DNA of 33,420 bases from Prochlorococcus sp. AG-347-K15 (lineage in GTDB: Bacteria > Cyanobacteriota > Cyanobacteriia > PCC-6307 > Cyanobiaceae). The stretch is taken from contig QCCC01000013.1 of the NCBI GenBank assembly GCA_003281415.1, positions 1 through 33,420 of the forward strand. Reading direction: 5' to 3'. Positions 1-33,420 of the stretch are shown here, piece by piece; the stretch's first letter is position 1, and every line of letters starts with the position of its first letter. Made by a program: the position numbers and the translations under genes. The notes beneath the pieces were generated by a model. The model saw only the letters and a program-made list of their open reading frames with translations. It did no database searches and was not told the DNA's origin.

Positions 1-462
1 AACTAACAAAGAAGTAACGCAATTAGTAAGTAATCTTTTACCAAGCTTTGGACCTATTAATCGTGAATTCTTACTCTCATAATTTAAAGGCCCAGTAATT
101 TTCTCAAGATTAGTAATAAGATTATTTGATTCTTCAATACTCAAATAAGGTGATCTTATCGAAATTAATTTATCATCATTTTGAAATTGTAATTTAATAT
201 TATTTAAAACGTTTTTATTTTTAGAGATCTCTCTTAAATTTTCTAAAACTGAATCAGGAGTAATATTAGAACATTCCACTTCACAAACTCTCTCTATTCT
301 TATTTCATTTCCCCCAACAAAATCCATCCCTAGATTTATAGGTCTCTTATAAGAAGTATTAAAAGTAGAATATAAAATACCTAAAAGACTAAATAAAATA
401 AGAAAAGTTGATAAACCAAGTATCTTTCTTTTATTTTTAATTAGTTCAAAGTTAAATTTCAT
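1..462 (-). CDS. secF: Protein translocase subunit SecF, N-terminal 154 residues (3' end beyond window)
   Basis: SecF forms with SecD a membrane complex that uses the proton-motive force to assist late steps of SecYEG-dependent export across the plasma or thylakoid membrane. The reading frame is open from an ATG at 462 to the left edge. It starts MKFNFELIKNKRKILG, has a first transmembrane segment at about residues 14-34, then the family motif GMDFVGGNEIRIE and the start of the periplasmic P1-like domain. The remaining five predicted membrane segments lie outside the window. It follows secD by 22 bases on the same strand, the usual secD-secF order. The two cysteines in CEVEC and the divergent P1 domain look like ordinary cyanobacterial variation. 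The assignment rests on the motif and the secD neighbour. Confidence 0.93.
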   Translation of the reverse strand, partial: MKFNFELIKNKRKILGLSTFLILFSLLGILYSTFNTSYKRPINLGMDFVGGNEIRIERVCEVECSNITPDSVLENLREISKNKNVLNNIKLQFQNDDKLISIRSPYLSIEESNNLITNLEKITGPLNYESKNSRLIGPKLGKRLLTNCVTSLLV

Positions 463-484
463 TGGAAAATTAGAAATAAAAAAT

Positions 485-1954
485 TTAATTAGAAAAATTG
501 TTCCTAGGAAGGTAGAGATTTTTTTGTCTTAAAGATTGATATGTTGTAAAAAATCTCAAAATAGTTTTGGAACAACTTAATGACGTAAACAAGCTAATTA
601 AGACACCAATACCTAATGTTGCAGCAAAACCTTTGACAAAATTTGTTCCTAATAAAAACAATATAAAACAACTTAGAAGAGTTGTAATGTGGCCATCAAC
701 TATTGATGAATTAGCTCTTTGAAAACCGCTATCAATGGATCTTGTGAGAGTATTGCCATCAAATAATTCTTCTCTAATTCTCTCAAATATTAGAATATTT
801 GCATCAACAGCCATGCCAATGCTAAGTATAAGTCCAGATATTCCAGGTAAGGTTAAAGTTACCGGAATTAAAGAATATAGGGCCAAGTTAAAAAAACCAT
901 ACAGCACTAGAGAGAGAACTGAGACTAAACCTAATATTCTATAATTAAAAATCATAAATATTCCAACAAAAATTAATCCACCAATAGCTGCATAAAGACT
1001 TTTTATAATATTTTTAGACCCTAGTTGAGCCCCTATGGTGTTTGTCTCTACTATTTCGATAGGCAAAGGAAGGGAACCACCTTTAAGTTGAACTTCTAAT
1101 TCTCTCGCATTTTCAGCGCTAAAATTTCCACTTATTATTGCTGATCCACCTGTAATGCCAGTATTAGCAAACTGACTACCAACACTAGCTTCACTTATAG
1201 ATTCTCCATCAAGAATAATAGATAATAGTTGATCAGTGCCAGCAATTGACTTTGTGATTTCAGCAAATTTATCTCCTCCTGAATTACTAAAAGTTAATAA
1301 AACTTCCCAACTACTATTTGTTTGTTCTTGTCTTCTTCCCGCGTTAATAAGATCCTTTCCAGATAAATCAGTTTTGACAAATAAATTTGTAATTTTTTTA
1401 TCAATATATTTTTTAATTTCAATTAATTGGCCATATATTTCCGTATTATTAGATGAATAATTTAACTCTCGCTCAATATCCTTAAGACTATCCTGAATAG
1501 TTTTTAAGAAATTATCAAAATTTTGATTTTTATCTAAAGAGGAATATTGTTCAATTAATTCTTTGGTTTTTAATCTCTGAAGTTGCAAACTTTTTAAATC
1601 TTTAGATGTTCCTACCATTTGGGTCCTAAATTCTAATAATGCTGTCTTACCCAAAACTCTAGAAGCAACCAATGGATTTTGTTCTCCAGGTAGTTCTAAA
1701 ATCAATTGATCTCCACCAAGAGTTTGCAAGTTAGACTCTGAAACGCCTAAATTGTTAACGCGTTTATCTACAACCGAATTAACTGCTTCGAGTTCATCCT
1801 TTGTTACCTTTCCTTCCTCTTTAATAATTTGTAGAGTAAGTTGAGAACCCCCTTGTAAATCCAATCCAAATTGTAAGGGGTAATTTATTAATAAATAAAC
1901 AGATAACGTTAGTAGAAATATTATAAAAAAAAGCCAACCTTGCCTTCTTTTCAT
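485..1954 (-). CDS. secD: Protein translocase subunit SecD
   Basis: 489-residue partner of SecF in the auxiliary Sec translocon complex. Visible features are an N-terminal membrane anchor (about residues 5-25), then the D1 motif FGLDLQGGSQLTLQI, the LLEFRTQ segment, a large extracytoplasmic P1 region, the conserved stretch LKGGSLPLPIEIVE followed by GAQLG, and a C-terminal block of about five membrane helices carrying GMAVDANILIFERIREE and the late GFAATLGIG helix. Length fits cyanobacterial SecD, which is shorter than the E. coli protein. The ATG at 1954 lies only 3 bases after the pdhB stop, so translation is probably coupled to pdhB, and secF follows 22 bases downstream. Annotation is secure; the linkage of export genes to pdhB looks positional rather than functional. 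Confidence 0.96.
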   Translation of the reverse strand: MKRRQGWLFFIIFLLTLSVYLLINYPLQFGLDLQGGSQLTLQIIKEEGKVTKDELEAVNSVVDKRVNNLGVSESNLQTLGGDQLILELPGEQNPLVASRVLGKTALLEFRTQMVGTSKDLKSLQLQRLKTKELIEQYSSLDKNQNFDNFLKTIQDSLKDIERELNYSSNNTEIYGQLIEIKKYIDKKITNLFVKTDLSGKDLINAGRRQEQTNSSWEVLLTFSNSGGDKFAEITKSIAGTDQLLSIILDGESISEASVGSQFANTGITGGSAIISGNFSAENARELEVQLKGGSLPLPIEIVETNTIGAQLGSKNIIKSLYAAIGGLIFVGIFMIFNYRILGLVSVLSLVLYGFFNLALYSLIPVTLTLPGISGLILSIGMAVDANILIFERIREELFDGNTLTRSIDSGFQRANSSIVDGHITTLLSCFILFLLGTNFVKGFAATLGIGVLISLFTSLSCSKTILRFFTTYQSLRQKNLYLPRNNFSN

Positions 1955-1957
1955 AGA

Positions 1958-2941
1958 CTATACACTCCCACTAATTAAATGCTCAACTTTTTCAACTATT
2001 TGATGTGGCTGGATTATCGTCAAATTCTCAAGATTACCATTATACGGAGTTGGAATATCCTGACTAGATAACCTGATTGGTCTGGCATCAAGATCATCGA
2101 AACACTCTTCAGTTATCAAGGCAATTAATTCTGCACCAATACCTCCAGTCTTCATGCATTCTTCAACAATAATCACTTTATTTGTTTTACTTATTGATTT
2201 TGAGATGGTTTCCATATCAAATGGTTTTAAACTTATTAAATCAATTAATTCAACATCTATTCCTTTTTTATCTAATTCTTCAACAGCTTTAAGGCAGTGG
2301 TGTCTCATTCTTGAATATGTCAATAAAGTAATATCCTTACCCTCTTTTACGACGTCAGCCTGATCTAAAGCGCAAGTATAGTCACCCTCTGGTAATTCTT
2401 CAGATAAGTTGTAAAGAAGAACATGTTCGAAAAATAGAACCGGATTATCATCTCTTATAGCTGCTTTCATTAAACCTTTAGCATTTGTAGGTGTACTGCA
2501 TGCAACAATTTTTATGCCAGGAACTGCATGAAAATAAGCTTCAAGTCTTTGACTGTGTTCAGCGCCAAGTTGACGACCAACTCCTCCTGGTCCGCGAACT
2601 ACTGCTGGTATTTTATAATTTCCTCCGCTTGTATATCTAAGCATACCCATATTATTTGATATCTGATTAAAAGCTAAAAGCAAAAAACCCATATTCATTC
2701 CTTCTACTATTGGTCTTAACCCAGTCATTGCTGCACCCACAGCCATACCTGTAAAACTATTCTCTGCAATTGGAGTATCTAAGACTCTTAACTCTCCATA
2801 TTTCTCATATAAATCCTTGGTAACCTTGTATGATCCTCCATATTGACCAACATCTTCCCCCATAACGCAAACATTTACATCATTTGCCATTTCTTCATCA
2901 ATTGCCTCTTTCAAAGCATTAAATAATAATGTTCCAGCCAC
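1958..2941 (-). CDS. pdhB: Pyruvate dehydrogenase E1 component, beta subunit
   Basis: 327-residue E1-beta subunit of the pyruvate dehydrogenase complex, which with E1-alpha decarboxylates pyruvate using thiamine diphosphate and passes the acetyl group to E2 lipoate, supplying acetyl-CoA. The sequence shows the E1-beta and transketolase-type pyrimidine-binding domain ([13 protein letters not shown], then [32 protein letters not shown]) and the C-terminal transketolase domain ([39 protein letters not shown], with PTPYN near the end). The first codon is GTG (minus-strand 2941-2939), giving [13 protein letters not shown]; a weak AGG-containing segment precedes it. E1-alpha and E2 are not in the window. 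It is upstream of and probably co-transcribed with secD-secF. Confidence 0.96.
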
Positions 2942-2990
2942 AATTAATTACCTAATTAATCACATATATAATCCTACCACTTTGATTAAG

Positions 2991-3086
2991 TTAACCTCCT
3001 TCGGCAAATGTTATAAGTAGTAATATAGACAAAATCATTCCTGGTAAAAGCAAAAGTATTAAAAGTCCTAAGTCATGTAAAGACAT
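2991..3086 (-). CDS. Possible 31-residue single-pass membrane peptide
   Basis: A short minus-strand frame reads MSLHDLGLLILLLLPGM and continues to a hydrophobic end finishing FAEGG, then TAA. It is one almost uninterrupted membrane helix (about residues 6-27) with short polar ends, the shape of photosynthetic-complex small subunits. I do not recognise it: it does not match my memory of PsaM, PsaI, PetL, PetN, PsbM or PsbT. It fills the otherwise unexplained gap between the DUF3082 gene and pdhB, on the same strand as both. No clear Shine-Dalgarno sequence precedes the ATG. A frame this short could arise by chance, so support is only the hydrophobic pattern, the position and native-looking codon choice. 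Confidence 0.4.
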   Translation of the reverse strand: MSLHDLGLLILLLLPGMILSILLLITFAEGG

Positions 3087-3120
3087 TCAAAGAAAGTGTT
3101 TTCTTAATGATATGCTCAAT

Positions 3121-3423
3121 TCAACTTTTCTTCAGAAAAAAACTTCGAATAAATACAATAAAAAGTCCTATACCTATAAAAGCAAAAGAAAAAGTTAGCA
3201 AAAAAGATAATCCAATTATTAATGTATTAATACTTGAAGAAATATTTTGGACTATTTCAGAAGAATTAGTTGGTTTATGTATTGAAAAATAAATTGCAAT
3301 TTTATTACTTAAAAAATAAAAAAATATAAATAATAAAAAACTGGTTAATGATCCAACAATAAAATTTAAAGGTCCTTTTTCGGGAATGCTTTTTTCAATA
3401 TTTTCGTTAATATTATCAGCCAC
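3121..3423 (-). CDS. DUF3082-family cyanobacterial membrane protein
   Basis: 100-residue protein with a polar N-terminus, the motif GPLNFIVGSLTSFLL leading into a first membrane helix (about residues 19-45), a loop containing IHKPTNSSEIVQNISSSI, and a second helix pair region INTLIIGLSFLLTFSFAFIGIGLF (about residues 66-92). This pattern agrees with the cyanobacterial DUF3082 family, whose function is not known to me. The first codon is GTG (reading MADNINENIEKS); no better ATG lies nearby. The gene sits 25 bases downstream of ispE on the same strand and 35 bases upstream of the possible 31-residue peptide, so it is probably part of the ksgA-ispE transcription unit. Family assignment is from recall of the sequence pattern, not a search. 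Confidence 0.78.
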   Translation of the reverse strand: MADNINENIEKSIPEKGPLNFIVGSLTSFLLFIFFYFLSNKIAIYFSIHKPTNSSEIVQNISSSINTLIIGLSFLLTFSFAFIGIGLFIVFIRSFFLKKS

Positions 3424-3448
3424 AATAAAATTTTGTATAAAAAAAAAT

Positions 3449-4384
3449 TTAAATGAATGTTATTCCCTTTTCAAGGAAAGTGCAAACCCATGAATCGTAA
3501 CCATTATCATTAAATAATTTATAATTTGCTGTTAATTCTTTTTTAGCAGTCTCTACATCTTTAAAGAGTGCAAAGCATGTGGGACCTGATCCACTCATTG
3601 AATATGTCAGACAGTTCTCTAATTTAGAAAGTAAATATAATGCCTGCTTTACAGAACCATTTTCATTTTCAACAACTAACTGCAAATCATTTTTTATAGT
3701 TAAATGTTGATTATCATTACTTAAGTTATTTAAACCATCATCTCTTAAATTTTTTCTTATGTTCTCAATAATTTCTCTATTAGTAAGATATTGATTACAA
3801 AATCTATTACTATATTTTTTATAAGTTTCAGCAGTAGATACTGATACATTTGGATTTTTTAAAAGAATTACTCCATATTCAAAGTTTGAATCTAATTTCT
3901 CCAAAATTTCGCCTCTTCCAAAACATAATTGAAGACCACCATTTATAAAAAAGGGAATATCAGATCCTAAAGTTGATGCTAATGAACATAATGTTTCTTT
4001 ATCTAAATTCAAATCCCATAATTTATTAAGACCAATTAATGCTGCTGCTGCATTGCTAGATCCACCAGCTAATCCTGCACCAATTGGAATATTTTTTCTT
4101 AAAAATATATTCGCACCAAAATCTATATTTGATTTTTTCCTTAAAAGATTTGCCGATTTAACAATTAAGTTATCACTAGATAAGCTTAAATGATTACAAT
4201 CAGAATCAAGTTTAATTAAACCTCCATTGTTAATTTGAAATTCTAAATAGTCAGAAAGATCAATATTTTGCATAATCATTGCTAACTCATGGAATCCATC
4301 CTCTCTTTTACCAATAACTTCAAGGTGTAAATTTATTTTGGCAGGTGATTTTATAATAATTTTCTTTTTAGCTAAATTTTGCAT
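3449..4384 (-). CDS. ispE: 4-diphosphocytidyl-2-C-methyl-D-erythritol kinase
   Basis: IspE phosphorylates the 2-hydroxyl of CDP-methylerythritol with ATP, the fourth step of the MEP isoprenoid pathway that feeds carotenoid, phytol and quinone synthesis. The 311-residue protein has the GHMP-kinase pattern: an N-terminal substrate motif SPAKINLHLEVIGKREDGFHE, the glycine-rich ATP loop IPIGAGLAGGSSNAAAAL (about residues 97-114), GSDIPFF with the catalytic-type Asp, and the C-terminal motif MSGSGPTCFALF. The start is an ATG at 4384, 12 bases after the ksgA stop. The ksgA-ispE pairing is common in bacteria and supports the call. No missing catalytic motif was noticed. The region around residues 190-225 is Asn-rich, as is typical of AT-rich genomes. 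Confidence 0.96.
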   Translation of the reverse strand: MQNLAKKKIIIKSPAKINLHLEVIGKREDGFHELAMIMQNIDLSDYLEFQINNGGLIKLDSDCNHLSLSSDNLIVKSANLLRKKSNIDFGANIFLRKNIPIGAGLAGGSSNAAAALIGLNKLWDLNLDKETLCSLASTLGSDIPFFINGGLQLCFGRGEILEKLDSNFEYGVILLKNPNVSVSTAETYKKYSNRFCNQYLTNREIIENIRKNLRDDGLNNLSNDNQHLTIKNDLQLVVENENGSVKQALYLLSKLENCLTYSMSGSGPTCFALFKDVETAKKELTANYKLFNDNGYDSWVCTFLEKGITFI

Positions 4385-4396
4385 TTACTTAAATTT

Positions 4397-5221
4397 TTAT
4401 TTTTTAATTTTAATACAATTTTCTGCAAGCTTAATCCATTGTTCAATTGAAATATCTTGTGGTCTTAAATTAAAACAAACTTTTGAATATTCAGATAATT
4501 CATTTATTTCTTCATTTGAAAGTATTGAATTAAGAGTGTTTCTAAGCATTTTTCTTCTTGAATTAAATGAAATTCGAAGAAGTTTATCTATATATTTTTC
4601 TAGACTAATATCTAATCTTAAATCATTTTTAATTGGTTCGAAAACTACTAATGAAGAAAAAACTTTTGGAGGCGGACTAAATGATGACGGCGGTACATCG
4701 CAAATTTTTTTTATTTTTGATAAGAGTTGCATTCTTACACTAAGAGCACCAGCATTAGGACTTCCTTCTTTTGACAAAATCCTATCTACAACGTCTTTCT
4801 GCATTAAAAAAATTATTTTTTCGTAATTATAGTTTCTTATAATGCCCAATCGCCCTATGAAAATATCTAATATTGGGCCAGTTATATTGTAAGGAATATT
4901 TGCAATCACTTTTGTAATCTTCTCATTAATCGAATTTAAATTTACTTTAAGAATATCTCCCTGTTCAAGTGAAAACTTATCATTATTATTGAATTTATCA
5001 TTTAATAAATTTATTAAATCTTTATCTAATTCAATCGCATGTAATTTTTTAATTTCTGAATCTAATAACTTAGATGTTAAAGCCCCTTTACCTGGACCAA
5101 TTTCCAAAATAAAGTCATTTTCATTAAGAACAGCAATTTCTTTAATTTTTTCTAATATTTTTTTATTTACCAACCAGTGTTGTCCAAATCTTTTTTTTTG
5201 ATGATATTTTTTAGAATTCAT
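4397..5221 (-). CDS. ksgA: 16S rRNA adenine dimethyltransferase
   Basis: KsgA (RsmA) dimethylates two adjacent adenosines in the 3' terminal loop of 16S rRNA during late 30S assembly, using S-adenosylmethionine. The 274-residue protein opens with [11 protein letters not shown], then has the Rossmann methyltransferase motif [15 protein letters not shown] (about residues 40-54), an acidic motif HAIELDKDL, and the catalytic [13 protein letters not shown], equivalent to the family NLPY motif. The C-terminal part carries [19 protein letters not shown] and [11 protein letters not shown], both family-typical. The ATG at 5221 is the natural start and faces the plus-strand gene at 5278 across a 56-base divergent intergenic region that must hold promoters for both directions. 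First gene of the minus-strand run that continues to secF. Confidence 0.96.
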
Positions 5222-5277
5222 CTAAAAGATAAATAATATGTTTAAATTAAATATGTATTTATTTAATACTTTATATC

Positions 5278-5610
5278 ATGAGCTTATCAAAAAAAAATTT
5301 AGATAAACTCAAGAAATATAAAAATAATAAAAATTTAAATAGCGAAAGTAAGAATATAAGTAATTGCACAAATATACCTAACAATGATAATTTAATCTCT
5401 AATCCACTTAATTCAGAAGATCCCAATAAAATTTTTTATTCGTTAATTGATAATTCAGAATCTTTAGAAGAGACTTCTAACGTTAATAATTCACTAAGAG
5501 AAAGCGAGCTTAATCAAATTAATATGAATTCTAGAAAAGCTTATTTTTCTAAAAAATTAACAACCGAAGAGGAACTATATGATGAATTTAATTATCTTCT
5601 TGATGAATAA
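5278..5610 (+). CDS. Asn/Ser/Lys-rich hypothetical protein, probably disordered
   Basis: 110-residue protein I do not recognise. It is dominated by Asn, Ser, Lys, Glu and Leu with almost no Gly, no Trp, one Cys and no membrane segment, and looks largely disordered. The N-terminus (LSKKNLDKLKKYKNN) is basic and could form an amphipathic helix. The C-terminus (about residues 84-110) is more ordered, with KAYFSKKLTTEEELYDEFNYLLDE, and is the part most likely to be conserved. An ATG start is clear. It is divergent from ksgA and precedes rlmH by 19 bases on the same strand, so the two are probably co-transcribed. The linkage to two ribosome-modification genes gives only a weak hint of a translation-related role. 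Confidence 0.7.
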   Translation: MSLSKKNLDKLKKYKNNKNLNSESKNISNCTNIPNNDNLISNPLNSEDPNKIFYSLIDNSESLEETSNVNNSLRESELNQINMNSRKAYFSKKLTTEEELYDEFNYLLDE

Positions 5611-5629
5611 TTAGTTTTAATATTTACTT

Positions 5630-6046
5630 ATGCTTCAGAGTAATAGATTAACAATTTATGCTATCGGCAAAATAAAGAAACTCTGGATTAGAGATGGAAT
5701 TAATCAATACAAAAAAAGAATGCCTGAACTTATTATTAATGAGTTAAAGACTTTTAATTTAAATAATCTTAGATCTAATAACAATATTATTATCTGCCTA
5801 AGTGAAGAAGGTAAGCAGTTTAATTCAGTTGAACTATGTTCTTTTCTCTTAAGTTTTAAAAATAAAAAAATTAATTTCTTAATCGGTGATACTGATGGAA
5901 TAAGTTCAGATATAAAAAAAAATTCAGATCTTATAGTAAGTTTGTCTCCTTTAACTTTTCCGCATGAATTAGCTAGATTAATTCTAATCGAGCAAATCTA
6001 TAGAGCTGTTTCTATATCTAATAACTCTCCTTACCACCGTTCTTAA
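5630..6046 (+). CDS. rlmH: 23S rRNA (pseudouridine1915-N3)-methyltransferase RlmH
   Basis: RlmH is a small SPOUT-family methyltransferase that methylates N3 of pseudouridine 1915 in helix 69 of 23S rRNA on assembled 70S ribosomes. The 138-residue length is close to the usual 155. The N-terminus has IYAIGKIKK (usual IxAVGK), the middle has [19 protein letters not shown], the SPOUT knot region shows [12 protein letters not shown] where most homologues have a GG-x-x-G pattern, and the C-terminus has the hallmark [21 protein letters not shown] followed by SPYHRS. The ATG at 5630 is well placed. A promoter for the next gene, umuD, must lie in the 99 bases after its stop. The IGDTDG variant of the cofactor loop is a mild oddity but the rest of the fold motif is intact. 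Confidence 0.92.
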
Positions 6047-6116
6047 AAAGATTAGATTTAATCTAAAATTAATCTATAAAACTTTAATAACTAACTATTT
6101 TTTGAATTTTTATTAT

Positions 6117-6134
6117 ATAGTACATATATACTAT
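6117..6134 (+). promoter_or_regulatory. Putative LexA operator (SOS box) upstream of umuD
   Basis: The 18 bases at 6117-6134 (ATAGTACATATATACTAT) form an inverted repeat with one mispaired position. The core 6119-6132 fits 13 of 14 positions of the cyanobacterial LexA consensus RGTACNNNDGTWCB, the miss being A for G at the start of the right half. It starts 29 bases and ends 12 bases before the TTG start of umuD, and overlaps a possible -10 element (TATTATA, 6111-6117). Position upstream of a canonical SOS gene makes it the best operator candidate in the window. Binding is inferred. Confidence 0.7.
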
Positions 6135-6145
6135 TAATTCAAATC

Positions 6146-6562
6146 TTGGATTCCTTCGATTCAACTACTAAAAAATTTAAAATCCCCTTATTAAATGATT
6201 CAGTATCTGCAGGATTTCCTTCTCCAGCAGATGACTATACGGAAGAAAATATTGATTTAAATGAACATTTAATATCTAATCCGTTTAGCACTTTTTTTCT
6301 TAGAGTTAAAGGTGAATCAATGATAAATGCAGGAATTAAAAATAAAGATTTAATAATAGTAGACAAGAGTTTAATAGCCAAGCCAGGGGATATTGTCATT
6401 GCAATGATAGACGGGGAATTTACAATAAAAAGATTATCTATAAAAAATGATGAATTATATTTAAAAGCAGAAAATCATAATTATCCTGATTTTAGCTTTA
6501 AAAACCATATTGATATACAGATATGGGGAGTGGTTATTTATTCAATACATAGCTATTTATGA
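6146..6562 (+). CDS. umuD: UmuD-like SOS mutagenesis protein, S24-type self-cleaving peptidase
   Basis: UmuD is cleaved with RecA help to UmuD', the accessory subunit of the translesion polymerase pol V. The 138-residue protein has the S24 serine-lysine dyad: Ser58 in VKGESM and Lys95 in FTIKRL, close to the E. coli positions 60 and 97. The expected cleavage site is Ala22-Gly23 in SVSAGFPSPADDY (Cys-Gly in E. coli). Downstream motifs GDIVIAMIDG and LKAENHNYPDF are family-typical. The start is a TTG; no upstream in-frame ATG exists and the N-terminal length then matches the family. It has no visible Shine-Dalgarno sequence. A LexA-like box lies just upstream, and the stop codon overlaps the umuC start as ATGA, so the pair is translationally coupled. 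Confidence 0.93.
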   Translation: MDSFDSTTKKFKIPLLNDSVSAGFPSPADDYTEENIDLNEHLISNPFSTFFLRVKGESMINAGIKNKDLIIVDKSLIAKPGDIVIAMIDGEFTIKRLSIKNDELYLKAENHNYPDFSFKNHIDIQIWGVVIYSIHSYL

Positions 6563-7845
6563 GAATTTCAAGTAATGATGCTATAGCTCTTATAGATGCT
6601 AATAATTTTTATGCGTCATGTGAACAAAATATTAATCCTAATTTAAGAAATAAACCAGTAGTAATTTTATCTAATAATGATGGATGTATCATTGCAAGAA
6701 GTCCTGAAGCGCGAGCTTTAAAAATTAAAATGGGAACTCCTTATTTTAAGATCAAAGAAAAATTAAATAAATTAGATGTAGCAGTCTTAAGCTCAAACTA
6801 CTCGCTTTACGGCGATATGAGCAGAAGACTAATGAATTTACTAAAAAACTACTGTGAAGAAATAGAAATTTATTCTATTGACGAAGCATTTGTCTCAATT
6901 TCTAGACCTAATGATAAAAATCTATATTCTTGGGCAAGAAACATAAGATCATCAATATATCAGAATCTAGGTATTACCATAACAGTAGGAATAGGAGAAA
7001 ATAAAGTAAGAGCAAAAATTGCCAATAAATTAGCTAAAAATATTGATTATTCAGCTGGAATATTTGATTTAGCTAGAACCAGAAATGAGAATAATTATTT
7101 AAAAAGAATTAGTGTAGATAAGATATGGGGAGTCGGGAAACAAACCTCTAATTGGCTGCAAAGTAAAGGTATTAAGAATGCGAAAGAATTAAGAGATATG
7201 GAAGAAAATGAAATCATCAAGAAACTAGGCATAGTTGGAAAAAGATTGCAATTAGAATTGAAAGGTTATAAATGTCTGCCTATAGAAAAAAACAAGAAAT
7301 CAAAAAAAGAAATTCAGGTAAGCAGGAGTTTCGGTACTCCTGTCACAAAATTAGAAGACTTAACTCAAGCACTAGCGACTCACGCAATAAAAGCATCTGA
7401 AAAAATGAGAAGTCAGAATTTGCAATCATCTAATATTAGAGTATTTGCAAGAACCAGTAAATATTCAAGTCAAAATTATCAAAGAAGTGCTCATAGAAAA
7501 CTTACAAATGCAACAGACGACACAAACAGCATTTTAAAAATAATAGTTGAATTATCTAAAGAAATTTATAATCCCGAATATAAATTTTCAAAAGCTGGTG
7601 TTTTAATGCAGGATTTAACTAATAGTGAATATTTACAGCAATCAGTTATCAATTACAAATCTCAGAAAGACCTAAAAAAATCAGCAATTCTCATGAGAAC
7701 TATTGATTTATTAAATAAAAGATTTAATAACAATGCAATTACATGGGCTATTACAAAAACTCCAAAAAGTTGGACGATGAATAAGAATTTCTTAAGTCGC
7801 TCATCTACAACTGATATAGAACAGATCCCAACTATAGTAAAGTAA
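6559..7845 (+). CDS. umuC: UmuC-like Y-family DNA polymerase (pol V catalytic subunit)
   Basis: 428-residue translesion polymerase that with UmuD' copies past DNA lesions at the cost of mutations. Y-family motifs are complete: ALIDANNFYASCEQ with metal-binding Asp13, the YSLYGDMSRR steric segment (about residues 81-90), the catalytic YSIDEAFV with Asp108-Glu109, the little-finger-preceding VGIGENKVRAKIANKLAK, and the helix-hairpin-helix region VDKIWGVGKQTSNWL. The C-terminal domain has the UmuC-typical GVLMQDL stretch, but I do not see a canonical QLxLF beta-clamp motif. All catalytic carboxylates are present, so it should be active. The ATG overlaps the umuD stop. The next gene starts 9 bases after its TAA, implying a three-gene damage-inducible unit. 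Confidence 0.95.
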   Translation: MRISSNDAIALIDANNFYASCEQNINPNLRNKPVVILSNNDGCIIARSPEARALKIKMGTPYFKIKEKLNKLDVAVLSSNYSLYGDMSRRLMNLLKNYCEEIEIYSIDEAFVSISRPNDKNLYSWARNIRSSIYQNLGITITVGIGENKVRAKIANKLAKNIDYSAGIFDLARTRNENNYLKRISVDKIWGVGKQTSNWLQSKGIKNAKELRDMEENEIIKKLGIVGKRLQLELKGYKCLPIEKNKKSKKEIQVSRSFGTPVTKLEDLTQALATHAIKASEKMRSQNLQSSNIRVFARTSKYSSQNYQRSAHRKLTNATDDTNSILKIIVELSKEIYNPEYKFSKAGVLMQDLTNSEYLQQSVINYKSQKDLKKSAILMRTIDLLNKRFNNNAITWAITKTPKSWTMNKNFLSRSSTTDIEQIPTIVK

Positions 7846-7854
7846 AAAAATAAA

Positions 7855-8322
7855 ATGGAATTTATTATATTTTTAAGCAAATTAGATAAAGAGATTCTTG
7901 ACTTATTAATAAAAGCAAACTATGTAGTTGAAGAAAATAAAATTGAATGTCTCATAAATAAAGAAATAAAAGGACTACATAATTTTGTAGAAAATAAAAT
8001 AATAATATGTACTGAAAATGCAAAAAGAAAAACAAATTATAGAAATGAAAAGCAGCGACCAAATAAAGACAACTTCAAAACAGAATTAGCAATAAGAAAA
8101 GCATTAAGACATGAAGCTACTCATGCTATACAAAAATGTAACCACAATAAGACAGTAGGGGATATAAAAAATTTAGAAGCTAAATTACATCAAAGTAAGA
8201 GGAGATCATTAGAGTTCTCTACTTCCAATTTTTCTGGAAATTATGCAAAAGAAGTAGAAGCTTATATTCTTGAAGACAAGCCCAAAAAAGTAAAAAATAT
8301 GATTAAAAAATACTGCCTATAA
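7855..8322 (+). CDS. Small HExxH putative zinc metallopeptidase downstream of umuC
   Basis: 155-residue protein with a zincin signature: RHEATHAIQKCN places His86, Glu87 and His90 in an HExxH helix, and KEVEAYILED downstream offers Glu133 or Glu135 as third zinc ligand. The spacing (about 43-45 residues) and the Cys-rich flanks (Cys32, Cys52, Cys95, Cys154) recall the Atp23/M76-like organisation, though I cannot confirm that family. The middle is highly basic (about residues 56-75), which would suit nucleic-acid or chaperone contact. No signal peptide or membrane helix, so it should be cytoplasmic. Its ATG is 9 bases after the umuC stop, with no room for a separate promoter, so it should share the LexA-controlled transcript. 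Substrate and role are unknown. It converges on dnaG with a 16-base gap. Confidence 0.75.
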   Translation: MEFIIFLSKLDKEILDLLIKANYVVEENKIECLINKEIKGLHNFVENKIIICTENAKRKTNYRNEKQRPNKDNFKTELAIRKALRHEATHAIQKCNHNKTVGDIKNLEAKLHQSKRRSLEFSTSNFSGNYAKEVEAYILEDKPKKVKNMIKKYCL

Positions 8323-8338
8323 ATTTAAATAAAATATA

Positions 8339-10372
8339 TTAACTAGCAATAAAATTACCACAGCGTTGTTTATCTAAAAAACTTATATGTTGTCTTTCTA
8401 AGTAATATAATTCCTGAAATTTAATCGCATCTGAGTTTAAATCCTTAAAGAGATCATCTATCTCTTTATTATTCTCTGAGGTAGCTGAAGAAGGATTATC
8501 GATTAAAATAGAAATACAATTTTCTAAAGTTTTTAATCTTTGTGATCCCCAAGATTCGATCAAGTGTCTACATCTTTTTAAAGAATTATATTTTTCAAGA
8601 AGTGATAAAGTTCCAAGTAAATTATCTTTAGGATTACTAAGCAATGTTAAAAATAATTCATTTGGATTAACAAAATTATTAATTTTATTTGATAATTCAG
8701 GATTATAAAGAGCTAAGTGATCAGTAAGAAGTGAAATTAAGTCAATACCAAAAAACTCTTTTAGAAGATTTTGACTATTAGATTCTTTTAATTCATTTAA
8801 ATAATTTAAACCTAAATTATTTTGTTCAATTTTTGAAATAGCTTCCCATAAATTTTGAATATGAGTAGTATTAAAACGATTAATTTCTCTTTTGAGAAAT
8901 TCATCGCGAATAAATAACCGAAGATCAGGGCAATGCAAATAATAAAAGATTATTTCCGATTCATTTTTCTCACGCCGAGAAATATCATTTGGTTGTTCAA
9001 ATTTTTTTGATCTGCCATGCCAACGAAATCCCTTAACTTGATTTCTTAAATCTTGTTCGAACTGTATCGCTAACCTTGCTTGTCCCTTACTCAATCGTTC
9101 GGAAACTTTTTGTAAGTAATGGGTTCTAGTTGATGATTGAGGTAATTTGCTCAACAATTTTACCAATGAAGAAATAACACTCTGGAAATTTTCAGACTTA
9201 GTTAAATCTTTATCTTTAAAGATCTGATCAATCTCCCAATCAATCCAAAAGGATGAATTATCAATTAGATTAAAATAATCTTCTGGAGAATGATTATTCA
9301 AAAATTCGTCAGGATCTTTAAAATTATTAAGTTGAAGTATCTTAAGATTAATTTGATCATGGAGAGATAAGCTTTCGACTTCTTTTATTACTCTTTTTGT
9401 AGCTAATATTCCTGGATTATCAGAATCAAAATTCAATATTATATTTTTATTATCTGTACATCTACATAGTTGAGAAATTTGATATTTATTTAATGCGGTG
9501 CCGAGGGAAGCTACTGAATTAGTTATACCTTTTGAATGAAGAGCAATTACATCAAAGTATCCTTCTACAATAACAGCTTTATCTCTTTTTCTTATATTGC
9601 TAGATGCTTTTTCAAATGCAAATAACATTTTCCCTTTTTCAAATATCTCTGATTCAGGAGAATTAAGATATTTGGGTTCTTGTCCATCAAGTGATCTTCC
9701 ACCAAAGGCAACTACACGTCCCTGCATATCATGTATTGGAACGATTAATCTATTTCTAAAACGATCATAAATCTTGTCAGGATTATCTTTAGAAATTGCA
9801 AGACCTGAAGCCAATATTAGATTAATAGGAAACTTTTCAACTTTGGATAGATAGTTAAATAAATCATTCCATGAATTTGGGGCAAATCCTAGTTCAAATT
9901 CATTAATAATTTTATTACTCAAGTTTCTCTTGTTTGTTAAATATTTCATGGCTTCAACACCTAGAGAATTATTTAATTGAGACTTAAACCAATTTTTAGT
10001 GACTCTTAATATTTTATAAAGCTCTTCCTTTCTAGATAATTGTTTTTTATAAGCTTCTACTTGGGGACCCTCAAGATTTTCCACATTAATATTATTTTTC
10101 TTAGCTAGAGAAAGTACAACATCAGAAAAATTTGCACGAGTAAATTCCATTAAAAATTTAATAGAGTTACCACCAGCACCACAAGAAAAACAATAATAAA
10201 ATTGTTTAGTTGGTGATACTGTCATAGATGGCTTAGTATCATCATGAAAAGGACAAATCCCAACAAATTCCTTTCCTTTCTTTTTAAGAACAATATGTTC
10301 AGATATAACGTCAACAATATCTGCTTTTTCCTTAACCTCTTTAATAGTTCTTGGGTGTATAGAATGAACCAT
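8339..10372 (-). CDS. dnaG: DNA primase DnaG
   Basis: DnaG synthesises the RNA primers for chromosome replication. The 677-residue protein (from the ATG at 10372) has the CHC2 zinc-binding domain near residues 35-65 (CPFHDDTKPSM, then FYYCFSCGAGGNSIKFLM), the primase core with KRNLSNKIINEFELGFAP and FRNRLIVPIHDMQGRVVAFGGR, and the TOPRIM domain with VIVEGYFDVIAL and ILNFDSDNPG (metal-binding Glu and DxD). The C-terminal third is the less conserved helicase-interacting part. An in-frame TTG at 10387 would add five residues (MIKIS), but the ATG gives MVHSIHPRTIKEV, the family-typical beginning. It converges with the metallopeptidase gene and diverges from the EamA permease. Confidence 0.96.
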   Translation of the reverse strand: MVHSIHPRTIKEVKEKADIVDVISEHIVLKKKGKEFVGICPFHDDTKPSMTVSPTKQFYYCFSCGAGGNSIKFLMEFTRANFSDVVLSLAKKNNINVENLEGPQVEAYKKQLSRKEELYKILRVTKNWFKSQLNNSLGVEAMKYLTNKRNLSNKIINEFELGFAPNSWNDLFNYLSKVEKFPINLILASGLAISKDNPDKIYDRFRNRLIVPIHDMQGRVVAFGGRSLDGQEPKYLNSPESEIFEKGKMLFAFEKASSNIRKRDKAVIVEGYFDVIALHSKGITNSVASLGTALNKYQISQLCRCTDNKNIILNFDSDNPGILATKRVIKEVESLSLHDQINLKILQLNNFKDPDEFLNNHSPEDYFNLIDNSSFWIDWEIDQIFKDKDLTKSENFQSVISSLVKLLSKLPQSSTRTHYLQKVSERLSKGQARLAIQFEQDLRNQVKGFRWHGRSKKFEQPNDISRREKNESEIIFYYLHCPDLRLFIRDEFLKREINRFNTTHIQNLWEAISKIEQNNLGLNYLNELKESNSQNLLKEFFGIDLISLLTDHLALYNPELSNKINNFVNPNELFLTLLSNPKDNLLGTLSLLEKYNSLKRCRHLIESWGSQRLKTLENCISILIDNPSSATSENNKEIDDLFKDLNSDAIKFQELYYLERQHISFLDKQRCGNFIAS

Positions 10373-10466
10373 CGAGATTTTTATCAAAGAATAAATAATG
10401 ATTTATTTGTTATAGGTCAAAATCAAATAAGAATCTACTTAATTTCACAATAAAACTATTTTTTAA

Positions 10467-11357
10467 ATGATAAATATCTATGAATTAGAAAAAAAATTTA
10501 ATTCACTTAATAAGTTTAATTTGATATTTGCCTCATTCTTCTTCAGTTTGATGACTTTGTGCGTAAAAATTATTGATAAAAGGATACCTATTTATGAATT
10601 AGTTTTATTCAGATCATTATTAAGTTTAATAATTACATTATTCATTATTAATCTAAAAAATATAAATCCTTGGGGAAAAAATAGACCATTACTTATTTTA
10701 AGAGGTTTTTTAGGCACTTTAGCTTTAGTTTGTATTTTTTATGCGATAAGAAATATGCCTCTTAGCATATCTACAGTTATTCAGTACACATATCCTATTT
10801 TTATATCTATATTTGCTGGTGTATTTATCAACGAAAAAATAACTCGTAATATAATTTTTGCTTTAATTATTGGCTGGATTGGAATATTAGTAATATTAAA
10901 TCCAAGCCAATTATCAAATATAAACGTTGAGATTGAAAATGTTTCGATTTCGATAGCATTTCTTGGAGCAATCTGCACAGCGTTGGCTTACGTTACAGTT
11001 AAAAAACTTTCATTTACTGAAGATGTTTATGTAATTATTGAATATTTTCCACTTGTTTCTTTTATAACTTTATTGCCAATTGTATTAATCAATTGGGTCA
11101 CTCCAAATTGGAATGAATTAGTATGGATAATTGGCATTGGATTATTTACACAATTAGGCCAGACATTCTTAACTATAGGATTAAAAAATTTACCTGCTTC
11201 TGAAGCTTCAACAATTAACTATTTACAAGTTTTATTCGGTTCAATTTGGGGGATTATGTTTTTTAGTGAAATAATTAACATAAATTTTTTAATAGGTGCC
11301 TCACTAGTTTTATTAGGAACTATTATATCTACTACCAAAATCATCAAAAGGACTTAA
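10467..11357 (+). CDS. EamA/DMT-family permease, substrate unknown
   Basis: 296-residue integral membrane protein with about ten hydrophobic helices arranged as two EamA repeats, placing it in the drug/metabolite transporter superfamily. Characteristic features include the first-repeat motif IPIYELVLFRSLLSLIITLF, LRGFLGTLALVCIFYAIRNMPL, then YTYPIFISIFAGVFINEKI and GWIGILVILNP; the second repeat ends with LPASEASTINYLQVLFGSIWGIMFFSE. This subtype resembles the SAM and S-adenosylhomocysteine-like or amino-acid metabolite exporters in general form, but substrate cannot be read from the sequence. It is divergent from dnaG across about 94 bases and is followed 24 bases later by the small exported protein on the same strand, possibly co-transcribed. 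Confidence 0.88.
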   Translation: MINIYELEKKFNSLNKFNLIFASFFFSLMTLCVKIIDKRIPIYELVLFRSLLSLIITLFIINLKNINPWGKNRPLLILRGFLGTLALVCIFYAIRNMPLSISTVIQYTYPIFISIFAGVFINEKITRNIIFALIIGWIGILVILNPSQLSNINVEIENVSISIAFLGAICTALAYVTVKKLSFTEDVYVIIEYFPLVSFITLLPIVLINWVTPNWNELVWIIGIGLFTQLGQTFLTIGLKNLPASEASTINYLQVLFGSIWGIMFFSEIININFLIGASLVLLGTIISTTKIIKRT

Positions 11358-11381
11358 ACTGTAATTAGAATAAAAAATACG

Positions 11382-11738
11382 GTGAAATTTTACTATTTAA
11401 CAATTTTATTTTGTTTATCTCCTATCCTTCAAGTTAATGCAACAACCCCAAAGTCAGTAACTTGTACAAGAACTGAATACAGAGAGGAATATATTCCAGG
11501 AACAAAATCAAACCCAGGCTACGTTAAAAGTTATGAAATTGATGTAGTAATACCTTGTGAAGGTGAAAGTAAAGCTCAAAAAATAGATGATAATGACTGT
11601 AGTGAAGGTTCTGTTATTGGAGGTCTTCTTGGTGCTGGAATAGCGCTTTCATCTTCTAGAGGTAAAGATAGATTTTGGGCTGTACCTGCTGGAGGGACAG
11701 CGGGAGCACTAATTGGATGTCAGGTGGATGGTGGTTAA
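11382..11738 (+). CDS. Exported glycine-zipper hypothetical protein
   Basis: 118-residue protein with a signal peptide: basic MKFYY, hydrophobic LTILFCLSPILQ, and a likely signal peptidase I site after VNA (about residue 20). The mature part holds Cys residues in SVTCTRTEY, VIPCEG and DDNDCSE plus one near the C-terminus, suggesting disulfides, then a glycine-zipper segment (GSVIGGLLGAGIAL and AGGTAGALIGC, about residues 77-114) typical of proteins that insert into or associate with the outer membrane. The start codon is GTG. The TAA stop abuts the ruvA TTG start with no bases between, so ruvA translation is probably coupled to it. Function is unknown; the zipper resembles the 17-kDa surface-antigen/glycine-zipper type but cysteine spacing differs. 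Confidence 0.82.
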   Translation: MKFYYLTILFCLSPILQVNATTPKSVTCTRTEYREEYIPGTKSNPGYVKSYEIDVVIPCEGESKAQKIDDNDCSEGSVIGGLLGAGIALSSSRGKDRFWAVPAGGTAGALIGCQVDGG

Positions 11739-12416
11739 TTGATTAGTTGGATAAATGGAGAATTAGTTGAAACATGGCAAACTAATCAAAAATTTTTTGT
11801 TTTAATCAATTGTCAAGGATTAGGGTACGAAATTCAAATATTAGAATCTTTGTTTCTTAAATTAAAAACAAATGAGCTATCTAATAAAAATATTACTCTT
11901 TGGATAAAACACATTAAGAAAGAAGATAGCGATCTATTATTTGGCTTTACATCAAAGGATCAAAAGAGTTTCTTTATTGAAATTTTAAATATTAGAGGTG
12001 TTGGATCCCAAATTGGTATGGGATTATTAAATAAAATGACCATTAGTGAAGTTTTAAATGCAATTAATGCACAAAATAAAAAATTAATTTCTTCTGTACC
12101 TGGTATTGGACAAAAAATGAGTGAAAGGTTGATTTTGGAATTAAAAAGTAAATTTAAAAATGAATTAAAAGTTTATGAAGAAAAGAACAAAGATGAATTA
12201 ATGAATAAGGATAATGAAATCAGTAATACGTTGAGGGACCTTGATTTAACGTTACAGTCTTTAAATTACAACAAGAATGAAATTAAAAGAATTTTACCAA
12301 TTATTAAAAAAGAAACAGATGGCCATACAAATAAAGAAAAAAATACATCATTTGAAAATTTATTGAAATTTGCTATGAATTATTTAGACAATAATAATAG
12401 TAATATAGTCAGATAA
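11739..12416 (+). CDS. ruvA: Holliday junction branch-migration protein RuvA
   Basis: RuvA binds four-way Holliday junctions as a tetramer and loads the RuvB motor. The 225-residue protein has the N-terminal OB-fold (MISWINGELVETWQTN, FVLINCQGLGYEIQI), the acidic-pin and linking region with LWIKHIKKEDSDLLFGF, tandem helix-hairpin-helix motifs (LNIRGVGSQIGMGLL and ISSVPGIGQKMSERLILELK), then a flexible linker rich in Lys, Glu and Asn, and a C-terminal RuvB-contact helix bundle (RDLDLTLQSLNYNKNEIKRIL). The start is TTG, immediately after the TAA of the preceding exported-protein gene. Slightly longer than E. coli RuvA (203) because of the linker. rpsO follows 33 bases downstream. ruvB and ruvC are not in the window. 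Confidence 0.95.
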   Translation: MISWINGELVETWQTNQKFFVLINCQGLGYEIQILESLFLKLKTNELSNKNITLWIKHIKKEDSDLLFGFTSKDQKSFFIEILNIRGVGSQIGMGLLNKMTISEVLNAINAQNKKLISSVPGIGQKMSERLILELKSKFKNELKVYEEKNKDELMNKDNEISNTLRDLDLTLQSLNYNKNEIKRILPIIKKETDGHTNKEKNTSFENLLKFAMNYLDNNNSNIVR

Positions 12417-12449
12417 CGTAGTAATATATATTTAAAGAAAACAAATTTT

Positions 12450-12719
12450 ATGTCATTAGATACAGCTGAAAAACAGAAGCTTATTGAATCACACCAAGTG
12501 CATGCAACTGATACAGGCTCAGTGGAAGTGCAAGTTGCAATGCTCTCTAAAAGAATTTCTAAATTAAGTGACCATCTACAAGGGAATATTCATGATTTTG
12601 CATCTAGGCAAGGATTATTAAAAATGATTGGTAAAAGAAAAAGATTACTAACATACATCAAAGAGAAGAACGTTCAAAAATATCAGGATTTAGTAAAAAA
12701 AATTGGAATCAGAGGATGA
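12450..12719 (+). CDS. rpsO: 30S ribosomal protein S15
   Basis: 89-residue S15, the exact family length. It binds the central three-way junction of 16S rRNA early in 30S platform assembly. Visible conserved features are [28 protein letters not shown] with the invariant DTGS and EVQ segments, [12 protein letters not shown], then the [23 protein letters not shown] core. In many bacteria S15 represses its own mRNA; I did not identify a structured 5' leader here, and only 33 bases separate it from ruvA. The PAM68-like gene begins 9 bases after its stop. No visible Shine-Dalgarno sequence precedes the ATG, in keeping with neighbours in this window. Confidence 0.98.
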
Positions 12720-12728
12720 TTTCCTTTA

Positions 12729-13178
12729 ATGAAAAAAAAACAATCAAAAAAAAAGCTCAATAATAAAAAGAAAAAAAATTTATCTGAGAAGCCTGTTTTT
12801 GCCAATCTAGAGAAACAATCCAATAATGTTATTACCCCGAAGAAATCATCAAGCGGGATACCCAAATACGTTGCTGATAGGATGGCGAGAAGAATATTTT
12901 TTACCGCAGGAATACCGACAATAATGGGGATGTCGGTTTTTGTTATTAGCTACATTATCGTTACAAGAAATATTGCTGAAATACCCCCTTCATCAACAAT
13001 TGCAATTTCAGCATTTTTTTTCTTGTTAGGTCTCGCAGGATTGAGTTTTGGAATATTATCAGCTAGTTGGGATAAGGAACCTGGAACTTTTTTCGGTATT
13101 GAAAATATTCCAATGAACATTAAACGAGCAAAAGCAGCCTTCAAACCTGCAACTCAAAATTATGAGGAGAATATTTAA
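12729..13178 (+). CDS. PAM68-family (DUF3464) photosystem assembly protein
   Basis: 149-residue membrane protein. In plants and cyanobacteria the PAM68 family helps early photosystem II assembly and chlorophyll insertion into CP47-type proteins. The N-terminal 45 residues are lysine-rich and disordered (KKKQSKKKLNNKKKKN), then comes the core motif GIPKYVADRMARRIFFTAGIPT, a first membrane helix (about residues 62-80), a loop IAEIPPSST, and a second helix (about residues 90-110) followed by the diagnostic ASWDKEPGTFFGIENIPMN. These match the family core well. The gene starts 9 bases after rpsO and its stop is only 1 base from the dnaE stop on the other strand, so the two convergent transcripts must overlap. 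Family call from recall of the motifs. Confidence 0.88.
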   Translation: MKKKQSKKKLNNKKKKNLSEKPVFANLEKQSNNVITPKKSSSGIPKYVADRMARRIFFTAGIPTIMGMSVFVISYIIVTRNIAEIPPSSTIAISAFFFLLGLAGLSFGILSASWDKEPGTFFGIENIPMNIKRAKAAFKPATQNYEENI

Positions 13179-13179
13179 T

Positions 13180-16100
13180 CTAGGAAACTAAAGACATCAA
13201 ATTAACTTGGAAAGATTTATCTTTTAATAATTTGCATGCACCTTGTATATCTCCAACACAGAATTGTTCACCAAATTTAACGTAAGTAATACTATTTTTA
13301 TTTTTTACCGCAGCCAAAACAGGAATCTTGACTCCACATTTTCCTTTATCTGGCTTAAATTTAATTAAACAGTCTCTTAAAGAATTTTGTACTCTTACAT
13401 CTGATGCTTGAAAACTTTCAAGATTAATAATAAGTAATTTAAGATTATCTATTTCTCTACAATCATCAATTATTAATTGAGTTTTATCACTTTTTTTATC
13501 AATCGTACCCCACAATAATAATCTAGTATCAGTCAAAAGAAATTCTGATAATCTGACATAGGTTTTAGGGAAAACTATTGCTTCGCAACTACCAGAAAGA
13601 TCTTCAAGCTGAACTATAGCCATCCTATCTCCTTTTCTTGTGGTAATTTGCTTCAACTCAGGAATCATCCCAACTAAAGACACTTTAGTTCTATCTTTTG
13701 TTTCTTCTAACTGCGAAATGCTTATAGGAGATATCAGTTTTGCAGGCTTAGCTAAATGTTTTAGAGGATGATCAGATAAATAAAAGCCTAATAATTCCTT
13801 TTCTAACTTTAACTTCTCAATAAGTGAATAATCATCAACCTTAGCTAATTGTGAATCTGAAAAAGCAACATTAGAAAATTCTTCTTTAGAGTCAAATAGA
13901 TTTCCTTGCCCCGATAATCTATCACGATTTCTTGAAGAGGCCCAATCAATAACATGTTCGAGATCTGACAACAACTGAGCTCTATTATTACCATATGAAA
14001 ACTCATCTAGTGCTCCACAATGAATTAGAGATTCAAGACTTCTTTTGTTAAGAACATTAGAAGGCAAACGATCGCACAAATCAGATAAAGACTTAAAAAT
14101 ACCAAAACTATTTCGGTTTTCAATTATATTTCTTATTGCAGAATCTCCTAAATTCTTAATTGCAGATAGACCGAATAAAATCTGATTATTCTTAATAGTA
14201 AAATCAACCCCAGAAAAATTAATGCTTGGTGAAATAACTTCGATTCCCATGGAATAACAATTAGAAATATATCTTTGCATCTTATCGCTAGAGCCAGAAT
14301 TTACACTTAAAAGAGCCGCCATATATGCAACAGGAAAATGGGCTTTTAAAAATGCAGTTTGATAAGTTACAGCACCATAAGCAGTTGAGTGACTTTTATT
14401 AAAACAATATTCTGCGAATAAAACCATTTGATCAAAAAGATCATTTGCTAATTTTTCATTTACACCTTTCTTCATAGAACCGTCTACAAAAATATTCCTA
14501 TGCTTTACCATCTCAGATACTTTCTTTTTCCCCATTGCTCTTCGAAGTAAATCAGCATCACCTAATGAATAACCGGCCAGGTCTTGAGCAATTTTCATAA
14601 TTTGTTCTTGGTAAACCATAATTCCATAGGTTTCAGTGAGAATTGACTTAATAAAAGGATGCGGGAAATCAATCTTTTCATTTCCATTTTTTCGATTTAT
14701 AAATTTAGGTATAAGGCCTGCATCAAGAGGACCAGGTCTATAAAGAGCCAGTATGGACGAAATATCCTCTAGAGAGTTAGGTTTGAAATCCTTAACGACC
14801 TGTTTCATACCAGAAGATTCAAGTTGAAAAATACCTTCAAGATCTCCTCTCCCGATAAGCTCAAAGGTTTTACCATCATTTTTAGGTAACTCATCAATAT
14901 TTATTTTCTTTCCAGTAGATTGATTAATAAGAGAAACTGTCTTTTCAATCATCGTAAGATTCTTAAGACCCAAGAAATCCATTTTCAATAATCCAAGTGA
15001 TTCGATATCATCCATAGAATATTGGGTTATTATTTGTCCTTCATTATTCCTTTGAAGAGGTACAAGTTCGTCAAGAGGATCTGATGCGATAACAACTCCA
15101 GCAGCATGAACTCCATATGTTTTATTAGTTCCTTCAATTCTCAAAGCCAAATCAACCCATTTTTTCACGCTATTATCATTAATATATTTTTCTCTAAACT
15201 CTTGGTTAGGAGAATTTTTATCTATCATTTCATTTAGCTTATAAGGTTTACCTCGTACAACCGGTATTAACTTAGCCAATTTATCCGCCTCTCCATATGG
15301 TATATCTAGAACCCTTGCAACATCTTTTAAAACCGCTTTAGAGGTCATTTTATTGAAAGTAATTATTTGCGCAACTTTATCCTCTCCATAACGATTAGTG
15401 ACATAATCAATAACTTCATTTCTCCTATCAATACAAAAGTCGGTGTCAATATCTGGCATAGACTTTCTTGCTGGATTTAAAAACCTCTCAAACAATAATC
15501 CATGTTCAACAGGATCTATATTTGTAATTTGAAGGGCATAAGCTACTAGTGAGCCTGCTGCAGAACCTCTCCCTGGCCCTACAGGGATAGAGTTATCTCT
15601 AGCAAATTTGATGTAGTCCCAAACAACCAAAAAATAATCTGGGAAACCCATATCCTTAATAATTTTCAATTCGGAAGATAGTCTTTTTTTATAGTTCTCA
15701 TCAACTTCTGAAAGATCATTTTTTTTAAGTCTTTTTAAAAGACCTTTGTTAGATAATTGTGTTAGGAAAGAAAAAGAATCTGTATCTTCGTTAAGAGGGA
15801 ATTTTGGCATTCTGTAATTACCAAATAAATCAAATGCCTCAACTTTTTTAGAAATTTCTACTGTATTGTTAATTGCATCATTAATTGATTCATCATCAAT
15901 ATGATCTTTAAAAAGTTCAAGCATTTCATTCTCACTTTTTATATATTCTGTACCTGTATATCTCAATCTTTTTTCATCGCTTATTAGTTTTCCTGTTAAT
16001 ACACAAAGCAAAGCGTCATGTGCTTCAACATCCATATTTGATAAGTAGTGCGCGTCGTTGGTAGCGATGACTTTTATTTTGTGCTTCTTACCAATTTTTA

Positions 16101-16677
16101 TTAATTCAACGTTAACTATCCTATCCTCAATAGAGCCATGATCTTGTATTTCTAAATAAAAATCATCTGCAAATAATTTTTTATACCAAAGAGCTATATC
16201 CTCTGCTACGTCTAATCTACCTTTTAAGATAGCCTGAGGAATCTCTCCACCAAGACAAGCTGTAGAAACTATAAGACCACTACTATATTTACTTAAAAGA
16301 GATTTATCAATACATGGTCTAGAAAAAATGCCTCGACCTCTCATCCCATTTAGGTGACTAATTGTTGTTAACTTCACTAGATTCTTATAACCAGTATAAT
16401 TTTTTGCTAGCACCACCAGATGATATCTTTTTTCTTTTTTAGGTTGAGGATCATCAATAGAACCATTAATCACGTACATTTCATTCCCAATAATGGGTTT
16501 TATGCCTTTCTCTTTACACTTCTTGACCAAATCAAGAACACCATACATAACTCCATGATCAGTAAGAGCTATAGATTCCATTCCAAGATCAGAAGCTCTA
16601 TCTACAATTTTTGAAATTTGACTGGCTCCATCAAGCAAGCTGTAGTCACTATGATTATGAAGCGGAACGAAACCCAT
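13180..16677 (-). CDS. dnaE: DNA polymerase III alpha subunit DnaE
   Basis: Replicative polymerase, 1165 residues from the ATG at 16677; a TTG six bases upstream would only add two residues. The N-terminal PHP domain is intact in appearance (FVPLHNHSDYSLLDGA, ALTDHGVMYG, VIATNDAHYL). The polymerase core has VGPGRGSAAGSLVAY and the catalytic MPDIDTDFCIDRR with its two Asp, then GVHAAGVVIAS, LYRPGPLDAG, TYGIMVYQEQIM and FNKSHSTAYGAVTYQTAFLKA. The C-terminal OB-type domain (VGMIPELKQITTRKGDRMAIVQLED) and tail domain close the protein. Length equals that of E. coli DnaE (1160). It is unsplit; some cyanobacteria split dnaE with an intein, and there is no intein here. gatA lies upstream, 84 bases away. 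Confidence 0.97.
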   Translation of the reverse strand: MGFVPLHNHSDYSLLDGASQISKIVDRASDLGMESIALTDHGVMYGVLDLVKKCKEKGIKPIIGNEMYVINGSIDDPQPKKEKRYHLVVLAKNYTGYKNLVKLTTISHLNGMRGRGIFSRPCIDKSLLSKYSSGLIVSTACLGGEIPQAILKGRLDVAEDIALWYKKLFADDFYLEIQDHGSIEDRIVNVELIKIGKKHKIKVIATNDAHYLSNMDVEAHDALLCVLTGKLISDEKRLRYTGTEYIKSENEMLELFKDHIDDESINDAINNTVEISKKVEAFDLFGNYRMPKFPLNEDTDSFSFLTQLSNKGLLKRLKKNDLSEVDENYKKRLSSELKIIKDMGFPDYFLVVWDYIKFARDNSIPVGPGRGSAAGSLVAYALQITNIDPVEHGLLFERFLNPARKSMPDIDTDFCIDRRNEVIDYVTNRYGEDKVAQIITFNKMTSKAVLKDVARVLDIPYGEADKLAKLIPVVRGKPYKLNEMIDKNSPNQEFREKYINDNSVKKWVDLALRIEGTNKTYGVHAAGVVIASDPLDELVPLQRNNEGQIITQYSMDDIESLGLLKMDFLGLKNLTMIEKTVSLINQSTGKKINIDELPKNDGKTFELIGRGDLEGIFQLESSGMKQVVKDFKPNSLEDISSILALYRPGPLDAGLIPKFINRKNGNEKIDFPHPFIKSILTETYGIMVYQEQIMKIAQDLAGYSLGDADLLRRAMGKKKVSEMVKHRNIFVDGSMKKGVNEKLANDLFDQMVLFAEYCFNKSHSTAYGAVTYQTAFLKAHFPVAYMAALLSVNSGSSDKMQRYISNCYSMGIEVISPSINFSGVDFTIKNNQILFGLSAIKNLGDSAIRNIIENRNSFGIFKSLSDLCDRLPSNVLNKRSLESLIHCGALDEFSYGNNRAQLLSDLEHVIDWASSRNRDRLSGQGNLFDSKEEFSNVAFSDSQLAKVDDYSLIEKLKLEKELLGFYLSDHPLKHLAKPAKLISPISISQLEETKDRTKVSLVGMIPELKQITTRKGDRMAIVQLEDLSGSCEAIVFPKTYVRLSEFLLTDTRLLLWGTIDKKSDKTQLIIDDCREIDNLKLLIINLESFQASDVRVQNSLRDCLIKFKPDKGKCGVKIPVLAAVKNKNSITYVKFGEQFCVGDIQGACKLLKDKSFQVNLMSLVS

Positions 16678-16761
16678 ATTCAAATAATTTATATATATAA
16701 GATAGAGAAAATTTCTAAAAGATCTATACTTTATGATTACAAATTAATTATTACTACAAAT

Positions 16762-18210
16762 TTAGAATAAAGGTCTATTCTTAATTACCTGAGCATCGAT
16801 CTCAAAAATATTTGCGGCATTCAATATTCTATCCTCTTCCAATACATTACCTATTAATTGTAATCCTATAGGTAATCCTTTAGTATCAAAACCACAAGGA
16901 ATACTGATTGCTGGGAGGCCTGCCAAATTAGCAGGAACAGTTAATAAATCAGAAAGATACATAGAAAGCGGATCATTGACAAAATCGCCCTTCAAAAAAG
17001 CGGTAGTTGGGCAAGTTGGAGTTAATAAAAGATCTACTTTCTTAAAAGCATTATCAAAATCTTTTCTTATAAGAGTTCTAACTTTTTGTGCCTTCTTGTA
17101 ATAGGCATCACTATATCCAGCTGATAAAGCATAAGTTCCTATCAAAATTCTTCTTTGCACTTCATCTCCAAAACCTTCAGCTCTACTTTTTGAAGTCATA
17201 TCTATAAGATTAGAACATTCTTTTGATCTGTATCCATATTTAACTCCATCATATCTAGCTAAATTTGCTGAGGCTTCAGATGGAGCAATGACATAATACG
17301 TCGCAATTCCATCATTAAATCTAGGACATTCAACCTCGATGATTTCAGCTCCTAAAGCTTTGAATCTATCAACTCCAGAAAGAACAGATTCCTTAACTTC
17401 TGTATTAAGCCCTGGGTGTTCAAAACATTCTTTAATGATTCCAATTTTTAAACCCTTTATAGATTTATTTAAATCAGTCAAATAATTTGGCACTTGTTTA
17501 TCAAGACATGTTGAGTCAAAGGGGTCTTTACCAGATATTGAATAAAGAATTTCAGCAGCATCTGAGACAGTATTTGTAATTGGGCCAATTTGATCAAGAG
17601 AGCTAGCAAATGCTACAAGCCCCCATCTGCTAACTCTGCCATAAGTTGGTTTAAGACCTACAACACCACAAAAAGAAGCTGGTTGTCTTATTGATCCTCC
17701 CGTATCAGAACCTATAGCTGCAGCACAAAATCCAGCTGCAACTGAAGCAGCACTACCTCCTGAACTTCCTCCTGGCACTCTATTAATATCCCAAGGATTT
17801 GAAGTGACACCAAATACAGAAGTTTCCGTTGAACTACCCATTGCAAATTCATCTAAATTTGTTTTTCCTAAACAAATTCCACCAGAAGACCATAATTTAC
17901 TTGAAGCTGTAGATTCATAAGGTGCAACAAAGCTTTTAAGCATTTTACTTGCACAAGTTGTCGCAACTCCTTTCGTACAAATATTATCCTTTATTGCTAT
18001 TGGTATCCCCGCAAGAGGAGGAAGTTTTTCTTTATTTTGAATTAATTTATCAATGTTTTCTGCTTGCGCTATTGCATTATCCTTTGTAGTACAAATGTAT
18101 GAGTTAATTTCAGGATCCTTGCGATCGATTTTAGCAAAAATATCATTAACTAATTCCTTAACAGAAGCATTATTGCTAATAATTTCCTTTCTTAAAGAAT
18201 TAAAATTCAT
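16762..18210 (-). CDS. gatA: Glutamyl-tRNA(Gln) amidotransferase subunit A
   Basis: GatA is the amidase subunit of GatCAB, which converts misacylated Glu-tRNA(Gln) (and often Asp-tRNA(Asn)) to the amide forms, required because cyanobacteria usually lack a glutaminyl-tRNA synthetase. The 482-residue protein has the amidase signature with the Ser-cisSer-Lys triad: Lys in [14 protein letters not shown], the glycine- and serine-rich [16 protein letters not shown], and the catalytic Ser in [17 protein letters not shown]. The downstream segments [27 protein letters not shown] and [19 protein letters not shown] are family-typical, as is the end [13 protein letters not shown] start at 18210. gatB and gatC are not adjacent, as is usual in cyanobacteria. 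Confidence 0.97.
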
Positions 18211-18241
18211 TTCTTAATTTATGTCTTAAAATTTAAATTTA

Positions 18242-18457
18242 TCAAACAGTTAGTGGCTCTTCTTTTTTGCAGCGAACCAAACTATGTTTAATATTTTTAG
18301 AACCTTCATCAGAAAGATCTTTAATAAAAGAAGACATATTTTCTTTTAAACTACGCTTAGTAATAAATGGGCCAAACCAGTAAGTTCCACTTGGTTGATC
18401 TGTCTCAATTTTAGCCCACCAGGCTAATCCGAGTTTGTTTCCAAAATTTCTAATCAA
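18242..18457 (-). CDS. DUF1816-family small protein, start uncertain
   Basis: The 71-residue frame from a TTG at 18457 contains LGLAWWAKIETDQPSGTYWFGPF and a C-terminal region ending CKKEEPLTV. The WW...I/V-ET...Y-FGPF pattern is the cyanobacterial DUF1816 signature; the function is not known to me. Codons upstream of the TTG remain open to a TGG at 18478-18476 and read SSRPIKL, which looks coding. An ATG sits one base out of register at 18479-18477, followed by an extra G at 18476. Removing that base would give MSSRPIKLIRNFGNK with no unusual start. So either TTG is the real start, or this sequence carries a one-base surplus at the true start. It lies 31 bases upstream of gatA on the same strand. 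Confidence 0.75.
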   Translation of the reverse strand: MIRNFGNKLGLAWWAKIETDQPSGTYWFGPFITKRSLKENMSSFIKDLSDEGSKNIKHSLVRCKKEEPLTV

Positions 18458-18494
18458 TTTTATTGGCCTGGAAGACCATCAATTCTTGTTAAAT

Positions 18495-18522
18495 TCTATA
18501 CAATTTTGTAGTGAAAATTCAA
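18495..18522 (-). promoter_or_regulatory. Possible sigma70-type promoter for the DUF1816 gene
   Basis: On the minus strand TTGAAT (18522-18517) and TATAGA (18500-18495) are separated by 16 bases and point toward the DUF1816 gene in the 145-base gap after the TrmH gene. In such AT-rich sequence chance matches are frequent, so this is only the best candidate in that gap. Confidence 0.3.
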
Positions 18523-18602
18523 TAAATTTTTATTAATTATATAAATGTATTGAAACAGCAACATTTTAAAAGTAATTAATAACAGTGATAATTAAAAAAA
18601 AA

Positions 18603-19610
18603 TTATTTACTAGTCAAGTGAAATAGTGATATTGCAGCCGCCACAGAGGCATTTAAACTTGAAGTCTTACCTTTAAGAGGAATGCTTAATAGATAATCGC
18701 ATTTTTTTTGAGTAAGCAAAGAAATACCTTTATCTTCAGCGCCGACTATAACTACCAAAGGCGCTTTTTCTGAAAAATTTGAGATAGATAATTGACCATC
18801 TCCAGATAAGCCAACAACTAGAAAACCACTTTTCTTAAGCTCCTCAAGTGCTCTATTTAAATTAACAACTCTACTTACTTGCAAGTGTTCTAAGGCTCCT
18901 GCAGCTACCTTGGCGACTGTTCCCGTCAATCCAGCAGATCTTCTTTGAGGAATAATTATGCCCTTACAATCAAATGCTTCAGCTGATCTTATAATCGCAC
19001 CCAAATTATGAGGATCAGTTATACCGTCTAATGCAAGTATTATAGGATTTGTACAGTTGTGTTTAGAAAAATCGATTAATTGTTCTAGGGATATTGTTTT
19101 AGAATAAGCTAACTGCAATGCAACGCCTTGATGCGAAGCACCATAAGTCAATTGCGAAAGCCTGTTCCAAGAAACTTCTTCAATCAAGACTCCTTTTAAT
19201 TTATAGTCCTTAAAAAAAGTATAGAATTTGTCTGAAGAAAAGATATCCGAAGTACACCATATCCTATTAATAGCTCTTTGACTACTAAGAGCCTCATAAA
19301 CTGAATGTTTACCCCATATCCAATCATCAAAATTCTTCTTATTAGTAAACTCTTGATGAATATCAGGTTTTTTATTATAAAGTTCAGTATTAGATTTATA
19401 TATAGGCTTTCTTCTTTTTAAAGATGAAAAATTATTATTTCTATCATTTTTATTTAAATTTTCAACATTCTTATTTTTAGTAAAATTTTTCAAAAATCCT
19501 TCTTTTTTTTCTGAACGATTTGAATTTTTTGAGTTATAACCAAAATCTGAATTTTTTTTGTACTCTTTACTATTTTTTCCAGAAAATTTATTTTTGGAGG
19601 AGTTTTTCAT
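18603..19610 (-). CDS. TrmH/SpoU-family 23S rRNA 2'-O-methyltransferase (RlmB-like) with a disordered N-terminal extension
   Basis: 335-residue SPOUT methyltransferase of the TrmH group 3/RlmB type, expected to 2'-O-methylate ribose in 23S rRNA (G2251 in E. coli RlmB). The catalytic domain starts near residue 95 with DDWIWGKHSVYEAL and contains the substrate-binding domain, then LALDGITDPHNLGAIIRSAEAFDC, VVIVGAEDKGISLL and the knot motif PLKGKTSSLNASVAAAISL, all family hallmarks. The first 90 residues are extremely Lys, Asn, Ser and Phe-rich (KNSSKNKFSGKNSKEYKKN and so on), far longer than the typical family start, and probably disordered RNA-binding sequence. It starts 4 bases after the Mini-RNase III gene, so the two 23S-related enzymes are co-transcribed. 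Exact target nucleotide is inferred. Confidence 0.9.
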   Translation of the reverse strand: MKNSSKNKFSGKNSKEYKKNSDFGYNSKNSNRSEKKEGFLKNFTKNKNVENLNKNDRNNNFSSLKRRKPIYKSNTELYNKKPDIHQEFTNKKNFDDWIWGKHSVYEALSSQRAINRIWCTSDIFSSDKFYTFFKDYKLKGVLIEEVSWNRLSQLTYGASHQGVALQLAYSKTISLEQLIDFSKHNCTNPIILALDGITDPHNLGAIIRSAEAFDCKGIIIPQRRSAGLTGTVAKVAAGALEHLQVSRVVNLNRALEELKKSGFLVVGLSGDGQLSISNFSEKAPLVVIVGAEDKGISLLTQKKCDYLLSIPLKGKTSSLNASVAAAISLFHLTSK

Positions 19611-19614
19611 AGGT

Positions 19615-20013
19615 TTAATTCATTTTTAATTCTAAATAATCAAAAAGTTTTGATAATCTTTGAGGATCTTTTAAAAATAGCCAGCCAATAAGAGTTTCAA
19701 AGCCAGTCGCTCTGGAATATATTGTAGGGTCTGAAGACTTTGGATATCTCTTTATCTTATTTCTAGCACGCCTAATTAAATCCATTTCATTTGAATTTAA
19801 TAAATGTTCAATTTGACTTAATGATTTTGACTGAGATTTTGCTTTAACTTCGTTTACTACAGATAAATGCAGATCTTTTGATTTTAAAGGGAAATGAACA
19901 TGTCTTAGTCTTTGGTGAAGTTCCCATACTGAATCACCAAGCCAAGCAAGTTGAATAACACCTATATCCTCGGGATATCCATATGGAACCAAGTTTTGAA
20001 TCCAATAATTCAA
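19615..20013 (-). CDS. mrnC: Mini-ribonuclease III
   Basis: 132-residue stand-alone RNase III catalytic domain without a double-stranded-RNA-binding domain, the Mini-III type that trims the ends of 23S rRNA precursors. The sequence has VIQLAWLGDSVWELHQRLRH, matching the LGD-x-xxE active-site helix, a basic loop HVHFPLKSKDLHLSVVNEVKAKSQ, RRARNKIKRYPKS, and the second catalytic helix YSRATGFETLIGWLFL with its Glu. The start is a TTG whose last bases overlap the stop of the upstream STAS gene (TTGA), indicating translational coupling. It is followed 4 bases later by the TrmH-type methyltransferase, a functional pairing for 23S maturation. Confidence 0.9.
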   Translation of the reverse strand: MNYWIQNLVPYGYPEDIGVIQLAWLGDSVWELHQRLRHVHFPLKSKDLHLSVVNEVKAKSQSKSLSQIEHLLNSNEMDLIRRARNKIKRYPKSSDPTIYSRATGFETLIGWLFLKDPQRLSKLFDYLELKMN

Positions 20014-20376
20014 TTTTTTAAATAATTTAATGCATCTTCAAGGTTTGACTTCAAGTTAAGAAAATCCCCTAAACGAACAAGTTTAATTGTTTGGGCCACT
20101 CTCGAGTTTCCAACCACAGAAAAACCAAGTTTTGACTTTTTACATTCTTTAGCTGTCTGAACAAGAGCTCCAAGACCAGAAGAATCTAAAAAAATCAATT
20201 TTTGTAAGATCGATAACAAATGGAAGTTCATTTTTTGAATTATTAGTTACAAATGACTTAAATTGTTTTTCTGAGAAGGCATCAAGTTGCCCTTTAAAAG
20301 TAAAAACAATAATATTTGTTTTAACCTCAAGGTTTCCTCTCAAGGAAACCGTTAACTTCTGGAAATCTTCTATGAT
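20010..20376 (-). pseudogene. STAS-domain anti-sigma factor antagonist, frameshifted, with non-canonical start
   Basis: STAS-domain proteins act as phosphorylation-switched antagonists of anti-sigma factors. Two minus-strand frames together make one complete STAS domain. The first reads EDFQKLTVSL, LEVKTNIIVFTFKGQLDAFSE, then FVIDLTKIDF; the second continues from LDSSGLGALVQTAKECKK, GFSVVGNSRVAQTIKL to NYLKN. The join falls in a run of seven T (20194-20188); six T would give IDFLDSSGLG with the conserved phosphorylatable Ser. The coding frame extends upstream past the TTG at 20343 to ATA or ATC (20373 or 20376), placed 9 or 6 bases after a strong GGAGG (20387-20383), with no ATG. The stop overlaps the Mini-RNase III TTG. 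Repaired length would be about 120 residues. It may be a true pseudogene or a sequence error. Confidence 0.85.
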
Positions 20377-20382
20377 CTAATA

Positions 20383-20387
20383 CCTCC
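20383..20387 (-). promoter_or_regulatory. Strong Shine-Dalgarno sequence for the STAS gene
   Basis: The minus strand reads GGAGG-TATTAG-ATC-ATA-GAA. A five-base anti-16S match is unusual in this window, where most starts have no recognisable site, and its spacing points at the ATC (6 bases) or ATA (9 bases) in the STAS frame, not at the TTG at 20343 which is 39 bases away. Confidence 0.6.
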
Positions 20388-20437
20388 AAAAAATTAATGT
20401 ATCAAATGTAATTATCAAATCAAAAGAAAACAATATG

Positions 20438-21578
20438 TCAACATCTTTCTAACATTAGAGAAACAAATTTATTAAATAAATAATCTGAATCATGTGGACC
20501 AGGTCCTGCTTCTGGATGATATTGGACACTAAATATGGGCTTATTATTAACTTCTAGGCCAGCCACAGTATTATCGTTAAGGTTGTAATGGGTTATTTTA
20601 ACTATTTCCTTTGAGAGAGAATTAGGATCAATAGCAAAACCATGATTCTGACTAGTAATCTCAATTTTATTATTATCTCCACAAGGATGATTTAAACCAC
20701 GATGTCCAAAAGGTAATTTAAAAGTTGAACCTCCTAATGCTAATCCAAATATTTGGTGGCCAAGGCAAATACCAAACATTGGTATTTCACCATATTCAAT
20801 AAGTGATTTTGCTAAGTCTATACCTTCAGAAACAGAAGAAGGATCGCCTGGACCATTTGAGAAAAATATACCATCCGGCTTGTTAGATAGAACATCTTCT
20901 AGAGAAGATTGAGAAGGTAAAACTAAAACTTCACAACCATGGGATACAAGTCTATTTAAAATTGACTTTTTAATTCCAAAATCAATTGCAACTATTTTTA
21001 ATTTTTTAGACGATTCTGAATATCTTTTTCTTAAATCAAAGTTAGTTTGTGTATAACTTTCCCATAAATATTTTTGCTTTGTTGAAACTACTTTTGATAA
21101 ATTCAACCCCTCCATCTTTGGCGTATCATGAATTATTTTTATACAACTTTCATCAGTTTTTTCTAGAGAGGTAATAACTCCATTCATGGAGCCACTAGAT
21201 CTTAAAATTTTAACAAGCGCCCTTGTATCAATTCCATAAAGACCAATAATATTTTTTTCAACTAGCCATTGATTAAGATTCTTTTTAGATCTCCAATTGC
21301 TGTTATTAGATGAAAAATTCCTAACAATTATTCCTTTAACATTAGTATTAGATTCTGAATCTTCAAAATTAATCCCAGTATTTCCAATCTCTGGATAAGT
21401 GAATGTTAATATCTGTCCATAATAACTTGGATCAGTAATAACCTCTTGATATCCTGTCATACCCGTATTAAAAACTATTTCACCATTGGCTGTACCGGAA
21501 GCACCAAAAAAAGAATCCAGGGAAAACAATTCCATTACTTAAAACTAATTTGGCGTTTTTCTTATATGGATTAATCAT
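20438..21578 (-). CDS. carA: Carbamoyl-phosphate synthase small subunit, 5' end frameshifted by one base
   Basis: CarA is the glutaminase subunit that delivers ammonia to CarB for carbamoyl phosphate, the precursor of arginine and pyrimidines. The main frame (20438-21535) has FGASGTANGEIVFNTGMTGYQE, the IDTRAL segment, and the class I amidotransferase domain with LSNGPGD-like FFSNGPGDP, the nucleophile in FGICLGHQ, and HPEAGPGPHD. In that frame the protein begins at an atypical ATG (MELFSLDSF). The next frame upstream instead reads from an ATG at 21578 as MINPYKKNAKLVLSNGIVFPG, the expected CarA start, and meets the main frame in a run of seven T (21512-21506). With six T the protein would be 379 residues with GFFFGASG. 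The stop-to-start gap from trpD is then 19 bases. All catalytic residues are present downstream. Confidence 0.9.
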
Positions 21579-21597
21579 CAATTTATTATTTATTAAT

Positions 21598-22626
21598 TTA
21601 AGATAGATAATTTTTTAAAAGTAAAAACTTTTTCCAAGGATCTCCTTGGTTAATCGAAAATAAAGCTTTTTTAAACCCTTCATTTAAATCATCCTCAATT
21701 CCTGCTGCCCAAAGCACTAGAGCAGCATTTAAGGCAACAACATCTATATGGGATTTTTGTCCAGAACCATTTAAAACAGACTTTAATATTTCCTCATTAG
21801 AATCATGATCAGAAACCATAAGCTTTTCGTTATCAATATTTTCATGATTAAAATCTGAAATATTTATTTTTGAAAACCGTAATTCACCATTTTCAATAAA
21901 CACTAATTTATTTTCACCCTGAAGTGAAGCTTCATCAAGGCCGCCAGAACCATAAACAACTATTGCTCTATTCATACCCATTTTTAATAATGCACTTCCC
22001 ATGGGTTCTAAAAGACCCTCAGATGCGACTCCTAATACTTGCGCATTCGGTCTTAATGGATTTACCAATGGTCCAAGTTGATTAAATACTGTCCTTATTC
22101 CAAGGGTCTTTCTTAATGGAGCAAGTTTAACCAGAGATTTATGCCAAATAGGAGCAAATAAAAAAGTTATTCCAATTTCACTTACGGCTGTGATTACTTT
22201 GTCTAATGAACAATTTAAATTCAACCCTAGATTCAACAAAACATCTGCAGATCCAACTCTCCCACTAGCACTTTTATTTCCATGTTTTGCAATATTTACC
22301 CCACAAGATGCAGCTACAAATGCTACTGCAGTTGAAATATTAAATGTATTAGCTCCATCCCCTCCGGTCCCACAAGTATCAACCAAAAACAAATTTGGTC
22401 TTGCTACTGGCAATTCACAAACACTCAAGAGTTCTTCAGCCATGGAACTTAATTCGATCCCTGTAGAGTTCTTAGCTCTCAAAGCACTCAAAAAGGCTCC
22501 TGTTTCAACATCTGAAATTTCATCATTAAGCCATCTTTGCATTAAAGATCTAGAAGTTAAATCATCTAGGTTGCTCCCCTCTAACAAATTATTTAGGATT
22601 TCAGCGTTTGATAAATTAGAAAACAT
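21598..22626 (-). CDS. trpD: Anthranilate phosphoribosyltransferase
   Basis: TrpD transfers phosphoribose from PRPP to anthranilate, the second step of tryptophan synthesis from chorismate. The 342-residue protein has the N-terminal helical part ([41 protein letters not shown]), the PRPP motif [18 protein letters not shown], the family stretch [58 protein letters not shown], then [17 protein letters not shown]. Asn after FNIST and the KHGN segment are the substrate-contact residues. ATG start at 22626. It is 19 bases upstream of the repaired carA start on the same strand, so both amino-acid genes are probably co-transcribed. Confidence 0.97.
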
Positions 22627-22659
22627 TTAACTATAGAAGAAAAAATTTGCAGATAAAAT

Positions 22660-22956
22660 TCAATTTGAGGTATCAAAACCTGAGCCAACTAAATCTTTAT
22701 TTGAATTAGTAGGCCTGAAGCTTTTTGACCAAATATTTTTTGTTTTTGAAAAAAGTTCATTTTTTGTGATTTTCCAAAAATTTAAAATTTTTTCAATATC
22801 ATTTTTAATTTCAATTTCTCCAGGGAAATTTGTATAACGATTTATTAATCTAGCTAGATTTATATAGTCAAGATCTTCTGGAGTTTTTTTAGTTATAAGG
22901 GAATCTATAATGTTCTTGTCGGTTTCATGTAATGGATGAGTTTGCTCGTTACCCAT
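22660..22956 (-). CDS. DUF3288-family hypothetical protein
   Basis: 98-residue soluble protein starting MGNEQTHPLHETDKNIIDSL. The pattern of an early HP.H-TD segment, a central LARLINRYTNFPGEIEIKNDIEKIL and a following WKITKNELFSKTKNIW resembles the cyanobacterial DUF3288 family, of unknown function. An upstream in-frame ATG at 22974 would add MIQYLF; I preferred the internal ATG at 22956 because family members begin right before the NEQTHPLH-like segment. No membrane segment or signal peptide. It lies 33 bases upstream of trpD on the same strand and diverges from the ABC transporter gene across 80 bases. Family assignment is moderately sure and function cannot be read. Confidence 0.72.
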   Translation of the reverse strand: MGNEQTHPLHETDKNIIDSLITKKTPEDLDYINLARLINRYTNFPGEIEIKNDIEKILNFWKITKNELFSKTKNIWSKSFRPTNSNKDLVGSGFDTSN

Positions 22957-23036
22957 AAATAAATACTGAATCATTTATAAAATTAGCTCACATATTCAAA
23001 AATGAAACATTATCTTAATCATATCGGCAAAATAAA

Positions 23037-24782
23037 ATGAAAAATTTAAATATAAAAGTCATATCTAAATACCTAAGACCTTACAAAAAAGAATTCCTTT
23101 ATGGAGCTTTAGCTCTTCTAATAGTGAATATATTAAGTGTTGTAATACCCTTGGAAGTAAAAAATATAATTGACCAATTACAAAATGGGTTCTCTTCAGA
23201 TTTTGTTATATCTAAATCATTGTGGTTAATATTTTTAGCAACTTGTATGGGTTTAATAAGATTATTTTCAAGACAAATTGTCTTCGGAATAGGTAGAAAA
23301 GTAGAGGTAAATCTTCGTCAAAAACTTTTTGACCATTTACTTATTCAAGATCCAGAATGGATCCAGAAGAAAGGAAGTGGAGACATTATTAGTAGAGCGA
23401 CAAGCGATGTTGAAAACATAAGAAGACTTTTAGGTTTTACTGTCTTGAGCTTGTGCAATATTGTCTTAGCTTATTCATTCACTATTCCTTCAATGTTTTC
23501 GATTAATAAAACATTAACAATATCAGCTCTAATGATATTTCCATTAATCCTTGGAATTGTAAGTTTATTTGGTGGCAGAATGGTTAATCAAAGAAAAGCT
23601 CAACAAGAATCATTATCAAAACTTAGTGATCTAATACAAGAAGATCTTTCTGGTATAAGCGCCATCAAAATTTATGCACAAGAGAATGCTGAGAAAAAAG
23701 AATTTAACATATACAATAATGATTATCGAAATTCAGCAATAAAACTTGCAAGAACCGCGAGTACACTATTCCCATTGTTGCAAGGTATTTCCTCAATTTC
23801 ATTATTGATTTTATTATCATTAGGAACTTTTCAACTAGAAAGTGGATTTATTTCAATAGGTGGTTTAGTAGCTTTAATTCTATATGTCGAAAGGCTTGTT
23901 TTCCCAACAGCTCTATTAGGTTTTACATTAAATACTTTTCAACTCGGTCAAGTAAGTTTAGATCGCGTTGAAGAAATCTTTCAAAACGAACCAAATATCG
24001 TAGATGGTGCAAAAACAAAATTTTTAAAAAGAAAGGTTAAAGGAATGTTAGAAGCAAAAAGATTAACGATAAAGTATCCAGGATCAAAATTTAATTCATT
24101 AAATGGTCTCAATTTTAAAATTTATCCTGGAGAACTTATTGCAATAGTTGGCCCTGTTGGTTGTGGCAAGACAACACTAGCAAAGTCTCTAGGAAGAACT
24201 ATTGAGATTCAAGACAATCAATTATTTTTAGATGAAATTGATGTAAAAAATTTAAAATTAAGTGATCTTAGAAAAAATATTTCAATTGTTCCTCAAGAAG
24301 CATTCTTATTTACTTCTACAATCTCAGAAAACCTCAGATTTGGAGAACCCAAAGCTTCAAAATTATTAGTTAAAGAAAGCGCAACAAAAGCTGGATTAAT
24401 CGATGATATTAATAGTTTTCCTCAAAAGTTTAAAACTATTGTTGGTGAGAGAGGTATTACATTAAGTGGTGGACAAAGGCAAAGAACTGCACTCGGTAGA
24501 GCACTTCTTGTTGATTCTCCTATTGTTGTTCTTGATGATGCTTTAGCAAGCGTAGATAATAAAACAGCAGCAAGAATAATAGATGAAATGGGTGATAGAA
24601 GTAATAAAACAATCATTATGATTAGTCACCAACTTTCTATTGCCGCTACTTGTGATAGGGTTTTAGTAATGGATAAAGGAGAAATAGTACAAGAAGGAGC
24701 CCATAAAGATTTAATAAAAATGAATGGGCTATATAAACAACTTTGGGAGAGAGAACTAGCTACCAGAATTGTCAAAAGCTAA
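23037..24782 (+). CDS. ABC exporter, fused transmembrane and ATPase domains (MsbA/MdlB type)
   Basis: 581-residue half-transporter expected to function as a homodimer. Residues 1-310 hold six membrane helices with the type 1 exporter coupling segments (RQKLFDHLLIQDPEW, GSGDIISRATSDVENIRRLL). The nucleotide-binding domain has Walker A GPVGCGKTTLA (about residues 371-381), a Q-loop VPQEAFLFTSTI, the signature LSGGQRQR (about residue 476), Walker B PIVVLDDALASVD and the H-loop in MISHQLS. The Walker B pair DD in place of the usual DE (catalytic Glu replaced by Asp) is a notable variant also seen in some half-transporters, so one ATP site of a heterodimer is an alternative. Substrate is unknown; lipid or peptide export is common in the family. 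msrA follows 38 bases downstream. Confidence 0.9.
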   Translation: MKNLNIKVISKYLRPYKKEFLYGALALLIVNILSVVIPLEVKNIIDQLQNGFSSDFVISKSLWLIFLATCMGLIRLFSRQIVFGIGRKVEVNLRQKLFDHLLIQDPEWIQKKGSGDIISRATSDVENIRRLLGFTVLSLCNIVLAYSFTIPSMFSINKTLTISALMIFPLILGIVSLFGGRMVNQRKAQQESLSKLSDLIQEDLSGISAIKIYAQENAEKKEFNIYNNDYRNSAIKLARTASTLFPLLQGISSISLLILLSLGTFQLESGFISIGGLVALILYVERLVFPTALLGFTLNTFQLGQVSLDRVEEIFQNEPNIVDGAKTKFLKRKVKGMLEAKRLTIKYPGSKFNSLNGLNFKIYPGELIAIVGPVGCGKTTLAKSLGRTIEIQDNQLFLDEIDVKNLKLSDLRKNISIVPQEAFLFTSTISENLRFGEPKASKLLVKESATKAGLIDDINSFPQKFKTIVGERGITLSGGQRQRTALGRALLVDSPIVVLDDALASVDNKTAARIIDEMGDRSNKTIIMISHQLSIAATCDRVLVMDKGEIVQEGAHKDLIKMNGLYKQLWERELATRIVKS

Positions 24783-24820
24783 AAGTAAATTTTTATATAT
24801 ATAATAAAAAAATTAAAGTT

Positions 24821-25549
24821 ATGTTTAAATTCTTGAAAAACATTATGAATAATGTTGAGCTAAATTTAACTAATGATACTTATTCATTACACAGAATATT
24901 AAAAACAGATATTAAAAAAGATCCAAATATACATGAAGATGAAATAATTTTTGGATGTGGTTGCTTCTGGGGAGCTGAAAAATGTTTTTGGAAACTTCCT
25001 GGAGTTGTCACAACTTCGGTAGGTTATGCTGGTGGTAAAAAAAATAATCCAACTTATTATGAAGTATGTTCCGGCTTAACTGGTCATTCAGAAGTTGTAA
25101 GAGTTATATGGGATAAAAGAGAAATAGATATAAGTGATTTATTAAAAATGTTTTGGGAATGTCATGACCCTACTCAAAAAAACAGGCAAGGTAATGATAT
25201 GGGAACTCAATATAGGTCAGCAGTTTATTATAAAAATGAAGATAATGAAAAAATTATTCTGGCGAGCAAAGAACAATATCAAAGAGAACTAAATAAAAAT
25301 AATCTTGGTTTAATTGAAACAGAAATAAAAATGATAGATACCTATTTTTATGCAGAACCTTATCATCAACAATATCTTGCATCACCAGGCAGCAGGCAAT
25401 ATTGTTCTGCTTCTCCTACAAAAGTTAAGTTAGGAGTTTTTACTGGTAGTAATTACAAATTAAAAGGATATATTTGGGAAAAATTTAATTGGGAAGTAGA
25501 TAAGTGTGTATTGAGATCTGATAACAATCCTATAAAAAATAGCATTTAA
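24821..25549 (+). CDS. msrA: Peptide-methionine (S)-S-oxide reductase
   Basis: MsrA reduces methionine-S-sulfoxide in proteins and free methionine, an antioxidant repair enzyme using thioredoxin. From the ATG at 24821 it is 242 residues. The active site is GCGCFWGAEKCFW with nucleophile Cys48, then VGYAGGKKNNPTYYEVCSGLTGHSEVV, the HDPTQKNRQGNDMGTQYRSAVYY segment and AEPYHQQYL. The 40 residues before the active site are longer than in most single-domain MsrA but lack a signal peptide. The open frame extends upstream over the ABC transporter stop to 24743, which I rejected because ATG 24821 gives a native start. A resolving Cys is plausible at CSASPTK or further C-terminal. Confident family call. 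Confidence 0.94.
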   Translation: MFKFLKNIMNNVELNLTNDTYSLHRILKTDIKKDPNIHEDEIIFGCGCFWGAEKCFWKLPGVVTTSVGYAGGKKNNPTYYEVCSGLTGHSEVVRVIWDKREIDISDLLKMFWECHDPTQKNRQGNDMGTQYRSAVYYKNEDNEKIILASKEQYQRELNKNNLGLIETEIKMIDTYFYAEPYHQQYLASPGSRQYCSASPTKVKLGVFTGSNYKLKGYIWEKFNWEVDKCVLRSDNNPIKNSI

Positions 25550-25563
25550 ATCCATCTTATCTT

Positions 25564-25569
25564 TATAGT
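25564..25569 (+). promoter_or_regulatory. Possible -10 element for tRNA-Pro
   Basis: TATAGT lies 7 bases before the mature tRNA 5' end, the spacing expected for transcription starting at or next to it. No convincing -35 was seen, and AT-rich context makes chance matches likely. Confidence 0.3.
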
Positions 25570-25576
25570 AATAATG

Positions 25577-25650
25577 CGGGGCGTAGCGCAGTTTGGTAGC
25601 GCACCACTTTGGGGTAGTGGGGGTCGTGGGTTCAAATCCCGCCGTTCCGA
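25577..25650 (+). tRNA. tRNA-Pro(GGG)
   Basis: 74-base cloverleaf folded by eye. Acceptor CGGGGCG (25577-25583) pairs with CGTTCCG (25643-25649) with two G-T pairs; D arm GCGC/GCGC with loop AGTTTGGTA; anticodon stem CCACT/AGTGG around loop TTGGGGT, so the anticodon is GGG (decoding CCC and CCU) with G37; five-base variable loop GGGTC; T arm GTGGG/CCCGC around TTCAAAT. The discriminator is A and the 3' CCA is not encoded. Confident call. Confidence 0.95.
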
Positions 25651-25803
25651 TTACTTGTCTTCATCATTAATAAGTGATTTGTATAGTTTATATGAACTTA
25701 TTCCCACAGCAATGAATGTAAAAGATGAAAAAAACGTTAGTACTATTATGGTTAGGTTTGAAACTTCAACCTCACCTAACTGAAAAGATATAAAAATATT
25801 CAT
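25651..25803 (-). CDS. 50-residue single-pass membrane protein abutting tRNA-Pro
   Basis: Minus-strand frame from ATG at 25803 to TAA at 25651 encodes MNIFISFQLGEVEVSNLTII, a membrane helix at about residues 18-36 rich in Val, Phe and Ile, and a soluble basic-acidic tail SSYKLYKSLINDEDK. The layout, short lumenal or periplasmic N-terminus followed by one helix and a charged cytoplasmic tail, is that of small photosynthetic or membrane-complex subunits. I do not recognise the family. The TAA is the very next three bases after the tRNA discriminator, so the gene runs right up to the opposite-strand tRNA. It lies 52 bases from the uppP stop. Support is coding character, ATG start and hydrophobic pattern. 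Confidence 0.55.
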   Translation of the reverse strand: MNIFISFQLGEVEVSNLTIIVLTFFSSFTFIAVGISSYKLYKSLINDEDK

Positions 25804-25855
25804 AAAATTCTTTTTTTAAACCTTACCATAATTACAAAAATTTTTTCTTAACGAA

Positions 25856-26656
25856 TTATAAATTTAGAAGAATTACGAGAGCAAATACAACACGATAAAT
25901 AATAAATAATTTAAAACCATTTGAAGAAAAATATTTTAACAAGAAATCGATAGCAAATAATGAAGATACAAATGTAGTAGCAAGACCAACCACTAGAGGA
26001 AAAAAACTAAATGAGAGAAATTTATTAAAAGAAGAAATAAACTCAACAATAGAAGCAATGGAAATAGCCGGAATTCCTAAAAGAAAGGAGAATTTGACAG
26101 CATCTTCTCTTTGCCAACCTGAAACTAGAGCGGTAGAAATAGTAACTCCAGACCTTGAAACCCCAGGAAAAATGGCAAAAGCTTGAGAAAGACCTATGAG
26201 AAAACTATCTGAATAGTTATGGTTTTTTAAATTTATTGAACCTTTGTTTGAACTATCAGCTATATACATGAAAAAAGCCATAATCAAAGAAACTATTGCT
26301 ATTGATAAATTTGACCGAAGAAACTTATCAAAAAAATGAGGTAAAAATAGTTTTATAGTCCCACCAAATAAAATAATTGGGATAGTCCCAATCAAAATTG
26401 ACTTAAATAAACTTCCATGTAAAAATTTTTGAAAAAATTTTTTTTTATATTGACTTCTTAAATTTAAAATATCATTCCTAAAATAACAAAATAAGGCCAA
26501 AACACTTCCAACTTGAATAAATGCCGACAAAGAGGTGCCTGGATCATCAATTCCAAAAAAAAGAGATATAACTTTTAAATGAGCAGTACTACTTACAGGA
26601 ATAAACTCTGTTATACCTTGAATTAAGCCATATAAAATAAATTTTAAATACTCCAA
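25856..26656 (-). CDS. uppP: Undecaprenyl-diphosphatase (UppP/BacA)
   Basis: 266-residue integral membrane enzyme that dephosphorylates undecaprenyl pyrophosphate, recycling the lipid carrier for peptidoglycan and polysaccharide synthesis; overproduction confers bacitracin resistance. The two catalytic family motifs are present: IQGITEFIPVSSTAHL near residues 13-28 (E. coli EFLPVSSTGH with Glu and His) and FAIFPGVSRSGVTIS (about residues 160-174) with the Arg and Ser. About seven hydrophobic helices follow a BacA-type hairpin layout. ATG start at 26656, in an 82-base divergent gap from the exported hypothetical gene. Family call is firm. There is no obvious partner gene in the neighbourhood. 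Confidence 0.95.
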   Translation of the reverse strand: MEYLKFILYGLIQGITEFIPVSSTAHLKVISLFFGIDDPGTSLSAFIQVGSVLALFCYFRNDILNLRSQYKKKFFQKFLHGSLFKSILIGTIPIILFGGTIKLFLPHFFDKFLRSNLSIAIVSLIMAFFMYIADSSNKGSINLKNHNYSDSFLIGLSQAFAIFPGVSRSGVTISTALVSGWQREDAVKFSFLLGIPAISIASIVEFISSFNKFLSFSFFPLVVGLATTFVSSLFAIDFLLKYFSSNGFKLFIIYRVVFALVILLNL

Positions 26657-26738
26657 AAACTTTTTATATCCCCTAATTAATTAATAGCAAATTAAGAAAT
26701 GCAATTTACATTTAATAAGTAAAAGCTAATATAGACTA

Positions 26739-27011
26739 ATGAAAAAAAATTCTTTTTTAACACTATTTTTTCTGTTTTCTATATTTTTATCTGATTCTAT
26801 AAAAGCTGATTATTGGTTAATAATTGGAACTTATAGACAGGGACCAGGTAGTAGACCAGAGGTAAGTGGAATAACAAGTCCTTCTTTACATTCTATTCCC
26901 ATGAAAGACTTGAATACATGTAATGAGGCAGGCAAAAAGATAACAACTGAAATATATAAACCTGTTTGGCAATTTGATAGTAGATGGACTTGTGTATTTA
27001 GCGGTGATTAA
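26739..27011 (+). CDS. Small exported two-cysteine hypothetical protein
   Basis: 90-residue protein with a clear signal peptide: MKKNS, hydrophobic FLTLFFLFSIFL, and a likely cleavage site after KA in DSIKADYW (about residue 23). The mature part is about 67 residues with WLIIGTYRQGPGSRPEV, MKDLNTCNEAGKKITTEIYK and DSRWTCVFSGD, giving two Cys (about residues 66 and 86) that could form one disulfide. I do not recognise the family. ATG start, divergent from uppP. It ends 8 bases before the stop of the NdhP candidate on the other strand, so the two converge. Confidence 0.72.
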   Translation: MKKNSFLTLFFLFSIFLSDSIKADYWLIIGTYRQGPGSRPEVSGITSPSLHSIPMKDLNTCNEAGKKITTEIYKPVWQFDSRWTCVFSGD

Positions 27012-27019
27012 AAATAAAG

Positions 27020-27154
27020 TTACCTTTTAACATCATGAGCGCAACCATCACCTTTATAATTTTCACTCTCGTAAAAATCGTTTTTTGTACCAAAGTAAAC
27101 AGTTAATAAAACAAATGGTAAGCTTAATATAAATAAAATAGTTGTTAAATCCAT
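27020..27154 (-). CDS. ndhP: NdhP-like small subunit of the NDH-1 complex
   Basis: A 44-residue minus-strand frame, MDLTTILFILSLPFVLLTVY then FGTKNDFYESENYKGDGCAH and a final DVKR. One membrane helix (about residues 3-20) is followed by FGTxNxFYxxxxYxGxGxAH, which closely matches what I recall of cyanobacterial NdhP, an oxygenic-phototroph-specific subunit of the NDH-1 complex that works in cyclic electron flow and respiration. The match is from memory, so treat the gene symbol as provisional. ATG start at 27154. It converges on the small exported protein gene with an 8-base gap. Another tiny membrane peptide gene is 66 bases upstream on the same strand. Confidence 0.6.
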   Translation of the reverse strand: MDLTTILFILSLPFVLLTVYFGTKNDFYESENYKGDGCAHDVKR

Positions 27155-27220
27155 AATTAAATTCGTAAATTAATAAGGTTATTAAAAATTAAAATAACCA
27201 TTTGTTAATTAAAGCAAGTT

Positions 27221-27346
27221 TTAATAATCTGTAGGTCCTTTGATCCCAAGATAAAAGAAGGCTCCTAAACCAACTAAAAGCAAAACTCCAGCAATAGCTG
27301 CAGAAGGAACAAAACCTCCTATTGCAAAAGAAGAAAAATAATACAT
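27221..27346 (-). CDS. 41-residue single-pass membrane peptide, unrecognised
   Basis: Minus-strand frame from ATG at 27346 to TAA at 27221: MYYFSSFAIGGFVPSAAIAG then a hydrophobic VLLLVGLGAFFYLG and a polar end IKGPTDY. The single Gly- and Ala-rich helix (about residues 15-34) with a short Asp-Tyr tail resembles photosystem or NDH small subunits, but I could not match it to PsaX, PsaI, PsbX, Psb30 or PetL from memory. It lies 66 bases upstream of the NdhP candidate on the same strand, so both could belong to the same transcript. Coding composition and the clean start and stop support it; function is unknown. Confidence 0.6.
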   Translation of the reverse strand: MYYFSSFAIGGFVPSAAIAGVLLLVGLGAFFYLGIKGPTDY

Positions 27347-27435
27347 CTCTAAAACAAAAACTAGTTAGATAATATCAATAAAAAATATGAATTTGTAAAA
27401 AATTTTGACTCGAAGACAATCAGATTATGATTAAT

Positions 27436-27663
27436 TTAAGCAACTAGAGTCGAATCTTCGTTATCAGCAGAAATCCTTATTCTCTCTTCTAACTTGGGGC
27501 CATATAATTCATTTCCCCAGATTTCTACTCTTGAATCATTTGGGGCCATAAAAGTGAGAATGTCAGTTGGAAATAAAACTCTCTCTAAAAAAAAATTTGA
27601 TGGACCAATACATCTCAAGACAACCATCCTACATCCTTCATTTTTGTAAGAAAACTCAACCAT
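27436..27663 (-). CDS. DUF1830-family small protein
   Basis: 75-residue protein starting MVEFSYKNEGCRMVVLRCIGP. The segment SNFFLERVLFPTDILTFMAPND followed by RVEIWGNELYGPKLEERI matches the cyanobacterial DUF1830 pattern (central FxERVxFPxxxLxFxA, then an acidic-to-hydrophobic xxEI), function unknown to me. A longer frame from a TTG at 27687 would add MRIFCCLV, but the internal ATG at 27663 is preferred because the upstream residues are out of character. No signal peptide. Stand-alone minus-strand gene between the 41-residue peptide and the glycerate kinase gene, 91 bases downstream of the latter's stop. Confidence 0.75.
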   Translation of the reverse strand: MVEFSYKNEGCRMVVLRCIGPSNFFLERVLFPTDILTFMAPNDSRVEIWGNELYGPKLEERIRISADNEDSTLVA

Positions 27664-27754
27664 TACTAAACAGCAAAATATCCTCAATTAAACACTAATT
27701 AAGGCTATAAAAAATGTATAAAAAATTACTGAAAAAAATTTTTTATAGAAAATA

Positions 27755-28699
27755 TTAAAAATTTAATCCAGCCTCAACTAAATTTCTTTCTTGATCAATT
27801 AATAAAAGTGCATAAGAATTTATAAAATCAAAACTTTTTTGAGGAATAGAAACATTAAGCATTCTCAAGAAATTAGTTAATTTTTCATCTTTAAGAGCTT
27901 TTCCTTTCTGTAAAAACATCTCTTTTTCTTGATTTATCTTCCACAAATTCATATATTCAAACTTCAGAGGCTTTAAGTGCCAAATATTGTCTATTAAATT
28001 CCAAACATCTAAATATTTGTATAGATTTTCTTGAATCTTAGATCTATAAGAAGATTCATGAGGACTTAACTCTGATGTAATTATATTTTGATAATTATTA
28101 TCACTAGAGCAAGGTTCTATTCCCAAAAACCATCCCTCAATAATTAATAAATCAGGGTTATCTGATCTCCAATGAGATCTATCTCCCAATCCATTTCTTA
28201 AAGATTTATCGAAAACAGGTACGTTTAATTCTCCATTTTTTTTCCAATTTAATAATTTCTCATGCATTAGGTTTACTGAATGACTACCAGGGAACCCTCT
28301 TGAAACTTTCCAAGGGTTATTTATAATTGCTAATTTCATTTGATCTGAAGGGAGATAAAAATCATCAATTGAAATAACTGCAATTTTGAAGTCTAATTTT
28401 AACGATATTGCTTCAAGCCATTTACCTAAAGTTGTCTTGCCTGTTCCAGGTAGAGCTGAAATACCAATTATTTTTCTATCAGAAAAATTATTTTGAAAAC
28501 TATAAGCCTGGGATAAAAGAGGTAAAGCTAAACCCCAAATCCAATCATCATTTACTTTATTATTCCAATACTGATCAATTGAAAGAATATTTTTTTGATT
28601 GTTCCAAAAATTGAACCAATCATCCAAGGATTCCCAACCAATATCAATAATTAATTTTTTAAATTTATCAAGAGGAAAACTAATATCTAAATCTTTCAC
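27755..28699 (-). CDS. D-glycerate 3-kinase (plant and cyanobacterial type)
   Basis: 314-residue P-loop kinase that converts D-glycerate plus ATP to 3-phosphoglycerate, known from photorespiration as GLYK. Walker A is ALPGTGKT (about residues 82-89), followed by VISIDDFYLPSDQM, then the segment SRGFPGSHSVNLM and VPVFDKSLRNGLGDRSHW, and LLIIEGWFLGIEPC; these are hallmark GLYK motifs. ATG start at 28699, 4 bases after the phosphatase stop, so it is the last gene of a phosphorylase-phosphatase-kinase unit. Its product here closes the glucosylglycerate cycle: the phosphorylase releases glycerate, which this kinase returns to 3-phosphoglycerate. It probably also serves photorespiratory glycolate salvage. 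High confidence for family, inference for pathway role. Confidence 0.93.
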   Translation of the reverse strand: MKDLDISFPLDKFKKLIIDIGWESLDDWFNFWNNQKNILSIDQYWNNKVNDDWIWGLALPLLSQAYSFQNNFSDRKIIGISALPGTGKTTLGKWLEAISLKLDFKIAVISIDDFYLPSDQMKLAIINNPWKVSRGFPGSHSVNLMHEKLLNWKKNGELNVPVFDKSLRNGLGDRSHWRSDNPDLLIIEGWFLGIEPCSSDNNYQNIITSELSPHESSYRSKIQENLYKYLDVWNLIDNIWHLKPLKFEYMNLWKINQEKEMFLQKGKALKDEKLTNFLRMLNVSIPQKSFDFINSYALLLIDQERNLVEAGLNF

Positions 28700-28703
28700 G
28701 TTT

Positions 28704-29501
28704 TTAAATAAGTTCTAGTTTATTTATCAATTTATTGATTTCACTTTTCCAACCATATCCATTTGGTTCAGAAGCTAAAATAAATTCTAAATCTTTTAAT
28801 TGATCTATTAAATTTAAGTTAGGCCCATCTATTCCAGGTATAACAATTTTAATATCTGAGTTTAAAAGTAGAGGCAAATCATTTGGAGAATCACCTAAAC
28901 CTATAATATGAATATTTTGAATGTTGGAATATTTTTTAAGAGCATTGATAGCTTTTCCTTTATTAGAATTTGTAGATAATAAGTGACTCATCCTATTTCC
29001 CTTATAAACATCTACTTTAAATTTTTTACAACAGATATTAATTTTTTCTTCTAAAAAACTGGGCGGATTTAAAAAAGGCATGCTCCAATGCCTATCACGC
29101 ATTAAATTCAATGAGTTTCCTTTTAAACCTGTAAGCTTAGTTGCTTCTTGATCAGTGAGATTATTAAGAGGAATAAGTTTATAATCAATTTCTTTAGATA
29201 TAAAACACAAGATTTCTTCAAGAAATTCATATTTTATTCCTAGAATAATTTCCCCATTTAGCTTATCAAGAGATTCACCGTAAATTGCTGCACCATTTTC
29301 AACAATATAGGGATCAGTTAAATTTAGATCTTTTCTAATGACTTTTACTTCTGATGCTGTCTTACTAGTGCATAGAATTACAGGTATAGATAATTTTTGG
29401 AGAATTTCTATAGTTTCTCTAGCAGGTGTTAAATCATACGAATGATCCATTAAAGTACCATCCACATCACTAACAATCCAAAGAGAAGAATTTTTAATCA
29501 T
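28704..29501 (-). CDS. Glucosyl-3-phosphoglycerate phosphatase-like HAD hydrolase (MPGP type)
   Basis: 265-residue HAD-superfamily phosphatase of the mannosyl-3-phosphoglycerate phosphatase (Cof-type, HAD-IIB) group. The catalytic motif I is SDVDGTLMD (about residues 11-19), motif II ILCTSKTASE, PYIVENGAAIYG in the cap region, and motif III-IV is KGKAINALKKYS then HIIGLGDSPNDLPLLLNSD with the GDSxND signature. Its position beside GpgS and the phosphorylase suggests glucosyl-3-phosphoglycerate is the substrate, although the family also acts on the mannosyl analogue. Start is ATG 29501, overlapping the last 8 bases of the phosphorylase gene. A longer frame upstream is an artefact of that overlap. 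Symbol left blank because substrate is inferred. Confidence 0.87.
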   Translation of the reverse strand: MIKNSSLWIVSDVDGTLMDHSYDLTPARETIEILQKLSIPVILCTSKTASEVKVIRKDLNLTDPYIVENGAAIYGESLDKLNGEIILGIKYEFLEEILCFISKEIDYKLIPLNNLTDQEATKLTGLKGNSLNLMRDRHWSMPFLNPPSFLEEKINICCKKFKVDVYKGNRMSHLLSTNSNKGKAINALKKYSNIQNIHIIGLGDSPNDLPLLLNSDIKIVIPGIDGPNLNLIDQLKDLEFILASEPNGYGWKSEINKLINKLELI

Positions 29502-31263
29502 TTGAGAAAGAACCAAGCCAAATAACTTGAAAAGGGTCAAGACTAATATTTTTCAAGTTGTATTTAGTAGATATTAAAAAATCTTGCATATTAAAATCAT
29601 TATCTATTGTATTTGGAAGATCTTCATCATTTAATTGATAATTTATTTTATTGTCTGTCATATTATGAATAGCAAAAATAGATTTTGGACCTTTACCTCT
29701 TTTGATAACAACAATATCACTTCTACCTTTAGACAAACATTTCATTTCTGAACTAGGATGAAATTGCTCTAAATTTGATCTGACATCCATAGCATTACGA
29801 AGAAATTTTAAATTTTTATTAGCATTAGATTCAGGATTATTTAAAACAGATAAAAGATTGTCTAATTTAAATTTTTCTCTATTGAGGTCTCTTCTTTGAC
29901 CTGTCATAGAAAAACTCTTAATATCATTTTCAGAAGCAAGTAATGCTGGCAAATAAAAGGCAGGTACGCCCTTTAAAGCCATTACTAATAATTGAGTCAA
30001 GATAAACCTCTCAAATTGGTATCGATGAGAATCTCTACCTGAATCTTCCATTGCGCTCCACCAACTAATATTTAATTCATATGGTTTATCTTCACCATTT
30101 GATAAACGTCTATGGCTTACTAGTCCGCCTCTTTTCTCACAATTAATCAATAAATCTTTAATTCTCTGCTCATTCATTAAACCCTCTAGAGCTCTTAAGC
30201 CTACACCATCATGTGATGCAGTGAAGTTAAAAAGAGTAGTATCACTTGGTAACTTTGGCCAATCAAAAATCCATGAGTTTAGAATATCTGCTCTTGAAGT
30301 AATAATTGCTTCCAACAGAAGAGGAGGTAATGGGAAATTATATGCCATATGGGCTTCATCTTCTGGAATAAGATAAGACAAATTCTCTTTTTGAGGAACA
30401 TTGGTTTCTGTTATTAAAACTCCATCATCAAGAAGATTAGTTAAAAGAAATCTTAAAATTTTCACAATCGAATGTGCTTTTGGCAAATGTAAACATGTTG
30501 TCCCTGATTCTTTCCAAATAAAACCTACAGCATCAAGTCTGAACCATTTAATTCCATTCGATAAATAAGTAATAATTAAATTTAAGAATTCAAGATTCAT
30601 TTTTGGATTATGCCAATTTAAATCAATTTGATCTGGACCAAAAGTCGTCCAAACTTGTTTAGGACCATCTTCGGTGTTTATTTGTGAGAACAAAGATGAA
30701 CTTCTTGGTCTAACAACATTTGACCAGTCAAGATTTTGATCCGGTGAAAAAACATTTGAGATTCCTGGTTCTTGAGATTTAATAAATTCTTGTACCCATG
30801 TGTGAGATGATGAAACATGGTTTAGTACCAAATCAGCCATTAAATTATGATTTTTTGAAATACTTTTAAGATCATCCCAACTACCAAATTTCTCCTCTAG
30901 TGTTTCATAACTTGAAACAGCAAAACCTCCATCACTTGTAGATTTAAGAAAAGGAAGAATATGTACAACATTAGAAAGGCTGCCAAAATAATTGCTTAAT
31001 AAATCTCGAAGAGTAATTAATGTTGCCTCCCCATTTTTATAAATGCTATCTGCATAAGTTATCAAAACTGAATGAGATTGATTCCACCTTTCTTTATTAC
31101 TTATTTCTTCATTAGCAGATTTCTCTGAGAAATCATCTAAAATCTGTAATAATTGAGTTGAAATAAAATCAATTTCTTCTGTAGTATTATCTGAATAAAT
31201 TGTTTCTAACAATTTAAAAAGTTTTAATCTATCTAATTTTTTCTCTGATTCAATTTGCTTCAC
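29494..31263 (-). CDS. GH13_18 sucrose-phosphorylase-family enzyme, probable glucosylglycerate phosphorylase
   Basis: 589-residue alpha-amylase-type phosphorylase. Glucosylglycerate phosphorylase (GH13_18) splits glucosylglycerate with phosphate to glucose 1-phosphate and glycerate. Catalytic residues follow the family: nucleophile Asp244 in WFRLDAVGFIWKESG, acid/base Glu286 in LITETNVP, and transition-state Asp352 in TASHDGVG. The N-terminus carries LADLVLNHVSSSH and the barrel has QIDLNWHNP. The glucosylglycerate assignment over sucrose phosphorylase or amylosucrase rests on genomic context (GpgS, phosphatase, glycerate kinase), not on a distinguishing residue I can name. The start is GTG at 31263. 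It is the first gene of the minus-strand unit and lies divergent from gpgS. Confidence 0.83.
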   Translation of the reverse strand: MKQIESEKKLDRLKLFKLLETIYSDNTTEEIDFISTQLLQILDDFSEKSANEEISNKERWNQSHSVLITYADSIYKNGEATLITLRDLLSNYFGSLSNVVHILPFLKSTSDGGFAVSSYETLEEKFGSWDDLKSISKNHNLMADLVLNHVSSSHTWVQEFIKSQEPGISNVFSPDQNLDWSNVVRPRSSSLFSQINTEDGPKQVWTTFGPDQIDLNWHNPKMNLEFLNLIITYLSNGIKWFRLDAVGFIWKESGTTCLHLPKAHSIVKILRFLLTNLLDDGVLITETNVPQKENLSYLIPEDEAHMAYNFPLPPLLLEAIITSRADILNSWIFDWPKLPSDTTLFNFTASHDGVGLRALEGLMNEQRIKDLLINCEKRGGLVSHRRLSNGEDKPYELNISWWSAMEDSGRDSHRYQFERFILTQLLVMALKGVPAFYLPALLASENDIKSFSMTGQRRDLNREKFKLDNLLSVLNNPESNANKNLKFLRNAMDVRSNLEQFHPSSEMKCLSKGRSDIVVIKRGKGPKSIFAIHNMTDNKINYQLNDEDLPNTIDNDFNMQDFLISTKYNLKNISLDPFQVIWLGSFSND

Positions 31264-31313
31264 TTTGATAAAATCATTGAAGTATTAACACTATTCTGCA
31301 CATCAATTTGAAA

Positions 31314-32540
31314 ATGGACTTTCAACAAGGGTTAATCACAACAATACATGAATACGGAGTAACTAGTAATCTACTTAAAGAATTAAACAAAAGTCTTAAA
31401 AAAAGAACAACAAGTATATTAATTCCTTGCTTATATGAAGAATTTGAACGCCCAGCATTAAAAGATATTAGAGAAGTTTTAAAAAACCTGACAGGATTAA
31501 ATGAATTGGTTATTGCTCTCTCTGCCAAAACTGTTGAGCAAGTTAAAGCAGCAAAAACCTTTTTTGACTCAATGCCATTTCCAGTTCACGTTCAATGGAC
31601 AAATTCTCCCTCTGTAATAGAACTATTAAAAAACCAGGAAAAAAATGGGTTAGAACTTTTAGGAACTCCTGGTAAAGGATGGGCCGTTTGGCAAGGCATT
31701 GGAGTAGCAACAAGAAAATCAGATGTTGTAGCCCTTTTTGACGCTGACATAAGAACTTTTAGTCCCTTGTACCCGTCAAGAATGATACTTCCACTTTTAG
31801 ATGAATCATATGGAATATCTTACGTAAAAGCTTTTTATAGCAGATTATCTTTAGAGACAAACCAATTGCAAGGAAGAGCAACAAGATTATTTGTTGGTCC
31901 TTTATTAGCAAGTTTAGAGCAGTTAGTTGGGAAGGGACCTTTTTTACAATATCTTCAATCATTTAGATATCCATTAGCTGGTGAGTTTGCTTTTACAAAA
32001 GACCTTGCAATGAATTTAAGAATTCCTTGTGACTGGGGTTTAGAAATAGGGTTATTATCAGAAGTTTATAGAAACGTAAGAACATCTAAAATTGCTCAAG
32101 TTGATCTAGGTTTATTTGATCACAAACATAAAAATATAGGTGATTCTTCTAAAGAAGGATTGCAAAAAATGTGTACTGAAATCCTATCAAGTGTATTGAG
32201 AGGTCTTATGGAGCATCAAGCAGAAACATTAACTAGCACTCAATTAGCAACTTTAGAAGTTCTTTATAAAAGAGTTGGAGAAGATAGGGTAAAGCAATTT
32301 GGTTTAGATTCAGCAGTAAATCAACTTCCATACGATAGGCATGAAGAAGAGCTATCAGTTCAAAAGTTCGCGAAACTATTGAGACCTGCAACAGAAGATT
32401 ACCTAGCTTGCCCTACAACACAACAGTTACCAAGTTGGTCAAGAGTTCTCTCTTGTGAGAACAAACTGCAAGAGGATTTAGCCATTGCTGGCTCAAAAGA
32501 AATAAAAACTAGTGAAAAAGAATTAATTAAGAATTTCTAA
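31314..32540 (+). CDS. gpgS: Glucosyl-3-phosphoglycerate synthase (GpgS, GT81)
   Basis: 408-residue glycosyltransferase that joins glucose from a nucleotide-glucose to the 2-hydroxyl of 3-phosphoglycerate, the committed step of glucosylglycerate (compatible solute) synthesis. Visible motifs are [17 protein letters not shown], a GT-A nucleotide-binding region with [25 protein letters not shown], and the metal-binding [12 protein letters not shown] (DxD). Later parts carry VKAFYSRLS, the catalytic region [14 protein letters not shown], and [37 protein letters not shown] six bases upstream would add two residues (MK); the ATG gives the family-typical [15 protein letters not shown]. Its stop overlaps the ureC stop on the opposite strand (shared bases in CTAA). 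It is separate and divergent from the phosphatase-bearing unit. Confidence 0.92.
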
Positions 32541-33420
32541 AGCAAAAAGTACCTTTGAGCCATTGGGACTTCATCAAGTGGTTTACAAGTAAGAAGTTCC
32601 CCATCAGAAAAAACTTCATAAGTTTGAGGATCAACTGAAATATTTGGTAGTTTACTATTAAGTTTTAAATGTGATTTATTGATATTTCTTGTATTTTCTA
32701 CTGATATACAATTTTTTTGTAAGCCTAATTTTTTTGGAATATCTTGATCTAGTGCTTCTTTACTTAAAAAGGTAAAAGAACTCTTTATGAGGGATTGGCC
32801 AAAATTAGCAAACATAGGTCTACCATGAACGGGACCTGGCGTAGGAATTGAAGCATTTGCATCACCCATTTGAGACCAAACTATGGATCCTCCCTTAACG
32901 ACTAATTCAGGCTTTACTGCAAAAAAAGAAGGTTTCCACAATACCAAATCTGCAATTTTACCCTTTTCTATAGACCCAACATATTTATTAATACCATGAG
33001 CTATTGCAGGGTTAATTGTAACTTTAGAAATATATCTCTTAACTCTGAAGTTATCGTTCCTATCAGAATCTTGTGCTAATGGTCCTCTTTGTACTTTCAT
33101 TTTATGAGCAGTTTGAAAAGTTCTTATAATTACTTCGCCTACTCTTCCCATGGCCTGCGAGTCACTAGCAATAATTGAGAAAGCGCCGATATCATGTAAG
33201 ATATCCTCCGCAGCAATAGTTTCTCTTCTGATCCTTGATTCAGCAAATGCAATATCCTCTGGAATTTTAGAATCTAAATGATGACAAACCATTAGCATGT
33301 CAAGATGCTCTTCTAACGTGTTCCTCGTATAGGGTCTTGTTGGATTTGTACTACTTGGAAGAACATTTTTTTCTCCACAAATTTTAATAATATCTGGCGC
33401 ATGACCTCCACCTGCCCCTT
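32537..33420 (-). CDS. ureC: Urease subunit alpha, C-terminal part (N-terminus beyond right edge)
   Basis: The urease catalytic subunit hydrolyses urea to ammonia and carbamate using a bi-nickel centre. The frame is open from 33420 to TAG at 32537, covering about half of the 570-residue protein. It contains GAGGGHAPD, the active-site segment [10 protein letters not shown] with the catalytic flap His, [19 protein letters not shown], and [23 protein letters not shown] with the metal-binding Asp and family Arg, then [17 protein letters not shown] and a normal C-terminus ending RYFLL. No lesions seen. The rest of the ure cluster should lie to the right. Its stop overlaps the gpgS stop, so the two transcripts converge. 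Confidence 0.95.

Follow-up and report, generated by a model that had tools for sequence, protein, structure and literature searches.

The window analysed here, a stretch of 33,420 nucleotides (positions 1-33,420 of contig QCCC01000013.1), derives from Prochlorococcus sp. AG-347-K15. An earlier note on this DNA had described a LexA box in front of umuD and umuC, followed by a third gene whose product carries the motif HEATH, and we confirmed this arrangement on the sequence. The features of the locus are as follows.

6118..6133, no strand assigned: LexA box TAGTACATATATACTA, separated from the umuD start by 12 bases
6146..6562, plus strand: umuD, TTG start, autoproteolytic subunit of Pol V; matches Peptidase_S24 (2.4e-33) and NF007621 (4.7e-48, above cut-off)
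6559..7845, plus strand: umuC, catalytic subunit of Pol V; matches IMS (1.1e-40), IMS_C and DUF4113
7855..8322, plus strand: third gene, 155 amino acids, zincin-like, no signal-like N-terminus; PHROG 16003
8110..8124, plus strand: HEATH (H86, E87, A, T, H90; residues 86-90 of the third-gene protein), candidate catalytic motif
8251..8253, plus strand: E133 (in E133-x-x-A136), candidate third metal ligand

The model matched by the umuD product, NF007621, is the NCBIfam model for Pol V UmuD, and UmuC matched PRK03609 at 3.7e-99 with 332.5 bits, under the cut-off of 431. As previously described, the TGA of umuD and the ATG of umuC share the letters ATGA, and 9 bases separate the umuC stop (ending at 7845) from the next ATG (7855). 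A search of 6000-6250 for a sigma-70 consensus promoter and of 7600-8500 for an intrinsic terminator found neither. In 142 of the 143 same-genus genomes that carry both genes, the third gene directly followed umuC in the same orientation, the sole exception being a contig break. Together with the short gap, this suggests that the third gene may be part of the umuDC transcription unit.

We then considered the LexA box. TAGTACATATATACTA matches 13 of the 14 defined positions of TAGTACA-N2-TGTACTA and is the top-scoring LexA-type site of the whole window. Across the genome, sites with at most two mismatches numbered 15 + 13, against 22 + 25 for a reversed control pattern; because the control pattern is the commoner, one box in one genome is weak proof. 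A box was nevertheless found upstream of umuD in all 19 same-genus loci read (12-13 of 14 positions) and in all 11 loci read from other genera (11-13 of 14), which bears out the near-perfect palindrome reported before. In the same genome, an ORF read as recA has a one-mismatch LexA box 84 bases ahead of it. The LexA box consensus is printed in PMC2921402, which also reports that umuC expression in Prochlorococcus PCC9511 shifts with light and UV, and two strains of marine Synechococcus induce umuC under mitomycin C (PMC3744912); the accessible parts of both papers do not cover the third gene.

Linkage to umuC, which the earlier note had named as a test, holds in nearly all assembled loci. Outside the genus, the third gene directly followed umuC in 61 of 66 genomes and lay elsewhere in five; with three genomes of phage-like copies included, these counts become 61 and eight of 69. 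Three unlinked host copies (L268, L291 and L294) had no LexA box in front. A weak 11/14 site was found at -25 in L275 (shuffle p 0.02), and it is unremarkable because L275 is one of 20 loci scanned. In three genomes, a paralogue sits between genes read as secG and groEL. A survey of the phylum returned matches in 61 of 386 genomes, with 12 outside the family matching weakly in the C-terminal half (best E 4.4e-10). Relatives with signal-like N-termini, predicted to be exported, occur in cyanobacteria and in podophages, and the wider family is therefore not tied to replication.

At least 20 of the 54 genomes without the third gene also lacked umuC, an apparent co-loss that we did not count. The six best-assembled among these 20 all lacked rlmH as well, and five lacked the essential dnaG, which in the sixth is truncated by the end of the contig; the stretch is therefore absent from the data rather than lost. 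A supposed remnant of the third gene in genome G116 sits at a contig end and was likewise set aside. One paper in the open-licence PMC literature names PMM0937, and none was found there that names PMM0936 or PMM0938 (tags guessed from PMM0937 being umuC); among the papers listed there for HExxH, umuC, metalloprotease and SOS, none deals with the third gene.

The earlier note could not name a family for the third-gene protein. The HMM search agreed as far as Pfam, which gave no family, and NCBIfam, which gave no credible match; however, PHROG 16003, a phage family of unknown function, claims the protein (1.4e-9), and 30 of 30 members match it (best 1.7e-17). This assignment is a label rather than an explanation. 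The commonest sub-threshold Pfam matches among the 30 members were metallopeptidases, Peptidase_M76 in five and WLM in four. For M76 (PF09768), the family of the mitochondrial protein ATP23, the window protein gave no match, the best of the five members reached E 0.0084, and the strongest score came from an exported relative, at 23.2 bits against a cut-off of 25.2. WLM reached E 0.0081 at best and SprT-like E 0.1 in a single member, and neither gave a match to the window protein at E 1 or below. The same was true of M78 (IrrE/ImmA, PF06114), which was absent among the matches listed for the 30 members (25 of 26 families) and scored 12.6 of 22 bits against one exported relative. PADLOC returned nothing for the window protein, and its call of KwaB for one viral member (E 0.0063) was taken as chance. 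No homologues were found on plasmids.

An alignment of 47 sequences contained 13 invariant residues, among them H86, E87, H90, E133 and four cysteines, so that the HExxH and the glutamate are retained in every homologue aligned. Acidic candidates for the third ligand had been placed at about residues 133-135. Within that range, E133 was kept in all 47 sequences, as was A136, whereas E135 is replaced by Gln in three (L260, L262 and L263), which makes E133 and not E135 the candidate; in gluzincins the third ligand is a downstream Glu. The third ORF is, judged from Ka/Ks values of about 0.13-0.22 in eight pairs, under purifying selection.

None of the four cysteines (C32, C52, C95 and C154) varies in any of the 47 rows, which is unusual for a cytosolic protein and raises the possibility that the protein is not a protease. 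Possible alternatives are a scaffold with a zincin-like fold, a different metal-dependent hydrolase, or a metal protein that senses redox state and relies on its cysteines more than on the HExxH. The homologue in ACG-2014f lacks the equivalents of both C95 and C154, a pattern fitting a disulphide pair, and YbeY-type metallo-RNases appear lower down among the structural neighbours (see below). On the other hand, the more distant relative L271 has Ser at the C52 position, which makes it an exception to the cysteine set, and the invariance of the catalytic-type E87 along with H86, H90 and E133 counts against a purely structural metal site, which would not need E87. We consider a non-protease role quite unlikely.

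Structure prediction gave confident models for the third-gene protein (pLDDT 91.8, pTM 0.88) and for a viral homologue (pLDDT 95.6, pTM 0.90). In the former, the HExxH is predicted within a helix spanning residues 74-95 and E133 on a helix spanning residues 130-139. In VIA-align, where every Z was below the safe threshold of 8 and IrrE stood within 1 Z of other zincins, the top row for the window protein was IrrE 3dti (Z 7.1, rmsd 2.0, 79 aligned), with ArdC 6sna (Z 6.0, rmsd 3.2, 92 aligned) and Wss1 5ln5 (Z 4.3, rmsd 3.6, 83 aligned) also present. The YbeY-type metallo-RNases scored Z 4.2-5.0 (1oz9: Z 5.0, rmsd 5.6, 110 aligned), and PprI 8slm aligned to the viral model at Z 5.6 (rmsd 3.1, 82 aligned). 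Foldseek against the PDB gave no match at E 0.001 or better, and searches of solved structures by single sequence and profile gave chance-level matches only. The absence of a family from these tables does not count against that family. With neighbours that are mostly zincins at Z 7.1 or less, the modelled fold looks zincin-like.

Several known systems resemble the third gene in part. SPRTN and Wss1 are replication-linked metalloproteases that act on DNA-protein crosslinks, and some family members show the weak WLM or SprT-like matches given above; in contrast, the window protein has no such match, no DNA-binding or clamp-binding tail was recognised in it, and inspection by eye showed no clamp-binding peptide. 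ArdC of plasmid R388 is described in the accessible text of PMC7213743 as joining a metalloprotease domain to ssDNA biology, but it has a separate ssDNA-binding domain and is not in a polymerase operon. The M78 protein IrrE/PprI of Deinococcus, which gave the top structural row, is a damage-response metallopeptidase with an HExxH plus a downstream Glu. The third gene differs in encoding a single 155-amino-acid domain, in its LexA/Pol V operon and in having no DdrO-type partner alongside.

In the reading put forward in the earlier note, the protein would be an SOS switch protease cutting UmuD, LexA or Pol V. Such a switch would resemble the cutting of DdrO by IrrE/PprI in Deinococcus. The LexA box and the place of the gene behind umuD and umuC are consistent with it, as is the rank of IrrE among the modelled neighbours. 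UmuD and LexA, however, are self-cleaving, the window protein does not reach Pfam M78, and no HTH repressor lies beside the third gene among the window ORFs. PprI does cleave a repressor, with enhancement by ssDNA (PMC10904395, accessible text). The viral homologues weigh further against a switch.

On viral contigs, the homologue immediately followed the sliding-clamp gene in 150 of the 152 loci with a clamp in view, and the two genes overlapped by codon in 144 of 152; these loci are mutually related and were picked by similarity to the queries. This clamp adjacency is a new finding of the present analysis, and we found nothing in the open-licence PMC literature joining cyanophage, sliding clamp and metalloprotease. 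A tblastn search with the UmuD and UmuC of the window had no hit in any of the 80 viral loci scanned first (stretches of up to about 12 kb). With the homologue behind the clamp, a protease that works at the clamp or fork becomes likelier than one with UmuD or LexA as its substrate, and the unlinked host copies without a LexA box weaken the latter further. The LexA-box-headed three-gene unit and the conserved HExxH protein thus stand from the earlier interpretation, whereas action on UmuD or LexA has lost ground, and we regard the SOS switch as the least probable of the readings given here.

Another reading is a phage-family protease whose work has nothing to do with the fork, such as attack on host proteins or a role in transcription; in Prochlorococcus it would merely ride along with umuDC so as to be expressed under damage control. 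Some relatives are exported and some copies unlinked, the podophage relatives are followed after 3-4 nt by the gene for the phage RNA polymerase, and gp45 also activates T4 late transcription, according to the accessible text of PMC2988020. Yet the cytosolic branch occurs in two replication settings, of which the clamp setting is nearly invariant, and the host gene is under purifying selection. We consider such a job unlikely.

We tentatively favour, at somewhat less than an even chance, a LexA-controlled cytosolic metallopeptidase that acts at the fork or clamp and is made together with Pol V. The product would be a small zinc enzyme of the zincin, probably gluzincin, kind. DNA damage, through LexA control, would lead to its synthesis alongside Pol V, and its target would be a protein seated on the clamp or on the DNA of the fork. 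It could cut back or clear away a polymerase bound to the clamp, a component of the replisome or a DNA-stuck protein, and so let Pol V or normal replication go on. In T4-type cyanophages, the relative would be translated in tandem with the phage's own sliding clamp. More speculatively, and with greater doubt, picocyanobacteria and their T4-like phages may share a new family of fork metalloproteases, the phage form made in step with the clamp and the host form with Pol V under LexA, both clearing or editing clamp-bound proteins during replication of damaged DNA; the cysteines may gate this activity by redox, linking polymerase exchange to light stress.

The pairing of this gene with Pol V and, in cyanophage-like viruses, of its relative with the clamp suggests that proteins are cut at the fork in a step not yet described. 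How bacteria switch back from the error-prone to the normal polymerase and how proteins are cleared at blocked forks are open questions in the field, and the third-gene protein, from a photosynthetic cell that ranks among the most abundant, offers a concrete candidate for such a step that is easy to express. The analysis also gives PHROG 16003 a function to test.

Two trees disagree on the direction of phage-host transfer, and we make no claim about it: in a quick tree the host branch is nested in phages, whereas in a more careful tree with fewer long rows the phages form one side of a branch (support 74/95). In a collection of named phages, 51 of 50,697 records matched, most of those listed being the exported, unlinked ACG-2014f form, and the clamp setting was seen in only three. 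Phages DSL-LC02 and S-SRM01 carry the clamp and then the homologue, in the same order, and in SynMITS9220M01 the two are separated by a gene annotated as DenV.

The unit formed by umuD, umuC, and a third gene in the window is arranged as follows:

6118-6133: LexA box, scored against the 14 defined positions of TAGTACA-N2-TGTACTA
6146-6562 (+): umuD, with a TTG start at 6146, 12 bases 3' of the LexA box
6559-7845 (+): umuC, whose start overlaps the umuD stop
7855-8322 (+): third ORF, starting 9 bases after umuC and encoding a 155-residue protein

This arrangement bears out the claim of the earlier note that a LexA box heads all three genes, as well as the spacing behind umuC. The gene preceding umuD is rlmH (SPOUT_MTase match), and the third ORF is convergent with an ORF read as dnaG, whose stop lies 16 bases away. 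A search upstream of umuD found no sigma-70 consensus promoter, and the true umuD start or promoter may differ from that assigned here. The genome is Prochlorococcus-like (50 contigs), and for the third gene the nearest named relatives, sharing up to 95% identity, come from Prochlorococcus records. At two or fewer mismatches, the LexA motif was not enriched in this genome (28 hits vs. 47 for a reversed control), so the case for the box rests on its conservation: 12-13 of the 14 positions were kept in all 19 same-genus loci read (locus L054 lacks the region) and 11-13 in all 11 loci from other genera. The combination of LexA box and umuDC is already known, and PMC3091678 gives a predicted LexA site for umuC and umuD genes in 13 cyanobacterial genomes. 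The third gene was not named in any paper retrieved from the open-licence PMC literature with guessed locus tags. Elsewhere in the genome, LexA-like boxes with one mismatch lie 13 bases before a 70-aa ORF (1275-1487) on contig C8 (L001, 1501-1516) and 12 bases before a 292-aa ORF on contig C16 (L004, 1501-1516); the former, of unknown function, is a possible small SOS protein, and the latter looks like an NAD-dependent epimerase.

Linkage to umuC, which the earlier note had proposed checking, extends well beyond the window. Across 200 genomes of the genus, the third gene, whole or partial, was identified in 146 and umuC in 145; among the 143 with both, the third gene directly follows umuC on the same strand in 142, with gaps of about 6-17 nt as taken from match ends. 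In the sole exception, genome G008, each of the two genes sits at the beginning of a separate contig. Absence as gene loss was rejected: six well-assembled genomes without the third gene all lacked rlmH, and five lacked the essential dnaG. Because these neighbors are missing too, the stretch is absent from the data, either unassembled or withheld, and a missing third gene is not evidence of loss. Genomes G002, G003, G025, G043, and G054 were scored 92-99% complete, and rlmH, umuC, the third gene, and dnaG were all not found in them; such a missing stretch is a trap for presence/absence counts.

Outside the genus, taking one place per genome at E < 1e-30 gave 72 genomes, 66 of them with umuC; this set excludes the second copies found in G224 and G276, together with the phage-like copies of G439, G277 (two), and G364. 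The third gene adjoins umuC on the same strand in 61 of the 66, at gaps of about 37-361 nt, or in 61 of 69 when G439, G277, and G364, where umuC is elsewhere, are included. Among the five non-adjacent cases, G229, G270, and G251 retain umuD-umuC between rlmH and dnaG with the third gene elsewhere, the copy in G241 is the secG-type paralogue, and G224 has the two genes on different contigs, with umuD, dnaG, and rlmH not found in the stretch around umuC. Neighbors of unlinked copies, named by reading translations, were rplT (L294), mqo and lepA (L268, L388), and ribonucleotide reductase (L291, from a genome without a umuC match). In the phylum-wide comparison, every strong orthologue observed came from within the family.

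Pfam and NCBIfam searches assigned the protein to no family (M76 and WLM were the commonest Pfam hits below threshold), whereas PHROG 16003, of unknown function, matched all 30 members used in profile searches. Thirteen columns were invariant in 47 aligned sequences: E27, C32, G40, C52, T53, H86, E87, H90, C95, E133, A136, E140, and C154. The HExxH motif proposed earlier is thus kept in homologues. The acidic third-ligand candidates fared unevenly: E133 is invariant, but E135 is replaced by Gln in L260, L262, and L263, making E133 the better candidate on the alignment. Ka/Ks against eight relatives was about 0.13-0.22, like that of umuC (0.13-0.20, six pairs). AlphaFold2 predicted the protein with a pLDDT of 91.8 (pTM = 0.88), with HExxH falling within helix 74-95 and helix 130-139 carrying E133, and the viral homologue L059 with a pLDDT of 95.6 (pTM = 0.90). 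Foldseek against the PDB gave no match below E 0.001 for either model. VIA-align was run on Foldseek's candidates, and its Z values below 8 can reflect a common arrangement:

Comparison of the predicted models by VIA-align (Z; rmsd; residues aligned)
Host model, IrrE 3dti (first): 7.1; 2.0; 79
Host model, lethal-factor chains (tied with IrrE): up to 6.7; 4.0; 123
Host model, ArdC: 6.0; 3.2; 92
Host model, YbeY-type metallo-RNases (1oz9): up to 5.0; 5.6; 110
Host model, Wss1: 4.3; 3.6; 83
Viral model, lethal-factor chains (top): 6.2; 3.9; 117
Viral model, PprI: 5.6; 3.1; 82

The modeled fold is likely zincin-like, and neither family searches nor fold comparison placed the protein in a named peptidase family. 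A non-proteolytic role, permitted by the four cysteines and the YbeY rows, seems rather improbable to us. The more distant relative L271, outside the alignment, has Ser at C52, and a copy from phage ACG-2014f lacks the equivalents of C95 and C154 together, as if these two cysteines pair.

Among named phages, Synechococcus phage DSL-LC02 has a homologue (29.7% identity; L055, 4001-4411), flanked by one gene annotated as a DNA polymerase processivity factor and another as an AAA family ATPase, which we take to be gp45 and gp44 in T4 numbering. This protein, WJZ48381.1, annotated as serine hydroxymethyltransferase, is a 136-aa HExxH homologue, and its name looks wrong. Two viral scans, taking the best 80 of 215 relatives (these 80 form 18 clusters at 80% identity) and, with divergent queries, 80 of 168 (79 new), yielded 159 loci, with at least three contigs in both (L113/L329, L115/L330, L135/L331). 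The sliding clamp gene was in view at 152. Among these similarity-selected best relatives, the homologue is the next gene after the clamp in 150 of 152: its start codon overlaps the clamp stop by one base in 144 and lies 15-21 nt past it in six, while in the remaining two it is 783 nt further on. In 136 of the 152, the stretch also contains a gp44 match. Of the seven loci without a clamp in view, four are truncated by the start of the contig and carry gp44; three encode exported-type proteins with neither gene. S-SRM01 shows the DSL-LC02 order, its 221-aa clamp-position gene being annotated only as DNA polymerase. In SynMITS9220M01 (L217, 3901-4500), a gene annotated DenV, the name of a UV-damage endonuclease, lies between clamp and homologue.

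The viral homologue is thus coupled to the clamp gene by gene order, and in E. coli the sliding clamp is an established site of Pol V action. Because both cytosolic settings share this partner, we tentatively favor, at somewhat less than even chances, a metallopeptidase whose target would be a protein located at the clamp or the fork. The protein would represent an unnamed zincin-like family in a replication and damage-response setting. The switch protease acting on UmuD or LexA, as first proposed, fits the host setting only, and we regard it as quite improbable.

Exported relatives with signal-like N-termini occur in presumed Synechococcus/Cyanobium-type genomes, in podophages, and in the window's own genus (L264, 3688-4233, genome G372; L274 likewise begins with a hydrophobic stretch); L281, L276, and L279 are further examples. 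In two podophages, the relative precedes the RNA polymerase gene by 3-4 nt:

L375, 3667-4116: Syn5 gp14
L394, 1472-1960: P60 gp06

The DSL-LC02 protein matched 51 named-phage records. ACG-2014f accounts for most of the 40 matches listed, and in the one record examined its copy is of the exported type and lies apart from the clamp. In the umuC-side and clamp-side branch, no signal-like N-terminus was seen in five members tested. The exported and unlinked copies, together with gp45's other role in late transcription, would permit a job unrelated to the fork, which we consider unlikely, at perhaps one chance in several. Trees gave conflicting placements for a phage-first vs. a host-first origin. 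Three genomes of the family have another, second cytosolic paralogue (L267, 3216-3638; L269, 3754-4191; L275, 3106-3534), closer in length to the phage forms and situated between genes read as secG and groEL, and G224 and G276 additionally hold a umuC-type-clade copy elsewhere.
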